Below are positions 1 through 64,000 of a DNA stretch of 64,000 bases, piece by piece. The number at the start of each line of letters is the position of its first letter. Position 1 is the first letter of the stretch. A program made the position numbers and the translations under genes. Under the pieces are notes generated by a model. It ran no database searches. It was not told the DNA's origin and saw nothing but the letters and a program-made list of their open reading frames with translations. This DNA is from Heliocidaris erythrogramma (Eukaryota; Echinodermata; Echinoidea; Camarodonta; Echinometridae): positions 26,444,094 through 26,508,093 of the forward strand of contig CM046857.1 in NCBI GenBank assembly GCA_025617745.1, written 5' to 3'.

Positions 1-171
1 CTGCTATCATGTAAAAGTATGTGGAACAGGTGTCACATGCATATTCACCTGTTCTTCTTATTTTATACAATAGCAATGAAGGGATGTTCTTTTGTTACCA
101 GAACAATTGTGGAGGGTACAATGAGGAGCTGTATATTTTGTCCGCTTTCTTTGTCATCGTGTTCATAGTGT
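1..171. mobile_element. Palindromic element P, copy 1 (partial)
   Basis: A hairpin centre (GAACAGGTG near base 25, its complement CACCTGTTC near base 47) is followed by an arm of about 115 bases ending at TTCATAGTGT. The same sequence occurs as a nearly complete palindrome at 13976-14384 and 52801-53065. Here the left arm is cut by the window edge or truncated. Nothing in it looks coding. The family is unnamed to me; a non-autonomous foldback DNA element is the simplest reading. Confidence 0.65.
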
Positions 172-224
172 TTAACCCTACACCCGACTCTACATTCATA
201 CCTAACCCGAATCCAAACGTTAGC

Positions 225-530
225 GGTAGCGTCACTGCCTCACACATGGAATGTCGTGAGTTCGAATCCAAGATTAATATAATTTTTTGTACCGATGTGT
301 TGGCTCAATCAGTAGAGCGTCCGCCTCACAATCGGGAGGTCGTGGGTTCGAACCTCGTTCGCGTCACACCAAAAAGACCTTAAAAGATGGGACTTGCTGC
401 TACCTTGTTTAGCGTTCAACAATTGAAAGGATAGAGCAACGTCGATCTGGCGCTGCACAGTGGCTGCCGGGCCCACGATCAATTGGGCAAAAAGAATTTC
501 CGTTTCGGTTAATAAAATTTGGGGTGGATT
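225..530 (+). mobile_element. tRNA-derived SINE, two tRNA-like heads
   Basis: Two tRNA-like heads follow each other. The first (about 225-280) has a B-box-like GAGTTCGAATCC. The second (about 296-368) has an A-box-like GGCTCAATCAGTAGAGC and a B box GGTTCGAACCTC, ending in a CACACCA stretch. A non-tRNA body follows (about 370-530). This is the usual build of a SINE2-type retroposon. No clear tail or target-site duplication is visible, so the boundaries are approximate. Confidence 0.55.
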
Positions 531-567
531 ATTATTTGGAAACATTTTTTTTTTGTAAAGCAAAACG

Positions 568-943
568 ATGCCAGCACTAATCCGGATTTTGTTCGGAATA
601 GCCGGATTTGATCCAGAACCGAGATTAAACAGTTTCTACCAACGTCGCTTCCACCTCGATTTTCTTTCTTCCCCTCTCTCTATCTATCCAAACCTCTTTC
701 TCTATTCCTCTATTCTCCATCTCTCTCTTTGTTATCTATATATTTATCCGTATTCCTCTCTGTCTCTATATGTCTATCCCTTTTTTCTCCCGCTTTCTGT
801 TACGATCACTCTCCCTGACTATGTGTATCCCCTCCCAATCTCTCTCTCTTTCTCTCCCCTTATCTCCCCTTATCTCTCTTTCTCGCTCTCTTTCTCTCTC
901 CTTCTTTCTCTGTTATTTGTCTCTTTCTATCTCTACTAAACAG
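568..943 (+). repeat. Leader and polypyrimidine tract before exon A1
   Basis: First of five copies of a block made of a conserved leader (starts ATGCCAGC, contains GGATTTTGTTCGG and GATCCAGAACCGAGATTAA) and about 290 bases of TCTC-rich sequence running into the AG acceptor of an A-type exon. Other copies are at 3457, 5386, 12297 and 18546. Open frames through it are by-products of the low-complexity sequence. The tract may act as an extended polypyrimidine splice signal. Confidence 0.75.
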
Positions 944-1057
944 ACATCATTGAGTGTGTGAGCGCACCATGTCAGAATGGAGGAACATGTAACGATGGGA
1001 TCAACAGCTACTCATGTAACTGTGATGCTGGGTGGACTGGTCTTAATTGTGATGTTA
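944..1057 (+). CDS. EGF-like domain exon A1
   Basis: One complete EGF-like domain of 38 residues with six cysteines (positions 5, 10, 16, 25, 27, 36), beginning [10 protein letters not shown] once the split first codon is supplied. The acceptor is AACAG and the donor GTTA then GTAAGT; both ends are phase 1, so the exon is symmetrical. CVSAPC fits the O-glucose consensus C-x-S-x-P-C, CQNGGTC fits the O-fucose consensus, and [12 protein letters not shown] fits the Asx-hydroxylation pattern, as in Notch-type receptors. The second Asx of the calcium-binding motif is Ile, so calcium binding may be weak. The terminal A (other A exons mostly end in G) puts Asn at the junction with B1. The parent gene's start is not in this window. 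Confidence 0.9.
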
Positions 1058-1475
1058 GTAAGTGTCAAATCCTTTCCCATCAATAAATTAAAGTCATTCT
1101 TAAAGTCATTTCTACACAGATATATTGATGAGTCTGATAGTAATCAATTGATTCGTATACAGGTCTTCATTTTTAACACGAAAAGTCTTAATAAACATCA
1201 ACATACTAACAATGGCAGAATTGTAGAGGGACGAATCGTCTGTTTCCAACACTACTAAATCAGCACACGTGATTGTGATTTGTACATGTATTTAACCTAA
1301 GAGGTATAAGAATTGTAGTCTTTTGCAGGGAAAATGCAAAATATTCTTTATGGAGCACAAGTGCAAGTTTTCAGATTGAGCAGTAAGAGTCGTACCCACC
1401 ATATTGTATCATAAGAAACAATTCTCATTTGACCAAGTGATTATTTCTGTCATTTTTTTTCTTTATATTTTTTAG
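1058..1475 (+). other. Intron A1-B1
   Basis: Intron of 418 bases running from GTAAGT to TTTTAG. It is homologous along its length to the A4-B2 intron at 12797-13224, including the region of repeated AAAGTCATT. This shows that A and B exons were duplicated together with their intron. No element or gene is seen inside. Confidence 0.8.
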
Positions 1476-1592
1476 ATATCAATGAATGTGCAAGTTTCCC
1501 GTGTTTGAATAATGGTATCTGTATCAACGGGATAGACTTCTACGTGTGCTTCTGCACAGGCACAGGGTTCGAAGGACTGCGGTGTGAAATAA
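1476..1592 (+). CDS. EGF-like domain exon B1
   Basis: A 117-base phase 1-1 exon encoding a 39-residue EGF domain that begins [10 protein letters not shown] across the A1 junction. All six cysteines are present. N-I-N-E before the first cysteine with [12 protein letters not shown] later makes a full calcium-binding EGF signature. CASFPC fits the O-glucose consensus, but CLNNGIC has Ile where O-fucose needs Ser or Thr. The segment between cysteines 5 and 6 ([11 protein letters not shown]) differs from A and C exons. Acceptor TTTAG, donor GTATGC. Its closest relative is B2 at 13225. Confidence 0.9.
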
Positions 1593-1630
1593 GTATGCGA
1601 TCAATTCATTACATTATGCCGATTACACAC

Positions 1631-2264
1631 TAGCCTTTTGACAAAGCCTCGTGACTTGGCAATTTTCCTCGTAATGCTGTGCCTGAGATGAGACTAGCCG
1701 GCGACGAAAAGAATCAGCACGGCCCGGGTGAACGCGCGATCGAGCGACTTTAGTCTCGCGCATTCACCGGGCTGCTAAATTTGTTTTCCTGTACCTTTGG
1801 GGCTATCCAATATGAATATTCATGACTTTGGGTCTTAGAGATGAAAGTACGCATGCGCATGACCAGTAATACGGTTTATTCCGTCAAGACTAGTCGGCAT
1901 GAATATTCATGAAAACGAACTGTAGGGATATGATAAAACGAGTAAAGGCCATTGGGCAGCTGTTTTGTGTGGCGCAGTCGGATAATCTGGTGCGCTATTG
2001 ATGAAAGGACCGCAAGTTCGAATCTCGGCAGAGGAATATATTACGAAATTTTCTTTTGCTGATTTTAAAAATATGGTGAAACTGAGTAAGAAAATACAAG
2101 TCCGATACTATGTAGTCTCTTTCATGAATATTGAGATTGGATAGCCCCAAAGGTACAGGGGGGAAAAAATGCCACCGGGCTGGGCGGCTAGCCTTGTTAT
2201 GCAGCCACTACTAGCTTACTTGCCGAGAAAAATAGCCAAGTCACGAGGGCCTTGTCAAAAGGCT
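1631..2264. mobile_element. Non-autonomous DNA element, 10-base TSD
   Basis: Inverted termini of about 35 bases (left TAGCCTTTTGACAAAGCC, right ending TTGTCAAAAGGCT) are flanked by direct repeats GATTACACAC at 1621-1630 and 2265-2274. The paralogous intron near 13370 has a single uninterrupted GATTACACAC and acts as the empty site. A 10-base duplication suggests a Mutator-like element, though termini that are not long leave this open. A second element with its own inverted repeats is nested inside. No transposase is seen. Confidence 0.75.
1788..2159. mobile_element. Nested inverted-repeat element with tRNA-like core
   Basis: Inverted ends of about 38 bases (CCTGTACCTTTGGGGC at the left, its complement at 2143-2159) enclose a core with an A-box-like TGGCGCAGTCGG (about 1971) and a B-box-like GTTCGAATCTC (about 2015). 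The core therefore resembles a tRNA or tRNA-SINE head. It lies wholly inside the 1631-2264 element. Confidence 0.55.
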
Positions 2265-2274
2265 GATTACACAC

Positions 2275-3060
2275 ACAAGGTGTTATTTACCAGACGTAGG
2301 ATTACGTCAGTGACTGGCGCGGTCAGGCAAACGTGGCAAATGATGCAGCGTGCGCAACGAAAATTAACACGAGGCATCTTTTGATTGACCTAGCTTAGGA
2401 CTGCGTCAGTGCCTTTTCCGGACTTTGACGGGTCATGTGAGAGTGACATCGTCTATAAAGATATTGCAATATGACCAGGCCAATATTGTGTTGAATTACT
2501 GGTGTACGGGCTAATTGCCTTCACGTCACATGCTCCATTAGCGTACGTAATAACGCAATCTAAATCATGCCTCGTGTGCAACGGGCATTATCACTTTGTA
2601 ACAAACTTTCTTCAAGTGTTGAGGAATTACGTGTAATTATTATTTTGTAATCCTTTTGTGTGGTGGAATTTCAAAAATATGAATTAATGTCACTCCATGG
2701 AAGCCTTTTAGACGAATTCATGTAGATGTGCTGCAATATTTATTTGTACATTGCGCAATTAATTGTGACTAAAGCCTATAAGATATCAACATAAAACTGT
2801 TGACAGCCTGTCATACCATAATTCCCTGCGAGGAGAGTCTGAGATAAGCCAATCAAATTGCTTTGATGCCGCTCAAATAATATTCTACATTTATTTTTAT
2901 AAGAAAAAACAAAACAGGCTTCGTATGACCTGAAACCCACAAAGAACTTCTTCAGCACTGGAATGAATAAATTCACTTGTAACAGAGAAAGGCGACTACA
3001 TGGCAAAGAGAACCGATAGATCTCAAAACCAGACTCCATCAAAAAGCTCATGTACAATTT
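2275..3060 (+). other. Remnant of B-C intron
   Basis: Homologous to 13373-13508 plus 16983-17640, which flank the large insertion in the paralogous intron, so this is the uninterrupted version. It contains the empty site of that insertion (CTGCGTCAGTGCC near 2401). No coding capacity is seen. Confidence 0.7.
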
Positions 3061-3456
3061 GTAATTTTCCTTTCGACGAAAACGTCATGCTCATCCCATC
3101 CATGGTCAAGGTCATCCATGGTTAGGTATCGTGTGTCGTCCAGAAGTAAAGTTAGGAATTCGGTTAGTGTAGGATATTGCCCGCGGAGCAATTTGTCGCT
3201 TGAACATGCATCATAGAACCCCGAAGGATCAGCTTAAAATAAAAGTGGTTCTGATGCCGGATCTATCCTTCGAAACTAAAGTGGTATTAGGGAACTGATT
3301 TGGATTCTTCGACACATGCTCAGACAACAATAGCTAGGCTGTCAAATCCTAATCTTTTTAAAATACTTAATTAAAATACTAACTTTAACCCTGCACCCTA
3401 CTCTACATTCATACCTAACCCTAATCCAAACGTAAAGCCAAACAGCAACCCTAACG
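3061..3456 (+). other. Intron segment where exon C has been lost
   Basis: Around 3090-3125 sequence matching the upstream side of exon C3 (near 17640) is joined directly to sequence matching its downstream side (near 18250), so the C exon and its flanks are missing from this block. The remainder matches the intron before the other A exons and includes scattered CCTAACCC motifs (about 3385-3450). Those resemble telomeric repeats but are not in tandem. Confidence 0.6.
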
Positions 3457-3975
3457 ATGCCAGCTCTAATCCGGATTTTGTTCGGAATAGACGGATTTGA
3501 TCCAGAACCGAGATTAAACCGTTTCTACGAACGGCGATTCCACCTCGCTTTTCGTTTTTGTTATCTATTTATCTATCCGTATTCCTCTCTGTCTCTATAT
3601 GTCTATCCTTATTTTCTCCCGCTTTCTGTTACAATCACTCTCCCTGACTATTGGGGTGTTGCAAGAAAGTTGCGATTGATTGTAAGTTGCAACTGATCGG
3701 TACTGACCAATCAAAATCATTGTTGCAAGCGCATCTTTTTGAATGGGCAGAACCTGAACCATTCAGAATGGTTGTTCTAATTTGCTTTACAATTTGCAAT
3801 TGATTGCAACTTTCTTGCAACACCCCATATGTGTATCCCCTCCCAATCTCTCTCTCTCTCTCTCTCTCTCTTCCTTTTTCTCTCCCCTTATCTTCCGTTA
3901 TCATTCTCTCTTTCTCGCTCTCTATCTCTTTCTTTCTTTCTCTGTTATTTGTCTTTTTCTATCTCTACCAAACAG
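3457..3975 (+). repeat. Leader and polypyrimidine tract before exon A2
   Basis: Second copy of the leader and TC-rich block that precedes every A exon. It is interrupted at 3652-3827 by a small inverted-repeat element. The pyrimidine tract resumes at 3831 and reaches the acceptor AACAG at 3975. Confidence 0.75.
3652..3827. mobile_element. MITE with TGGGGTGTTGC ends, copy 1
   Basis: A 176-base element with inverted ends TGGGGTGTTGCAAGAAAG and its complement, flanked by TAT on both sides. Sibling leaders near 820 and 5640 lack it and provide the empty site. A second copy at 44328-44494 is flanked by TTA. A 3-base duplication is typical of PIF/Harbinger elements, but the assignment is tentative. 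Confidence 0.75.
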
Positions 3976-4089
3976 ACATCATTGAGTGTGTAAGCGCACC
4001 ATGTCAGAATGGAGGAACATGTAACGATGAGATCAATAACTACACATGTAACTGTGCTGCTGGGTGGACTGGTCTTAATTGTGATGTTG
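3976..4089 (+). CDS. EGF-like domain exon A2
   Basis: A 114-base phase 1-1 exon encoding a six-cysteine EGF domain ([31 protein letters not shown]). Acceptor CCAAACAG, donor TTG then GTAAGT. It differs from A1 and A3 by only a few substitutions, pointing to recent duplication. It carries O-glucose (CVSAPC), O-fucose (CQNGGTC) and Asx-hydroxylation patterns. It is followed by exon C1 rather than a B exon because this block has lost its B exon. Confidence 0.9.
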
Positions 4090-4508
4090 GTAAGTGTCAA
4101 ATCCTTTCCCATCATTAGTAAAACAATTAAAGTCATTCTTAAAGTCATTTCTACACAGATATATTGATGAGTCTGTTAGTAATCGATTGATTCATATACA
4201 AGTCTTCATTCAGCACGAAAAGTCTTACATCAACATACAAATTTTCCCATCCATGGTCAAAACAGCTAGCACTTGTAGTTTAGAAGATTGATGAAACAAC
4301 TAGGTTTTAAATATATATTCATACAAACATATAAAATTCGAGTAACTTTGCAAAGTGAAGATTAGGAAAATAGGTAACGTGATTAAGTTTGATTAAATGA
4401 TAAAGTATTTCCAGTCATTGTAATAGACAAGAGACTATCGCCTAGCAAAAGAATATGTAAATTGTAAGGCATTCACAATTGACCATTTTTCGTATTATTT
4501 TTATCAAG
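4090..4508 (+). other. Intron A2-C1 with B-deletion junction
   Basis: The first half matches the A-B intron (1058-1300) and the second half, from about 4242, matches the end of the B-C intron (17640-17890). The join near 4230-4245 marks removal of a B exon with its flanks. The same join occurs near 11290-11310 before C2. It also contains the perfect empty site of the LINE insertion (near 4132). Confidence 0.75.
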
Positions 4509-4625
4509 TTATTGATGACTGTGCTCCAACCAACCCGTGTATGAATGGAGGTACATGTAATGACAAAATCAATGCTTATACGTGTGATTGTATGCCTGGC
4601 TTCTCCGGAGACGACTGTCAGATAA
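4509..4625 (+). CDS. EGF-like domain exon C1
   Basis: A 117-base phase 1-1 exon: [38 protein letters not shown]. Six cysteines, with two residues more between cysteines 1 and 2 than... the loop CAPTNPC having five residues against four in A exons. CMNGGTC fits O-fucose, but CAPTNPC lacks the O-glucose Ser. The acceptor is ATCAAG and the donor GTAAGT after ATAA. The split first codon is Val instead of the Asp seen in C3. C2 and C3 are its sister copies. Confidence 0.9.
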
Positions 4626-5385
4626 GTAAGTGTTTGGTGTAGCTAGTTTCTTTCTTACATTGTTCGAAGTTCAAAGTTCACTTATCTACTCTCACCGTGG
4701 AAAATACAAATTTACATTGTTAAAATACACATACACAACGTCTATGAAGGAAAAACGCACACTGTGATATGCCACGTAACGAATGTAAAGAAGCGGGTCA
4801 TTGATCAGACATGTACTCCGTGTTTTGCTTCATCAAAGATATAGGGTCTGGGTTGGGATTCCAATTTATGTTTAGGTTAGCTTTAAGATTAGCGTTAGGG
4901 CTAGGTATAGTGTGTGGTCCAGAAGTAAAGTTAGGAATTCGGTGAGTGTAGGATATTGCCCGCGGAGCAATTTGTTGCTTGAACACGCATCGACATAGAA
5001 TCCCGAAGAATCAGCTGAAAATAAAAGTGGTTCTGATGCAGGATCTATCCCTCGAAACTAAAGTGGTATTAGGGAACTGATTTGGATTCTTCGACACATG
5101 CTCAGACAACAATAGCTAGGCTGTCAAATCCTCCTCATTTTTTTTAAATACTTAATTAAAATATACAAACAGACGATTGGTACTACAACACTTAAAGATA
5201 ACATTTAACAAATTCATAGTGACGAAGCTTTTCGACCTGCACTCATCGGGTCACAACGTAGGAATGAGAGAATACAAGAAAATACAAAAGTATTAGTAAT
5301 TAAAATACTAAATTTAACTCTGCACCCGACTCTACATTCATACCTAACCCTAATTCAAACGTAAAGCCAAACAGCAACCCTAACG
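4626..5385 (+). other. Intron C1-A3, first part
   Basis: Homologous to the introns after C2 (11687-12296) and C3 (18008-18545). It contains the shared segment with GATATTGCCCGCGGAGC near 4951 and CCTAACCC-rich sequence near 5340. The only foreign piece recognised is the insertion at 5164-5296. Confidence 0.65.
5164..5296 (-). mobile_element. Fragment of foldback retroposon-like element F
   Basis: A 133-base insertion flanked by direct repeats TAATTAAAATA (5153-5163 and 5297-5307). Sibling introns near 3370 and 12210 lack it. It matches one arm of the foldback element at 6013-6432, including GACGATTGGTACTAC at its outer end and CGACCTGCACTCATCGG. Truncation at one end with an 11-base duplication suggests a retroposition-like origin. 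Confidence 0.6.
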
Positions 5386-5758
5386 ATGCCAGCCCTAATC
5401 CGGATTTTGTTCGGAATAGACGGATTTGATCCAGAACCGAGATTAACCGTTTCTACGAACGTCCAAACCACCTCGATTTTCTTTCTTCCCCTCTCTCTAC
5501 CTATCCAAACATCTTTTTCTATTCCTCTATTCTCCATCTCTCTCTTTGTTATCTATTTATCTATCCCTCTTCCTCTCTGTCTCGATATGTCTATCCTTTT
5601 TTTCTCCCGCTTTCTGTTACAATCACTCTCCCTGACTATGGGTATCCCCTCCCAATCTCTCTCTCTTTCTCCCCTTATATCCCCTTATTTCTCTTTCTCG
5701 CTCTCTATCTCTTTATTTCTTTCTCTGTTATTTGTCTCTTTCTATCTCTACCAAACAG
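5386..5758 (+). repeat. Leader and polypyrimidine tract before exon A3
   Basis: Third copy of the leader plus TC-rich block, uninterrupted. It joins the exon at CCAAACAG. One open frame spans the leader, tract and exon, but this runs across the splice acceptor and is not a protein. Confidence 0.75.
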
Positions 5759-5872
5759 ACATCATTGAGTGTGTAAGCGCACCATGTCAGAATGGAGGAA
5801 CATGTAACGATGAGATCAATAGCTACACATGTAACTGTGATGCTGGGTGGACTGGTCTTAATTGTGATGTTG
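5759..5872 (+). CDS. EGF-like domain exon A3
   Basis: A 114-base phase 1-1 exon encoding [22 protein letters not shown] and DAGWTGLNC, with six cysteines. Acceptor CAAACAG, donor TTG then GTAAGT. It is almost identical to A1 and A2. It has O-glucose, O-fucose and Asx-hydroxylation consensus motifs. The following intron has been expanded by the 5.3-kb LINE insertion, and the next exon in order is C2. Confidence 0.9.
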
Positions 5873-6012
5873 GTAAGTGTCAAATCCTTTCCCATCATTA
5901 ATAAAATAATTAAAGTCATTCTTAGATAGATAGAGGGCGCACTCGTGGTGTCAAGACACCATTTTAGCATCCTCTGTTCAATTTGTTCGAAATCCTTCGA
6001 AATCCTAGATTA

Positions 6013-6432
6013 CATTTAACAAATTCATAGTGACGAAGCTTTTCGACCTGCACTCATCGGGTCACAACGCAGGAATGAGAGAATATACAAGAAAATACAA
6101 AAGTCAAGGAAGGGTGTGTATAGCGACCCGGGTAGGATCCGGGCACGCTAGAATAATCGAAGCGCTTGTACAAACTCTCTTAGAAGCGTTGTTCATTCAG
6201 TCGAGAGATCCGCTATTGTGCCGACAAAAAGAGTTTGTACAAGCGCTTCGATTATTCTAGCGTGCCCGGATCCTACCCGGGTCGCTATACACACCCTTCC
6301 TTGACTTTTGTATTTTCTTGTATTTTCTCTCATTCCTGCGTTGTGACCCGATGAGTGCAGGTCGAACAGCTTCGTCACTATGAATTTGTTAAATGTTATC
6401 TTTAAGTTTTGTAGTACCAATCGTCTGTTTGT
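6013..6432. mobile_element. Foldback element F, nested in LINE
   Basis: A snapback of about 420 bases. Two arms of about 165-175 bases (6013-6178 and 6229-6400) are near-perfect complements around a loop of about 50 bases. Only the right side carries the outer terminus CCAATCGTCTGTTTGT. It is flanked by direct repeats AAATCCTAGATTA (6000-6012 and 6433-6445). Unequal ends plus a 13-base duplication fit target-primed reverse transcription better than cut-and-paste. A Penelope-like origin is possible but unproven. Confidence 0.65.
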
Positions 6433-6582
6433 AAATCCTAGATTATAGAAGTTTATCTATCTTTGAAATAGCAAGAAGATCTTTATTAAACGTTGGTGGA
6501 CCTTTTGTACTAAGTTTTCTGACAGGACATCTCTTGCTTAGTGAGTAAACTTTGATAACTATTTTCTGTGTGTATATCATGT

Positions 6583-7118
6583 ATGCCGAGAAGGTGACAC
6601 CACTCCCGGAGCTTTCTTGCCGAAAGGACCCAAACCAGTGTTCCTACGTTCAAGTGATGTTCGAAATGTAGATAGGAAATCTCTTACAGGAGAGGAGCTG
6701 TACAAGAGTATTCTAAAGGTTATACAACCTGAAGACATCGCTGGTATTCAAGAAATTCGGCACCTGTGGAGAATCTGAGTTCACACTAGGATAGAGTCCT
6801 TCTTATTGCAAACGGTCTTGAATTGCGTGATACGTATGTGCCTATTCATGACGTCAACCCTTTCACGAAGCTCAGGGATGAACATCTTACAAGGGTAGTC
6901 GTCAAAGAGATCCCTTTGTCACTCAGCGATGACGTCATTAGAGGAGAAATCCTAGCACGGAAACATGATATCAAAGGGGAGATCTATCGGCAGAAGTTAC
7001 GCGTAAATGGTCAGTTGACCAGCTGTTTGAATGGGGACAGAATCCTCTACATTATTCCACCAACCCACCCCCTACCAAGGAAGATTACCTTTGGCAATCT
7101 TGATGATAAGATGATAAT
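6583..7118 (+). pseudogene. LINE ORF1 remnant
   Basis: Frames with KSLTGEELYKSIL, then TRVVVKEIPLSLSDDV, GEIYRQKLRVNGQL and LNGDRILYI resemble the nucleic-acid-binding ORF1 product of Tx1-like LINEs. At least one stop and frameshift (near 6778) interrupt it. The downstream end fuses at about 7118 to the middle of the endonuclease, so an internal deletion has removed the rest of ORF1 and the start of ORF2. The call rests on position and pattern. Confidence 0.5.
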
Positions 7119-7901
7119 TCGTAATGAATGGAAAGGTTGTGTTTATTCAACCATGGAACAAATCATTCCAAAGGAGTTGCAATTTTGATAAAAAATAATC
7201 TATGTAATGAAGAGATGAGTAGCCGTAACAAAGAAGAAAATAAAAGTGCAACTTTCATTATTTTGAATTCGCATTCAAAGAATGGTGGAAGAATCGTAGC
7301 TTTACGTTTTCAGTACCAAAATAACATATATTTTTGTTTGAATGTCTTTGCACCAACAAAAATTGCTGAGAAAAAAGAATTCTATAAACTCTTAAACAAT
7401 TGGTTAAACAAAGTTATAAAGACAAATGATATTTTAATATTCAGTGGTAACTGGAATAGCGTACAAAACCGAATGAAAGACACCTGGGGCATGTCTCATG
7501 CATATGTTTTAAAGAAAGAATTTAAACGATTACAGCAAAAGCATAAATTAATCGACATCTGGAGAAAATTTTACCCTGATAAGAAACAATTTACATGGAG
7601 ACAAATGACGCTGGGCATTTTCTCTAGACTAGATTACTGGTTAATTTCAAGAGATGCTAAATGTTTAATATATTCTACAGACATAAGACCAGCGTTGAAA
7701 TGTGACCATAACGATATTTCTTTAAAACTAAAAGCTTCCGAAAAGAAAAGAGGAAAGGGATACTGGAAAATAAATAATTCTCTTTTAAATGATGTTACAT
7801 ATATAAATGCGATTAGGAAAGTAATACGGAGTATGAATTATGAATTTTCATATTTAGATCAGCAAATGAAATGGGAAATGTGTAAAATTAAGATAAAATA
7901 A
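7119..7901 (+). pseudogene. LINE ORF2 endonuclease domain
   Basis: Apurinic-endonuclease-type domain of a non-LTR retrotransposon. Visible motifs in order are HGTNHSKGVAILI, FSGNWNSV (canonical elements have G-D-F-N here), SRLDYWLIS and CDHNDISL. The metal-binding N-terminal part is missing, and Asp to Asn in the GDFN motif would impair catalysis. The frame ends with a stop after KMCKIKIK-like sequence while family similarity continues in the next frame. It is part of the 5925-11186 LINE. Confidence 0.8.
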
Positions 7902-7907
7902 TTTAGT

Positions 7908-9402
7908 ATGAAATATGTAAAACAAACGTACATGAATAAGAAAAAATATATCAATAAACTTGAAAAGGACTATAAGGATACACGTGAAACGATAGATGCT
8001 ACGTTCTGTCCAAATAATGTTGAAAAAATGCAAAAATTAAGAAAGGAAGTTGATGTTTGGTATAAATATAAATGTGAAGGTGCATTTATTAGATCACGGG
8101 AAAGCTTGAGCATGGGGAGAAATCTTCTAAATATTTTTTACAGCTTGAAAAAAAAGAGGCAAAAGAAAAGAAATTGATTACATTGAAGTCAAAGGTAAAA
8201 TTGTTCAAGATAATAGAAAATTACTTTCAAAGATACACGAATTTTACTCAAACCTTTACAAAAAGAAGAAAAAAATACTGATCATGATGATTATTTTGAA
8301 GGTTTAGTGCTTCTTACTCTAACAGAAGAGCAGGCTAATGAATGTGAAGGTGACCTTACAGAAAAAGAATTTGGGAACCCCTTTTATCCATGAATGTTAA
8401 TAAGTCACCTGGAAGCGATGGCTTGGCGCTGAATTCTATAGGCACTTTTGGAACGATGTAAAAGAAATGTTAATTGGCAGTCTTAATAAAGGTTATGAAA
8501 GAGGTACGTTGTCATTAACCCTAAGGCAAGCCATTCTCACGTTGTTGTACAAAAAAGGTAATAAATCTTGTTTGGACAATTGGCGTTCCATATCATTGCT
8601 TAATATAGATTACAAAATCGCTGCTCGTGCTTTATCTATTCGACTTAAACGTATAATTCATTATATTATATCTGATGACCAAACTTGATTTATGAAACAT
8701 AGGGCATCTACAGAAAATATTCGACTGGTGCAAGATGTCATTGATTATTGTACTGTTAAGAATCAATAAGGAATTATAATGTTTTTGGATTTCCGTAAAG
8801 CGTTTGATAATGTCACTCATACCTTTTTGTACAAAACTTTGCGGAAAATGAATTTTAATGAATCGTTTGTCCGTTGGATTAATACCTTATATCAAAATGC
8901 CAATGGGAGAGTATTAAATTACGGATGGTTGTCAAAAAAGTTTGATATTAAACGTGGTGTACGTCAGGGCTGCCCTTTATCTGCACTTTTATTTATAATA
9001 GTTGGAGAGGTCTTGACTGAAAAAATAAAACAAAACAAAAGCATTACCGGTATACACATACCACTTGGGAAAAAAGATGAACAAAATACCAAAGAGATAA
9101 AAATTGCTCAGTATGCAGATGACACTATTATATTTGTAGACTCTGCCTTCTCAATGAAAAATGTAATGTCTGATGTCAATGAGTTTGGCAAAAAAGCAGG
9201 GCCTTTAGTGAACTGGAATAAATCAAACATAATGAAATTAATGGATACAATCGAATTAGATGATGTAAATGTAACCGATCAACCGGTAAAGTGTTTAGGA
9301 GTGTATGTGGGTAAAAATCATGTTGAGGTAGAGAGACTAAACTGGAAAGGAAGGATAGAGAAAGTAAAGAATATTTTGAACTTATGGAAAATGCGTAATT
9401 GA
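7908..9402 (+). pseudogene. LINE ORF2 reverse transcriptase domain
   Basis: After a basic linker (7908-8177), reverse transcriptase motifs follow in broken frames: NKSPGSDGL near 8400, NWRSISLLNIDYKI, FMKHRASTENIRL, MFLDFRKAFDNV, RGVRQGCPLSALLF and AQYADDTIIFVD, the active site, near 9110-9140. GIHIPLG and WNKSNIMKL belong to the Tx1/L1 pattern. Stops near 8688 and 8769 and frameshifts near 8180-8390 inactivate it. It would copy the element RNA by target-primed reverse transcription. Confidence 0.88.
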
Positions 9403-9733
9403 CATATTTTGGAAGAGTTACAGTATTGAAAATTTTAATTGCATCGCAATTTGTTTATATTGCTACGGCAGTTAGAGTTCCCAAGTACATTATTAAAGAG
9501 TTGAATAAGCAAATGTATTCTTTATTTATGGCATTCAAGAAAAGACAAAGTAAAAAGAAATGTATGTATAAATAAAGTGCTAAATAGGGGACTAGAAATG
9601 GTTGATATTGAATCAAAATTTAATTCGTTACGATTATCATGGAAATTTTAAAATTTCTTAGTGATAGTATAAAGGAGCTTGGAAATCTCTTTTTTCTTAC
9701 TGGACCAGTAAGTAAGGTGGATTCCCTTTATTT

Positions 9734-10827
9734 TTGAGATTTAACTGTCAAGACAAAGATTTTGTGCGTGTTGGCAAACAAAATAACTTACCTCAATTTT
9801 ATTTGGATCTATTAAGTGTTTGGGCATCCATTAGATTCATTGACTTATTAAAGGTAAAAGATATCGGAAATCAAATTATTTGGAATAATAGCAATATAAA
9901 ATATGATAACAAAATGTTGTTCTTCAAAAGATGGAGCGATATGGGAATCATAAGTGTTAAACAAGTAATAATAGATGGACGTTGGAAGGAAGTTAAAGGG
10001 ATACTCAACCCGCAGATTGTGGACGTTTTAATGCCGCGAGAGGGCACCGTGATCGTTACCTGATCATGCCGTTGCCCCGCGAGGCGCAAACCTCGGATAA
10101 ACTGGTCGCCGCACAAACATGCACGCTCCGCCTGAGCTCGAGCTCTCGTGCGAGATTCGGTCGGCTTCGTGCAGTCGAAATGTAATCCCACTTAGTCCAA
10201 CGGACGCGTTCGTCGCACAAACTTTGTGTACGAGTGAATGGGGCTTACGCAATCCTGACTTTCCCCATGGCCGCCCGGTGGCGTATCCCTTTAATGATAT
10301 TTTAAATGATTTTGAATCAAAAAATTTATTGTGTCATTTTTGAGCTATCAAAATTAAAAAAAATATTCCCGATAATTTGGTTAAATAAAACAAAAGATAG
10401 ACAGTTTGCGGAGTACAATTTGTTTGAAATTTCTACTGGCGATTTAATTAATATAAGAACTATGAAAGCCAAACATTACAATAATTTATTCACTGAGTTG
10501 AAACAGTTGGAACCATACTATTTTAATTATTGGATTGAGTGTTTGAAATTAAAGGATGATTTTGTATGGGATAAACTTATGTTCTTCAAATTTAAGTATA
10601 TAAAAGATAAAAAAATTGAGCAATTTAATTTCAAGCTTTTTCACAGAATACTACCGTCAAAAGACAATTTATTCAAATGGAATATTTTAAGTGATAACCA
10701 ATGTAATATATGTAATTGTCAAGATACAACAATGCATATGTTATTTGAATGCAAGAGAGTAAAGATCTTGTGGAAAATTATTGAACGAATGATTTTTTTA
10801 TATATATCAGAAAGAAGTAAAAGTTGA
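9734..10827 (+). pseudogene. LINE ORF2 C-terminal region
   Basis: Continuation of ORF2 (LPQFYLDLLSVWASI, then KLFHRILPSKDNLFKWN) ending in a cysteine-histidine motif CNICNCQDTTMHMLFEC, typical of the C-terminus of L1/Tx1-type ORF2 proteins. It is split by the GC-rich element at 9997-10290 and by a stop near 10341. The final non-coding 350 bases lead to the A-rich end at 11186. Confidence 0.75.
9997..10290. mobile_element. GC-rich MITE flanked by TTAA
   Basis: A 294-base GC-rich block inside the AT-rich LINE ORF2. It begins AGGGATAC, ends GTATCCCT and is flanked on both sides by TTAA (9993-9996, 10291-10294). Removing it with one TTAA leaves the LINE frame continuous across the site. TTAA duplication is typical of piggyBac and Kolobok transposons. 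It has no coding capacity. Confidence 0.7.
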
Positions 10828-11569
10828 TAATATTGTTATGATAATTGGATTCAATATCGCAGATGAAAAGAATTTCATGATTAATATCATTATAAATTTT
10901 GCACAATATGTTATTTATAAAGAATATGTTAATAATTCATGGAAAAAAACAAGAGCTAATGCTACGGCTAAAGCCATGTGGATAAATGTTAAGTTGGAAT
11001 TACGTTAATATCTGAGCTGTAAATTTATTCGTAAATACCATGATTTAAAGGCAATTGATCAAGTACTGCAGTATCTTTAACTTTTAATGTTATCAATGAT
11101 TTATTTTGGCTATGTAAATATTCTGTAAATATATGTTATTGATATATGAATAAAGTTCCTCGTAAGAGGTAAAAGAGAGAAAAATAAAAGTCATTCTTAA
11201 AGTCATTTCTACACAGATAATTATATTGATGAGTCTGATAGTAATCGATTGATTCATATACAAGTCTTAATTCAGCACGAAATATCTTACATCAACATAC
11301 AAATTTTCCCATTCATGGTCAAACAGCTAGCACTTCTAGTTTAGAAGATTGATGAAACAACTAGGTTTTAAATATATATTTATACAAACCTATCAAATTC
11401 GAGTAACTTTACAAAGTGAAGATTAGGAAAATAGGTAACGTGATTAAGTTTGATAAAATGATAAAATATTTCCAGTCATCGTAATGGAAAAGAGACTATC
11501 GCCAAGCAAAAGAATATCTAAATTGTAAGGCATTCACAATTCACCAACTTTCGTATTATTTTTATCCAG

Positions 11570-11686
11570 TTATTGATGACTGTGCTCCAACCAACCCGTG
11601 TATGAATGGAGGTACATGTAATGACGAAATCAATGCTTACACGTGTGATTGTATACCTGGCTTCTCTGGAGACGACTGTCAGATAA
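11570..11686 (+). CDS. EGF-like domain exon C2
   Basis: A 117-base phase 1-1 exon: [38 protein letters not shown]. Six cysteines, acceptor TATCCAG, donor GTAAGT after ATAA. It differs from C1 by very few residues and shares with it the first codon Val. Its upstream intron carries the same B-loss junction as C1's, so these two A-C blocks derive from one another. It fits the O-fucose consensus (CMNGGTC) but not the O-glucose consensus. Confidence 0.9.
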
Positions 11687-12296
11687 GTAAGTGTTTGGTG
11701 TAGCTAGTTTCTTTCTTCCATTGCTCGAAGTTCAAAGTTCACTTATCTACTCTCACCATGGAAAATACAAATTTACATTGTTAAAATACACATACAAAAC
11801 GTCTATGAAGGAAAAACGCACACTGTGATATGCCACATAAAGAATGTAGAGAAGCGGGTCATTGATCAGACATGTACTCCGTGTTTTGCTTCATCATAGG
11901 GTCTGGGTTGGGATTCCAATTTATTTTTAGGTTAGCTTTAAGATTAGCGTTGGGGTTAGGTAGAGTGTGTGGTCCAGAAGTAAAGTTAGGAATTCGGTTA
12001 GTGTAGGATATTGCCCGCGGAGCAATTTGTCGCTTGAACACGCATCGACATAGAATCCCGAAGGATCAGCTTAAAATATAAAAGGTTCTGATCCAGGATC
12101 TATCCCTTGAAACTAAAGTGGTATTAGGGAACTGATTTAGATTCTTCGACACACGCTCAGACAACAATAGCTAGGCTGTCAAATCCTCCTAATCTTTTTT
12201 AAATACTTAATTAAAATACTAACTTTAACCCTGCACCCGACTCTATATTCATACCTAACCCTAATCCAAACGTAAAGCCAAACAGCAACCCTAACG
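11687..12296 (+). other. Intron C2-A4, first part
   Basis: Homologous to 4626-5385 and 18008-18545, without the insertion seen at 5164. It contains the GATATTGCCCGCGG segment near 12007 and CCTAACCC-rich sequence near 12250. No other feature is seen. Confidence 0.65.
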
Positions 12297-12682
12297 ATGC
12301 CAGCCCTAATCCGGATTTTGTTTGGAATAGACGGATTTGATCCAGAACCGAGATTAAACCGTTTTTACGAACGTCGCTTCCACCTCGCTTTTCTTTCTTC
12401 TCCTCTCTCTACCTATCCAAACCTCTTTCTCTATTCCTCTATTCTCCATCTCTCTCTTTGTTATTTATTTACCTATCCGTCTTCCTCTCTGTCTCTATAT
12501 GTCTATCCCTTTTTTCTCCCGCTTTCTGTTACAATCACTCTCCCTGTCTATGTGTATCCCCTCCCAATCTCTCTCTCTTTCTCTCCCCTTATCTCCCCTT
12601 ATCTCTCTTTATCTCTCTTTCTCGCTCTCTATCTCTTTATTCCTTTCTCTGTTATTTGTCTCTTTCTATCTCTACCAAACAG
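12297..12682 (+). repeat. Leader and polypyrimidine tract before exon A4
   Basis: Fourth copy of the leader and TC-rich tract, joining the exon at CCAAACAG. Slight length differences between copies arise from expansion or loss of TCTC units. Confidence 0.75.
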
Positions 12683-12796
12683 ACATCATTAAGTGTGTAA
12701 GTGCACCATGTCAGAATGGAGGAACATGTAACGATGAGATCAATAGCTACACATGTAATTGTGCTGCTGGATGGACTGGTCTTAATTGTGATGTTG
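12683..12796 (+). CDS. EGF-like domain exon A4
   Basis: A 114-base phase 1-1 exon: [31 protein letters not shown]. Six cysteines. Two oddities set it apart: Glu before the first cysteine is replaced by Lys, which removes a calcium ligand position, and the donor is GTTAGT instead of GTAAGT. The acceptor is normal. O-glucose and O-fucose consensus motifs are kept. It heads the only block that still has A, B and C together. Confidence 0.88.
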
Positions 12797-13224
12797 GTTA
12801 GTGTCAAATCCTTTCCCATCAATAAATTAAAGTCATTCTTAAAGTCATTTATACACATATATATTGATGAGTCTGATATTAATCGATTGATTCATATACA
12901 AGTCTTCATTCAGCACGAAAAGTCTTAATAAACATCAACATACTACCAATGTCAAAATTGTAGAGTCACGAAAAGTAGTGAAAATCGTCTGTTTCCAACA
13001 CTACTAAATCTGCGCAGGTGATTGTGATATGTACATGTATTAAACCTAAGAGGTATAGGAATTGTAGCAGTTTGCAGGGAAAATGTAAAATATTATTTAT
13101 GTAGAACATGTGCAAGTTTTCAGATTGAGTAGGATGAGTCGTACCCACCATATTCTATCATAAATAACAATTCTCATTTGACGAAGTGATTATTTCTGTC
13201 ATTTTGTTTCTTTATATGTTTTAG
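12797..13224 (+). other. Intron A4-B2
   Basis: Homologous to the A1-B1 intron throughout, ending TTTTAG. No insertions. Nothing else is seen. Confidence 0.75.
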
Positions 13225-13341
13225 ATGTCAATGCATGTGCAAGTTGGCCGTGTTTGAATAATGGTATCTGTATCAACGGGATTGACTTATACGTGTGCTT
13301 CTGCACAGGCACAGGGTTCGAAGGACTGCGGTGTGAATTAA
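13225..13341 (+). CDS. EGF-like domain exon B2
   Basis: A 117-base phase 1-1 exon: [39 protein letters not shown]. Six cysteines, acceptor TTTTAG, donor GTATGC. Compared with B1, the residue before the first cysteine is Ala rather than Glu, weakening the calcium-binding signature. CASWPC still fits O-glucose, and CLNNGIC lacks an O-fucose acceptor. The next intron contains the large CACAGTG-ended insertion. Confidence 0.9.
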
Positions 13342-13975
13342 GTATGCAATCAATTCATTACATTATGCCGATTACACACACGAGGTGTTATTTTCCTGAC
13401 GTAGTATTACGTCAGTGACTGGCGCGGTCAGGCAAACTTGGCAAATGATGTAGCGTGGGCAACGGAAATTAACACGAGGCGTCTTTTGAATGACATAGCT
13501 TAGGACTGCGTCGCACAGTGGAGCCAGTCTGGCCCAAAGTGCGCCAAAATTCATATTCACTGAGTTTTACTTAAAATTTAAACTTAGATGATGGGTCTAT
13601 GGGTATTCAGACCCGTAGAATCCGATGAAAATATTTTTGAATACCTATGACGTCATTAAAATACCGATTTCTGATTGGCTGCCAAAATCCAGTGGAAAAT
13701 AGCATATTTCTCGTATTACAATGATTATCCTACTTTAGAAAATTGATAATGCGATCTCTACGCTTGTATATCAACAAGTGAAAACGGTTAACTTAAAGCT
13801 CAGACATATGGTACGTAGAGTGACTTAAAGGGGGGGGGGGGCGCCCTACTGGAAACTATTTATAATAATGAGAAATTTGCAATGTATGATGTCATTACTT
13901 GAAAGTAAACTTTGATAGTGCATATAATAATAAAGTAATAATATTCAGCTAACTGAAAAATTACACTATGAACAC

Positions 13976-14384
13976 GATGACAAAAGTGAGTGGACAAAAT
14001 ATACAGCTCCTCATTGTACCCTCCACAATTGTTCTGGTAGACAAAAGACCATCCCTTCATTGCTATTATGTAAAATAAGTAGAACAGGTGAATATGCATG
14101 TGACACCTGTTCTACATATTTTTATATAATAGCAATGAAGGTATGTTCTTTTGTCCACCAGAGCAAGTGTGGAAGGTACAATGAGGAGCTGTATATTTTG
14201 TCCGCTTCCAGGGGCAGATACAGGATTTTCAGAAAGGGGGGGGGGGCGCACACTGAGAAAGCCATCTAGGGGGTCCGGGGGCATACTTTGTCAGACAAAA
14301 CGGGGGGGCGCACGCTCCTTGCGCCCCCCCCCCCCCCCCCTCTGGATCCGCACCTGGCTTCTTTGTTCGCCATGTTCATAGTGT
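13976..14384. mobile_element. Palindromic element P, copy 2
   Basis: Two complementary arms, left 13976-14090 and right 14095-14384, meet at a centre where GAACAGGTG faces CACCTGTTC. The right arm is interrupted by the small hAT-like element at 14209-14356. Homologous to 1-171 and 52801-53065. It lies within the CACAGTG-ended insertion. Confidence 0.75.
14209..14356. mobile_element. hAT-like MITE with G-runs
   Basis: A 148-base element starting CAGGGGCAGATACAGG and ending GGATCCGCACCTG, with long G and C runs inside. It sits in the right arm of palindrome P and is flanked by GCTTC on both sides (a shortened duplication). It belongs with the CAGGGGCGGATCCAGG family seen at 55293 and 60380. 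Confidence 0.65.
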
Positions 14385-15834
14385 GAGTTATTAATTTTAT
14401 TTTTTTTAATGAAGTTTCTAAAAAATGAAAGAGCCTTGAGAACTTTGCGAAAGACAAGCGTACCTGTATCACTAAAATGTAACTCTGTAGGTACTATCGA
14501 GTTATCAAAATCCTAATACTGACTGATAAAGTCCATGCATATTTTAAGTCCTTTTGCTTTCAAAATTATATTGATTATAAACAACCGGTATGAAGTTTAA
14601 ACTACATGACTGTCATTAAAATAAATGAAAAACTAATTGCAAATAAGAAACATGCTTACATAAAAATATATCTTTTATAAAGATATACAGGTAGAGGAAT
14701 ACAGGTAGATAGATGAATAGATAGAGGGATGCGTGTATGAAAAGATAGATGGATATAATAGATAGATAGATGGGATACGTGTAGATAAAATAAATAATGC
14801 ACTCAAAAGGCGAGCTAAATCTTGCCTTTTGGACTTCATTTATTGTAGGAAAGAAACAAATTCTCTACAGTCCAGCGCATTTTTGAAAGAAGAGAAACTT
14901 CACATTGTTTGACAAGGGTGGGTCGTTTAAAGAATTTTGGCTTGGAAGCAAGCAATTGTTTATGTTATACAAAATAGGAGCATTACGGATATTGAAAATA
15001 TCAGATCTCCATCTTACCCTACATCATAACAGAAACTTATTCTATTTATATAAAAAATTAGCAATATCACAAACATGAACTATATTTACACTTAAAGGTT
15101 ATTAATAATAACAGGATAAGTCTTACCTTAAACGAAGAATAGAACAAAATAGAACAACTTCCTCGGGATATAACATTCTAAAAAGTTGAGCATGCCTTAG
15201 AATACTGAAAACCACTGAACATCTTTGGCATCAAAATAAAACTGCAATGTTTGATAAAAGAAATCAGATCAATTTAGGCACCCGCTTGATGTAAACATTT
15301 AAATCCTATCCACAGATTGTGATGAACATGCCGCCCCAGTCGCCCCTTCTCTTATAATTCTCTCTCTTTCTTTGATCTTTTTTTTTTTCTCTCTCTCTGT
15401 CCTTCTCCATCTCTCTCTATATTTTCTTTTTCTATCTCAGTTTTCGTTTTCTGTTATGTTTCCCTCCACTTTTTGTTTCCGAACTTCACTGAGGAAACTT
15501 GGGAATCTCTTCTTGGATGACGAGTGTTCTACCACTTAAGACTGGACTAAAGACTGAAATGCAATCCATATGTTAGGATATAAGTTGTTTTCTGACATGT
15601 CCCATCATCTAAAAAGGGCCAGAAGACTATTAAAGCTTATTTCGGTACTCATGTCAAAAAGCATATTTAGGCCTAACGTTTATATTCTTTGCTGTGTGTG
15701 CATTGCCTGCGCATTTTTATGAACACATGGCGCGCTTCTATCGCATATTATATGATTTAGGCAAAAGAAAGGGGCGAACATGCGGGTGGAAAATGGGTTC
15801 TTACTCAAAAAGTTGCAAAAAGTAGCAGGCAAAT

Positions 15835-16493
15835 GTGACCCGACGCCTCAAAACCTACAATAAGTCGCCAAAATTATTTTTTTGTTTTATACATTTTCAG
15901 AAAGTAGAGATTCTCTGCTTTCCAATGCTATGTCACTTGCCTAGTTTACTCAATGATAACACCTTTAAATATCACATTTAGAATCAGTATGTAACCAGCA
16001 ATCAATAACTCCTATTCAGAGAAAATGGCCATTTAAGTTCGGAACAAAAGAGTGCTAAACCTTCGCTCTGTATGTGCGGCCAAGTAAAACTGGGTATTCA
16101 AATGTCCATATAAACTGGTATGAAGGGATTATCAGATTAGGCTGAATTTTGGCACACTGCTCCAAGAGGACCTATTCATTACTCACTCCAAAAATCAATT
16201 TAATACCTTTAGAGGTAAAGTAGTAATTTGGCATTGAATGAAAGTATTACAAAAGCTCTCCAAACATTCATTAGCTCGACAGGTGAAAAAAAGGAGTCAT
16301 TTTAAAATGCCCCCAAAACATATTTCTAAGTCGAATTACGACTCACAAACTTGAGACATAATAGAATGATAATTAAACTACCCATTTCTATCAAAAACAA
16401 AAAATCGACTGATTCAAGCAAATTTACTATTTTTGGCTGTTTGCTACGTTGTGGTCCGTGCGACTTATTGTAGGTTTTGAGGCGGCGGGTCAC
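15835..16493. mobile_element. MITE with GTGACCCG ends
   Basis: A 659-base element with inverted ends of about 32 bases (GTGACCCGACGCCTCAAAAC at the left, complement at 16462-16493) and AAAT on both sides. It is nested in the 13514-16977 insertion. Family unknown; no coding capacity. Confidence 0.65.
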
Positions 16494-16982
16494 AAATTTG
16501 GTATCAGTGTAAAGCATGAACTATGAGAAAGACGATCATGATATTTTCAGCGCGGAAATCGACGGAAATTTTGACCATCTTTGGGCATGAAAAAAAAAAT
16601 GCTATTTTCCCCCCAATATTTTGTGTTTCATCCAAACTTACTTTCGAGAGGAATAAGAGTTCGCCTGCAAACTCTATCATTATTTAAAATAACTATTCTG
16701 AAATAAGCATGTTCAATTTGAAGTGCATTAAACAACCCGTTTGGCGAAAACCTTTAATAAAACGCAGTATTGCATTTTACACAATGCATAACAAATAATC
16801 AAAGTTTCGGGTCTTTTAAAATAAAAATGACCCACTTAAAATTAATTTCAAGAAGAAATGCTGCTCAGGGGTGTTCTACACATTGTAATCTTTGCATAGA
16901 ACGTAAAAAAAAATAATTCTGTTTCATTGACCAAACCCCTATTTTGGCGCACTTTTGCTCACACCTGGCCCACTGTGCGTCG

Positions 16983-17890
16983 GTGCCTGTTCCGGTCTTT
17001 GACGGGTCATGTGACAGTCTATAAAGATATTGCAATATGACCAGGGCAATATTGTGTTGAATTACTGGTGTACGGGCTATAAATTGCCTTCCGTCACAGG
17101 CTAGATTAGCGTACGTAATAACGCAATGTAAATGATGCCTCGTGTGAAACGGGATTATCACTTATTTCAAGTGTTTAGGAATTACATGTAATTATTATTT
17201 TGTTATCCTTTTGTGTGGTGGAATTTCAAAGACATGAATTAATGTTTCTCCATGCAAGTCTTTTAGACGTATTCATGTAAATGTGCTGCAACATTTGTTT
17301 GTACATTGGGCAATTAATTGTGACTAAAGCCTATAAGATATCAACAGACAACTGTTGACAGCCTGTCATACCATCATTCCCTGCAAGGAGAGTCTGAGAT
17401 AAGCCAATCACATTGCTTTGCTGCCGCTCAAAAAATGTTCAACATTTATTTTTTTAATATAAAAAAACAAAATAGGCTTCGTATGACCTGAAACCAACAA
17501 ATAACTTCTTCAGCACTGCAATGAATGAATTCACTTGTAACAGAGAAAGGCGACTACATGGCAAAGAGAAGCGACTATATCTCAAAACCAGACTCCATCA
17601 TGTACATTTTCTAATGCTCGGCGAAAACGTCATACTCGCAAATGTTCCCATCCATCGTCAAAACAGCTAGCATTTGTAGTTTAGAAGATTGATGAAACAA
17701 CTAGGTTTTACAGACAGATATCAAATTCGAGTAACTTTACAAAGTGAACGTTAGGAAAATAGGTAACTTGATTAAGTTTGATAAATTATAAAATATTTCA
17801 AGTCATTGTAATGGACAAGAGACTAGCAAAAGAATATCTAAATTGTTAGGCATTCACAATTGACCAACTTTCGTATTATTTTTTATCCAG
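16983..17890 (+). other. Second part of intron B2-C3
   Basis: Homologous to 2408-3060 up to about 17640, then to the ends of the A2-C1 and A3-C2 introns. The acceptor of C3 is TATCCAG. No further element is seen. Confidence 0.7.
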
Positions 17891-18007
17891 ATATTGATGA
17901 CTGTGGTCCAACCAACCCGTGTATGAATGGAGGTACATGTAATGACGAAATCAATGCTTACACGTGTGATTGTATACCTGGCTTCTCCGGAGACGACTGT
18001 CAGATAA
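17891..18007 (+). CDS. EGF-like domain exon C3
   Basis: A 117-base phase 1-1 exon: [38 protein letters not shown]. Six cysteines. The split first codon gives Asp or Asn (as against Val in C1 and C2), so it keeps an acidic D-I-D-D motif close to the calcium-binding consensus. Acceptor TATCCAG, donor GTAAGT. It is the C exon of the block that still has B, so it probably resembles the ancestral C most closely. Confidence 0.9.
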
Positions 18008-18545
18008 GTAAGTGTTTGGTGTAGCTGGTTTCTTTCTTCCATTGTTCGAAGTTCAAAGTTCACTTATCTACTCTCACCATGGAAAATACAAATTTACATT
18101 GTTAAAATACACATACAAAACGTCTATGAAGGAAAGACGCACTCTGTGATATGCCACATAAAGAATGTAGAGAAGCGGGGCATTGATCAGACATGTACTC
18201 CGTGTTTTGCTTCGTAAAAGACATTGGGTCCGGGTTGGGATTACAATTCAGAAGTAAAGTTAGGAATTCGGTTAGTGTAGGATATTGCCCGCGGAGCAAT
18301 TTGTCGCTTGAACACGCATCGACATAGAATCCCGAAGGATCAGCTTAAAATAAAAGTGATTCTTATGCAAGATCTATCCCTCGAATCTGTGGTTTTAGTA
18401 AACTGATTTGGATTTTTCGACACATGCTCAGACAACAATAGCTGGGCTGTTAAATCCTGATCCTTAACACTAACTTCAATCCTGGACCCAACTCTACACT
18501 TAAACCTAACCCTAATCCAAACGTAAAGCCCAACAGCAACCCTAA
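18008..18545 (+). other. Intron C3-A5, first part
   Basis: Homologous to the post-C1 and post-C2 introns with a small internal deletion near 18245. It contains GATATTGCCCGCGG near 18280 and CCTAACCC-like motifs near 18510. Nothing else is recognised. Confidence 0.65.
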
Positions 18546-18861
18546 CCATACTAGCCCTAATCTGGAGCTTGTTCGGACCACCCGGATTTGATCCAGAACC
18601 GAGATTAACGTCGCGTCTCACTCGGCTTTCTCTCTCTCTACCTACCTATCCAAACTTTTCTTTCACTTTCCCTCCATTCTCCATCTCTCTTTTTCTCTCT
18701 ATTTGTCTATCTGTCTTCCTCGTTAGCTTTATATTTCTATCCTCTTTTTTCCCTCTTTTTATTATCGCTATCTTTGTGTATCCCCCACTCAATCTCTCTC
18801 TCTCTTTCTCTTTCTCTCTCCCTCTCTCTGTCATATATCTCTTTCTATCTCTACCAAACAG
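18546..18861 (+). repeat. Leader and polypyrimidine tract before exon A5
   Basis: The fifth and most diverged copy of the leader and TC-rich block, joining exon A5 at CCAAACAG. Confidence 0.7.
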
Positions 18862-18975
18862 ACATCAACGAGTGTGTAAGCACACCATGTCAGAATGGAG
18901 GTACATGTAACGATAAGATCAACAGCTACTCATGTAACTGTGCTGCTGGGTGGATTGGTCTTAATTGTGATGTTG
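18862..18975 (+). CDS. EGF-like domain exon A5
   Basis: A 114-base phase 1-1 exon: [31 protein letters not shown]. Six cysteines, acceptor CAAACAG, donor TTG then GTAAGT. It is the only A exon with the full calcium-binding start D-I-N-E; the others have Ile in place of Asn. It is the most diverged A copy and may preserve the ancestral state. O-glucose (CVSTPC) and O-fucose motifs are present. It joins exon D in frame. Confidence 0.9.
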
Positions 18976-19175
18976 GTAAGTGTCAATTCCTTCCCCATCA
19001 TTAATACTCATTCTCATCGGAATTGTTGAAGGTGAATTCTTAAATTGTAAGGAATTTCAGAAAAAAGAAACTTCCCGTAACTGAAAGATAATGATCAAAC
19101 TTAATTTAAGGGGAATCAGTGTTCCGTTTCATTAAGAATAATACATTTTAAATAGTTACATGTGTATAACCACTG

Positions 19176-19711
19176 AAAGGGCAATCCAACCTTCGTGATA
19201 AGTTGATTTGTGTGAAAGCGGAAAATTAAGAAAAACAGGATCGTGAATGTTTGAGAGCAATCGGACAAGGAATAAGAAAGTTATGAATGTTTGAAAAATG
19301 AGATCACTACATCTATGCAAATCTCAAAATTGGCAATTTGGTCAGTCGATTGTGACATACTTGTGGACAACTCTCCCGTTTGTGGTACACAAAAATATAA
19401 TTAATTTGCAGTTTTCTCCGAAGCGCCTTTACCCGAGGGGCAGTACTCAAAATATATTGGAGATCGCTTTTGCATTGGTATAGGTCCTCATGAAAGAAAA
19501 AAAAATCCTGAGTAATAAGCAACTACATACATCACAGTGATGTTACCTAATCGGCCAATTTGAAATTCCCATATGTATAGTGATTACAAATTTTAAAAAT
19601 TTATAACTTCCTTATTGTTTGTCCGATTTCGTTCAAACTTTCACCAATCTGATTCTCTGATTTTTCCTCTTTCATTCAGAGCAACTTGCCATTAAGGTTG
19701 GATTTCCCTTT
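19176..19711. mobile_element. Long inverted-repeat MITE (AAAGGG ends)
   Basis: Arms of about 120 bases: the left starts AAAGGGCAATCCAACCTT, the right ends AAGGTTGGATTTCCCTTT. Inner parts match through CGGACAA and AAGTTAT segments. Relatives occur at 35429-35640 and, as one arm, at 48153-48345. No coding capacity; the target duplication is not clear. Confidence 0.65.
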
Positions 19712-19875
19712 GATGGTACGTTAGCACTGGTCACATAATTACCCCGGGCTTGGGATTCAGTGGTTATCCCGCACATTCAGCGCAAGCTCTCCACGTCCCT
19801 GGGGAGCATTCAAAGCCAGACACAATTTTACAGGCACACACACGCATACCCAACTACACTGACGTTTGAATCCTA

Positions 19876-20385
19876 CACTCTAAAAACTTAAGTGCTGTTT
19901 TCAGCACCAGGACGGCTGAATTTAGCACTTTCTGAGAGCTTGCATAGGGACTGCACTCAGAGTGCTATTGGAATGCACACAGCGTGCTATTTCAGCACTT
20001 TCACGGGAGCTGGACCGGCTCCTTAAACTGCTAAACATTCATTAAAAAAAAACTGGAACCAGGTTCCGCTGATCGAGAATTGCTGGCATTACCGCTAGAC
20101 TTACATCGTACGATTTAGAGCAGATGATATTGTTATATAGTGAATTTACCACACCACATAGTTCATGTTAGCTACTTGACTCCCATGACTAAACTGGATT
20201 GCAAAAAGCTTTCGTTAGTCTATCGGTAACGTCAGCGCCTCTCAATCAGCGGAACCTGGTTCGAGGCTCGCCACGGTCACATTCTTTTTTTGCTGGTAAA
20301 TTAGCACACTACAAGTGCTAAAACAGCATTTCAGGTGCAGTCACTATACGTGCACCGAAAAAGTAGCACTTCAGTTTTTACAGTG
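19876..20385. mobile_element. Foldback MITE with TA target site
   Basis: A 510-base element with ends CACTCTAAAAACTTAAGTG and CACTTCAGTTTTTACAGTG, flanked by TA on both sides as in Tc1/mariner elements. A second inner pair of inverted repeats (GAACCAGGTTCCGCTGAT near 20056, complement near 20245) lies inside, and the right inner copy resembles a tRNA B box (GGTTCGAGGCTC). Confidence 0.65.
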
Positions 20386-20882
20386 TATATTGAATCTTTA
20401 CCTGGATGGAGAGCAGCTATATACATGTATCTAGATAAAATGCCTTGCGTTGGCGTACATTGAAATTTGTCGTAGTGGTCATTCCAACACAATAAAAGTC
20501 CACCTTTCTGAGTTGTATTCTGGGCTGTATTACACATTTTTTGTGTCTCGTAAATCCTGTCTCATACATCACGTCGGATAATGATTCTCATCAGGAATGA
20601 ACAACTTCATTCCAATGCCGTGATTTTCTCCGAACGCCCGGCATCAACATTCGACACGTATTACCATAACTACGGAGGAATGTGTTTCCAACACTACCTA
20701 TTATGCACTCCTTCAAGAAAAACTTCAATAAAACTCTTCGAACTGTTATCTCTAAAACAGAAATACAATCAAATTATTTGAAAATAATGCTATCTCTTAA
20801 ATAATTAAATATTTTCTAACTGTATAGAAATAAGGAATAAGAAGTATGAAGTGAAACCTATTACGCTGTTTGTTATTTTCAG

Positions 20883-20996
20883 ACATCGACGAGTGTGCGC
20901 GTCTCCCATGTGAAAATGGGGGTACGTGTATTGATGAAGTAGATGGCTACACATGTATGTGTCCTGCCGATACATCAGGTGTTAACTGCCAAACAT
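20883..20996 (+). CDS. EGF-like domain exon D
   Basis: A 114-base phase 1-1 exon: DIDECARLPC, CENGGTCIDEVDGYTCMC, PADTSGVNCQT. Six cysteines and a complete calcium-binding signature (D-I-D-E, then D and Y in CIDEVDGYTC). CENGGTC fits O-fucose; CARLPC does not fit O-glucose. Acceptor TTTTCAG, donor ATGTAAGT split after T. It is not part of the A-B-C duplications and looks like an ordinary single EGF repeat of the same gene. Confidence 0.9.
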
Positions 20997-21900
20997 GTAA
21001 GTATGAGTGTTCTCCTTTTCCCACAATATACACACACAAAATAAAGTTTCTTCACAAATCTCTCTTTTTTGTGTTCCTCGTTATGAGATTGATTTAAAAT
21101 AGATTTGAGGAGAAAGGAGAAGAAGGAGAGACATAGAAGAGAAACATCGTGAAATAAATGTCTGGTTTTGCCAATGCATGTAATCTCTTCATTAGTTTAT
21201 AGTTCTTCCTCTTTGTGATGATGGTCCGTACATGAACCATTCCTTAATTTGAATCCTCTCAATGAATGCAAGATGATTCTGTTAATTATTATGTCTTTAT
21301 TTACAGTTTTTATTTAAGCAGTGTATGCTCTTCAGTTTAAAAACTTCTTTCATTGACAGATTGAGGACCCTGAATAATAAAAAAAAATACATGTAAATGT
21401 ATAACATAATATAACATAGGAATATATACATAGACTATAGATAAATAAATGTAATGTAATATCAAATAAGAGACATAGATTATAAATACAAATCTTTGAT
21501 TATAAAACTTCTGGAATCCTAAAAACATTCAGTGATTAGATCGTTCTGATACTACATGTTTATTGTCGTGATAAGGAAAAGTAGGTATTAAAAGGGAGAA
21601 TGAATGACTGGGATAGATGGGAGGAAGAGTGACTGAGAAAGAGAGTAGGAGAAGGTAATAGGATAGAATAAGGTAAGACATTTGAAAAAAGAGCAGAGGA
21701 ATAACATTACACTATAAGTGCTTTACTTTTTCCGTCTTTCGCACTTGATGTGTCTTGAGCATTTGATATCAAGTTGATTTGGCGCCTTACACATCTTACA
21801 TATTTTTATCATTGTAATTACTATTATTATTATTAGTAGTAGTAGTAGGTTCATAATTCCATCGAACTCAAGGATGCTTACAATCATGTCCGTATAGGGA
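20997..21900. other. Unassigned intron sequence after exon D
   Basis: AT-rich intron sequence with a GA-rich patch (21100-21140, 21600-21690) and short ATT runs near 21820. No ORF, inverted-repeat element or RNA gene is recognised. Confidence 0.5.
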
Positions 21901-21904
21901 CATG

Positions 21905-22254
21905 CAGAGGTTTCGTAGTCGAGTGGTTCATTCACTTGACTGGGAATGCAAAGGTCGTGGGTTCGAACCCCGGCATTTTATCTACATTGCTTCTCTCCAC
22001 TCAGGTGTTAAATGGGAACCCGGGAAGATGCGAACGTCTTTGTGGTTGGATTAGCATGTGCGCGCTTGGAAACAGGCGACTGGCCGGAATCCTCCCCAGA
22101 GGAGTGGAGAATGTGCACTGTAATGTGCAGAATCGCATCTGAATCCAGTGACCGGGGTATATAATTATGCTGTAAGCGCTTTGGACGGTTACATTGTAAC
22201 TGGTAAGGCGCTATAAAAGAAACAGCTATTATTATTATTATTATTATTATTATA
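21905..22254 (+). mobile_element. tRNA-derived SINE with ATT tail
   Basis: The head has an A-box-like TAGTCGAGTGGTTCA and a B box GGTTCGAACCCC. A unique body of about 200 bases follows, then a LINE-like 3' end (GTAAGCGCTTTGGACGG, then AAGGCGCTATAAAAG) and an ATT microsatellite tail. This is a full-length SINE2-type retroposon, presumably transcribed by RNA polymerase III. It abuts the DIRS remnant. Confidence 0.85.
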
Positions 22255-22660
22255 GACCCTGCCTTCAGGGACCTTCTGGGGTTCCAGTTGGCGGAAAGTG
22301 TAACAGGTACAAGGCCCTGCCCTGCCCTTCGGCCTGAGACCGGCACCACGCCTGTTCACCCGGGTGGAGTCGTGCGTAGTAGCGCATGTGAGGAAGCAGT
22401 GAATCAGGATGTTTTGTTAGCTGGACGACTGGCTCGTAGTAGCCGAGTCCCAAGCACTCCTGCGCACCCACCTACGGTGGGTCGTGGACCTCGTTCGGAG
22501 ACTTGGCCTGCTGATAAACAGGGAGAAGTCCGAGCTGTCTCCCACCCAGTTTCCCCTCTTCCTCGGGGCTGCGATAGACCTGCCAGCCCAATTGGCCCGT
22601 CCAAGTCATGAGAGGGTGGACAGGATTGTGGCAGCTGCCAACTCCCTACGGAGGTAACGA
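22255..22660 (+). pseudogene. DIRS reverse transcriptase fragment
   Basis: Reads PAFRDLLGFQL, RYKALPFGL, LDDWLVVAE (the catalytic aspartates of the DIRS type), LGLLINREKSEL and FLGAAIDL across frameshifts and a stop just before LDDWL. Only the palm and later region is present, so the element is truncated at its left end where it meets the SINE. Confidence 0.8.
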
Positions 22661-23640
22661 TCAGCGCCAGTCAGGATTTGGCTCCGGTTCTTGTGCTACC
22701 TGACGAGTCTAGTGAACGTCCTGCCAGACTGCCGCCTCTACATGAGGCCTCTGCAATTCCACCTGTTGGAGTTTTTTCCGCCGAATTTCGACCCTCTCAG
22801 CACTCGGGTTCCGATCCCTCCCACGATTCAGCGAGAACTTGGTCTCTGGATCGTCTGCTCCTTCCTCTCACAGGGCAAGCCCCTGAAGATGCTCCAACCG
22901 TCGATTTCGGTGACTACCGACGCCCCCTCCTAGGATGGGGCGGGGTCTGTCAAGGGGAGACCGTTGCCGGGGATTGGTCTCATCTCTCTCCTCTCCCTCA
23001 CATCAACATTCTGGAGTTCAGGGCCCTTGCTCACTTCCAATCATGCGTCCAAGGCCGGGCGGTCATTATCCAGACGGACAATGTTACTGTCGCAGCCTAA
23101 ATCAACAAGCAAGGGGGCCGCATTCCAGGGAACTGAACAGTTTGGCGGCCCAGCTTTGGGGTGCCGCAACTACGGCTTGACCCCAGTGGCGTCATATATC
23201 GCGGGGGAAGACAACCTGGTAGCGGACTTCTTGTCCAGAGGCAGTTCGCTGCCGTCGGAGTGGATGCTCGATCCCTCCGTCCTGTGGTCTGGGTTTCACC
23301 TCTTTGGTCCGTTGGAAGTGGAACTGTTTGCCTCGTCTCCAAACCACCAGCTTCCCAGGTACTGCTCCAGTGTGAACGATCAGGGCTCCTGGTGGGTGGA
23401 TGCCTTCTTCATCCAATGGAGTGGGACCCAGGGTTATGCCTTTCCCCCATCAATTTCGTCCCCAGGGTGCTAGAGAAGGGCCGGCAGGACCAAGCGAACC
23501 TGGTCCTAATAGCCCCATGCTGGTCAAAGTGGCCATGGTTTCTGGACCTTGTGGAACTCCTGGCAGGTTATTCGAGGTTGCTCCCCTGCCAACCATGCAG
23601 ACTTATTGCGCCAGCCCCTCTTCGGGATCCTGCATCCTGA
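22661..23640 (+). pseudogene. DIRS RNase H and linker region
   Basis: Contains GWGGVCQGETVAGDWS, INILEFRALAHFQ, IQTDNVTVAA (stop where the family has Tyr), SYIAGEDNLVADFLSR and VELFASSPNHQLPRY. These are RNase H and following segments typical of DIRS-like polyproteins. At least one stop and two frame changes occur. Confidence 0.8.
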
Positions 23641-24474
23641 CCCCTCCTGGCACAGCCTGACTGTCTGGCCATTATCGGGGAAACGATCCAAGAGGCGGGC
23701 CTTTCTGAGAGGGCTGCAGAGTTCATCTCTAGGAGCTACAAAAATTCCACCATGGAAGAATACAATTCCTATTTGGCAGAATTTTTCCAGTGGTGTGAGG
23801 AGCACTCATTTAATCCCCGTTCTACCCATTTGAGTGCGGTGGCAGACTGCCTTATCCAATTTTTCGACCGGGGCCTTTCCCTCTCCACCGTCCGGGGCTA
23901 CCGGTTGGCGGTGGCGGTGGTCCACAAGGGGTTCTGGGACGGTTCCAGCATTTCTAATGCTCCCGATTTTTCCAGGCTCATGCGTTCCTTTTTTTTTTCT
24001 GAAGAGACTTCCACCTCGGAAGTTGTTGCCCTCCTTGAGTCTTCCTTTGGTACTGAAGGCGTGTGTGTGTGTGTGTAATTGGGTTTTTACAGACGTGTAT
24101 CAATCAGATATGATTATTTACGTCTGGGACCGACCTTTAACGTCACCATCCGAAAGACGTGACTCAGTCTCGAACCTGGGTCCGCTGAATCAGTTTATAA
24201 CTTCCACTGGTAGCTGGATTACAGGCGCACGCCACAACGCCCAGCCAGGCCCCTTTTGAGCCATGGCTGAGGGACCTGTCTATCAAGACAGCGTTCCTTT
24301 TTGGCGTTGAAGTTTTAAATGTTGAGTGATTAAATCTATCCGGACTGGCCGAGGACAAGGTCTGGTGCCCGTTCAGGGCTCTTAAATGGTATCTTAGTAA
24401 AACAAAGCCCATTTGTCATTCCGACCAACTGTTTTTCTCGTTCAAGGCTCCGTATGGACCTGTTTCCATGTCAT

Positions 24475-24476
<2 letters not shown>
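23641..24476 (+). pseudogene. DIRS tyrosine recombinase fragment
   Basis: The N-terminal core-binding part reads NSTMEEYNSYLAEFFQWC and STVRGYRLAVAVVH. After the SINE insertion the catalytic domain starts LRDLSIKTAFLFGVEVL and continues to RALKWYLSKTKP. The sequence is cut off by a T-run at 24477, before the later catalytic histidine, arginine and tyrosine, so the recombinase is inactive. Confidence 0.75.
24061..24246 (-). mobile_element. 7SL (Alu-like)-headed SINE, copy 1
   Basis: On the minus strand the element begins GGCTGGGCGTTGTGGCG, then CGCCTGTAATCCAGC, closely resembling the 5' Alu domain of 7SL (SRP) RNA. A B-box-like GGTTCGAGACT lies near position 80, as in Alu. A body (GGATGGTGACGTTAAAGG, CCCAGACGTAAATAATC) and an AC-repeat tail follow. 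It is inserted inside the DIRS recombinase. The body recurs at 62152-62309. Confidence 0.75.
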
Positions 24477-24506
<30 letters not shown>

Positions 24507-24517
24507 GGGGGGGGGGG
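24477..24517. repeat. T-run followed by G-run
   Basis: About 28 T and then 11 G. It marks the break between the DIRS remnant and a LINE 3' fragment. Length is likely variable and error-prone. Confidence 0.8.
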
Positions 24518-24519
24518 TG

Positions 24520-24780
24520 GGTCTTGCGAAGAATTCGAAGAAAGGTCAACAAAATTTTCTGGCCTTACTATTTGGAATAGTCTACCCTTAAACATTCGTT
24601 CCTGACCTTCACTTGAATCTTTCAAAAGAAATCTTGGGACTTATCTGTTTCTCTTTGATTGGATTTGGTTGTGTTCATTTGGAGAGCAAAATAATTACTT
24701 TGTTTAATTTTTTCTTATTGTAAAGCCCTTGAGCATGTTATGGAATGGCGCTATATGTATGTATGTATGTAAAAGAGAGA
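24520..24780 (+). pseudogene. LINE 3' end (CR1/L2-like)
   Basis: Encodes FSGLTIWNSLPLNIRS, a stop, then PSLESFKRNLGTYLF, the typical C-terminus of CR1/L2/jockey-type ORF2. It is followed by a 3' UTR ending AATGGCGCTATATGTATG with a TGTA-type repeat. The 3' tail resembles the SINE tail at 22200-22235, so this LINE type may mobilise that SINE. Confidence 0.65.
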
Positions 24781-26079
24781 GAAAGAAAAAAAAATGAAGA
24801 AAATTCATAATCCTTACGGATTATGCGCCCCCCCCCCCCCCCCCCCCCCCATCGGCAGGGAAAATGCATTATAAATACATTGGGGGCTTTAAAATGCAAA
24901 CATTTACTAAAGCTCGGGCGCTTTGCTCCCTCGCATAATTATTTTCTTTCAGGATCTTGGAATTCTCCCTCCCCCGGTATATAGTTCTAAAATATCTCTT
25001 TTTTAAGAGGTCAAAATTTAAAAAAATAGAGATGTAATTGTCATGGTTCTGATCGCTATCATGTCAGTTTCATCTGCCTTTTGCTATTGCGCCCCAATAT
25101 AGAACGAAGTGCATAAAACAGCACTTTGGAATGGTCCAGCAATCAAAAGAATTCTCAAATTTCAGTCGACTTGCTAAATTCCTCGACTATTTCTCAATTT
25201 TGCCCCGGCGCCATAATCCCTAGATACGCCATTGCATCCGGGTACTTTTGCGCAAACCATGAGACACGCCAATTTTCCTGGTCTCCTGAAAATCTTTCAT
25301 ACAAATAATATTTAATAACTTACGTCATGACATAATACTGGTATGAGGTAAAATGAATAAAATATAACGCTACTGCTATACTTTCACTCCTGCTGATAAT
25401 GACAATTCTGCTATCACTCTCTCTTCTTTCTTCTTCTTCTACTGCTGCCTCCCCTTCCCACTACTGCACCTCTTACTACACCCCCCACCCCCCCCCCCCC
25501 CCCAAAAAAAAAAAAAAACACTTCAACTATCAAAACTGCACTCATATTTAGTCCATTAATCTATGGTACCTGTATTTCAGTTTCCTCACTATTCAGATCA
25601 TGAACGTGTAGGCTGCCTAGATTTTGTTCTTTTGAACAGTAATTCTGAGAAAAAATATCATTCTTGCAACCACAATCGCAAATTTACTATAAGTTCCTAC
25701 TGCTTGAAAAGAGTTACTGGTTATTTTTCTTTCTTAAATTATCTTATTGTTATCACACATTTTCACCAACAGGGAAATTACAATTTATGAAAGAAATATG
25801 ATTTATAAGAGATGGCTACGCTAAATCATTTCAGTTACATAATCTAACATCCCTGGTGCACTTCAGCACCATGTTATCTGTTATCTATTGATAACATTCC
25901 TACAAAGAACCTCTGTTGTTTCATGAAGGTTATGTAATATGCCTTATTTGGACAACATGTGCATACGCGACATATCTTGGCAACAGTCGAACAATAACTG
26001 CGACCAAATGAGTTTGGAATTTACTGATATCATTTATTTTGTTCTTAACGCTACAAACCTTAACTGTTTATTTTCAAAG
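24781..26079. other. Intron sequence with homopolymers, no gene seen
   Basis: Contains a C-run (about 24829-24850), a TCT-rich patch (25420-25445) and a C-run followed by an A-run (25484-25520). The last 150 bases lead into exon E. No element boundaries or coding region are recognised. Confidence 0.5.
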
Positions 26080-26205
26080 TTGATCCATGCAACAGCGACC
26101 CATGCCAGGCGGGAGGTACATGTGTCGTCAACATCATAAATGGCATCTATTCTTACACATGTAACTGCCATCAATATTTTGAAGGACACAACTGTGGAAT
26201 TTATA
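26080..26205 (+). CDS. EGF-like domain exon E
   Basis: A 126-base phase 1-1 exon: FDPCNSDPC (or VDPC, depending on splicing), CQAGGTCVVNIINGIYSYTC, HQYFEGHNCGIY. Six cysteines with a longer loop between cysteines 3 and 4. It lacks the calcium-binding D-x-D-E start. CNSDPC fits O-glucose and CQAGGTC O-fucose. Acceptor TTTTCAAAG, donor ATA then GTAAGT. It is the last EGF exon I can find, and the gene's 3' end is not identified downstream. Confidence 0.82.
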
Positions 26206-26932
26206 GTAAGTGATTTTTTTTTCTTAGTCTGTTACCGTACCCTTATTTCAGTTTGCTTTGTACGGGTTGCCTGTCTAGATTCAAAATATCTTCAGAACAA
26301 AATATTTCAAATTCATGCGTTGAATAGTTGAATGGAAACGTTAAACATAGATAGATAGATAGATAAATGGTATTTATTGATTCATTTCCATGTATTGCAG
26401 TTATAGGTAACTGAATTGCACGTGAATAAACATTGATGAAAACGGCAAGTATACGTTTCAAAAGATATCACAATACAATCTACATAATTATGAGGAGCAG
26501 GTGCATGTATACTATTAATCTTATACAATATTACAATTTTAAAAATTCAGTTAAAAGTCGTGTAATCATATTATGTCAAGAAAGAAAGGAGAGAGATTTA
26601 GATAGAGAGAGAGAGAGAGGGGGGGGGGGGCAAAAGATGAAGAAAGTGAGAGGAAGTGGGGGAAAAGTTAGAGGGAGAGAGAGATGAACAGATTCAGAGA
26701 GATGGGAATACAGAAGGGGGTATAGAGAGAGAGAAAAAAAAAAGAGAAAGTGAAAGGGGGACATATAGAGTGAAAGTGGGCTCTTGATAACAATTGTGTA
26801 CATAGTACTCATAAAATACAATGGTACATTGCAACAACAAAAAAATGGATATTGAAAGGTAACACTAGAAACATATAAATATGTATCGTATACTTCATGT
26901 CATAAAATAATCTAACTAATGTATAGTACAAT
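26206..26932. other. Intron or downstream sequence with microsatellites
   Basis: Holds a GATA run (26349-26365), GAGA tracts (26578-26620, 26720-26740) and a G-run near 26620-26630. No gene is recognised. Confidence 0.5.
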
Positions 26933-27800
26933 TTAAACATGGAAAAAGTTTAGTATAACAAAACTCAGATTTATGAAATGATATACTAAGGAATATAACA
27001 TGTAATGGAAATTTGACAATTCACTTTGTTTCAAAGTATAATACAAGCATATAAGACTTTTATAATTATACAAACGGATCAAATCTGGGATTGGGCTATT
27101 CTGCATACGTTTAGTTTTGCACCTGGGTTCCGGAATGTGGTTAGTCCTTCGCAATGTTCTGTTATGTACTCTTTGGGGAATGAATTGTTTGAAGTGATCT
27201 GTGCATGATAAAGTTTTCTTAAAGAAGGTAACACATAGGTCACTTCGATGACTTTCCAATGTTGGTAATTTCGATTGAGTGAGAGCGGTTGCATAACTAT
27301 GGTAATCCTTTCTGAAGATAATCTTTACAGCACGTTTCTGTATTGGGCGAACATAGCCAATGAGAAAAGTAATTACATCTTCACGTGAATGACCGAACTT
27401 CGCAAAAGAACGGAGCATAATAGTTTTGTATTCGCTCTTTTTCAATATTACCTAACATGGGCTTCCCACTTCAATCATTTTGTATCGTGATACCAAGTAA
27501 TTTTACCCGTGATACAGCCGCAAGAACATAATTTGGAGTTTAATGGAAGACTGATTGACTGGTTCTCTAGAAAAGAAAATGTCCACTTTAATACACTTTG
27601 TAGGATTCAGTTGTATTTTATTAGTATCAGCCCATACAGAGAGACATTCTGTACCTTCTTGCATAATTATTTGAAGTTTGGTTTGATTTACGACACTCAA
27701 CCAGGGTTAGGTCATCGACATATTAAAAAAGAAATGTATACTAATTTCAGACGATTTGAAATCATTTATAATCACAAGAAAGATTAATTCAGCCAAGACG
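26933..27800 (-). pseudogene. CR1/L2-like LINE, reverse transcriptase C-terminus (X)
   Basis: Minus strand, from 27700: CLSVWADTNKIQLNPTKC (thumb region after the FADD motif), then from 27445 IQKRAVKIIFRKDYHSY, KLPTLESHRSDLC and NSPIPDLIRLYN, which are typical C-terminal motifs of CR1/L2-type LINE ORF2. Frames are broken near 27450-27500. Homologous to 31888-32280. Confidence 0.75.
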
Positions 27801-29330
27801 ACTACATTGATAATCCTCCATATAGGTTTGCCTCATTTTGTTTTAATTGCAAAAAGTTTTATTTCTGTAAACGAACTACCATAGCGATCATTTCATCAGA
27901 GTTTCTCACATACCCTCTGCATCATAGACAAGTGTCTATTAAAAAAACTGTATTTTGGACACAGATGGATTGAAGGATGTGCACAGCAGGCCCCGCCCCT
28001 CAAAAACTCACTTTCTTCTTTTTACCTTCCGTCAATTTCTCAAGCAGATCTGACCCTTTAGGCTTTTGCTGCCTTTCAGGACTTCAACAAACGAGTGAGA
28101 AGTGAATTGGCGACGTCTCCAATCTATTATATCATTTTTGTTTGCCTTATCTTTCAGCGCTCTTTGGTTCCAATTTTGAAACAAGACCAGAATGTACTCT
28201 GTCATCTTTAAGCTGACATTTTTCTAGTGACTGTGATTACTCAGCTCCTTACATTTGCTATGTCTTGACGTTATCAGTCTATTCTTTTTACATCTTCAGG
28301 TAGGACCTACACCGCATCGTGTTTCATAGTGCATGGCAATACAGATCCCTGTGTCCTGAAGATGGATTACTCTATTACCTTCTTTATTTTCGGAATTGCT
28401 AAAGCTTCTTTTTTCTCATTCGACAATTCAGCGATGAACCAGACTGCCAACTAATAACAATCTAGGTATCCAGGATCTCACTTTATTATAGACCTAGACA
28501 GTCAGAACTGATTTTTCGGAATCTTAGAACCAGTTACCGAGCATCTGAAATTCTGGGGAAAAATAAATTTTAATGAAAAGAGAGACTAAAGAGAAGCAAT
28601 TCTAAAAATTACATCAGAATCAGTTACGAAATGAGAAAAGTCTCAATTTACTTTCAATATAGCGATCCTCAAATTGGCAATGTTGCTTCAAAGTGACAGG
28701 TTTTATAGTAGTACAACTCTCCATATGATTTGTACACACATTTTCATATTTTCCCCATTATCTCTCAAGGTGCAGCTTGTCTCCTTCTTAGCTCAAGATA
28801 GCCTATATCATGGGGAAATGTATTTGGCACAACATATGTTGAGTTCACAAAAAGACAAGTAGCATCTTTTAGACATAATGCAGAAAGTATGAAATTTGGT
28901 CTACAAAACATAGTGAGAGTTATACTATTGAACCTGACAATTTGAACCAGCATTGCCAATTTGAGGATCGCCACAGAAATTAAATTGAGACTTTCAAACA
29001 TTCATGACTTTTTCATTTTTCAACCGATTTTAATGGAACTTTTTTTCCTTCTCCTATCCTCTATTTCCATTAGAATGGATATTTCCCCAGGGTTTCTCCT
29101 TTAATACAGAAAATAATTGTTAATCAGGTTTCTTGTTGTACAAGGCGAAGTTAAAGTGTGTTGAAAGGGACGTTTCTGGGTATGATCAAGGTGCTGATGA
29201 CATGATCCCTAGAGCAGAGTACTGTCGATGGAGTGAAGCAGTATATGCCTATGCTATCTCGTAGAGGTGTGCGTGGAACAAAGGTAAGTACTGTGCGAGT
29301 AAGTATGAACTGGAGAACACTTAAACCATT
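27440..29330. repeat. Duplicated segment, copy 1
   Basis: Homologous along most of its length to 31888-33900 in the same orientation, including LINE X sequence, unassigned sequence near 28000-28500 and the inverted-repeat element at 28553. Copy 2 has acquired a 198-base hAT MITE (33577) that is absent here; the empty site is TGCTGATG at 29192-29199. Confidence 0.75.
28553..29100. mobile_element. Long inverted-repeat element, copy 1
   Basis: Ends CTGGGGAAAAAT and ATTTCCCCAG with arms of about 170 bases, including GCGATCCTCAAATTGGCAAT at 28662 and its complement near 28955. It was duplicated with the surrounding segment to 32932-33463. No coding capacity. Confidence 0.65.
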
Positions 29331-30905
29331 CACTTTATACCATTTATTCACCTGTTGAATTTTCTTATTCATATTATGGACAAGAATATCTAGGTTCTTC
29401 TGAATTTTTTTTTGGTATCATCTGCAAAAAGGATGTATGATAATATTGAAGCATTTGGTGAATCATTTATGCCTAGTTTACATTTGCTACGGTCATCGTA
29501 CGATGGATTAGTCTACGATTTTCCTTGCGATTTGGGGGACATCGTAGGTGGCTACGGGCTACGATTTTTATGTTTACATTATTTACGGTCATCGTGCGAT
29601 TTCATGTACTGGGCATCGTAGAGGGGCCAAAGACAAAGCCGTACAGAGGCTGTACGGAGATCGTACAGAGATTGTACGGAGGTCGTAGGGAGATCGTGCG
29701 ATTTCTGCGCGGTTACAGTAACATATTCACGGAAATCGTACAGAGATCGTGCGATTTCCGTACAGAGGCTGTGCGATGATCGTACAGAGATTGTACGGAG
29801 GTCGTAGGGAGATCGTGCGATTTCTGCGCGGTTACAGTAACATATTCACGGAAATCGTACAGAGATCGTGCGATTTCCGTACAGAGGCTGTGCGATGATC
29901 GTGCGGATACCTTACGATCTTACGATTTCTTTACGATGCTTTTTTGCTCCCCTGTTGAAAAAAAATCGTACGCTCTCTGCATGATCAGCGCAAGGCCTCC
30001 GCACAATGACCCTGCGCTGATCGTACGATGCCACCTACGATGTTTTTAAGGGCTACGATCCTACGATTTTGAAAAATTTGTATAACTCCGCGCTAAACAA
30101 AATCGTAGAGGCTACGGAGACCGTGAATCCGTACGAAAATCGTACGATCGTCGTATGCCACCCCAGGGAGATCGTGCGATTAGAGGGATACGATCAGTTT
30201 ACGGTCACCCTACGATGATCGTAGACCAAATGTAAATGGGGCATTCGATATAAAATGACCCTTCGGGTACCCCACATATAAGTTCTTTTTAAAATTAAGT
30301 TTCATCATTGTAAACAACATATTATTGCTTTCTTTCTATCCACTGCAACGCCAAACCCCTCACACCATAATAATCTAGCTTGGATAATAAGACTTGATGA
30401 TTAATTGAATCAAAAGCATTTGAAATATTCAATGACAGAGAAAGTGAATGTTTACTATCATCAAAGGAAGTGGTTATTTTATCCAAGAAATTGGTTATTT
30501 TATCCAAGAAATGTGTCAATCAAGGCCAATATATTTGAATGACCAAATCTGAAGCCATAATTATTGAAAATTTGGCAATACCTTTTGTTTTGCAGTATAA
30601 GACAATAATCGAGAGTAAAACAGTTTTTTCCTAGTATTTTAGAGAATAAAGGCAAGAGTGACACCGGTCTATAATAACAAAACTTATTGAGAGAGCCTTT
30701 CTTATATTATATCGGGGTCACTCTTCCCTGTTTCATACCGTGAGGAAATTTACCAGTAGAAAGAGAAAGGTTAAAAATATACACTAATGAAGCAAGAATA
30801 AAATAAATTGATTCTTTAATGACAGAAACAGTTACGTTATCATGCCCAGGACTCTTGACTTCACTATATCTATAATTTCATGACCTTCTACTCGTTTTAA
30901 GAATG
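29151..30905 (-). pseudogene. CR1/L2-like LINE, reverse transcriptase N-terminal half (Y)
   Basis: Reading the minus strand from 30905: STGKFPHGMKQGRVTPI, YRPVSLLPLFSKILGK, LNISNAFDSINHQVLLSKL (motif A), GVPEGSF (motif B, near 30265), then, beyond a MITE at 29472-30241, FADDTK (motif C, near 29415) and MNKKIQQVNKWYKVNGLS (thumb). Stops and frameshifts are present. It is the same family as X and Z. Confidence 0.75.
29472..30241. mobile_element. MITE saturated with CGTACGAT-like motifs
   Basis: Ends CCTAGTTTACATTTG and (complement) CCCCATTTACATTTG. The homologous LINE at 34555 lacks it. Nearly every 10-20 bases inside contain ATCGTAC, TCGTGCGAT or TACGATG, on both strands. A segment of about 120 bases (29652-29770) is repeated in tandem at 29770-29890. 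The target duplication is imperfect (CATTTATG against CATTCGAT). Confidence 0.7.
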
Positions 30906-32280
30906 TTGAAAGACCGAACTTCGCCAAAGAACGGAGCATATACAGATTTGCATTCGCTTTTTTTTTCATTATCTCGAAAGGGGCTTTGACACCGGGATTA
31001 GCGTAGATTTGCTTAGAGTTACGTAGTGTTGCGTAGCGACTACGCAACACTACGCTGCCATACGCTGTGCCTACGCAAGTCTATGCAAGTATACGCCGAA
31101 GAACGAAAAATAGGTACGCGGGAAGGGCTCAAAAAATTAAACATGTTTAATTTTTTGGCGTACTGTCTGCGTAGAGCCAGAGAACGCAGTTTATACGCAA
31201 GCCTACGCAACACTACGCCACTGTACGCCATTCCTACGCAACACTACGCCAAAATGCCCCGGTTTCTCAAAACACATTTTGAGACTTGCGCATGGAATGG
31301 CGTAGTGTTGCGTACTGTGGAGTATAGACCGACGTAGACCTGGCGTACATTTGCGTATAGTTGCTTATAGTTACTTAAATTTGGCGTACTCATGCTGGAT
31401 CCTACTGTTTTTCATCAGTTATTATTCACTTGACTGCTAGTTTGAACAGATTCGATCCATTTGACATTAAATCGTTCGTGCTCTGCCATTAGTGTTTCTA
31501 GGGCTTCCAAATGCCGAAGGATAACAGCTTTTTGGAATGGACTTAAACAACTCATTATCTTTTGATTCTACTTCACAGCAGTACAGTGTTCCGGACAGTA
31601 GGCAAGAGTTGATTGACAAGTTCATAAGGCGGGAAATGCTATAAGCATAATGCCTTTTTTCTTTATTTATTTCATCTTCGCTTGCGCACAGATTCCGTAC
31701 GCAACCGTAAGCAACGCTACGCAGACTTAACGCCTGATCTACGTAAGTGTACGTGGACAAGTTACGCAACCCTACGCTACCCTACGCAGGGACTACGCCG
31801 ATCCATCATTTGTTTTTTCATGAGTACACAGCGAATTTTGGCGTACTCCCTACGCAACTCTACGCAAATCCCGGTGTGAAAGGCCCTTAACATAGGCTTC
31901 CCACTTTAAATCATTTTGTATCGTGATACCAAGTAATTTTACCTGTGACACAGCTGGAAGAACATAATTTTCGAGTGTAATCGAAGACTGATTACTGGTT
32001 CTCTAGAAAAGCAAATGTCCTTTTTAATACACTTTGTAGGATTCAGTTGCATTTTATTAGTATCAGCCCATACAGAGAGACATTTTCTAGCTTCTTGCAT
32101 ATTTTAAGTTTGGTTTGATTTACGACACTCAACCAGGGCTAGGCATTCGACATATTTAAACATATGTATACTAATTTCAGACAATTTGAAATCATCTATA
32201 ATCACAAGAAAAATTAACTTACATTCAGCCAAGACGACTATATTGATAATTCGCCATAGGTTTGCCTCATTTTGTTTTAA
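30906..32280 (-). pseudogene. LINE C-terminal piece homologous to X, interrupted
   Basis: 31888-32280 matches 27463-27800 and 30906-30975 matches 27393-27445, so this is a second copy of the LINE X end, split by the TACGCA-rich MITE at 30980-31886 and fused near 30905 to LINE Y. Several stops occur. Confidence 0.65.
30980..31886. mobile_element. MITE saturated with TACGCAAC motifs
   Basis: Inverted ends: left GGGGCTTTGACACCGGGATT, right the complement of GGGCCTTTCACACCGGGATT. Two GC-rich flanks (30980-31390 and 31680-31886) are packed with TACGCA, CTACGCAACACTACG and their complements, around a less repetitive core. It is inserted in a LINE copy, and the homologous site near 27448 is empty. 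Confidence 0.7.
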
Positions 32281-32931
32281 TTGCAAAAAGTTGTATTGCT
32301 GTAAAACGAACTACCATAGCGATCAATTCATCAGAGTTTCTCACATACCCTCTGAATCATAGACAAGTGTCTATTAAAAAAGCTGTATTTGTGTATCAAG
32401 CAGATCTGACCCTTTAGGCTTTTGCTGCCTTTCAGGAATTCAAACAAACGAGTGAGAAGTGGCGACGTCTCCAATCTTTTATATCATTTTTTGTTGCTTA
32501 ATTATCTGTCAACGCTCTTTGGTTCCATTTGTGAAAAAAATGTAGACCAGAATGTACTCTCTCATCTTTAGGCTGACATTTTTCTGGTGACTGTGATTAC
32601 TCAGCTCCTTACATTTGCTATGTCTTGACGTTGTCAGTCTATTTTCTTACCTCTTCAGGTAGGCCTTACACCGCATCATGTTTCATAGGACATGGCAGTA
32701 CAGATCCATGTGGCTTCAGACGGATTTCTTTATTAAATCTGACTATATTTTCTCAATTGCCACAGCTTCTTTTTTCTCCTTCACTCATTCAACAATTCAG
32801 CGATGAACCAGACTGCCAACTAATAGCAATCTAGGTATCCAGGATCTCACTTTATTATAGACCTAGACAGTCAGAACTGATTTTTCGGAATCTTAGAACC
32901 AGTTACCGAGCATCTGAAATTCTGGGGAAAA

Positions 32932-33463
32932 ATAAATTTTAATGAAAAGAGAGACTAAAGAGAAGCAATTCTAAAAATTACATCAGAATCAGTTACGAAA
33001 TGAGAAAAGTCTCAATTTACTTTCAATATAGCGATCCTCAAATTGGCAATGTTGCTTCAACGTGACAGGTTTTACAGTAGTACAACTCTCCATATGATTT
33101 GTACACACATTTTCATATTTTCCCCATTATCTCTCAAGGTGCAGCTTGTCTCCTTCTTAGCTCAAGATAGCCTATATCATGGGGAAATGTATTTGGCACA
33201 ACATATGTTGAGTTCACAAAAAGACAAGCAGCATCTTTAGAGATAATGCAGAAAGTATGAAATTTTGTGTACAAAACATAGTGAGAGTTATACTACTAAA
33301 CCTGCCATTTTGAAGTAGCATTGCCAATTTGAGGATCGCCACAGAAATTAAATTGAGAATTTTAAACATTCATAACTTTTTTTTTCTTAACCGATTTTAA
33401 TGGAACTTTTTTAAAATTGCTTTTCTCTATCCTCTCTTTTCATTAAAATGGATATTTCCCCGG
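32932..33463. mobile_element. Long inverted-repeat element, copy 2
   Basis: The duplicate of 28553-29100, with the same termini and arms and a few substitutions. Confidence 0.65.
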
Positions 33464-33576
33464 GGTGTCATTCTCCTTTAATACAGAAAATAATTGTTCA
33501 TCGGGTTTCTTGTTGTACATGGCGAAGTTAAAGTGTGTTAAAAGGGACGTTTCTCGGTATGATCAAGGTGCTGATG

Positions 33577-33774
33577 CAGGCGCCTGGGAACGATTTTGTT
33601 ACTGGAGGTGCTGTGAGCCAAAATTTTCTGACAAGCCAAAAAAAAAAACAAAAAAAAAAAGTCCTCAGCATTTTAGTGTCTATTTTTCTGTCCAAAATTC
33701 TCTGACAAGGAAAAAAAAAAAAAGTCCTCAAATTGCAGGGGGTGTTGCAGCACCCCCCGGCTCCCAGGCCCCTG
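33577..33774. mobile_element. hAT MITE with perfect 8-base TSD
   Basis: A 198-base element from CAGGCGCCTGGGA to CTCCCAGGCCCCTG, flanked by TGCTGATG at 33569-33576 and 33775-33782. The paralogous copy at 29192-29199 has one TGCTGATG and no element. The 8-base duplication and CAG...CTG ends are those of hAT transposons. Confidence 0.88.
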
Positions 33775-33900
33775 TGCTGATGACATGATCCCTAGAGCAG
33801 GGTACTGTCGATGGAGTGAAGCAGTAGGCCTATTCATTTCGTAATTCGTAGAGGTGTACGTGGAACAAAGCTACATGTAAGTACTGTGCAAGTAAGTATA

Positions 33901-34439
33901 AACGGAAGAACAATTACCTTTTTCATGAGTCGACTTTTATATGATTGCATATTGCCTCACGAAATTGCATGAAATCACGCACCCCCCCCCCCCATGGGTC
34001 AACAATTTCTTTATTAAAAAAAAGCCTTTTGATCATGTCTATATAATAATGTTCTTTAAAATGAATTATGGGTATTATACATTATATTATGATCAAATTG
34101 AAACAAAAATTAAAACAATGTTTTTACTATTTTTGTGTCATTATTATATTTTTGTTTATGATAATGCTCTCCTAATCTTATTTTTTGTTCCTGTTGTTAA
34201 GATTGACTCATTACCAAAGTTAATGCGGTTTTTGTCGTCCCTGGTGGGTGGAGGCAGCAGAATTGAACACCATTATTGGTAATGAATAGTCTAGGAAATG
34301 GATAACTTGGATGAGTCGAAGGCTATAGAAGGAACGTTGTGGGGTTTGGTTCCATTATCAAAGAATGTAGGTGTATTTTAGTCGACCTCTAATGAGCAAA
34401 CTTTTATCATTGTTTATTCAATGGAGCAAAATGAAGAAA
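33901..34439. other. Unassigned AT-rich sequence
   Basis: No gene or element is recognised. A C-run lies at 33981-33993. Confidence 0.4.
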
Positions 34440-34900
34440 AATTGTCTTCTTAATGTTAACCCTTAAACCATTCACTTTATATCTAGCTTCTTCTCACTCA
34501 AAAAACATTTGTATCATCTGCAAAAAGGATGTATGATAATATTGATCAAGCTTTTAGTAAATCATTTAGATATAAAATGACCCTTCGGGTACCCCACATA
34601 TAAGTTCTTTTTTTTTTCTCTAAAAAGAGAAAGATTAAAAATATACACTAATGGTGCAAGAATAAAATAAATTGATTTTTTAATGACAGAAACAGTTATG
34701 TTATCATGCCTGGGACTCTTGACTTCACTATATTTATAATTCCATGACCTTCTACTGGTTTCAAGAACACTGAATGTTGATATTGGCCTTTCATATAAGA
34801 CCTACACTTGAAAAGTCAATATTACGTGTATCTGTAAACTTTGTCCCAATGCTTATGAAATATTCACTAAATTTGTTTGCTATATCAATAGGATATATAA
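34440..34900 (-). pseudogene. CR1/L2-like LINE fragment (Z), internally deleted
   Basis: Matches LINE Y at 30758-30905 (N-terminal reverse transcriptase), then jumps to the GVPEGSF region (near 34585) and LFADDTNVF (near 34515). The middle of the domain, including motif A, is deleted. It is adjacent to ORF1 sequence. Confidence 0.7.
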
Positions 34901-34904
34901 ATTG

Positions 34905-35345
34905 ATTTGCTTGGCTACATCGATGACAATGTCATCCGTTTTCTCGTTGGTCGCCTCCTTGACTCCGAAGAGAGGCAGAGGCAGAGGCAGCTCCTCCGGG
35001 AATATTGCTCAAGGTTATTGATTTCATTTTCAAGCTATTTGATCTCATTTGCTTTCTCCTCCATTTTCTTTTCCAAGCATACTATGCTTTTCTGGTGATC
35101 ACTCAACATGCTATCCGCACACAAGGTCAACGACTCCACTTTCTCAGTAGATATGACAAGGCCCTGTAGCTTAGCTGATAACTCATCTTGGATATTGCCG
35201 ATTTGCGATTACTGGCTTCGATGTTTTCTATCCTTTGAGTAAGATCTCCTTGCTGCTGTTGAACAATTTCTACAATTGACTGTTTGAAGTCGTCACTGTT
35301 GAGCAGCTCTTTTACAACCTGGGTTATTTGCTTTTGAGGCGCCAT
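34905..35345 (-). pseudogene. LINE ORF1-like coiled-coil protein, broken
   Basis: Starts MAPQKQITQVVKELL at 35345 and continues through a heptad-rich stretch; after a frameshift near 35200 it reads SAKLQGLVISTEKVESL, then NNLEQYSRRSC. The last motif is the common junction between coiled coil and RNA-binding part in LINE ORF1 proteins. It lies upstream of fragment Z on the same strand; the endonuclease between them is missing. Confidence 0.65.
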
Positions 35346-35428
35346 TTTGAACGTTCGTTCAGACTTTCACACTGCAGGCTGATCTTTCTTCTTTCCATGA
35401 GCTTAATAAATAATATTGGATTTCAAAT

Positions 35429-35640
35429 AAAGGGGAAGTCCATGTCGATATCAATTCGGTTTTGATAAGGCGGAAATAGAAAAAATGATCAGTCCGTTTT
35501 AAGGGAATCCGATAAAGAATAAGAAAATTATGACTCTTATTTTTTATTGGATTTTCATCAAACTTTCAGGGATCTGGGTTTTTTTTCATTGTGTGTCTTT
35601 TTTTAGCACCAATTTAACATTATCGTGGTCTTCCCCTTTA
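35429..35640. mobile_element. Long inverted-repeat MITE (AAAGGGG ends)
   Basis: Ends AAAGGGGAAGTCCA and GTCTTCCCCTTTA with long arms meeting near 35530 (AATAAGAAAATTATGACTC). It is related in style to 19176-19711. Confidence 0.6.
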
Positions 35641-38546
35641 CATATCTGTGTATGAAGATGCTTAAACTTATAAGGTGAACAATGCCGCTGTTCCTCTGAA
35701 TGAGGCGATGCGCATTTACTCCTTAAATTGTGATGTACATGTATGTATGACATGCTGAACAATAATTATGTTGAATTATTTTAGAATATTCTCGGAAGTT
35801 TTGAATTAAAACCAAGACTGATGTGATTTATCCAGTCTCATGATTATTTGGTTTCTTCATAATCCAATTAACGATAATGTTAACTAGCTAATAAGGTTTA
35901 TATTTTTCTGTTTGATTTATTTTCATTCAATATTACCAGCTTCCTTACCAGTATTTAACTTAATTTTGTGGCATATATCAAGATAAAAATTGTTTTGATA
36001 TTTTGTTCTTGTTTATAGTTGTGGAAATCAGTTAAGACCTATGTTAGATGGAAGGATCTCAGGGTTGAATTGGGTCATTGTCAGTTACCTATAACAAAAA
36101 CGACATGAACAAAAATCAATCAAAATTATGAAAATGGTTACAAAAATAAGACAAAAATCCGTAGTGTTTTTCATTAAAGGCTGGTTCCATGAAAATCTAC
36201 ATGTATGTCACTCTCAAGCATTGATATTCAAATTAAATGAGTGCATCTTTTCATAACAACTGTTTTCATCGACAAATTCAAGATGTAATAAATACCCTGC
36301 ATTTTATATGTATTACGTTGGGCCGATTTGTTGCCAATTTTTGTCTTTCAAAACAATATTGATGTGGAAGCTAATATCTATATGGTTTCATAATTATTCA
36401 TATTTCATGTGTCAATGTGAGACAGGTTGGTAAAATGACTTGATAAACCACCTAGGGAGGGAGATATTGAAGAAATCATTATGATAATTCTGTTCTGTTG
36501 TTTAGTTTTGTTTAAGTTGCAATGCTCATTATTATTATTTGTTTTATTCTGTTTGATTTAGCAAATCAAGGTGTACTAACGTTAGATAGGCTTTGGCCCC
36601 CTTTTTCTTCTAAACTTGAGACAAGGCCAAAGGCAAGCATGATGAGTTTTTTTTTTCAAGGGAGATAGAGAGAGAGGTGGGGGTTCATATTTAGTCATGA
36701 TTCTACTAATTGTAGACCAAACTCAAAACCCTTTGTTGAGAGGTAATAAAAGATCTCGACAGAGTAATGTATGGATGGCCTTTGTTGTTTCAGTATCGCA
36801 TTCATTAATCTCATCATGTTGACTTTGATTTCCCTCAGATAAACATGGCAAGGAACTAACTTGTGGCTGATCTACTTGAAGATCTAGACTCAATAGAGCC
36901 TAAAGGTTAGACGTCTACGTACTTGCACAACTCAACAACTGTTGGAGGTGCCGGATGAAGCGGAAAGTCCTACTATTAAATAATTTGATGAGACTTGAGA
37001 AATAAACAAGTAGGTCCAAGACCTAACTAGTTAGACCTAGTCCTAGACTTAGTATTACAGCTAAAAATTATAGGTCTGGTAGTGGTAGTGGATCCAGGAT
37101 CAGTTTACTGGGGGGAGGGGGTTAGTTTACATTGTCCAACCAAAACAGCAACAACAAAAAGTTGTGTGTTTTTTCTTAGAGAATGGACATCTAATTTGTC
37201 CTTTTCCTTTATCCACCACGGAGATTTGTTTTCTTCAGTGTAATATTAAATTAGCTTTTTTTAATGTCTTTAAAAATCAATTATGAGATCTTTAGGGGAT
37301 GTTCAGTGTAATGTCGGTATTAATAAATTGTTAGTCCCCTTAATTATTATATTAAACATTTCCTTAATTCCTGCAAACAGAAACAAAACAAAATAAGATG
37401 GGTGAACTTATGTAATTGATAATATTATTTATTATTATTATTATTATTATTTATTATTATTATTAATCCATGAATCTTTTTAGGATGGATTGTACATGTA
37501 GTTATCATCTTTGAAAAGATCAAGGGTGAGGATGAGCGTATCTGATTTTTTTTCTTAATACAGGATAATACTTCTCTACACGACTCTACGTCATCTATTC
37601 TACAAAAGATGATGAAGATGAAGGTTTACCACTGAGAATGAAGACAAATTATGAGAGGAGAGAGGAACAAATAAATACTTAGCTGCTCCAGTTTTGCATG
37701 GTAGGCCTATGCTTGCAAGAGTAAAGTTGCTATCAGGGGGTTCGATCCATTTTTGGATGGGGGGAGGGGGCAAAACAGCCTAATAGTACTCTTTATGATT
37801 TTTTTCAATGCCTCTTAATTCCCAGCTTCTCCGCGCTTACATGAAGCAGGGAAAATTATATACTTTATTGGGGGGGGGGTGGGCAAAAATTATATATTTG
37901 CCCATTGCCCACTTGCCATCGCATATTCGACGCCCCTGGTAAGTTATTAGTACCTCAATACACTTTTTTTTTTACATAAACATACATGTAATTGAATTTT
38001 CTTCTGACTTTACTAAAGATAATTATGCTTCGTTTTTTAAGCCGTTTGTAATTAGCAGATGTAAATATCGAATGATTTGAATTCGTTTTGATTTCTCTTT
38101 TTTGTATGTTTGTGTTGTTATTGTGTTTTTTTATAATTCATGCTTGAAGTTAGTTTTTATATTTCTTTAAAGTTAGGGTGTGCCTTTTTAGAAAGTCAGT
38201 TATTCTTTTATCTAAATGAACGTCATTATGAAATAACGCGAGAAGTTCATAGCATTTTTTTCCTCTCTCCATGGGCCTGACCAGTTGGCCTGACTCGGGG
38301 AAATTCGGATACAATCAGGTCCAATCGTGCGCTACCGAAGGAATGTTATTGCCGGATTCCTCGCGCGATCGTTAACTCGAATTCCTCCATACGCAACCGA
38401 CCAATGAGATTCAAATACTGGAATAAAGAGCATGCGATCTTGTTTACTAAAATTTGGGTCAATGTGCGAACTTTTATTAGCTGCGCACGATAAATTGAAG
38501 TCGCTTTGAACTTTGATCCAGAGAAAGGAGCAGCCAACGGTAAAAG
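35641..38546. other. Unassigned intergenic or intronic sequence
   Basis: No ORF with protein-like content is seen. It contains an ATT repeat (37423-37465) and G-rich patches near 36675, 37110 and 37870. A possible degenerate hAT-like element spans about 37726-37939 (CAGGGGGTTCGATCC to CGACGCCCCTG) without a clear target duplication. Confidence 0.4.
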
Positions 38547-38762
38547 CGCCCATAGATTGCGACTTGTCGCTCCCTTTAAAGTAGATATTCAAAGAAAATC
38601 ACAAATATGGCAATTAATGTATCACTAGAAACTGGGAAGCTTACAGATGGCAATCGTATAAGTTTTATGTCAACTGCGTATCTGATGATTATAAAAACAA
38701 CACAAATAAAAGCTCTTCTCAGCATCTGGAATATCCGAGGATTCGCCAGAAATATAGCGATG

Positions 38763-39332
38763 TTTTGATGTCGTCACACTCGGGATCGATCCTGCTTAAG
38801 CAGACGACGTCCTATAATGAATGAACGTAATTGCAATGCAATTATTTATCAAATTATAAAGAGTTTGGTGTATTTAAACATGACCTTATTTCACACCATT
38901 ATAAAGGGAAAGTGAAACTGATTCTGATAGCTAAAACCGTTTGATTGTAAATACACAGGAGAAGGGTCAATGATCAATGAAATAAACCCCACTTTCAATT
39001 GAAAAGCCCTCCGAATAATAGCAGGATGGTATTCGTTCCCTCTTGAAACGCCGAACATGCCCCGGTGCAAGCAGCTGAAAATACAATGGCGTCTTATTTT
39101 GTTTACAAGTGACTGATTCCTTTATTTTTTTAATGCTGCATTTTTCATCAAAATAATACCATACACGAAGTTAAGAGTGAGGCAACAGACTAATATTAAG
39201 ACTGACGCTAGTGAAGGAAGAGAAATAAGTGAAGAGGAGATGACAAAATAGGCTCTGAAAAATGTGTAAGATGTTATGGGACATCGTCTGCTTAGACAGG
39301 ACTGGTCCATGGTGTGTCGTCACATATCTCAG
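38763..39332. mobile_element. Possible element with imperfect inverted ends
   Basis: GATGTCGTCACACTCGGG and TAAGCAGACGACGTCC at the left are mirrored by GCTTAGACAGGAC and GTGTGTCGTCACAT at the right. The spacing is about 470 bases. The target duplication is unclear; weak support. Confidence 0.35.
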
Positions 39333-39685
39333 CAGCGTTCGAGGAGCTCTTCAGCTGCTATATCGGGGGCTGTATTTTACCGTTTTATAATTGATAATAT
39401 TCATTACTTCAAATGTTTCCAAGCGTTGAATTTGGATAACCTTGTTTAATTTATGTCATCTATGCAATAATAAGTATTAAGCCAATATTTAAAATCATTA
39501 AAGTTCTACTTTAAAATGTATGAAGGGTGAATAAATTTTAGGTCCTGGAATAGATCATATTTCAATGTTTAGTTCTATGTTTAATTATTTACATAATTGT
39601 TTATATCCTGGGGGAAATGAGCTGTAAAGCATAACCGTCATTTCGTGAAAACACAAAAATACAAGGACTCGCGTAGCGCCGGGTC

Positions 39686-41022
39686 GCGTCTTTTTTTTTG
39701 GTAACCAAGCCTAGGCAGATTTCGCATTTTTTCATGAATATTCATGACGCAGGGTCGGCAAACGGTTCCGATTGGTCTTCATGAAAGCACGGTCGCCGGT
39801 GGGGGAAAAAGTCCCTGGCCTGCACGCACGTACGCATATTATGATCGTATGTGTTCAACGTGTAGGCATAGGCGCCTAGCCTACGTTTTTGCACTGAATC
39901 TATTATCGATCCAAGTTAGATCTTAATATAAGAGTTAGAATTGCCTCCACGTATCCTCAAAATGCTGGCCTAATAATAGACGTGTGGTAGACCCAACTTC
40001 AAAATGGAATCGGAATGTGATGGTGTGATATCATCAAATTTGCAGTTATGTCTAGCCAAGACTCTAACTACTCTAGATCTACTCTAACTAGGCTAGACCA
40101 ATTTTGTTACAATTTTCAGTTAAGTTTAGATTAAGTGAATGTTATTTTAAGGTCAATGAGCATGATGAGTTAGACCTAGATCTAATCAGTACTAGTAAAT
40201 GATTGATGATGGGGGTAGATCTACATCTAGATGATTTAGATCTACCTACAATAACTAGTTACGCACTTTGTTTTCATCAGCTAAAAGGTCACCAAAATAA
40301 TTTGTTTTCTTGGTACTAACGTTAGTACTACTATTGGAACGTTAGTAGTAGTCTGCTTCTTTCAGTCCTGAAGACTCTTGCAGTTCTTCTAACTCAGGGC
40401 AATGTGCGTTACAGGAGCAGGGTGCAAGTGCTAATTACAGTGTGCATGCAAGGAAATTTAATTTCTAACGTGAACAGTAAGACTCTAACGTTGTTAGACC
40501 TAGCCTAGAGTCTGTGTCTTGATTCTGCATATTGTTGTAAAGTTCATTTGTGGAGAACATTACGATGGGCAATTGTCAATATACGCATAGCCTAGCCTAG
40601 GCCTAGACCTATTTTCAGAGTAATGCCAGTGGCAGTGTCAATTTTGGTCGGAAAAGGAGGGTGTCCTCAAAAGAGCTAATTACTAAATTAGATCTACGCA
40701 CATGCAATAAATTAATGCAAAACTTGATTTTGAAATTGACTGCTCAATCCAATTTTTTACGTGTCACATTGCATAGGTGGGGTGAATATGTTGAGAATTA
40801 AACAATACATACATGAACGTAGGCTAGGCGCCTACACGTTGAACACACACGATCGAGATATAGCGCTGCACGTAATATGCGTACGTGCGTGCCAGGGACT
40901 TTTTTTCCCCACCGACCGTGCTTTCATGAAGACCAATCGGAACCGTTTCCCGACCCTGCGTCATGAATATTCATGAAAAAATGCGAAATCTGCCTAGGCT
41001 TGGTTACAAAAAAAAAAGACGC
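39686..41022. mobile_element. Mutator-like foldback element, copy 1
   Basis: A 1337-base element with inverted arms of about 230 bases starting GCGTCTTTTTTTTT and containing AACCAAGCCTAGGCAG and TTCATGAATATTCATGA. It is flanked by CGCCGGGTC (39677-39685, 41023-41031). A 9-base duplication with long inverted repeats is typical of Mutator-like elements. The interior carries many CTAGACCTAG-like motifs and no transposase. Confidence 0.8.
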
Positions 41023-41577
41023 CGCCGGGTCGCATCAAACGTAGAGGACGTTGCTTTATCCACTGGGTAGAGATCGATGATTAAGCGCCGTAAAACCAAA
41101 ACAACAACAGCATTATTCCGTGCGCGTTCTTTTTTTTTCAAGTTGATTTACATTCAGGAAAAAACATTTTTGGGTAAGTATCTTAAGCATAATTCCTTTA
41201 TTTCGTTTTCATGTACTGATGTAATAGGGTGGGTGCAGGGAGGGGGAAGTTACCCCAGTCCCGCGCAAATTTGAGAGAAAGATAAACGGCTCGTATAGCA
41301 TGCACCTTTTCTTTAGGCGGAAAGTTAGTTCGACGCCCAGACCACTTTTCAATTAGTTTGGACGCAATATTACACTTTTGTAACAGGGGTATGTGCAAGG
41401 ACGGGGAGTTATTCCCCCTTCCGCGCGAAGCGCGATAACCTTGACGTTTTGAGAACTTTTGAGAGAAATATAACGGCTCGTAGCGCCTTTTTAGGTTTTT
41501 TCTCTCACTTTCCCCGCTTTTCGATCTCTTTTTTTTTATTAGGGGTTGAATAGGGGGAGGGGCATGCCCCTGTAGAG
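41023..41577. other. Flank of Mutator-like element in unit 1
   Basis: Unique sequence repeated at 43261-43815. It contains two related segments near 41215-41280 and 41400-41470 (GGGGAAGTTACCCC-like, CGCGCAAATTTGAGAG-like). A minus-strand frame of 128 codons is conserved in both copies but has no recognisable protein features; I do not call a gene. Confidence 0.45.
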
Positions 41578-41712
41578 CCCACAAATGTAAAAATCAACCA
41601 CAAATGTAAAAACATTGCACCTGCAAATGTCAAAATAACCACAAATGTCATAACACGTCAACCACAAGTGTGAAAATAACCACCAATGTAATAAAAATCG
41701 CCCACAAAAAAC
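41578..41712. repeat. Degenerate ACCACAAATGTAAAA minisatellite, copy 1
   Basis: About nine degenerate units of 13-17 bases with the core CACAAATGTAAAA. The same array is longer at 43816-44052, and an inverted counterpart occurs at 47196-47245. Confidence 0.75.
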
Positions 41713-41754
41713 AAAAAAAAGCGCCCATAGATTGCGACTTGTCGCTCCCTTTAA

Positions 41755-43975
41755 TGTATGAAGGGTGAATAAATTTTAGGTCCTGGAATAGATCATATTT
41801 CAATGTTTAGTTCTATGTTTAATTATTTACATAATTGTTTATATCCTGGGGAAATGAGCTGTAAAGCATAACCGTCATTTCGTGAAAACACAAAAATACA
41901 AGGACTCGCGTAGCGCCGGGTCGCGTCTTTTTTTTTGGTAACCAAGCCTAGGCAGATTTCGCATTTTTTCATGAATATTCATGACGCAGGGTCGGCAAAC
42001 GGTTCCGATTGGTCTTCATGAAAGCACGGTCGCCGGTGGGGGAAAAAGTCCCTGGCCTGCACGCACGTACGCATATTATGATCGTATGTGTTCAACGTGT
42101 AGGCATAGGCGCCTAGCCTACGTTTTTGCACTGAATCTATTATCGATCTAAGTTAGATCTTAATATAAGAGTTAGAATTGCCTCCACGTATCCCTCAAAA
42201 TGCTGGCCTAATAATAGACGTGTGGTAGACCCAACTTCAAAATGGAATCGGAATGTGATGGTGTGATATCATCAAATTTGCAGTTATGTCTAGCCAAGAC
42301 TCTAACTACTCTAGATCTACTCTAACTAGGCTAGACCAATTTTGTTACAATTTTCAGTTAAGTTTAGATTAAGTGAATGTTATTTTAAGGTCAATGAGCA
42401 TGATGAGTTAGACCTAGATCTAATCAGTACTAGTAAATGATTGATGATGGGGGTAGATCTACATCTAGATGATTTAGATCTACCTACAATAACTAGTTAC
42501 GCACTTTGTTTTCATCAGCTAAAAGGTCACCAAAATAGTTTGTTTTCTTGGTACTAACGTTAGTACTACTATTGGAACGTTAGTAGTAGTCTGCTTCTTT
42601 CAGTCCTGAAGACTCTTGCAGTTCTTCTAACTCAGGGCAATGTGCGTTACAGGAGCAGGGTGCAAGTGCTAATTACAGTGTGCATGCAAGGAAATTTAAT
42701 TTCTAACGTGAACAGTAAGACTCTAACGTTGTTAGACCTAGCCTAGAGTCTGTGTCTTGATTCTGCATATTGTTGTAAAGTTCATTTGTGGAGAACATTA
42801 CGATGGGCAATTGTCAATATACGCATAGCCTAGCCTAGGCCTAGACCTATTTTCAGAGTAATGCCAGTGGCAGTGTCAATTTTGGTCGGAAAAGGAGGGT
42901 GTCCTCAAAAGAGCTAATTACTAAATTAGATCTACGCACATGCAATAAATTAATGCAAAACTTGATTTTGAAATTGACTGCTCAATCCAATTTTTTACGT
43001 GTCACATTGCATAGGTGGGGTGAATATGTTGAGAATTAAACAATACATACATGAACGTAGGCTAGGCGCCTACACGTTGAACACACACGATCGAGATATA
43101 GCGCTGCACGTAATATGCGTACGTGCGTGCCAGGGACTTTTTTTCCCCACCGACCGTGCTTTCATGAAGACCAATCGGAACCGTTTCCCGACCCTGCGTC
43201 ATGAATATTCATGAAAAAATGCGAAATCTGCCTAGGCTTGGTTACAAAAAAAAAAGACGCCGCCGGGTCGCATCAAACGTAGAGGGCGTTGCTTTATCCA
43301 CTGGGTAGAGATCGATGATTAAGCGCCGTAAAACCAAAACAACAACAGCATTATTCCGTGCGAGTTCTTTTTTTTTCAAGTTGATTTACATTCAGGAAAA
43401 AACATTCTTGGGTAAGTATCTTAAGCATAATTCCTTTATTTCGTTTTCACGTACTGATGTAACAGGGTGGGTGCAGGGAGGGGGAAGTTACCCCAGTCCC
43501 GCGCAAATTTGAGAGAAAGATAAACGGCTCGTATAGCATGCACCTTTTCTTTAGGCGGAAAGTTAGTTCGACGTCCAGACCACTTTTCAATTAGTTTGGA
43601 CGCAATATTACACTTTTGTAACAGGGGTGTGTGCAAGGACGGGGAGTTATTCCCCCTTCCGCGCGAAGCGCGATAACCTTGACGTTTTGAGAACTTTTGA
43701 GAGAAATATAACGGCTCGTAGCGCCTTTTTAGGTTTTTTCTCTCACTTTCCCCGCTTTTCGATCTCTTTTTTTTTATTAGGGGTTGAATAGGGGGAGGGG
43801 CATGCCCCTGTAGAGCCCACAAATGTAAAAATCAACCACAAATGTAAAAAATTACCACAAATGTAAAAACATTGCACCTGCAAATGTCAAAATAACCACA
43901 AATGTCATAACATGTCAACCACAAGTGTAAAAATAACCACAAATGTAATAAAAATCGCCCACAAATGTAAAAATC
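41755..43975. repeat. Tandem duplication unit 2
   Basis: Second copy of the 2.24-kb unit. Only a few substitutions and 1-base indels distinguish it from unit 1, so the duplication is recent. Confidence 0.85.
41923..43260. mobile_element. Mutator-like foldback element, copy 2
   Basis: The duplicate of 39686-41022, with the same CGCCGGGTC flank (right copy at 43261-43269). Because flanks and element are both duplicated, it arose by segmental duplication and not by a second transposition. Confidence 0.8.
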
Positions 43976-44052
43976 TGTTTATTAAATGTAAAAACATTTT
44001 GCCTACAAATGTAAACATTTCCATTTTTACCACAAATGTCATAACACGTCGA
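43816..44052. repeat. Degenerate ACCACAAATGTAAAA minisatellite, copy 2
   Basis: About 15 units with the core CACAAATGTAAAA, leading directly into the TTGGTCTAAT array. Confidence 0.75.
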
Positions 44053-44105
44053 CCGCATATTTAAAAAACCCATTGCTTGCAACTAATGCACCGATGTAAG
44101 TTATT

Positions 44106-45255
44106 ACGGTAAATTGCCACTTGGTGTAATGCCAATTGGTCTAAAAACCAAATGGTCCAACATCATTTGGTCTATTCGTCCATCACCAATTCGTCTAATC
44201 TACATTTCGTCTAATAGCCATTTGGTCTAATAATCAGTTTAATCACTTCGTCTAATCACCACTCCGTCTATAGCCAATACGTCTAAAACCTATTTGGTTT
44301 AATACCCATGTGGTCTAAACCCATTTATGGGGTGTTGCAAGAAAGTTGCAATTGATTGCAAGTTGCAACTGATCGGTACTGACCAATCAAAATCATTGTT
44401 GCAAGCGCATCTACTTGAATGGGCAGACCCTGAACCATTCAGAATGGTTTTTCTAATTTGTTGCAATTGATTGCAACTTTCTTGCAACACCCCATTAGTC
44501 TGAACATCACTTGGCCTAATAATCAGTTCGTGTAATGTTCACTTGGTCAAATCTATTTCGGCTAAAAACAATTGGTCTAATCATCATTTCGTGTAATAGC
44601 TATTTTGTCTAAACCCAGTTGGTCTAACACCCACATCGTCTAATCATCACTTCGTCTAATTACCATTTATGCTAATCATCGTTTGGTCCAATTCTCAGTT
44701 AGTCTAATAACAGTTTGGTCTAATGTTCACTTGGTCTAATATCCATGGGTCTAATACTACAGACAAACTTTAGCCTGTGATAGTTATATAGGTTTATTGC
44801 CACTTGGTCTACAGCCAGTTGGTCTATTAGCCAATTGGTCTAACATCATTCTATCTAATATCAGTTGGTCTAATAACCAATTGGTCTAATCATCATTTCG
44901 TCCATTTACCATTTGGTCTAATTTTCACTTCGTCTAATTAGCATTTGGTCTATAGTCATTTGGTCTATAGTCAATTCGTCAAATGGCCATTTGGGCTAAA
45001 ACCATTTGATCTAATAACCATTTGGTCCATTATCAATTGGTCTAATTGCCATTTCGTCTAATCAACAAATGGTCTAAACCCAGTTGGACTAATACCCATG
45101 CGGTCTACACATCATTTGGTCCATTTGTCAGTTAGTCTAACCTCAGTTGGTCTATAATCATTTAGTCAACACTCATTTAGCCTAATAACCAATTGTCATT
45201 TGGTATAATTACCATTTGGTCTAATCATCGTTTCGTCTAATGAACAACTGGGCTA
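44106..45255. repeat. Degenerate 15-16-base array (TTTGGTCTAATAACC)
   Basis: About 70 degenerate units with the core TTGGTCTAAT or TTCGTCTAAT separated by 4-7 variable bases, over 1.15 kb, interrupted by a MITE at 44328-44494. Inverted units recur at 46434-46632, 47362-47412 and 47615-47660. Direct 15-base repeats forming the outer part of long inverted repeats are described for sea urchin TU foldback elements. Confidence 0.8.
44328..44494. mobile_element. MITE with TGGGGTGTTGC ends, copy 2
   Basis: A 167-base relative of 3652-3827 with the same ends, flanked by TTA (44325-44327, 44495-44497) inside the 15-base array, where neighbouring units show the empty state. Confidence 0.8.
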
Positions 45256-46433
45256 ATTTCTTGTCTTCCCTCTACAATACTACTGTAGGTGGTTTTGACT
45301 AAACAGAAAGGCCGAAATTTACCGAAATTTTCGAAACTTTTTGCAGTAATTGTATGTTAATTTTTTTTTTGGGGGGGGGGGGAGTACAAAGGAGGAGAAA
45401 GGGGTGACCTGATGGAGCACGGCATGAATTAATTACACATGTTTAATTAATTACACGTGCTTAATTGATTATCTAGTGAATAAATTGATTAATCAATTAA
45501 TATGTTTAGTGAATTTTCAATTATTGTTTTAATGCACTTTGCTTTTGTTATATTGTTTTTATCCCTTCATTTCTTTCGCTATCTTTCGCTATATAAAAAG
45601 CTTTATCTTTCAATCATTTCTCTATCTTTCGTTATGTTATTCCTTGCTTTTATCCTTTCATGTTTCCATATTTCCTTTAGTTGTGTTATTCTTTAATTCC
45701 TTCTATCACCTCTTCCATCTTTCCATATGTTAATCTTTACATTATTTCTTTTATCATTTTTCTCTTTCTCTCTCTATGTTTTTCTATATTTATTCTTTGG
45801 TTTATCTTTCTATCATTTTGCCTATTTTGCATTATTCTTTCTTCTTATCTTTTTTCTGCTTTTCATCTCTAATTTCGTTATGTTATTCTTCTTGTTCTTT
45901 CTTGTTTTTGTTTGGGGAGCGGGGGGGGGGGGGGGGCCTTGCTTACAATCTTCTCTTCAAGCTTTCGCCATTTTTTTTTTATTCTTCTACCATTTCTCTC
46001 TTTCTCTCTCTGTCTTTCTCTATCTTTACATTAGGCCTTTGTCTTTATCCTTCCATCCTTAACTTGCAATCTTCCCTATTGCATTGTTATTCATCGATTT
46101 TTCTTCTCGTCCGTCTTTCCTTATAGTACTCTTTATATTCATGCCATTCTGTTTCTATTAATTATTATCATTAATATAGCTAGATGTACCACAATGCAGG
46201 GAAATGGAACGTTTTTGAAAGTGGGGACTGACGCCTGTCAACTACACTTTTCAAAATTTTGCAAGCGAGCGAAGCGAGCGGCCAAACATTATTACAATGT
46301 ATATATATCTTTAAAATGTGGTCTCTTTTAAAAAAAAAAATATATATATATTGTGCATAATCATTAAACAAAATTATATGAAACGTGTCTACTCAAAAAG
46401 TGAAGGGGCTGCAGTCCCATCACCCCGGCCCAA
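45256..46433. other. Pyrimidine-rich core between inverted arrays
   Basis: TTTCTATCTTTC-type low-complexity sequence (45500-46130), a G-run at 45368-45380 and another at 45919-45935, and AT-rich sequence near 46340. Open frames here are low complexity. It could be the central part of the foldback element. Confidence 0.45.
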
Positions 46434-46632
46434 ATAGACCAAATGGCTATTAGACGAATTGACTATAGACCAAATGGTAATTAGACGAAATGATAATTAG
46501 ACGAAATGGTATTTGGATTAGGCCAATCGGTAATGGATTAGGTCAATCGGTTATTGGACCAACTAACATAAGACCGAATGATGTTACATCAATTGGCTAT
46601 TAGACCAACTGGCTGTAGACCAAGTGGCAAAA
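46434..46632. repeat. Inverted arm of the 15-base array
   Basis: Units reading ATTAGACCAAATGG or TAGACGAAATGATAATT, the complement of the 44106-45255 array. Confidence 0.75.
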
Positions 46633-47515
46633 AACCCTTTATTTTTAATCAAAACAACAGCGTGCATAGTGTATAGACCCTCTACATTTGTGTTATATTT
46701 GATTATCACAATAGATTGAAACGATAACATATCAGGTTTCAGGCATTTCTCAACCATTAATATTTCATCATTAAAAAATCGCTTGAAAAAAAGTAATATC
46801 ATTAACCATATCAGACATCTGAGCAATGCAATTTTTACATTTTATTGCCCGGCTTTGCCAAGCTAACATAATTGCGGGCCGATAAATTGTGTATTACGCG
46901 GTTTCGAAAGTCAATGGGATTTTGCGTGTTAATTAGCGGGCAATAAATTTATTTTTACAATAGATTCGAGTTCGCTCTAGACGTTTGATTCTGTAATAAT
47001 AATGATATGGACTGGCTACTTTCGGGGGATACAACATTACTTGCCCTCACTAGAATCGTATTAGTTGCTGTTCTATGTAGAGATTGATGGATTATCTGAA
47101 TTTTTCTTGCCATTGAAGTTTATGATCAGCTCCTCGACCCTCGTCTCTGTAAAATGATCATAAAAGGGAAACTACTAGTAAACGACTAGTTTAATACATT
47201 TTTACATTTGCGGTTAACATGTTTTGACATTTGTGGTAAAGGGTGTTTCAATATTTTAGGGATTTTAATGGTCAGGAAAACCTCTCACACACGCATACAC
47301 GTGCACACACACATACATCTCATAATAACTTATCTTTCATGGGTACATTATGCAAGCAATGATGTTAGACCAATTGGCTATTAGACCAACTGGCTGTAGA
47401 CCAAGTGGCAAAAAAACCTTTATTTTTAATCAAAACAACAGCGTGCATAGTGTATAGACCCTCTACATTTGTGTTATATTTGATTATCACTATAGATTGA
47501 AACGATAACATATCA
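46615..47515. repeat. Local direct duplication and inverted minisatellite
   Basis: CTGGCTGTAGACCAAGTGG and the following 110 bases (46608-46735) recur at 47385-47510. Between them, 47196-47245 carries TTTTTACATTTGCGG and TTTGACATTTGTGG, the inverted form of the 41578 and 43816 minisatellite. Confidence 0.65.
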
Positions 47516-47789
47516 CGACGCTATCTCAATAATAATTCATAAAATTTCAATAAAAATTAGTTTTCAGTGTTACTTATAAAAGTCGATTCTCTTGTTTCGA
47601 CCAAAACCTCCGACAATTAGACCAAATGGTAATTGGACGAAATGATGATTATGTGTAAATATTCACATGCAACAACTGTAGTCACGAAGCTATCTCAATA
47701 ATAATTCATAAAAATTCAATATTCAGTGTTACTTATAAAAGTCGCTTCTCTTGTCGGACATGTCGGTGCTATTTTTCAGGATGGCTCAT
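47516..47789. repeat. Local direct repeat with further inverted 15-base units
   Basis: A segment with CTATCTCAATAATAATTCAT (47520 and 47689) is repeated. Between the copies lie two inverted array units (47615-47660). Confidence 0.55.
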
Positions 47790-47797
47790 GTAAGCCT

Positions 47798-47827
47798 CAG
47801 TGCCGTATATAGATATATACGGCACTG
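47798..47827. mobile_element. 30-base hAT-type palindrome with perfect 8-base TSD
   Basis: CAGTGCCGTATAT and its exact complement around AGAT, flanked on both sides by GTAAGCCT (47790-47797, 47828-47835). It has the form of two hAT termini with nothing between them. Confidence 0.75.
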
Positions 47828-48152
47828 GTAAGCCTACTGCAACAGCTCCATCTACGAAGAATGTGTGTATTTTAAAGAAGACCTGTCAGGGCCTTGGCCG
47901 ATTTTCTCGCCTCGCCGAAACATAAGATTATCTATAGTAACTTGCTTTGCTTAGAAACTAAAGCCCGGTTCACACGAGAATGTTCCTACTTCAATGGCCC
48001 TTGACTAGCGCAAATGATATTTAAAGTTATTTTTATTGATCCTGTCATACTGGGAAACACAATATCGACTAACCGAATTCCTATTTTCAACCCAGAACCA
48101 AAGGGGCTATATCTAACTCTAACCATAAACCTAACCTGGCTGCAAACCTAGC

Positions 48153-48345
48153 ATTAAAGGCCAATCCAACCTTTGTAATAAGATTTGTGTTAACGCAGAA
48201 ACAGTAGAAATGCAGGATGGTGAAAGTTTTAAAGAAATCCATAAAGGATAACAAAGTTTTGGATGTTTGAAAAATGAAATCACTAAATCTATGCGAATCT
48301 CATTATTGGCAACTTGATAAGTTGATTGTGATAATTATTGGCGGA
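48153..48345. mobile_element. Partial long inverted-repeat MITE
   Basis: AAAGGCCAATCCAACCTTTG and the following 190 bases match the left arm of 19176-19711 (GATCACTACATCTATGC-like and GGCAATTTG-like parts); the right arm is absent. Confidence 0.55.
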
Positions 48346-48414
48346 AAATACATATTAATCATTTCTGTTAGACATTGTAAAAAAAAAGAGTGGTGTAATA
48401 CATAAATTGAAGAC

Positions 48415-48795
48415 ATTATTTTAATAATGTACTCAACATTAATTCTTCCGTATCTTGCATGGGGTAATTCCCTTAAAACTCATCTTTAAAAAATACATTT
48501 TATTCAAAGGAGAGTCTTAAGAATTATTTGTAATGAGCTTTTGTATGCACACTAACCCACCTTTTTTTATAGGCATAGAAAAGTTGCAAGATATTTATAA
48601 ATTTCAACTGGGTGCTCTCATGTATGGCTTCAATTCTGGTGTCCTACCATTGGCTCTGGCCAGCATTTTAAAGGAAATAGTCAAATACATCACCATGATA
48701 CACGAGATGCTTCTGCATTTCACTTACCCCCAGTAACGACAAAGTTCATTGACTGTCATTGTACTGGACCTAGGTTCTGGAACTCGCTCTGAAGC
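48415..48795 (+). pseudogene. LINE ORF2 C-terminal fragment
   Basis: Across frameshifts it reads STLILPYLAWGNSL, IQRRVLRIICNELL, TRDASAFHLPPVTTKF and TGPRFWNSL, the usual C-terminus of CR1/RTE-class LINE proteins. Stops are present and the reverse transcriptase core is absent. Confidence 0.65.
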
Positions 48796-48799
48796 TCGC

Positions 48800-51397
48800 T
48801 CGGCTTGTAGTTTGAGCTCGTTGTTTCAGGCTCGTGTGAACCCTAGCTGCGGTTATGGATTTGTGGTTTCGTTAACTTAAAGTGTCGCTAACTTAAAGTT
48901 TCGAAACCACGAGTCCCGTATGAACGTAGCTAATGTCAAGCCAATGATTAAATACAATTACTCTGCAAACAGGCAAACTTTACCGAATAGTGGGTTTGTT
49001 TTAGATTTCTCAAGCTCTTATTTCTGATCAGCCTGTGGAATTTGCATGTGTTTTTATAATGTTGGTATATTAATAAGTATAACAGATTCATACCGATGTA
49101 TACTATTCCCACACTTTAAGAAAATATCGAAAGGGAATGTCTTCTACGGTTTCTAGTACTACAAAGTTATATTTAGCTACTTAGGCTGTATTTTATCATA
49201 TTTTTTTTCAAGAAATAAACTGCCTATATGTCTACCACTCATTTACTGTATATCCTTAACAATGATGTTTTTTTTCATAGCCATAGACAATCTCAATGCC
49301 CTTTCTAGTTTACAATAAATACATTGGAAACATTTGATAACTGATACCAAATATTTCTCGTGTCTTCGGGGCATATCAGTATAAACGCACAAGGGATAAC
49401 AAAATAACTTACAAATTCAAATCACTCAGTTAAATATTAAGTTTCTTTTATTTATCTTGCGCTATCCAGATATCCGAATGACTTTCAGTTGATTTTCCGT
49501 CACATCCACACAATTTCAAATGATATCTTTAAACATATGCTAACAAAGACAGCTATATAAAAAGGAACGAATATATTAATTTCAAACGACCCAATGTCCC
49601 TGTAGTCCGATAAAAGTCAATCCTAACGCTAACATATCGTTAAAAAAACTGCACCATAATCCTAATCATACTAACCCAATCCTTAAAGTCTTAGCCTTAT
49701 TTTTATTGAAATCCTATACCCTACCCTTTCTTTCGAACTTACCTTAATCCCAATCCATATCTTGCTCTACCCTATCCTTAAAACCATAAAACGATACGCA
49801 TGATTAATGTCACAGCAGACTCTAAAAGACTCCCGTACCCTCCCCCCCCCCCCCCCCCCCCCCCCCGACGCATTCCATGATAATTTAAATATCTTAGTTT
49901 ATTAATATCAAAATTTCGGAAAGAAATATTACTTAGTTGCATTAATTAGAAGCATGTACTGACGGATTTAGGGAGGCGCAGCTTTTCCTTTTACCCTCCC
50001 ACCTTTGAAAACCCAATCGGCAAACTTTATGTAGAAGCCCCCTCCTTTAAATTTTTCGATCCAATCATGCCAACGTCACTTGGAAAATCATATAAACTTG
50101 TTATGCTTGTCGAAGATTTGTTTTAGTAGCTTAAGACTTAAAAGATGTGGTAACTTTGTTTTTTTTTTTCTTGTCTATGTTTGTCAGATATCTTATTTGT
50201 AGTTGTGCCCTTTATCTTTCAAAAAAAAATCCAGGAACCGCCCCTGATTGGAAATTTATTGAGGTCTAGTGCTGTGAAGCCACTTGATGTCTTCCTTTTT
50301 TGTAAAGATTCACACCCTTTTTAGCTTTGGAAGCATTTTAAACCACAACAAATGGTATAATGTATGAGACTGAAACAGATACTTTAAGACAAGATCAACC
50401 CTTATCAAAACAGATGACTAAACATGTCAGGGTGCGTTTGATGAACATCATAAGCCCTTTGTAGGTAGTTCAGGAAAATGACGCAGAACAAAGTCATGCA
50501 AATACATGCATAGTAACGGAAGATATGTTTTTTATCCAAGTAAAGAAACTACCGAACTTGATCCTGTATTGTGTTCCAGATCTTGTGTACATATTAAGCT
50601 TTTTTCGACAGATAATAAGGCTTAAGTTGACGCATAATGGCGAAATCGGGTTCTTTTGATTGAAATTATTTGTAGTAAAATGGAAACGAAATATGTTTTT
50701 CTCGTTGCCATGGCTTTGTGTGTTTGTGTGTTTGTGTGTTTGCCTTTACACATACCGATGTGTTCATGACAAAAAGAACTTATCTTCTAAAGAAAAAAAT
50801 GTCGAAATGGTCATGTACCCCTTTTACCTTTTTGTGATGAAAATAATGATTTTTTTTTTGCTTGCTTATTTTGAAGTCGTCCCTCTTCCTCTTAAAGATG
50901 CTTTTACTCACAAAGAATTTCTCATATCCTTGTAATCATTTGTTGAATAGTTATTGATTTTCATTTTTGATATTCTGTAAGTGTGAGATACGTCACAAAA
51001 CAGTTAAATGTCAAATTACCGCCCCCACATAACGCATCTCTTTTTTCTCTCTTATTTTTTGCAAAAATTAAATTGAGCGTGTCCTATACATTGGTGACAG
51101 CCATTGAAAATATCGGAGCATTTGAGGCAGTATTTCGAATATAGATTTTGTCAGAGGCTACATGTCGCACCCCGCTCTCTCTCTCAGACACACACATACT
51201 CTCTCTCTCTCTCTCTTTCTCTCTAGAATTTATTTCATTTTCATTAATTGAATCAGACTTATGATTAAGTTTTTACTCTTTAGAATGGGGGGGGGGGGTG
51301 CCCTCATGATTCATTAAAAATATTTTATTGTATACAATATTTCGGGTTGATTGGTTCGTGATAATGGCATACCTGCAAACGGATTACAGAATAGTCA

Positions 51398-51433
<36 letters not shown>

Positions 51434-52800
51434 TGGAATATCTCCTTTTTGAATGAGAAAGGAAAGAATGTTGCTTCAATGGACGCTATGATAATGGTAG
51501 GATCCACCCTTATTATCCAATAAATTTCAAAAAACATAACTGTTTGAATAAAAGAACTCTTCTGAATTGATGTGTGAGTTAATGGTTGCGGCATACTGGA
51601 ATAGATGAGCGGTGTAGATCGAGATAGAGCGGGAAGGGAAAGGAAGGTGAAGAAGGTGACAGCATCAGAAAGGAAAGGAAAATAATTCAATAATTGAACT
51701 ATGATTAAAATATGAAGTACGTGATAAGATGGAAGAGAATCACAGAAAGAAAGGAGAGAAAGAAAAAGATAGATGGAAACGATAATGGGGTAGAGGGATG
51801 GTATGAAGGAGTAGATGGCGATGCATTTTAAATCTGATTTCATTGCCACAGTTTCCTGTACATATTTCCCCATATACCAAACAACACTTAATGTTACTTT
51901 CCTTAATGATCTATTTGGTCTGAATCGCAATGATGCATTTTTGTAGTTTGAAGAGTGTGAAGATATAAAGTCACTATTATATTTTCGGAAATAATACAGC
52001 CAAACAGTTAAACAAGAAGGACACGATAAGCTGAAGTACATGTATAATGAATTTTAATGGTTCGCTATATGTTATGTATTTTTTTTTTCTTAAAGGGAAA
52101 TTAACCTCAGCGTATGAATTAGCTTATTTTGAATGGTGTAGTATATGCCTCTTATTTGATACATGCAATTTCATGTAAAAACACAGGATATAGATATAAA
52201 TCACTATTTTCCAGCCAAGTTATCGTCTGCTAGCAATAATAAGGGGGCTGCCATTACTTTATGTGTACACGAACATATTTTTCATCCCAAGTAAAATTTC
52301 CTTCATCGTTAACTTGTAATTGATTTTTAGAGGACAAATATATATTAGATAAAGTCACATATTCTGAAATGTAAGTTTAGTTTTATATATTTTTTAAAAG
52401 GTCTTAATTTGTTCATAAAAAATATACTTCATAAAAAATATACGTCAAGGACGGAGAATTGACGTCAAGGACGGAGACAATCGTAACAATACCAAAACAA
52501 AGCGAGGAATCTGCTTTACAGGATGGCTATTAGAACTCATGGGTCGTCAATTATCTAGGCCCATGGCCAATAACAATCGTAATACAATCAGAACAAAGCG
52601 ACGTATCTGTTGTAAAGGTAGGCTATTATCAATGCATATGGTACCTAATGATCCGTGTCATGCACAAAATGGCAGCCTCCATGGAAAGACGTAGCAGACA
52701 ATAGGTGCATCTAGAATATCACGTGGGGTTAATTGTCCTTTAAACTAATGGGTCACTCCCTACGCTCGATGGAAAGAGAGGGGCTATATGTGAGATTGTA
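48800..52800. other. Unassigned sequence
   Basis: No gene supported. It contains a C-run (49843-49866), GTGTTT repeats (50717-50745), CT tracts (51175-51225, 51396-51435) and a G-run (51288-51297). Frames through the CT/GA tracts are low complexity. Confidence 0.4.
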
Positions 52801-53065
52801 CCTATGAACACGATGACAAAGAGAGCGGACAAAATATACAGCTCCTCATTGTACCCTCCACAATTGATCTGGTAAACAAAAGAACATCCCTTCATTACTA
52901 TTATGTAAAATAAGCAGAACAGGTGAATATGCATGTGACACCTGTTCTACATATTTTTACAGAATGGCAATGAAGGGATGTTCTTTTGTCTACCAGGGCA
53001 ATTGTGGAAGGTTCAATGAGGAGCTGTATATTTTGTCCGCTTCTTTGTTCCCCATGTTCTTAGTG
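52801..53065. mobile_element. Palindromic element P, copy 3
   Basis: The most complete copy. Arms 52801-52930 and 52940-53065 are complementary with few mismatches, with GAACAGGTG and CACCTGTTC facing at the centre. It is followed 21 bases later by a tRNA-like sequence, similar to the arrangement at 1-370. Confidence 0.8.
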
Positions 53066-53086
53066 TGTTACTTTGCTTCGACGGGA

Positions 53087-53158
53087 GCCCGGATAGCTCA
53101 GTTGGTAGAGCACTGGTCATGTAATCCAGGGTCCCGGGTTCGAATCCCGGTCGGGGCA
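53087..53158 (+). tRNA. tRNA-like sequence, probably tRNA-Thr(UGU)-derived pseudogene
   Basis: Seventy-two bases fold as a cloverleaf: acceptor GCCCGGA with TCGGGGC (one mismatch), D stem GCTC/GAGC, anticodon stem CTGGT/TCCAG (one mismatch) with loop CATGTAA, a perfect T stem CCGGG/CCCGG with TTCGAAT, and discriminator A. The anticodon reads TGT (Thr), but U33 is replaced by A. These defects favour a pseudogene or SINE head over a working tRNA. No T-run terminator follows immediately. Confidence 0.5.
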
Positions 53159-55050
53159 TTGTAATTTTCTCACATTTCTTTTACGATATATTCAATTTAC
53201 TTCAATCCTATCAATTATGATATTGTGACGAAATAAACTTATTGTTAGGATTCCCCCAAACGTAGGAAATAGTGTAATAATAACAATAAATCTTTTTAAT
53301 TCCCACTACGTGTTAATTTTGAAGTCACGTGGTCGCCTTGTCTCAAGTCGGTGAAGTTCACTAATAAACAAAAGAAATTAAAAATGAATAAATGACCTTC
53401 AAACTTGTTATTATGTTAGGCTATCGTAAATTGCAAAGACAAAAGTCCGAATTTTCTTTCAACCTCCGACCTTTCAGCAATATTCATTGTGAAAAGCTGA
53501 ATACCTGATCTGCAAGGCTAAAATGGACAGAAATGCGAAAAATAGACAGTAAATTAAATACCATTTGGGGGCATCCATTAGGGGGATGATGCGGGAGGAG
53601 ATTTGTCATGTTCTTTTCTCATCCTTTCCCCCTCTTCCTTTTCTTCTACCCTTTCTTTTATTGCCATTTTAATGTCCTCATGTCCCCGTAGCTACCCCAT
53701 TGCTTGCATAAATCTTGTCCCTTTATACAATGTTATTCATTTCAAGAGAAATATTAATGTGACAGCAAGGAAGGATGTATAGGTTAATATACTGAAGCGT
53801 CAATAAGAAACAACGATAAAGTAACAATGAATTACACTGTGTCGAAGAGAGATTCAAAACGAGATTAGTAGCTTTCAGGCATACAAGGAAAGAGAAAGAG
53901 ACAGAGACTGAGACAGAGACAGAGACAGAGAGACAGACACACACAAAAAACGACATACAGAGTGAAGGAAAAAGTGAAGCATTTGTTGGAGCAAAATATG
54001 TAGCTGGACCAAGAGAGAAGGAGACAGAAATTGAAACAGGTGTATGTAAAACATTTCAAAAAGTTGGGATCTTAAAAAAAGAGATGGTGACAAGAGAGAG
54101 AGAGCGAGAGAGAGAGAGAAAGAGAGAGAGATATATATATAGAGAGAGAGAGAGAGAGAAAGAAAGAAAGAGGATAATAGAAGAGCAGGAGACAAATACA
54201 GATTCTCTGTACATGGGTCAAAAGGTGATACATTCCACAAAATGATTTGAATTGAGTTTAAAGATTTTTAGTCATTAGTTCATTGCAGTGTTCCCAGATT
54301 ATGAAAAACAGCGAGAAATATGCAGTGAGAATAATAACTTAACTGCATGGGTTAGGAATGCCCTACCCTTCTATTGAAATGTTCTAATAAAAGTCTATTG
54401 ATTGAAAAAAGTACCCCCGCGCTGCCCAGTCAGACGTGACAATCCTTGCTATAATTTGGCTAATGTGTGTCTGTCCGTCCGTTTGTTTGAAAGTGCTTTT
54501 CTCCGTGATTTTCCACTCAATCGAGCTGGGTTTTTTTTAACGTGGTTAAATTGTTCGCAGATTGTTATGAGGGGGTTGTTTGTGGTATTTTGGTCGTATT
54601 ATTCAAAGGTTTTTTTACAATTCGTAACTTTCTTGGCAGGCCCTAAGTAAAGCTTCGAAGTTCCCAGTCATTTCGACCTTTTCGGGTCAGCGAAATTACA
54701 TAGGCATAAGTTTCACGTACGGTACGCTTCCACACCGTGCACCGTCTATTTGAAGCTGTCTAATACACGTAAGGCTATAATATGCTGATGAATGAACCGT
54801 AGCACCGCGTGTACATAGATCTACACACTCGGCATTCAGTCAGTATGTTTCCTTCCACGTCCTTGGTTGTACATGTAACGTTAGATCAAGGAGCTATTGT
54901 AGCTTCATGGTTAGAATTAGATCAAGGAGTTCTCTGTGATAACTCCTTGGTTAGATCAACGCCTTGGTTAGATCTAATCTGAAAATTGTTCAACATGCAG
55001 AAATTGCCGGCGCTAATGCACATCCCGCCTGAGTCTAGAACTACAAGCTA
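53159..55050. other. Unassigned sequence with GA tracts
   Basis: No gene supported. GAGACAGAGAC-type repeats occur at 53886-53945 and GA/TA repeats at 54095-54175; long frames on the minus strand here are low complexity. Confidence 0.4.
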
Positions 55051-55059
55051 GCACCTGAA

Positions 55060-55270
55060 TTTCGGTTTCGATGTCGAATGGGGTGGGGGTTGGGTGGGGG
55101 TATGGGGGTCCATTTCCCTGCATAATTCTCTGACAAGCAAAGAAATCGAAAAAGAAAGAAAAAAAGTGTTTCGTTCTAAGGGGGGTGGGGCACAATTAAT
55201 GCATACTTTTCTCCCAAGGGTGGGGGGGGCGGGCCGGATGTGCCCCCCCCCCCTAAAGCCGCCACTGATC
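55060..55270. mobile_element. Probable hAT-like element, left end unclear
   Basis: G-rich sequence sharing ATAATTCTCTGACAAGCA and GGCCGGATGTGCCC with the element at 55293-55626, ending GCCGCCACTG as a hAT terminus. The left terminus could not be placed. Confidence 0.45.
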
Positions 55271-55292
55271 TAACATACACCTTTCAATATAT

Positions 55293-55626
55293 CAGGGGCG
55301 GATCCAGGATTTAGTATTTAGGGGGGGAGGGGTGGGAGGCACACAAATGCAGGTTTGTCAACCTTTGGAAAAGGTAGACCCGTATTTTATTGGTCTTGCG
55401 AGCACCTCCAAAATTCGCGCAGTGTGGGTGTGGAGGGGGTTATGGGGGTCCAGTTCCCCTTCATAATTCTCTGACTAGCAAAAAGAAAAAAGAAAAAAAA
55501 AGTTCATTCTAAAAGGGTGGCACAATCAACAAAAGGGCGGATCCTTTATGGTCAAAATGCATACTTTTCTTCCGAAAGGGGGGGGGGGGCACGGGCCGGA
55601 AGTGCCCGCCCCTGGATCCGCCAATG
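55293..55626. mobile_element. hAT MITE with perfect 8-base TSD
   Basis: A 334-base element from CAGGGGCGGATCCAGG to GGATCCGCCAATG, flanked by CAATATAT (55285-55292, 55627-55634). It contains G-runs and A-rich stretches but no ORF. It is the reference copy for the CAGGGGCGGATCCAGG family in this window. Confidence 0.85.
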
Positions 55627-57032
55627 CAATATATTGTTATTTATTTGAATGGAAACTGAATATTGTATTCTAATAAGTCAAGATACCCATATAACATTTA
55701 AAAGATGCAAGAGTTCCATAACATATACATTTTCAGTGTATGATCTAAGATTTTTATCAATTCCTTCAATGCATAACTACTTAACCTACCAGGGAAAAAT
55801 ATCAGAAACCTAAACATGCCAGTGGAAGCCCTACAAATCTTATCACTTTTCGTCACAGCAGCTAACCACCCCCACCCCCCCCCCCCTCTCTCTCTCTCTC
55901 TCTCCTGCGCGTGTCTATTTTTTTTTCTCTCACTCTCATTTTCCCCACTGTCTGTATCTCTCTCTATCATTTTCCCACTGGCTATGAGTCTTTCTCTCAT
56001 TTTTCCCACTGGCTGTTTCTCACTCTCTCATATTTTCACTGTCTCTCTCTCTCTCTTTCTCTCTCATTTTCCACTATATGCCTCTCTCTCTCTCACTCAT
56101 TTCCCCACCACTGTTTCCCACTGTATACAATACAATACATTTTTTCCCATTCTATAGTTAGATTTTGATTTCACTCCACAATGATATTCAAGTTCTTCCT
56201 CCAGTTTTACCCCTAACGCTAATTAAACTAAACATCCTATCTGTAAGAGAAGTCTGCTATGAATCAATTGTTCAAATATTTTCTCCTCAATAAGCTAAAT
56301 TGCCTTTCAGTGTGAATGGGTACTTGGGCTGTACATAGGAGAAGACCACCCCCCCCCCCCCCCCCCATGGTGCCAAGGGTAATTCTTGCTAGTCATAATA
56401 ATTTTAACAATGGAAGAAAGCTTTAATCAAAGAAAAAAATATTTCATTTGTGACGTCGCGCTATTTTCTTTCTCGCTTTACAATCTTTTTGTCTCTCTGA
56501 CTGTACCAAGCGATCTAACGGAGGGGTGTAGGAAGAATAACGTGTGTACTAAACTGGTAGCTGCTGTGTAAGAAACACGGTCTGGATGCCATAAATCTTT
56601 CCGATTGTCTAAAGGGGTGCAGTGATTTGGGGTTACCGGTGGCGTCAAGTGCACATAAGGAACGTACAACGCCTATTATTTGCTTGATGTGTCTCTCGCC
56701 TGGATCAATTTCTAGAGGGTCGACAGCAGCACTGTCTGGTAGTGACCTAAAAACGTTTCTTGCTTATATTATAACACAATTAAATTGATCTCGTTTCGAA
56801 ACAGTTTTCTCGACAAAAGCGGCAAGCAAAGGATTACCCAATATATGAATTTGTAAATTCGTCTCCAGTTTCCGCTATCTTATCTCTTCACTTATCAATC
56901 AGCACGAAATATTATTACTCTTTCTACCTGCGCAATTTCAGGAGTGGAATTAAAAGGTTGTAAGGTGTGACGCCATTTTCAATTTCCCGCTGGGGGCTCT
57001 TGTAAGAGTTGTCGTCTGCGCCGCACACCAAC
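55627..57032. other. Sequence upstream of signal-peptide exon
   Basis: Contains CT tracts (55885-56110) and a C-run (56348-56368). The last 100 bases before the exon are moderately GC-rich and probably 5' UTR and promoter-proximal. No TATA box or other motif is convincing. Confidence 0.4.
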
Positions 57033-57096
57033 ATGGTAGAGATGAGATTGATTTTAGTGATATTGTGCTTCCTAGTACCACTAGTTCTATCACAAG
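57033..57096 (+). CDS. Probable first coding exon: signal peptide
   Basis: Starts at an ATG in good context (ACCAACATGG) and encodes MVEMRLILVILCFLVPLVL followed by SQ and a split Gly codon: a short charged start, a hydrophobic core of about 14 residues and a plausible cleavage site near LSQ. It is followed by a consensus donor, AAG then GTGAGA, leaving phase 1, the same phase used by EGF exons. It is probably the first exon of another secreted or membrane protein on the + strand, perhaps a relative of the upstream EGF gene. No second exon was found in the remaining 7 kb, so the identity is unknown. Confidence 0.6.
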
Positions 57097-60029
57097 GTGA
57101 GAATGTCTTGTTATTGTAGCTGCTTGGCAGCTTATTGATGTATTCACATAACTAATGAGGATGTAGAAGTTCGATTCAGTGTATGTCGTACTACGGGCAT
57201 GAGCCTCAGGATAACATTTGCAGCTCACGGATTACATAATTACATACATAATTAATTATAAAAAGATGTTGGGGTCATCACAAAGAACATTTACCAATGG
57301 CCATATATGGAGTGATTCTGTTATAATTATTTTAGTAACATCTAAAATACAATAATTTATGATGCCGGTAAGCAGGTAAGTGACAAATGCATAGAAACTC
57401 TCAGTGGTTATCTGGTCATGTGATAATTATGCAACTAAAGGGGTAAAGATGTATATGCATAATCATAGAAATCAAATAAAGTTTATACATGTGAACACTT
57501 TAACTCTCATTTCTATTTCTATGACCCATTTTTCACTCTAGACAGTCTTGCATTTCTAGTTGACTTTAGAATTATTATATATATATAAGTTCAATGAGGA
57601 ATGTGCTATTAAAGAACTATATAAAAGTTAAATGAGACATGTTCTGAACGTATTTATAAGGTATTTTGGGAAATGATGTATATTGCTTTATGGCATGGTT
57701 AGTATTGTTAGGACTTTAATTGTCTAACGTTGCACCACACGAAAACAATATACTTGTTGCTTACACGTTGTTAGGATTTACTGTCATGAAATGTTTAGGA
57801 AAAGTCTCGAGCTTCATATACACGAAAGGGTTTACAATCAGAAATTCATTTACGATATGACTTTTTTAATGCATTTTAATCAAAGTTTGAAAATCAAATT
57901 GAAATAGGAAAAGATGTAAGTAAAGCCTAAACGAAAGAGAGTGGTTGGGACGGAAAGAAGGAGAGAGAGAAAGTGACGGAAGGAGAAACTAGAATGAAAA
58001 TGAGTCAGAAGGAATTTGCACCTTATAGGTAATATCCTCAATGAGTACTTGTTGTCCAACGGGTAATCGTCCGCGGATAGTAATTGTCTGGGTGATGATT
58101 ATCCTAGATTGGTAGTTGTGAGGATAATAGAAGTGTGAGAAGTTAGTCCATGGAGGGTTAAGTGATCTGGATAGGACTGAAAGCCCATTCTAAACTAAAC
58201 GGGGGATAGAGAGACAATGCAAGAGATAGGGGACAGCAAGAGTAAGAGAGCGGGAAGGGGTATGAGGGGGTGTGCTAAATAAAGTGAGAGTCAGACTGTC
58301 AGAGAGAGTGGGAACGAGAGAAGTATATAGAAAGAGAGGGTAAATATAGCGAGAGCCAGAGAGAAGATGCAGCGAGAGAGAGAGGAGAGCGAGGGGGGGG
58401 GAGGGGGAGAACCAGTCAGGGAAGGTGAATTAAATTTAGATCGAGACTAAATTTGGCACCCTTCACAGTCTCATCCACATTATCTCTTTCGAGATGAAAA
58501 TAGTCTAAGCCACATCCGCGGTTTTTTTATCAATATTTGGATTAGTTGAGGTTGACAGAGAACAATGATCTGTGATTCAGTGGTTTCGCAATATTTTTCG
58601 CTATTCTTTTTATAGAAATTAGAAATGCGTATGATTTAGTCAACTATTGAGGATGAATGTTAGGAGGTTGTATGGTTCATTGGTTGTCTGGTTATAGCAT
58701 CGAATGGGCATGATGGAGGAGATAATTATCCTGGGTCAAGTCAGTACGCTAGGGCCAGTGGGGAAGGCATTTCAAATAACGGTAGCTCTTAATCCCATGG
58801 TTAAGAATGAAAGCAGTAGGTCCTCTGGTGAAAGCTTGCAAACAAATAGTACTTATTTAACAAGCACTTCTGTAATCAAATCAATGGATAGAAATTATCA
58901 AGAGACCATGCTCCAAAAACGTTTGGAGAAGAAGTACAAGAATCAAAAATAAGATAGAGGCATCACTGTTTATGACGGCAACACACAAGTATTTTGACCA
59001 TCACCATTCCTAACATGATTCCATCCCATCCCCTTAAATCAAAAAGATAAAACGTAATATCGAACCTACTGAATAATAATAATTCACTGGTATGTTGTGA
59101 CTTTAATGTTTCATCTTTGAGAATGACTGCGGGGCATTCTTATTTATTCGCTTCCGTCTTCGATCTTACCATTTTATAGTATTGATAAAGGCATCTGACG
59201 TGTGCATGTTTAGTATTTCCTTATCTCGAGTGACGTCTTTTCACTGGTCTTCATTGTTACGCTCAACATGAGCATGATGAATATGGAAGGCTGAAAAGGC
59301 GTTTGTCATATATAAGCACGCTGATGTTGTGAACACTGTGTGTAGGTTGAATAGGCCGACTTTGAATATGGCAGGATATGAAATACACATCCTTAGAAGT
59401 ATACACGTCAGCCTCAAACCATTATACATGTTGAAAAGGGGGGTGGTGGTTTCATGCCAATTTCATGCAAACAATATGATTTGCTTGAGTACTAAAAAAA
59501 AAAATCAGTATCTGTTTCTTATTCAAGTTCTAAGTCCTCTGCCAAAAAATGAAATTAAAGAGGGGATTATGACATTGATGATTAAATGATGATGATGATG
59601 ATGATGACGGTGATGATGATGATGATATCGGTAATGATTGAAATGATAGAAAGGACATTGTGAAAAAGACTGAAGAGTTGACACAGAAATGTTACCTTGT
59701 ACATTCAGATAGTAACATCGTTTTGATTTTGGCTTTAAATGAGTAAAGGGCACAACAGGATTTAATGAATTCTGGGAGAAAATTCTATATATAGGTCTGG
59801 ACCATGGTGTCTTATTGATCTATGGGCAATCAGTAAATTTGGGTTGACTAGATGAAAATTGGAGGAATTGCGAGTGGGGTAGGAGTGAATAGTGTTAATT
59901 TTAAAGTATAAAAGTTTTGAAATGAAAGAGGGAGCAAGTCATTTAGATACTTAAATATAAACAGTAAACTTTGTAGTGAATCGATGTCGAATACTGTAAG
60001 AGTTTCAGTTGGTAAAATATTGGTCTGAT
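57097..60029 (+). other. Probable first intron, unassigned
   Basis: Mostly AT-rich. It contains GA-rich tracts (57955-57975, 58200-58410) and a GAT repeat (59583-59632). No further exon is recognised. Confidence 0.45.
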
Positions 60030-60032
60030 GTG

Positions 60033-60190
60033 CAGGCGCGGATCCAGGATTTCTTAGGGGGGGGGGGCCCTAATTTTAAATCATGTGAGCTACATATTGC
60101 TACAATAATGGTGACAAATGGCGTATCTGACGCTCGATCTTGGTAGGGGGGGGGGGGGGGGTGCAAAAGCATATAAAGGGCTTTCACTCC
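60033..60190. mobile_element. Partial hAT-like element
   Basis: Begins CAGGCGCGGATCCAGG followed by G-runs at 60056-60067 and 60147-60161, resembling the left end of the family at 55293. No matching right end was found. Confidence 0.45.
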
Positions 60191-60379
60191 CGCCGGAAGA
60201 ACATATCTGAAAAGTCTGAAATGGCATATACTGTAACTCAAATTTCAAAAGGAACAGCGCTAATATTTTTTGTGCAAACCAGTCATTAATTGTCGCACGA
60301 GATAATAAAGACAATATCGGACACGGTAATGGTATGATTAAAAAATAGACTTTATTGATATGCTCTATATGCATGATAT

Positions 60380-61409
60380 CAGGGGCGGATTTAGCTTTTT
60401 TCCAAGGGGGGGTGACCCAACGACGATGCGGAGCATCGTCCACAAGCCGCAAAGCGGCGATATCCGCGAGCCGCTTAGCGGCGAGCCAATTCTTTTTTGC
60501 TCTTTTGAACCCCCGTAAGTGATGTTTTCCTCGCATTTACTAACGCAATGGAGACCATAAAAAGCTGCGAAGCGGCGATGTTCGCGAGCCGCGTAGTGGC
60601 GAGCCGATTTTTTTTGGCTATTTTGAACCCCCGTAAGTGATGTTTTCCTGGCATCTACTAACGCAATGCAGACCATAAAAAGCCGCGAAGCGGCGATGTC
60701 CGCGAGCCGCGTAGTGGCGAGCCGATTTTTTTTTGCTATTTTGAACCCCCGTAAGTGATGTTTTCCTGGCATCTACTAACGCAATGCAGACCATAAAAGC
60801 CGCGAAACGGCGAGCCGATTTTTTTTTTGCTATTTTGAACCCCCGAAAGTGATGTTTTCCTGGCATCTACTAACGCTATGGAGACCATAAAAAGCCGCGA
60901 GCCGCATAGCGTCGAGCCGATCTTTTTTGCTATTTTGAACCCCCGTAAGTCATGTTTTCCTGGCATCTACTAACGCTATGGAGAACATAAAAAGCCACGA
61001 GCCGCATAGCTACGAGCCGATTTTTTTGCTATTTTGAACCCCCGTAAGTGATGTTTTCCTGGCATCTACTAACGCAATGGAGACCATAAAAAGCCGCGAA
61101 GCGGCGATGTCCGCGAGCCGCGTAGTGGCGAGCCGATTTTTTTTTGCTATTTTGAACCCCCGTAAGTGATGTTTTCCTGGCATCTACTAACGCAATGGAG
61201 ACCATAAAAGCCGCGAAGCGGCGAGCCGATTTTTTTTTTCTATTTTGAACCCCCGAAAGTGATGTTTTCCTGGCATCTACTAACGCAATGAAGACCATAA
61301 AAAAGCAGTCCATGATAACGTATGGGTCTGGACATATGATGGCGTTTTTCTGTGCACATTAAATTTTTACTTGGCAGCCCAAAGGGGGGGGGGGGGGGTT
61401 AAACCCCTG
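60380..61409. mobile_element. hAT-like element containing a minisatellite
   Basis: Starts CAGGGGCGGATTTAGC and ends TTAAACCCCTG, with GATAT on both sides and G-runs near each end. Most of its interior is the tandem array at 60440-61310. Ends and G-runs match the CAGGGGCGGATCCAGG family, but the target duplication is imperfect. Confidence 0.55.
60440..61310. repeat. 95/118-base minisatellite with hairpin-forming units
   Basis: Eight units marked by GACCATAAAAAGCCGCG at 60553, 60673, 60789, 60884, 60979, 61081, 61199 and 61294. Spacings are 120, 116, 95, 95, 102, 118 and 95 bases. The longer form has an extra GATGTCCGCGAGCCGCG segment. Each unit contains the inverted sequence CCGCGAAGCGG. Minus-strand frames through it repeat one peptide but are broken by variable T-runs. 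Confidence 0.85.
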
Positions 61410-62151
61410 GATATCTATAAAGGAAATAGCACCTGAAATTGCATCATGTGCACTGTAAGTTCCAAACGCTTTGTTTCATACAGTAAAAGTACGAAAAAGT
61501 TCCACAAGCTGGTATGCATACTATTACACAAGATGTAATAAAACAATAAGTGTAATTATAATGATACACTTACATGCCAAAGCATGATCATTATTGCGTT
61601 TCTTTGTGCCTGTAAAAGAATAATACTGATATATAATATCCATGCAAATTTTTACTGTTAACATGAATATTTTGAAGAAATGTTAAAATTTGATTTTCCA
61701 CTATATTGTTGAAAATAGGTGGAAATATCATCAACAGTATCTAAACGTCTTAAGGATAACCGTTGACATGATTAAAACCAAAAGTGGTTAGCTTGTACAT
61801 ATTTGTATTACTGTATAAAAGGTTAAACAAATGTTAAAAAAGAAGAGAGTATTCCAGTATTCCACAAGAATGGCAAGGCGTTTCACTAAGAAAAATCGCA
61901 CCTGAAATTGCATCATTTGCACTATAAGTTCCAAACACTTTCTTTCATACAAGTACAAAAAAAGTTCTACTGGCTAGTATGCTGTATGCATACTATTTCA
62001 TAAGAGATATGACGTTCACACTTGATTTGATACGCTTTTATTGAACGATGTTCAAGATGACAGCTAATAGCTGATACATGATGAATTATAAAAGCATAAT
62101 TCAAATATACATAGGACAAGAATGATAAAAGATACACAGCAAAAGCAATAG
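61410..62151. other. Unassigned sequence
   Basis: AT-rich. CACCTGAAATTGCATCAT and the following bases occur twice (61430 and 61900), indicating a local direct duplication. No gene is seen. Confidence 0.45.
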
Positions 62152-62309
62152 GCCTTCTAATCCAGCCAAAAGTGGGAGTTATAAACTGAGGCAGACTCAG
62201 AGAACCCTAGATCGAGTCTGAGTCACGTCTTTTAGATGGTGATATTAAAGGTCGGTCCCAGACGTAAATAATCATATCTGATTGATACACGTCTGTAAAA
62301 AAACCAATT
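62152..62309 (+). mobile_element. 7SL-like SINE, copy 2 (5' truncated)
   Basis: Starts within the 7SL-like head (CTAATCCAGC) and continues AACTGAGGCAGACTCAG, ATCGAGTCTGAGTCACG, then the same body as copy 1 (AAAGGTCGGTCCCAGACG, ATCTGATTGATACACGTC). It ends in an A-rich tail near 62309. Confidence 0.7.
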
Positions 62310-62515
62310 CAACATTTCAAATAGATAAATAAACAATGTGAGGTCATTCAACTGCATCAAACGACTAGGAAGACAATGTGATTAAATTTTGAAGTAGGTC
62401 AAAACTGAAGGGTCACAGAGGCCAAGTTATTATGAAATTACATCGCGATATCTTTAAAGGGCGGAGGCATAATAGGCAGTCGCATTTATCTTGTTGATAT
62501 ATAGATACAAAGAAC
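62310..62515. other. Short unassigned spacer
   Basis: No feature recognised. Confidence 0.4.
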
Positions 62516-62600
62516 TAGGCGTTGTGGCGTGCGCCTGTAATCCAGCAAATAGTGATGGTTATAAACAGATTCGACTCGGAGGACATTGTGCCAGGGAAAA
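62516..62600 (+). mobile_element. 7SL-like SINE, copy 3 (head only)
   Basis: GGCGTTGTGGCGTGCGCC, then TGTAATCCAGC and a diverged continuation with GGTTATAAACAGATTCGAC. It matches the first 70-80 bases of copy 1. The body is absent. Confidence 0.65.
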
Positions 62601-64000
62601 AATTACACGAGGGCTCAAGGCAATTCACCCCCCCCCCCCCCAATATAAACAAAGAAATAGCCCTCGCAAGTTGCAAAAGAGCCCCATAAATTGCTATTAG
62701 GTTCAATACAAAATGGCATTTGGAATGAAAAGAAGTACGAAAAATAGCCCTGATACAGAAAATATTATTTTTGTCCCTGACTCCCTGCTTTGTACCCTTT
62801 TAATTCTTTTGAAATCTTTTCAGTAATTCAGTCAAATCAAACAAAATATAGACACAATATTTATCAAACCCACCCAATGAATAGACAACATCCTACAGAA
62901 AATAAAGAAGTAAAAAAAAGTTGCAAATCCAAACCAATGTTCGATGTGATAAACATTCGATTGCATCCCTGCCCCCCCCCCCCTTTTTTTTTGTTCTTCC
63001 TCTGTTTTATCACTTTTCTCTCAGACTCCTTTTCTTTCTTTCTTTCTTTCTTTTTTTTTCATTTCCCTTTCCTTTCTCTCTCTCTCTCTCACCCATCTGC
63101 ACCAGCGTACCTTGTTCGAGGGAAAACCCGATCTTCCATTCTTCTCCCCTTTTCTTTCCTTTCTCTTTATTTTATTTCCTTCTCTCTCTTTTCTTTCGAC
63201 CCCTTTCCCGTCTCTCTCTCTATCGTTTTGGTGGGGTTGGGGGGGGGGGGTGGGGGGAAAAGGCCCGATTTTGTCCCCTTATAGAAATATCTTTATTAAA
63301 TATTGCTTTTGACTTTGAAATACTTTGCAACACATTAATAAGAACAAAATACTGCACATAATAGAAATAACAAACAAACAATTTTAATTATTCAGCACAT
63401 AATATAGCAAAACTAGTTTACAGCAAAATTATGTTCACCCATCTGTTATCAAATGAAATTAAATTGTTATTCTTAAATTTTAACATATAGATATTCAGAA
63501 TGGTAATGCCTTTGATAAGCATTTAAATTACTTTATTGATAGTAAGCTTCTTTTTTTTTTCATTTCCAGGAATCTTACATCCCTTCTGATCTTTTCTTTT
63601 CTTATTCCTCCGCGTTTCCTTCCCTTTATATCCTCTTTTTTCTTTCCCTTTCACCCTGCTCTGTTTTTTTCTTTTTTTTCTTGGAGATGGGGAGATGAGA
63701 CAACGTGGGAGCAAGGCCCTCTCGGCCTCCTGCCTCCTTCCCCCTTCCCCTTTTCCTTCTCCCGCTTTTTTCCCCTTTCTCTCATCTATCCCTTTTCCTT
63801 CCTTCTCCCTTTTTTATGGAGGGGGGGGGTGCGGGTGGAACCGTGGAAGGCCCTTTTGGCCCCCGGCATCCTTCTTCCCATTTTCATTTTGTCTTCCTAT
63901 TTTTTTCCTTTTCTCTCCTCTCCCCCTTTCCCCTCCTTTCCTTCTCTCTTTCCCTCTTTGTTCTTTCTAATTTCCTTCCTGCTCGCTCTCTTCCTCTCTC
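62601..64000. other. Low-complexity end of window
   Basis: C-run at 62628-62641, C/T-rich tracts (62970-63225, 63550-63670, 63720-64000) and G-runs (63240-63250, 63822-63830). Two similar modules (G-run followed by CCCGATTTTGTCC or GGCCCTTTTGGCC-like sequence) are seen. No gene is supported. Confidence 0.45.

Follow-up and report, generated by a model that had tools for sequence, protein, structure and literature searches.

The question raised by this locus is whether the 3,464-bp sequence at 13514..16977, bounded by the heptamer CACAGTG within an intron, is a mobile element, and whether its affinities lie with Transib or with the RAG-like transposons. The window, that is, the whole stretch of 64,000 nucleotides of Heliocidaris erythrogramma analyzed here, includes EGF-like exons at 12694 and 17902 that bracket the sequence and place it in an intron, in a host locus where EGF exons and introns have been duplicated into an array; the intronic insertion is assumed to have no effect on the EGF-repeat gene. 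The initial annotation had described an intronic insertion with CACAGTG at its ends and a CGTCG duplication, and the junctions, the inverted repeat and an empty site bear this out. The features concerned are the following:

13509..13513, no strand: left copy of the target site duplication (TSD), CGTCG
13514..13550, forward strand: left terminal inverted repeat (TIR), made of CACAGTG, GAGCCAG (GGCCAG in the family), variable bases and AAAGTGCGCCAAAAT
13514..16977, forward strand: very probable non-autonomous Transib element, 3,464 bp, without a transposase frame
13989..14206, no strand: internal fold-back with 87-nt arms, 91% complementary
15835..16493, no strand: insert of 659 bp nested in the element, its inverted ends 35 nt long (GTGACCCG and onward), between AAAT repeats
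16941..16977, reverse strand: right TIR, which reads CACAGTGGGCCAGGTGTGAGCAAAAGTGCGCCAAAAT inward
16978..16982, no strand: right copy of the TSD, CGTCG
2404..2408, no strand: empty target site CGTCA in the paralogous intron

Both ends of the insertion start with CACAGTGG reading inward; the left junction at 13514 runs from CTGCGTCG into CACAGTGGAGCC, the right junction at 16977 runs from GGCCCACTGTG into CGTCGGTGCC, and CGTCG stands on each side. The outer 37 nt of the two ends align as an imperfect inverted repeat, and with the duplication included the arms (13509-13550 and 16941-16982) measure 42 nt and are 79% complementary, in agreement with the approximately 40 imperfect inverted bases noticed initially. 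The terminal CACAGTGG is weak evidence when taken alone, with 3 matches in the 64-kb window versus 1.09 expected and this number reached in 11 of 100 shuffles; the inner block AAAGTGCGCCAAAAT occurs within the window at the two insertion ends only (up to 2 mismatches; 0.25 expected; none of 100 shuffles reaching 2). The paralogous intron, proposed earlier as the empty site, aligns as such, with CTG CGTCA GTGCC facing the filled arrangement CTG CGTCG, insert, CGTCG GTGCC.

When the insertion was used as a query against the 1.064-Gb assembly that contains the window, at least 129 matching stretches were recovered, a lower bound because scoring was restricted to the best 40 of 7,153 first-look candidates; for the same reason, the sample of copies is tilted to near relatives. 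A bipartite end pattern, composed of CACAGTGGGCCAG, nine free bases and AAAGTGCGCCAA and allowing up to 3 mismatches, gave 319 + 352 = 671 matches in the genome and none for the reversed control pattern, and among the matches listed the free bases were mainly of three types (AATGGCTCC; GTGTGAGCA; GGGCTAAAC/GGGCGAAAC). Past the heptamer, the family end reads GGCCAG N9 AAAGTGCGCCAAAAT. In the loci examined, 55 distinct ends were tabulated, with A at position 35 in all 55 and at position 36 in 51; neither position served to pick the ends, whereas positions 1-13 and 23-34 did, so that the invariance of the latter is partly due to selection. The search with the ends that the initial annotation had recommended thus revealed other copies with the same termini. 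Adjacent ends pair into elements of differing length. Among 17 fetched copies, 11 are paired, seven of them of 2.75-2.89 kb and the rest of 2.1, 2.3, 3.0 and 3.1 kb, and the 6 with an end that could not be recognized were left out of the TSD count. Three close end pairs at C2:35965282-36039513 (3,229, 3,215 and 4,592 bp) have the same flanks and are probably segmental duplicates of one insertion.

The divergence of 12 copies from their own majority consensus is 0.4-2.1% (gaps left out), which points to recent movement. No transposase frame is present in this consensus, where the longest stop-to-stop frame has 111 aa, just as none had been seen in the insertion itself; the longest frame of copy L009 has 152 aa and shows no Transib likeness by tblastn. 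A coding role for the element was rejected on these grounds, and low divergence together with the lack of a transposase frame indicates that the sampled copies are young and non-autonomous. Longer pairs (4.6, 5.5 and 4.2 kb) were considered as autonomous elements and discarded, since they have no transposase frame and the C-terminal segment of HzTransib matched nothing in them. A literature search on named non-autonomous Transibs returned nothing relevant (mosquito small RNAs only).

Longer relatives with the same ends, which the initial annotation had suggested looking for, were reached through the transposase. The query was a 71-aa Transib segment, which in a check against PDB matched HzTransib (6pqn) at 1.5e-27 and RAG1L/RAG1 at 0.015 or worse; in the 1.06-Gb genome it gave 2 matches at E up to 1 (5/5 candidates scored), and both loci carry family end sequences, with neither retaining both termini. 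At C9:21581306 (L072, C9:21.58 Mb), a left-type end lies approximately 340 bp past the C-terminal frame of the transposase and agrees at 24/25 scored positions, its heptamer reading CGCAGTG with CGCCG outside. On the opposite side, two stretches of approximately 92% identity represent positions 52-200 of an L069-type right end, subterminal and in the expected orientation; the outermost 50 bases or so of that end are replaced, and therefore this match could be a separate family fragment. Three translated pieces of the C9 locus match HzTransib 6pqn over residues 33-191 (1.2e-28), 247-353 (1.6e-25) and 370-459 (3.4e-17), no PDB entry other than HzTransib being matched at E up to 10, and their different frames imply that the gene is broken or contains introns. 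The second locus, C1:71246095 (C1:71.25 Mb), had already been collected as L043 because its outer end fits the family pattern; its right end agrees at 25/25 positions and is followed by 669 bp of the family right part (aligned in two blocks, at 90% and 81%), a Transib C-terminal fragment and 91 bp of the family left part. This copy is a fragment with an outer flank other than CGNCG, and the following 4 kb yielded no second end. By our own arithmetic, 671 ends in 1.06 Gb correspond to one per 1.6 Mb, so that approximately 0.004 would be expected by chance in the 6.7 kb examined. Both transposase-bearing copies are incomplete, and the analysis recovered no autonomous element in intact form.

The initial annotation had left the choice between a Transib and a ProtoRAG derivative; the termini, the 5-bp TSDs and the transposase pieces bear out the Transib part of this proposal. 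A derivative of a RAG-like (ProtoRAG/TransibSU-type) transposon mobilized by a RAG1L-RAG2L pair is very unlikely, even though it shares several traits with the family. CACAGTG is the consensus heptamer of the recombination signal sequence (RSS), and the genome also contains RAG1-like sequences: the Pfam RAG1 model matches 7 stretches at five places (L033-L037; C1, C7, C18, C21 and C5), with stops inside 4 of the 7. Six frames were scanned from four of these places (C7 left out); RAG1 was hit by four of the frames, the other two had no match, and the one frame compared with PDB is closest to amphioxus RAG1L. These five places are candidate relics or domesticated RAG1L genes. Moreover, GC-biased TSDs of 5 bp are common to RAG-like transposons in passages of PMC8289069 and PMC7204232, and an RSS-like terminal heptamer and a bipartite end are further likenesses to ProtoRAG and TransibSU. 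Nevertheless, the five stretches of 9.5 kb around the RAG1-like fragments contain no family end, and the transposase pieces beside family ends match HzTransib alone in PDB and are not matched by the Pfam RAG1 model. In the 55-end table, family positions 8-10 are GGC (positions 1-13 being also a criterion for picking ends), in contrast to the A-rich positions 8-10 that part of PMC7204232 reports at the ends of RAG-like transposons. ProtoRAG differs further in its heptamer, CACTATG, and in its asymmetric 27/31 spacing, as given in an excerpt of PMC8289069, whereas the spacing is equal at the family ends. On the basis of these differences in positions 8-10, RAG1-like loci and the Pfam model, the ProtoRAG/RAG1L origin was rejected.

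The resemblance of the family ends to the V(D)J RSS is exact in the heptamer and weak elsewhere. The initial statement that no nonamer was visible has to be qualified slightly, since in L009 an A-rich stretch follows each terminal heptamer at 23-base spacing (CCAAAATTC and CCAAAATAG) and matches the consensus nonamer at 6 and 5 of 9 positions; this is weak, and other spacings reach 5 of 9 too. Family ends are equally spaced, unlike the 12/23 pair of V(D)J signals; symmetric Transib ends with a heptamer, a nonamer-like block and spacers of 20-22 bases are drawn in a figure of PMC8355894. Hundreds of dispersed ends in this genome agree exactly with the consensus RSS heptamer, and in many of them an A-rich block lies deeper inside; a further reading that builds on such ends together with RAG1-like sequences within one animal is improbable.

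The TSDs were compared in 13 pairs from seven contigs, namely the 11 fetched copies with both ends, the window copy and L069; in L010 and L014 the right heptamer is mutated and the element end was set by hand. An identical 5-bp TSD was found in 13/13 pairs, 12 of them of the form CGNCG (CGGCG in six, CGTCG in three, CGACG in two, CGCCG in one), and the remaining one being CGCCC. Six further pairs, read from printed flanks, include three identical ones (L070, CGAAG; L045/L046, CGTCG; the C2 copies L060-L065, CGGCG, counted as one event because they share flanks) and three with a one-base mismatch (L041, GATCG/GATCA; L049/L050, CGTCG/CGCCG; L056/L057, CGCTG/CGCCG), which brings identity to 16/19 overall. 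A CGNCG flank is present at 39 of the 55 distinct ends in the loci examined. The flank beyond CGNCG tends to C, A and C at -8, -7 and -6 (25, 24 and 31 of 55 ends, respectively), a possible extension of the target motif; symmetry of the target outside the 5 bp was not evident in the 13 sites (3/13 at the first flanking pair).

The caveat raised initially, that termini shifted by one base would give a 3-base duplication, is a real one for the near-palindromic CGTCG: the flanking G and C pair in any CGNCG, which makes a 3-bp register formally possible, with ends beginning GCACAGTG and GTC as the duplication. Duplications of 3 bp (or 2 bp) are typical of CACTA/EnSpm elements, and a CACTA/EnSpm-like or other transposon of this kind is the corresponding alternative. 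Copy L016, with CGCCC on both sides, can be read in the 5-bp register only, so that the 3-bp TSD was rejected and the duplication length across copies, which the initial annotation had wished to see compared, is settled as 5 bp; since, in addition, the transposase of the relatives is of the Transib type, an element of the CACTA/EnSpm class is extremely improbable. An intron segment that was rearranged or duplicated and has such ends by chance might be imagined in a locus of arrayed EGF exon and intron duplicates, but its probability is negligible: the paralogous intron shows the empty site cleanly, and the 13 paired copies, distributed over seven contigs, have flanks of their own.

Taken together, the 5-bp TSDs, the CAC-type TIRs, the preference for CGNCG and the Transib transposase in elements with the same ends make it highly probable that the insertion belongs to the Transib superfamily of DNA transposons, as a non-autonomous element that a Transib transposase mobilized in trans. 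The CAC heptamer-like ends and the 5-bp duplication are shared with other members of the superfamily (HzTransib; Drosophila hopper and transib2; moth Transib), the CGNCG target with moth Transib, and the transposase pieces, over residues 33-459 at two loci with family ends, with HzTransib; unlike these, the window copy lacks a transposase and includes the nested insert of 659 bp. CGNCG appears as a Transib target or insertion motif, from moth data, in a portion of PMC4735498, and is also tabulated for Transib in a part of PMC5704228 that cites another source, maybe for the same data. Hopper of Drosophila produced a 5-bp duplication in 532/533 insertions, with the motif CCANTGG, according to a section of PMC3276498, and the 5-bp TSD of Hztransib is given as GCTCG in a passage of PMC1852546. 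Mechanistically, the Transib transposase would bind the paired ends through the heptamer CACAGTG and the conserved inner block at positions 23-37, would cut at CAC, and would then insert the element at CGNCG, with the two joining points staggered by 5 bp; in this proposed sequence of events, the 5-bp duplications would result from that stagger. The enzyme that supplied the recent transpositions was presumably an intact Transib transposase other than the pieces recovered here.

The length of the window copy (3,464 bp) is explained by the nested 659-bp insert at 15835-16493, which is missing at the same spot in L009 and is a separate genomic repeat, with 24 other copies of 95-97% identity among the matches scored (best 40 of 7,153 candidates). 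An 8-bp duplication around this insert was considered and rejected, as AAAT is what stands on each side. In copy L021, a Transib copy sits within sequence like the end of the 659-bp repeat, at a CGCCG of that sequence. The fold-back at 13989-14206 is present in other copies of the Transib family too, and relatives of it (arms of approximately 87 nt) are found free in the window at 52802-53066 and 2-171. Other repeats judged by eye include an insert of approximately 630 bp with inverted ends in the paralogous intron (window 1631-2261), with no counterpart in the intron of the Transib copy, and frames at 6823-10827 of the window that resemble a LINE-type endonuclease and reverse transcriptase.

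In summary, the family is a young, non-autonomous Transib family, new within Transib, and represents a known type of element, not a new type. The 2005 paper on Transib and RAG1 may, reportedly, already cover Transib families of sea urchins. The relevance to the origin of RAG suggested initially holds in a reduced form: the insertion alone does not bear on that origin, and the bearing of the family is modest, Transib being related to RAG1 and widespread in invertebrates, as stated in part of PMC9435367. What the genome offers is a Transib family that moved recently, has an exact RSS heptamer, strongly prefers CGNCG and comes with degraded transposase-bearing relatives, in the presence of RAG1-like fragments, and the family is thus useful material on the coexistence of Transib and RAG-like sequences and on the differing recognition of their ends.
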